DNA from: JBGPLH01 sp041486365 [NCBI: Thermodesulfobacteriota bacterium]
GTDB lineage: Bacteria; JAUYMQ01
Assembly (NCBI GenBank): GCA_041486365.1
Contig: JBGPLH010000170.1
Location: 1 to 7,269, forward strand
DNA length: 7,269 bases
Direction: 5' to 3'
The notes below the pieces were generated by a model. That model saw only the letters and a program-made list of their open reading frames with translations, did no database searches and was not told the DNA's origin. Positions 1 through 7,269 of the stretch are shown here, in pieces. A program made the translations under genes and the position numbers. Each line of letters opens with the position of its first letter. Within the stretch, counting starts at the first letter, position 1.

Positions 1-732
1 CACGCGAAAAAGCCCGAGAGCTGGACCCTCCGCACGCACGCCCAGACGGCCGGCGCGAGTCTCACCGCGCAGCAGCCCTACAACAACGTCGTGCGCACGG
101 CGCTGCAGGCCCTCGCCGCGGTGCTCGGCGGCACGAACTCGTTGCACACGAACTCGCTGGACGAGACGCTCTCGCTCCCCACGGAGGAAGCGGTCACGAT
201 CGCCATGCGCACCCAGCAGATTATCGCGCATGAGAGCGGCGTGGCCGACTTCGTCGATCCCCTCGCCGGGGCCTACTATATCGAATCGCTCACCGATCGC
301 ATGGAGGCCGAGGCCCAGGCGATCATCGCTCGAATCGACGGGCTGGGCGGCATGGTGGCCGCCATCGAGGAGGGCTACCCGATGCGGGAGATCGCCGAGG
401 CCGCCTTCCGCTACCAGCAGCAGGTCGAGAGGGGCGAGAAGGTGATCGTCGGCGTGAACCGCTTCGTCGCCGAGGAGGAGGAGCCGATCCCGATCCTCAA
501 GGTCGACGAGCGGGTAGAGGACGAGCAGATCGCGCGGCTGCGCGCCTTCCGGGAGCGCCGCGACCCGATCGCGGTGAAGGAGGCGCTGGAGCGTCTCCGG
601 CATGCCTGCCGCGGGTCGGAGAACACGATGCCCCAAATCCTGCGGGCCGTGCAGAGCCGCGTATCGATGGGCGAGATCTGCGACGTGTTCCGTGAGGCCT
701 GGGGAGAGTACCGGGAACCGGCGTATTTCTAG
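1..732 (+). CDS. mcmA1: Methylmalonyl-CoA mutase, large (catalytic) subunit, 5'-truncated
   Basis: This is the C-terminal 243 residues of the TIM-barrel catalytic subunit of the B12-dependent mutase that interconverts (R)-methylmalonyl-CoA and succinyl-CoA. The frame is open from base 1, so the start lies outside the window. Family hallmarks seen, numbered in the fragment, are RTHAQTAG at about 11-18, the [14 protein letters not shown] stretch at about 28-41, [13 protein letters not shown] at about 43-55, and [10 protein letters not shown] near 87-96. The tail ends in the linker-type sequence MPQILRAV...[10 protein letters not shown]. No B12-binding domain follows before the TAG stop; that domain is the next gene, so this is the heteromeric two-subunit form rather than the fused single-chain mutase. 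The spacing to the small subunit is 45 nt and they are probably co-transcribed. Related acyl-CoA mutases (isobutyryl- or ethylmalonyl-CoA mutase) share much of this region, so the exact substrate cannot be fixed from this fragment, but the MeaB neighbour fits methylmalonyl-CoA. Confidence 0.93.
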
Positions 733-777
733 GGGCGCCCGCCGGGTTGACGGGCTCGAACCCAGGGGAACTGACGC

Positions 778-1191
778 ATGGCCAAGGAGAAGAAGCTCAG
801 GATCCTCGTCGGCAAGTGCGGGCTGGACGGCCACGACCGGGGAGCGAAGATCATCGCCCGCGCCTTCCGCGACGCGGGCTTCGAGGTTATCTACACGGGG
901 CTCCACCAGACGCCTGAGATGATCGTGAGCACGGCGATTCAAGAAGACGTCGACGCGATCACGATCTCGATCCTCTCCGGTGCCCACAACTACGTCTTCC
1001 CGCGAATCATCGAGCTGCTCCGGGAGAAGGGGGCCGACGACATCCCGGTGCTGGGCGGCGGGATCGTCCCGGAAGAGGACATCCCCAAGCTCCAGGCCGC
1101 GGGGGTGAAGGCGATCTTCGGCCCCGGGACCCCCACCACCGTCCCGATCGACTGGATCAAGGATCACGTGAGGGCCCGCAGCGCCGCCTGA
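778..1191 (+). CDS. mcmA2: Methylmalonyl-CoA mutase, small (B12-binding) subunit
   Basis: A 137-residue free-standing cobalamin-binding Rossmann-like domain that supplies adenosylcobalamin to the large subunit. The base-off/His-on motif DxHxxG is seen as D17-G-H19-D-R-G22, where H19 is the lower cobalt ligand. K13, in [11 protein letters not shown], completes the Lys-Asp-His triad known from mutases. The second cobalamin motif SxL is S64-I-L66, followed by SGAH, and the glycine patch GGG sits at 93-95. Length and ends match the independent small subunits found in archaea and several bacteria. The ATG is preceded by AGGGGAA at 764-770, 7 nt away, which supports this start. The gene sits directly between the large subunit and meaB. 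Nothing is missing or truncated. A B12 subunit of a related acyl-CoA mutase would look very similar; the neighbours favour methylmalonyl-CoA mutase. Confidence 0.95.
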
Positions 1192-1291
1192 GGCCCGTCC
1201 CGCTCATCGTCCGCCGGACCCCTCGCCCCGACCCCCTCGAGCCGCCCCCCTCACGGGGGATGACGTAGCCCCCTTCGCCGGAGAACCCGAC

Positions 1292-2236
1292 ATGGGATTG
1301 GCCGAGAGAATCCTCCAGGGCGACATCCGCGCGGCGGCACGGCTCATGAAGGAGGTGGACGATCAGATCCCCTCGGCCGTGCAGGAGCTGAAGAAGCTCT
1401 ACCCGCACACGGGTCGCGCCTACGTGCTGGGCATCACGGGATCGCCCGGTGTCGGCAAGTCCACCCTCACCGACAAGCTCATCACGGCATTCCGCGCCGA
1501 AGGCAAGAAGGTCGGCGTGCTCGCCATCGACCCGACGAGCCCCTTCACGGGTGGCGCGATCCTCGGCGATCGGATCCGCATGCAGTCCCACGCGACCGAC
1601 CCGGGCGTCTTCATCCGCAGCCTCGCCACGCGCGGCGCCATGGGTGGGCTCTCCAAGTCCACGAACGCCATGGCCCACATCCTGGACGCGATGGGGATGG
1701 ACATCGTCCTCATCGAGACGGTCGGGGTGGGCCAGGACGAGGTGGATATCTTCAAGACAGCCCAGACGGCGGTCGTGGTCACCGTGCCGGGGCTGGGCGA
1801 CGACGTGCAGGCCATCAAGGCGGGAATCCTCGAGATCGCCCACATCTTCGTCGTCAACAAGGCGGACCGCGAGGGGGCCGATCGGACGGTGGCCGAGCTC
1901 ACGATGATGCTCGACCTGGGGCATTACGGGGAGCGCGACTGGCGCCCGATGATCATCAAGGCGGAGGCGCTGCGCGGGGTCGGGATCGAGGATCTGCTGG
2001 AGGCCATCTCCCGGCACCGGGCCTACCTGAGCCGGGGCCCGGGGCTGGTGACCCACCGTCTGGAGCGGGCCCGGGTGGAATTTCTTGAGATCCTTAGGGA
2101 TATGCTGGCCGGGCGGGTGCTGGAGGGGCTGGAGGCCCAGGGACGGCTGGAGCAAATTATCGCTCAACTTGCGGCGAAAGAAACCGATCCATACAGCGTG
2201 GCAGAGGAGGTCCTCAAGGAGCGGCTCAGGGGCTAA
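1292..2236 (+). CDS. meaB: MeaB/ArgK-family GTPase, methylmalonyl-CoA mutase chaperone
   Basis: A 314-residue G3E-family P-loop GTPase. MeaB proteins (human MMAA) gate adenosylcobalamin loading into methylmalonyl-CoA mutase and protect it from inactivation. Seen in order: an N-terminal helical segment (1-45); the Walker A loop GSPGVGKST at 50-58 with K56 and S57; the family signature IDPTSPFTGGAILGDR at 79-94; a switch-like stretch with IRSLATRGAMGGLS at 108-121; IETVGVGQDE at 141-150; the base-specificity motif NKAD at 189-192; and a C-terminal helical arm that forms the dimer in known structures. The length is normal for the family. A GGAG core at 1280-1283 lies 8 nt before the ATG. It is 100 nt after the small-subunit gene and completes the mutase cluster. 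Codon use in the last about 30 residues (around 2150-2200) is visibly more AT-rich than elsewhere. The older name ArgK (arginine kinase) is not supported for this family. Confidence 0.96.
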   Translation: MGLAERILQGDIRAAARLMKEVDDQIPSAVQELKKLYPHTGRAYVLGITGSPGVGKSTLTDKLITAFRAEGKKVGVLAIDPTSPFTGGAILGDRIRMQSHATDPGVFIRSLATRGAMGGLSKSTNAMAHILDAMGMDIVLIETVGVGQDEVDIFKTAQTAVVVTVPGLGDDVQAIKAGILEIAHIFVVNKADREGADRTVAELTMMLDLGHYGERDWRPMIIKAEALRGVGIEDLLEAISRHRAYLSRGPGLVTHRLERARVEFLEILRDMLAGRVLEGLEAQGRLEQIIAQLAAKETDPYSVAEEVLKERLRG

Positions 2237-2299
2237 TTTCGGGTCCCGGGCGCGCCGTTTCGCCTGGGGGTCGCGCCTCGCCCGGAAGGCGGAGAGGAC

Positions 2300-2321
2300 G
2301 GGCTTCCGCTGGTGGAAGCCC
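2300..2321 (+). other. Hairpin in the meaB-mglA gap
   Basis: An exact 8-bp inverted repeat (GGGCTTCC at 2300-2307, GGAAGCCC at 2314-2321) with a 6-nt loop, inside the 107-nt gap between meaB and mglA. No T-tract follows, so it is not a canonical intrinsic terminator. It could be an RNA processing or stability element, or part of the mglA 5' leader. In DNA this GC-rich such repeats also arise by chance. Confidence 0.3.
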
Positions 2322-2343
2322 CGGTCCGCGACGGGATCCCGGA

Positions 2344-3018
2344 ATGGTTCAGTTCAACATCTCGAATCGCGAGATCATCCTCAAGATCGTCTACTACGGT
2401 CCCGCCCTGTCGGGGAAGACCACGAACCTCCAGCAACTGCACACCCGGATCAATCCGAAGGCCTGCGGGCGAATGATCTCGCTGGACACCAAGGACGACC
2501 GGACCCTCTACTTCGATTTCCTCCCCGTCCAGTTCACCACCGGCGGCGGCTTCAACATCAAGATCAAGCTCTTCACCGTGCCCGGGCAGGTCATGCACCG
2601 CTCCACGCGCAAGGCCGTGCTCGCCGGTGCGGACGCGGTGGCCTTCATCGCCGACAGCCAGCGCTCCGTCGCGGTGGCCAATGCCTACTCCTTCAAGGAT
2701 CTCGAGAAGAACCTCCAGGCCAACGGCATCGACTTCTCCTCGATCCCGCTCGTCGTGCAGTTCAACAAGCGTGATCTCGAGGACATCAAGAGCCTGGACG
2801 AGATCCGGAAGGGATGGGCCAGTACGAACATCCCGACGTTCCCCGCGGTGGCGATCAACGGCGACGGTGTCGTCGAGACGTTCGAGGGGCTCGTGCGGCT
2901 CATGTTCAAGTCCTTGAACGACAAGCACGACTTCACGCGCAAGTTCGCGATCACCGAGGATCAGTTTCTCCAGAACACCTTCAAGAGCTTCCACGCCGAG
3001 GCGGTCCCCGTCCCCTGA
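2344..3018 (+). CDS. mglA: MglA-type Ras-like small GTPase
   Basis: A 224-residue small GTPase of the MglA family. In Myxococcus and Thermus, MglA sets cell polarity and directs motility and type IV pili. Seen: N-terminal REIILKIVYYG; P-loop GPALSGKTT at 19-27 with K25 and T26; DRTLYFDFLP at 52-61, including R53; TVPGQ at 78-82 in place of the DxxG motif of Ras; and NKRD at 141-144. R53 and Q82 match the catalytic residues described for MglA. Position 21, equivalent to Ras Gly12, is Ala, whereas Myxococcus MglA has Gly there. The chain runs about 30 residues past the usual end (about 195 in Myxococcus), with an FTRKFAITEDQFLQ-containing tail. The start fits the family N-terminus, but no good ribosome binding site precedes it. 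It is a soluble cytoplasmic protein. No roadblock-type MglB gene is in the window, so whether it serves motility, polarity or another process is open. Confidence 0.92.
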   Translation: MVQFNISNREIILKIVYYGPALSGKTTNLQQLHTRINPKACGRMISLDTKDDRTLYFDFLPVQFTTGGGFNIKIKLFTVPGQVMHRSTRKAVLAGADAVAFIADSQRSVAVANAYSFKDLEKNLQANGIDFSSIPLVVQFNKRDLEDIKSLDEIRKGWASTNIPTFPAVAINGDGVVETFEGLVRLMFKSLNDKHDFTRKFAITEDQFLQNTFKSFHAEAVPVP

Positions 3019-3143
3019 CCTCGATCATTCGCGGTGTCGGCGCCCCCGTTCCCCCGTGACATCCGGGCGGCGGGCGGCCGGCCGCTCGCATTTGGGGTAT
3101 GCTGGAAGTGGCCCATGGAGGGCCTTTTCCCGGGATACCGCCC

Positions 3144-4055
3144 ATGCCCACGACCGGTTTCGAGCCCATTCCACCCACCCCCGCGCCGCGCATTCGCGCG
3201 GTTCCCGCGTGGGTCGATGACCCTCGCGTCAACGTGGTCCTCTTCCTGGCGACGCTCTTCTCGACCACCTACGCGGGCGTCGACCTGGTTCTGCAGGACG
3301 GCGTCCAGCGTGGTTTCGCCGGGCACCTGCGTATCCTCTCCACCGGGCTCCCGTTCTCGCTGAGCCTGCTGGCGATCCTCCTCACCCACGAGCTGGGTCA
3401 CTACTTCGTCGGGAAGATCCACGGCGTGCGCGTGACGCTCCCATTCTTCGTGCCGGTGCCGGGACTCATCGGGACCATGGGGGCCGTGATTCTCATGCGC
3501 TCTCCGGTGATGACCCGCCGGGCGCTGCTGGACATCGGGGCCGCGGGGCCGCTGGCGGGAATGGCTGTCGCGGTTCCGCTCATGGCGGTGGGGCTTCACC
3601 TCTCCCACCTGGCGCCGCTGAGAGAGCAGGGGGGGATCGGGATCGGCGAGTCGCTGCTCGTCCATCTGCTCGCGGACCTCTTCGCGCCGCGGGCGGGGCA
3701 GGGGCAGATGCTGATCGGGCACCCGCTGTTCATCGCCGCATGGTTCGGCTTCCTCGTGACCGCGATCAACCTCCTTCCCATCGGCCAGCTCGACGGGGGC
3801 CACGTGGCCTACGCCGTCCTCGGGCGCCGCCAGCACCGGCTCGCGCTGGGTCTCATGGTGCTCCTCGCAATCCTGGCCTTCTGGTTCTACGGCTGGTTCA
3901 TCTGGCTCCTGATCCTCACGCTCATGGGCCCTGCGCACCCGCCCCTACTCGACCCGGAGCCGCGCCTGGACCCCCTCCGGCGGGCCGTCGCGCTGGTCAC
4001 CCTCGCGGTCCTTGTGCTAACCTTCATGCCGGTTCCCTTCCGTTTCTACCCCTGA
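3144..4055 (+). CDS. Site-2 protease family (M50) intramembrane zinc metalloprotease
   Basis: A 303-residue polytopic membrane protein. The zinc motif HELGH is at 82-86, inside a hydrophobic segment (about 70-90), and the third-ligand motif is NLLPIGQLDGG at 209-219 with D217. GAAGPLAGM (132-140) and the LPFFVPVPG-x4-MGAV loop (99-114) are typical of the S2P clade related to plant EGY and many bacterial 'site-2 protease family' proteins. Likely membrane segments lie at about 30-50, 70-90, 130-150, 195-213, 233-262 and 281-297. Family members cut transmembrane substrates within the membrane, often in regulated proteolysis of anti-sigma factors; the substrate here is unknown. No PDZ domain is visible, unlike RseP. 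An in-frame ATG at 3099 would add 15 residues. I prefer 3144 because MPTTGFEPIPP resembles natural starts in this group, GGGA lies 8 nt upstream, and 3099 has no spaced ribosome site and overlaps a TATGCT promoter-like box. Confidence 0.9.
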   Translation: MPTTGFEPIPPTPAPRIRAVPAWVDDPRVNVVLFLATLFSTTYAGVDLVLQDGVQRGFAGHLRILSTGLPFSLSLLAILLTHELGHYFVGKIHGVRVTLPFFVPVPGLIGTMGAVILMRSPVMTRRALLDIGAAGPLAGMAVAVPLMAVGLHLSHLAPLREQGGIGIGESLLVHLLADLFAPRAGQGQMLIGHPLFIAAWFGFLVTAINLLPIGQLDGGHVAYAVLGRRQHRLALGLMVLLAILAFWFYGWFIWLLILTLMGPAHPPLLDPEPRLDPLRRAVALVTLAVLVLTFMPVPFRFYP

Positions 4056-4115
4056 GCCGCGGCCCCCCGCCGTCCCCGCGAGGGCCCGGTCCGTGCCAGG
4101 GCCAAGGAGGCATCC

Positions 4116-5273
4116 ATGCGCAACGCAGTGGTGGTGAGCGCCGTCCGGACGGCCGTGGCGCGCGCGAAGAAGGGCTCGTTCATCAACACCCGGATCGACG
4201 ATCTCGGGGCCATCGTGGTGAAGGAAGCGGTGGCGCGCGTGAAGGGGCTCGACCCGGCCGAGATCGAGGACGTGATCGTGGGCTGCGCGATGCCCGAGGG
4301 AGAGCAGGGCGCAAACGTCGCGCGGATCATCTCGCTGCTCGCGCAGTTGCCGCTCTCAGTGGCCGGCACCACCGTGAACCGCTTCTGCGGCTCGAGCCTG
4401 CAGACGATCAACATGGCCGCGCAGGCGATCATGACGGGCAACGGCGACGTCCAGCTGGCCGCCGGCATCGAGCACATGACCCACGTTCCGATGGGCGGCT
4501 TCAGCCCGAGCCCCAACCCGAAGTTCTTCACCGGTGAGTTCCCGCCCGCCTACATCCCCATGGGGATGACCGCCGAGAACCTCGCCGACAAGTACAACAT
4601 CGGCCGCGAGGCGCAGGACGAGTACGCCGCCTGGAGCCACCAGAAGGCGGCGAAGGCGACGAAGGAGGGGCTCTTCAAGAAGGAGATCATCCCCGTCGAG
4701 GTGGAGATCGAGGGACAGAAGAAGCTGGTCACGGTGGACGAGTGTATCCGCCCCGAGACCACGGTGGAGACCCTCGCGGGGCTCAAGCCCGCTTTCAAGG
4801 AAGGGGGCTCGGTCACGGCCGGCAATTCCAGCCCGCTGAACGACGCGGCGGCGGCCTGCATCCTCATGAGCGAGGAGCGCGCCAAGTCGCTCGGCGTGGG
4901 CCCCTGCTTCCGTATCGTGGCGATGGCCGTGGCCGGCTGCGACCCGGCGATCATGGGGATCGGGCCGGTGCCGGCGGTGCAAAAGGTCCTGAAGCGCGCC
5001 AAGATGACCCTCAAGGACATCGAGGTGATCGAGCTCAACGAGGCCTTCGCCGTGCAAAACCTTGCCGTGATCCAGGAGCTCGGGCTGGACCGCTCCAGGA
5101 TCAACCCCCGGGGTGGCGGCATCGCGATCGGTCATCCGCTGGGCTGCACGGGCGCGCGCATCATGGCGACGCTCACCCACGAGATGATCGACAACAACTG
5201 GACGATCGGCATGGAAACAATGTGCATCGGCGGCGGCCAGGGGATCGCCACGATTATCGAGCGGGTGCGCTGA
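4116..5273 (+). CDS. fadA: Thiolase: acetyl-CoA acyltransferase (3-ketoacyl-CoA thiolase, FadA-like)
   Basis: A 385-residue thiolase, close to the 387 residues of E. coli FadA. It cleaves 3-ketoacyl-CoA with CoA to give acetyl-CoA plus a shortened acyl-CoA, the last step of beta-oxidation. Catalytic residues seen: nucleophile C91 in VNRFCGSSLQ; NEAF at 308-311; H340 in GGGIAIGHPLGCTG; and the proton-shuttling C370 in CIGGGQG. The N-terminus (VVVSAVRTAVARAKKG) and the IEHMTHVPMGG stretch also fit the degradative class better than biosynthetic acetoacetyl-CoA thiolases. The ATG follows a very strong AAGGAGG at 4104-4110, 5 nt away, the best ribosome site in the window, which suggests high expression. 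No FadB partner is adjacent. It starts 60 nt after the protease gene and is closed by a terminator at 5299-5328, so it ends its transcription unit. Exact chain-length preference, or use as an acetyl-CoA C-acetyltransferase, cannot be decided here. Confidence 0.93.
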   Translation: MRNAVVVSAVRTAVARAKKGSFINTRIDDLGAIVVKEAVARVKGLDPAEIEDVIVGCAMPEGEQGANVARIISLLAQLPLSVAGTTVNRFCGSSLQTINMAAQAIMTGNGDVQLAAGIEHMTHVPMGGFSPSPNPKFFTGEFPPAYIPMGMTAENLADKYNIGREAQDEYAAWSHQKAAKATKEGLFKKEIIPVEVEIEGQKKLVTVDECIRPETTVETLAGLKPAFKEGGSVTAGNSSPLNDAAAACILMSEERAKSLGVGPCFRIVAMAVAGCDPAIMGIGPVPAVQKVLKRAKMTLKDIEVIELNEAFAVQNLAVIQELGLDRSRINPRGGGIAIGHPLGCTGARIMATLTHEMIDNNWTIGMETMCIGGGQGIATIIERVR

Positions 5274-5298
5274 CCCTCCTGCCCACGGCGAAAAGGGG

Positions 5299-5328
5299 AA
5301 GCCCTCCGGAGGCCCGGGGGGCTTTTCC
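5299..5328 (+). terminator. Intrinsic terminator after the thiolase gene
   Basis: An 11-bp stem pairs 5299-5309 with 5314-5324, with one T-G wobble (5305/5318), and a 4-nt AGGC loop. The A/T base of the stem runs into TTTT (5323-5326) and then CC. The stop codon of the thiolase is 26 nt upstream. Stem length, tight loop and T-run make it the only convincing terminator in the window. It separates the thiolase unit from the ribBA unit. Confidence 0.75.
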
Positions 5329-5357
5329 ATTGCCGGGAGGGGGGCCGGAGGCGGGTC

Positions 5358-5395
5358 TTGACGGCCTTGGCGTTCCGCCCTATGGATACATAAAT
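5358..5395 (+). promoter_or_regulatory. Candidate sigma70-type promoter(s) for the ribBA-padR unit
   Basis: The only AT-rich island in the window sits just after the terminator and 85 nt before the ribBA start. TTGACG (5358-5363) is followed after exactly 17 nt by TATGGA (5381-5386). An overlapping alternative is TTGGCG (5367-5372), 17 nt, then ATAAAT (5390-5395). Either would start transcription near 5393-5403. The call rests on hexamer match and spacing; the sigma factor specificity of this organism is unknown. Confidence 0.5.
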
Positions 5396-5421
5396 TCTAG
5401 GTAGCCTTCGTCTAGATAGCC
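5396..5421 (+). repeat. Tandem 11-nt direct repeat at the ribBA promoter
   Basis: TCTAGGTAGCC (5396-5406) and TCTAGATAGCC (5411-5421) match at 10 of 11 positions and are separated by TTCG, giving a 15-nt period. The pair lies immediately downstream of the candidate -10 boxes, about where a repressor would block transcription, or in the first bases of the transcript. It could be an operator for an unknown regulator, possibly the PadR protein encoded downstream, though PadR sites are usually inverted repeats. Confidence 0.45.
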
Positions 5422-5458
5422 TGGGGACCCCCCTGCCGGAGGGTGGGGGCGGGCCCAG
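5421..5458 (+). other. Structured leader hairpin before ribBA
   Basis: CTGGG (5421-5425) can pair with CCCAG (5454-5458), and the intervening C-rich and G-rich arms can pair further (CCCCCCT with AGGGTGGG around a GCCGG loop, leaving a bulged T). It ends 11 nt before the ribosome binding site and has no T-tract. It is too short, and lacks the conserved boxes, to be an FMN riboswitch. A role in translation control or mRNA stability is possible but unproven. Confidence 0.3.
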
Positions 5459-5469
5459 AGTGAAACCCC

Positions 5470-5476
5470 GGAGGAG
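5470..5476 (+). promoter_or_regulatory. Ribosome binding site that fixes the ribBA start
   Basis: GGAGGAG lies 4 nt before ATG 5481. An in-frame GTG at 5460 would add seven residues (MKPRRRA) but would place this strong site inside the coding region and has no comparable site of its own, so ATG 5481 is the better start. Confidence 0.75.
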
Positions 5477-5480
5477 AGCC

Positions 5481-6719
5481 ATGGCCGCCAAAGGCCCGGA
5501 GCGCCCGGTCGCGAGCGTCGAGGAGGCGATCGCCGACATCCGCGGCGGCCGGATGGTGGTCCTCGTGGACGACGAGGATCCCCGGAACGAAGGCGCCCTG
5601 GCCATGGCCGCCGGGAAGGTCACGCCCCCGGCGATCAACTTCATGGCGACGCACGGGCGCGGCCTCGTGTGCCTCACGCTCACCGAGGAACGGATGCGCC
5701 GCCTCGCCATCTCGCCCCAGCCCGCGGAGAAGGGATCTCCGCTCTCGGCGTCCTTCGGCGTGATGATCGACGCCCGCAAGGGGACCACGACCGGGATCTC
5801 CGCCTCCGATCGCGCGGTCACGATCCTCACCGCCGTGGATCCGCACTGTCGGCCCGAGGATCTCGTGAAGCCCGGCCATGTTCCACCGCTCGCCGCGCAG
5901 GTGGGCGGCGTGCTCGCGCGCTCCGGGCAGGCGGAGGGCTCCGTCGACCTCGCGCGGCTGGCGGGGCTCGAGCCTGCCGGCGTCATCTGCGAGATCATGA
6001 ACGACGATGGCACGATGGCGCTCTTCCCCGACCTCGTGGCCTTCGCCCGCCGTCACGATCTGAAGATCGTCACCCTCGCCGACCTCATCCGCTACCGGAT
6101 CCAGAAAGAACTGCTCGTCCGGCGGCTCGTGGAGACGACGCTTCCCACGCGCCACGGCGTCTTCCGGGTGATCGTCTACGAGAACGACATCGACCGATTT
6201 CACCACCTGGCTCTCGTGCACCGCATGGAGGGGCGGGCCTTCGATCCCGACGCGCCGGTCCTCGTCCGGATGCACTCCGAGTGCCTGACGGGCGACGTCT
6301 TCGGCTCCTCCAAGTGCGACTGCGGCGACCAGCTCGACGCGGCGCTCCGCCAGATCCGGGAGAGCGAGCGGGGGCTTCTCGTCTACCTGCGGCAGGAGGG
6401 GCGGGGGATCGGCCTGGTCAACAAGATCAGGGCCTACTCGCTCCAGGATCAGGGGCGCGACACGGTCCAGGCGAACGAGGAGCTGGGGTTCAAGGCCGAT
6501 CTGCGCGACTACGGCGTGGGCGCGCAGATCCTCGTCGATCTCGGCGTGCGCAAGATCCGCCTCATGACGAACAACCCCAAGAAGATCGTGGGCCTCGAGG
6601 GATATGGCCTGGAGATCGTGGAGCGGGTGCCGCTCGAGGTCGATCTCACGGACAAGAATATCCAGTACCTGAAGACGAAGAAGGAAAAGCTCGGGCACCT
6701 GCTGAACATCAAGCGTTAG
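5481..6719 (+). CDS. ribBA: RibB-RibA fusion: GTP cyclohydrolase II with a degenerate DHBP synthase domain
   Basis: A 412-residue fusion of the two riboflavin entry enzymes. The C-terminal half (about 205-405) is an intact GTP cyclohydrolase II, which opens GTP to 2,5-diamino-6-ribosylamino-4(3H)-pyrimidinone 5'-phosphate. Zinc ligands are C268, C279 and C281; RQEGRGIGL is about 304-312; Y319 and R342 match E. coli RibA Y105 and R128 in spacing; TNNPKKI follows. The N-terminal half (about 10-200) is a clear RibB fold ([46 protein letters not shown]) but lacks key residues. RENEGD is replaced by PRNEGA (34-39), losing the Mg2+-binding Glu and the Asp, and GHTEA by GQAEG (149-153), losing the Mg2+-binding His. 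E171 is kept. DHBP synthase activity is therefore doubtful, and a separate RibB elsewhere would be expected. It has its own promoter region upstream and is followed 6 nt later by a padR gene. Confidence 0.93.
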
Positions 6720-6725
6720 AAAGGC

Positions 6726-7269
6726 ATGCGCGTGACGGCGACGAAGAGCGTCGGCCTGGCGGCCCGGCCGCTGGGCCCCGTCCACCAGACGATCCTGGGC
6801 CTCATCGTGGAGGAGCCGCGGCACGGCTACCTCATCAAGAAGCTCCTGTGCGAGGGGAACGGTCGTGACTTCGGGATCAACGACGGCCTTCTGTATCCGG
6901 CGCTTGCCAGGCTTGAGCGCGAGGGGCTGATCCGCAAGGAAGTGGTCCATCAGGAGAAGAGCCCCTCGAAGCACACCTACCACGCGACCCGGAAGGGGGA
7001 GGAGGCGTTTTTCCGCTGGCTCATGGACGCCGCGGGCGAGGAGGATCCCTTCCGATACGACTTCTATCTGCGGTTCGGTTTCCTCGTGAAGGCCACCTTC
7101 TTCCGGCACCTCGATCCCCGCGCGGTGCGCCGGAAGGTCGAACGCCAGATCGCCGAGGCGCGTGAGAAGATCCGCGACTTCCGCCGCGTTCGCGAGACGA
7201 TGGAAGTGGGCGAGGTCGACTGGTACCGGCTCAAGATCATGGACTTCGGCGTGGGCTACCAGGCTCTGA
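6726..7269 (+). CDS. PadR-family transcriptional regulator, 3'-truncated
   Basis: 181 residues are seen before the frame runs off the window. The N-terminal winged helix-turn-helix is a clear PadR type: VHQTILGLIVEEPRHGYLIKKL (19-40) carries the PxHGY signature, LLYPALARLEREGLI (55-69) matches the recognition helix consensus GxLYPxLxxLExxGLI, and HTYHATRKGEEAF (83-95) is the wing. The C-terminal part (from about 107, FRYDFYLRFGFL) is helical, as in the PadR dimerisation domain. PadR proteins are usually ligand-responsive repressors of their own operon or of transporters. The gene begins 6 nt after ribBA, so it is almost surely co-transcribed and could control the ribBA promoter; this is inference. 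AAAGG at 6720-6724 is only 1 nt from ATG 6726 but 7 nt from an in-frame GTG at 6732, so the GTG may be the true start. Confidence 0.88.
   Translation, partial: MRVTATKSVGLAARPLGPVHQTILGLIVEEPRHGYLIKKLLCEGNGRDFGINDGLLYPALARLEREGLIRKEVVHQEKSPSKHTYHATRKGEEAFFRWLMDAAGEEDPFRYDFYLRFGFLVKATFFRHLDPRAVRRKVERQIAEAREKIRDFRRVRETMEVGEVDWYRLKIMDFGVGYQAL

Follow-up and report, generated by a model that had tools for sequence, protein, structure and literature searches.

The window, by which we mean the whole 7,269-nucleotide stretch of DNA that we analysed, carries a run of genes that all lie on the + strand. From Pfam matches and open reading frames, these are methylmalonyl-CoA mutase (mcm, 3' end only), a B12-binding domain, MeaB, an MglA-like GTPase, an M50 protease, a thiolase (4116-5273), a RibBA-type gene (5481-6719; 412 amino acids from the ATG, with an alternative GTG start at 5460), and a PadR-type regulator (6726-7268; Pfam PadR, 2.6e-15) that is directly downstream of the RibBA-type gene and runs past the end of the window. 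The RibBA-type gene has both domains within a single open frame: a RibB (DHBP synthase) half (5508-6098; PF00926, 1.6e-72) and a RibA (GTP cyclohydrolase II) half (6120-6716; PF00925, 6.6e-75). Within the window, there is no rib operon around it.

The best full-length RibBA match in each group that we searched was 63-66% identical to the window protein, and the RibA half reached at most 69% identity. In the phylum of genome G004, canonical RibBA proteins were 57-66% identical over their full length. Viral contigs yielded only distant RibB relatives (L001-L014, 38-42% identity), which have an intact metal loop and a G-H-T-E motif. The order mcm-MeaB-MglA-RibBA was found in 6 of 14 loci (L200, L202, L203, L204, L206, and L207), all of which have a canonical RibBA. 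As for the other loci, L201 has no MglA match; L208 is cut by the end of its contig; L205, L209, and L210, which were chosen for their MglA, have no RibBA; and L211-L213, which were chosen for their RibBA, have no MglA. The window has this gene order too, but with the protease and the thiolase between MglA and RibBA. Because the order is common to loci with canonical RibBA, the window's locus was probably bifunctional before. The MglA-like GTPase and the thiolase point to different groups: the former is closest to those of G391 and G374 (63-64% identity), and the latter has its nearest matches in the G368 phylum (64% identity to G368 itself versus at most 54% to the other genomes in that comparison, and up to 68% within the phylum). 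Full or long matches to the thiolase, at 51-68% identity, are present in 37 of the 46 genomes of the G368 phylum, which hints at where the window comes from.

The two halves of the RibBA-type protein

We considered a column to be near-invariant if its conservation across 137 canonical rows was 97% or more, which gave 50 such columns in RibB and 56 in RibA. In the RibB half of the window protein, 9 of the 50 are changed (R34P, E35R, D39A, M80Q, N84K, S95M, F135P, T151A, and R181L). Among the canonical rows, 105 have no changes in these columns and the maximum is 5. So, the claim from the sequence-only reading that RibB has been lost at several active-site motifs is borne out, with Q150 not among the changed positions. 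The acidic metal loop R-E-x-E-x-D is absent: the metal and substrate loop (5577-5597) reads D-P-R-N-E-G-A instead of the usual D-R-E-N-E-G-D, with the changes R34P, E35R, and D39A. S95M lies in S89-A-S-F-G-V-M-I-D97 (5745-5771), which replaces xTAFTVS[IV][ED], and T151A lies in R147-S-G-Q150-A-E-G153 (5919-5939). With the start codon at 5481, the letters and the coordinates of these last two motifs are as that reading had given them.

In our alignment, positions 35 and 39 of the window protein correspond to Glu39 and Asp43 of the DHBP synthase (DHBPS) from V. cholerae. According to the accessible parts of a study of that enzyme (PMC5228156), Glu39 contacts both metals and its mutation abolishes activity, as does mutation of the equivalent Glu in the DHBPS of M. 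jannaschii; Asp43 bonds Ru5P in simulations. The window's RibB half does keep E37, C64, T103, T104, D110, H133, R147, E152, and E171. In its variable columns, identity to the consensus is 0.63 (the canonical mean is 0.67), and the four other dead RibBs that we measured are at 0.28-0.49. As these columns are about as conserved as in working enzymes, the loss looks either recent or selective. The window's RibB half also passes the cut-off of the NCBIfam RibB equivalog (204 bits versus 177.45), and the dead RibBs of paired genomes (see below) fall under it in 4 of 4 cases tested. Given the residues that are changed, we conclude that DHBP synthesis by the RibB half has very probably been lost.

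In the RibA half, just one of the 56 near-invariant columns is changed (R278K); among the 137 canonical rows, 108 have no changes and one row has 9. Identity to the consensus in the variable columns is 0.64, and the canonical mean is 0.61. The three zinc cysteines (Cys268, Cys279, and Cys281; segment at 6276-6326) and the E-G-R-G motif are present, and the protein passes the equivalog-domain cut-offs for RibA as well as RibB. The two halves of the gene have GC3 values of 0.91 and 0.92. The AlphaFold2 model of the protein has a mean pLDDT of 90.6, and a structure search matched it to solved chains of RibB, RibA, RibBA, and RibBX. Among the 50 matches listed, TM-scores on the target were 0.86-0.94 for bacterial and fungal RibB chains and 0.79-0.81 for M. 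jannaschii. These results agree with the earlier view that the fold is kept and that the RibA half is intact. Our best reading of the intact motifs is that the RibA half is an active GTP cyclohydrolase II.

Glutamine at the RibB metal site

The sequence-only reading also took Q150 to be the loss of a second metal ligand. The site that corresponds to the window's G-Q-A-E is G-H-T-E in the RibBs of M. tuberculosis and V. cholerae and in the RibBX of A. baumannii, according to our alignments, and presumably in E. coli RibB as well. However, of 216 unique rows (excluding the window), 195 have an intact R-E-x-E-x-D loop, and of these 174 have Gln in this column and 21 have His; because the rows are relatives of a Gln-bearing query, along with chosen rows (pairs and low scorers), these counts are biased and are not a census. 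When we scanned a species-genome collection with the RibB half and read the motifs in the best 80 of 591 relatives, RibB sites that carry G-Q-T-E but are intact in other respects were found in many Acidobacteriota, Nitrospirota, and delta-type lineages and in some Actinomycetota.

In 27 genomes that we checked, a Gln-bearing RibBA is the only RibB that we detected, and all 27 have lumazine synthase (RibH), which was found in all 42 of the genomes checked overall. These are 3 genomes plus 14 from the phylum of G004 and 10 from the phylum of G391. By "only RibB" we mean a single match to PF00926 (3 genomes) or to P0001 (24 genomes), in genomes whose completeness was not given. In the 15 reciprocal pairs that are described below, the partner with an intact RibB is always Gln-bearing (G-Q-T-E) as well. 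We therefore rejected Q150 as a mark of decay, as Gln is usual both in relatives with an intact loop and in the intact partners of pairs. Of the neighboring changes, the loss of the Thr (T151A) is a real departure, but the final Gly in place of Ala is frequent in Gln-type relatives too. The position itself does matter, since the His to Ala mutant of the V. cholerae enzyme is inactive (accessible parts of PMC5228156). From these comparisons, Gln appears to serve at this metal site in place of His. His is thus not universal at the RibB metal site, and Gln is common among the lineages that we sampled.

Reciprocal pairs and known parallels

In 15 of 15 genomes that we examined, a protein with a dead RibB and a live RibA (as judged from motifs) is accompanied by a protein with a live RibB and a dead RibA. 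In each pair, one protein has a broken RibB loop but retains its zinc cysteines, and the other has lost its zinc cysteines but has the RibB loop intact. Two-protein genomes turned up in the phyla of G004 (148 genomes searched) and G391 (112 genomes searched). The 15 pairs were not sampled at random; Myxococcota-type pairs were chosen for having two listed full-length matches. Together with the window and L208, the 15 pair members make up our 17 rows with a dead RibB and a live RibA. RibH is present in all 15 of the genomes with pairs, and in 4 of the 5 pair genomes from the phylum of G004 (G004, G033, G071, and G107) the dead-RibB gene directly adjoins it. We also looked at 39 low-scoring rows, including three from genomes with multiple matches. 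Among the 36 hand-picked genomes with a single low-scoring match, none had a broken RibB loop (R-E-N-E-G-D is kept in 36 of 36) and two had a dead RibA half.

Some of the other rows show partial changes. L124, L125, and L126 are RibBA-type proteins that are partly degraded in both halves (5-7 of 50 RibB columns and 22-25 of 56 RibA columns), so decay is not always confined to one half. Two of the genomes with such proteins, G018 and G093, have no other match, and in G020 there is a canonical copy (L123) as well. In seven RibBAs (L166, L168, L170, L172, L180, L189, and L191), Gln takes the place of Glu in the C-E-I-M motif, and each of these genomes also carries a copy with a live RibB and a dead RibA. 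This substitution is a possible first step of RibB loss. L172 looks like an intermediate, as its site is partly changed (6 of 50 RibB columns).

It had been suggested that a tree of RibBA proteins might show a clade that shares the window's pattern. Similar dead RibBs do recur in bacteria, but a single RibA-half clade of the window and seven dead-RibB rows (L095, L112, L114, L116, L118, L162, and L186) was rejected (AU test, p = 0.006). A RibA-half clade of the window with just five of these (L095, L112, L114, L116, and L118) had a log-likelihood that was lower by 26.8 (p = 0.087), which falls short of formal rejection. (The tested clades were named after we had viewed the trees.) The window adjoins the dead-RibB group of L095, L112, L114, and L116 (along with L118 and L162) in the full-length tree and in the 96-row tree of the RibA half, and it lies apart from the L095 group in two other trees of the RibA half. 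This could mean that the window protein branched off early from the L095 group, or that its loss is a separate and milder one. L186 and L172 form a separate and well-supported group on the RibA half, which implies at least two origins for dead RibBs.

The parallel that had been drawn to plant RIBA paralogues is a fair one. According to the accessible parts of PMC3509567, Arabidopsis RIBA3 has only GTP cyclohydrolase II activity, and its losses of essential residues are confined to the RibB half; RIBA2 has only DHBP synthase activity. Like RIBA3, the window protein is a fused RibB-RibA that has lost catalytic residues of RibB and has an intact RibA, and 15 further bacterial proteins have this pattern. 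The reciprocal pairs are a bacterial counterpart of RIBA3 and RIBA2. A difference is that the plant retains a bifunctional RIBA1, whereas the bacterial dead-RibB genes are paired with a gene for a live RibB and a dead RibA. The other known parallel is RibBX (from Shewanella, Aeromonas, and Bradyrhizobium), which has RibB activity only and whose dead X domain reportedly has a regulatory effect on RibB in S. oneidensis (accessible parts of PMC10012899). RibBX (as in the A. baumannii structure 6mnz) also descends from a fused RibB-RibA and retains a dead half, but there it is the RibA half that is dead and RibB that works. The window protein lacks that pattern of a lost zinc site and an intact RibB; it would be the mirror image. 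Canonical G-Q-T-E RibBAs share Gln150 and the RibA motifs with the window protein, but they keep R-E-N-E-G-D and T151. Thus, going by its residues, the window protein is a putative RIBA3-type enzyme in a bacterium and a mirror of RibBX. In the accessible parts of the one open-access library that we searched, we came across no account of a RibBA from bacteria that combines a dead RibB with a live RibA, which is not proof of absence.

These pairs form a ready-made natural series in which to test why a dead partner domain is retained in a fused enzyme. One speculative idea, which we would not bet on, is that such pairs arose repeatedly in bacteria and that the two half-dead proteins of a pair form a mixed complex through their conserved dead halves. 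Such a complex would restore the first two steps of riboflavin synthesis and co-regulate them, and the window protein would be at an early stage of this.

Proposed function and alternatives

We propose, with some confidence, that the product of the window gene is a GTP cyclohydrolase II with an ancestral and now non-catalytic DHBP synthase half, with DHBP provided by a predicted second RibB. The RibA half, given its intact motifs, would catalyze the opening of GTP that yields the first pyrimidine intermediate on the way to riboflavin. The RibB half is predicted from the model to keep its fold and probably keeps its dimer interface, so it could serve as a scaffold and possibly as a regulator. 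It would be unable to hold two metals and Ru5P because R34P, E35R, D39A, and T151A would have destroyed the site, as conservation and the published Glu mutants suggest. DHBP would then come from another RibB that is encoded elsewhere in the genome and is most likely of the G-Q-T-E type. Because its RibB site lacks the R-E-x-E-x-D loop, the window protein should not be filed as bifunctional; profile-based annotation would call it bifunctional, which would misplace a step of an essential pathway.

Alternatively, the RibA half might feed another GTP-derived pathway, with riboflavin coming from other genes. In faba bean, the RIBA-type protein VC1 is reported to start the synthesis of vicine (accessible parts of PMC12202586), and the window's gene is surrounded by mcm, B12-binding, MeaB, MglA, protease, thiolase, and PadR genes rather than a rib operon. 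However, canonical RibBAs have a similar neighborhood and no neighbor points to a pterin or nucleoside product, so we consider this unlikely.

Another alternative is that the metal site has been rebuilt and the RibB half is still functional, for example with the metal held by E37, Q150, and E171. Most of the other catalytic positions are retained, the variable columns appear to be under normal constraint, and the protein scores above the RibB equivalog cut-off. But E35R puts a positive charge where the metal-touching Glu sits, D39A and T151A take away further partners, the Glu mutants are inactive (accessible parts of PMC5228156), and no canonical row of the 137 has more than 5 of the 50 columns changed. 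This makes a working RibB half quite improbable.

It is also conceivable that riboflavin is imported and that the gene is being lost. The decay of RibB could be the start of the loss of the pathway, and L124-L126 are examples of decay in both halves. Given a RibA half with 1 of 56 columns changed, a frame that is open over 412 codons, and a GC3 of 0.91 and 0.92 in the two halves, we see little chance of this. Finally, an error in sequencing or assembly is scarcely credible: although we found no close relative (the best full-length identity is 63-66% per group searched), the changes are spread over nine near-invariant positions with no frame shift, and E35R requires two base changes within one codon (from a Glu codon to CGG).

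We also note a match on the - strand of the window (5599-5705) to the Rfam family V_AS9, a Vibrio antisense RNA, which scored 51.8 bits (the cut-off is 50). This match is antisense to the RibB coding region, and conserved ribB coding sequence is probably its source.
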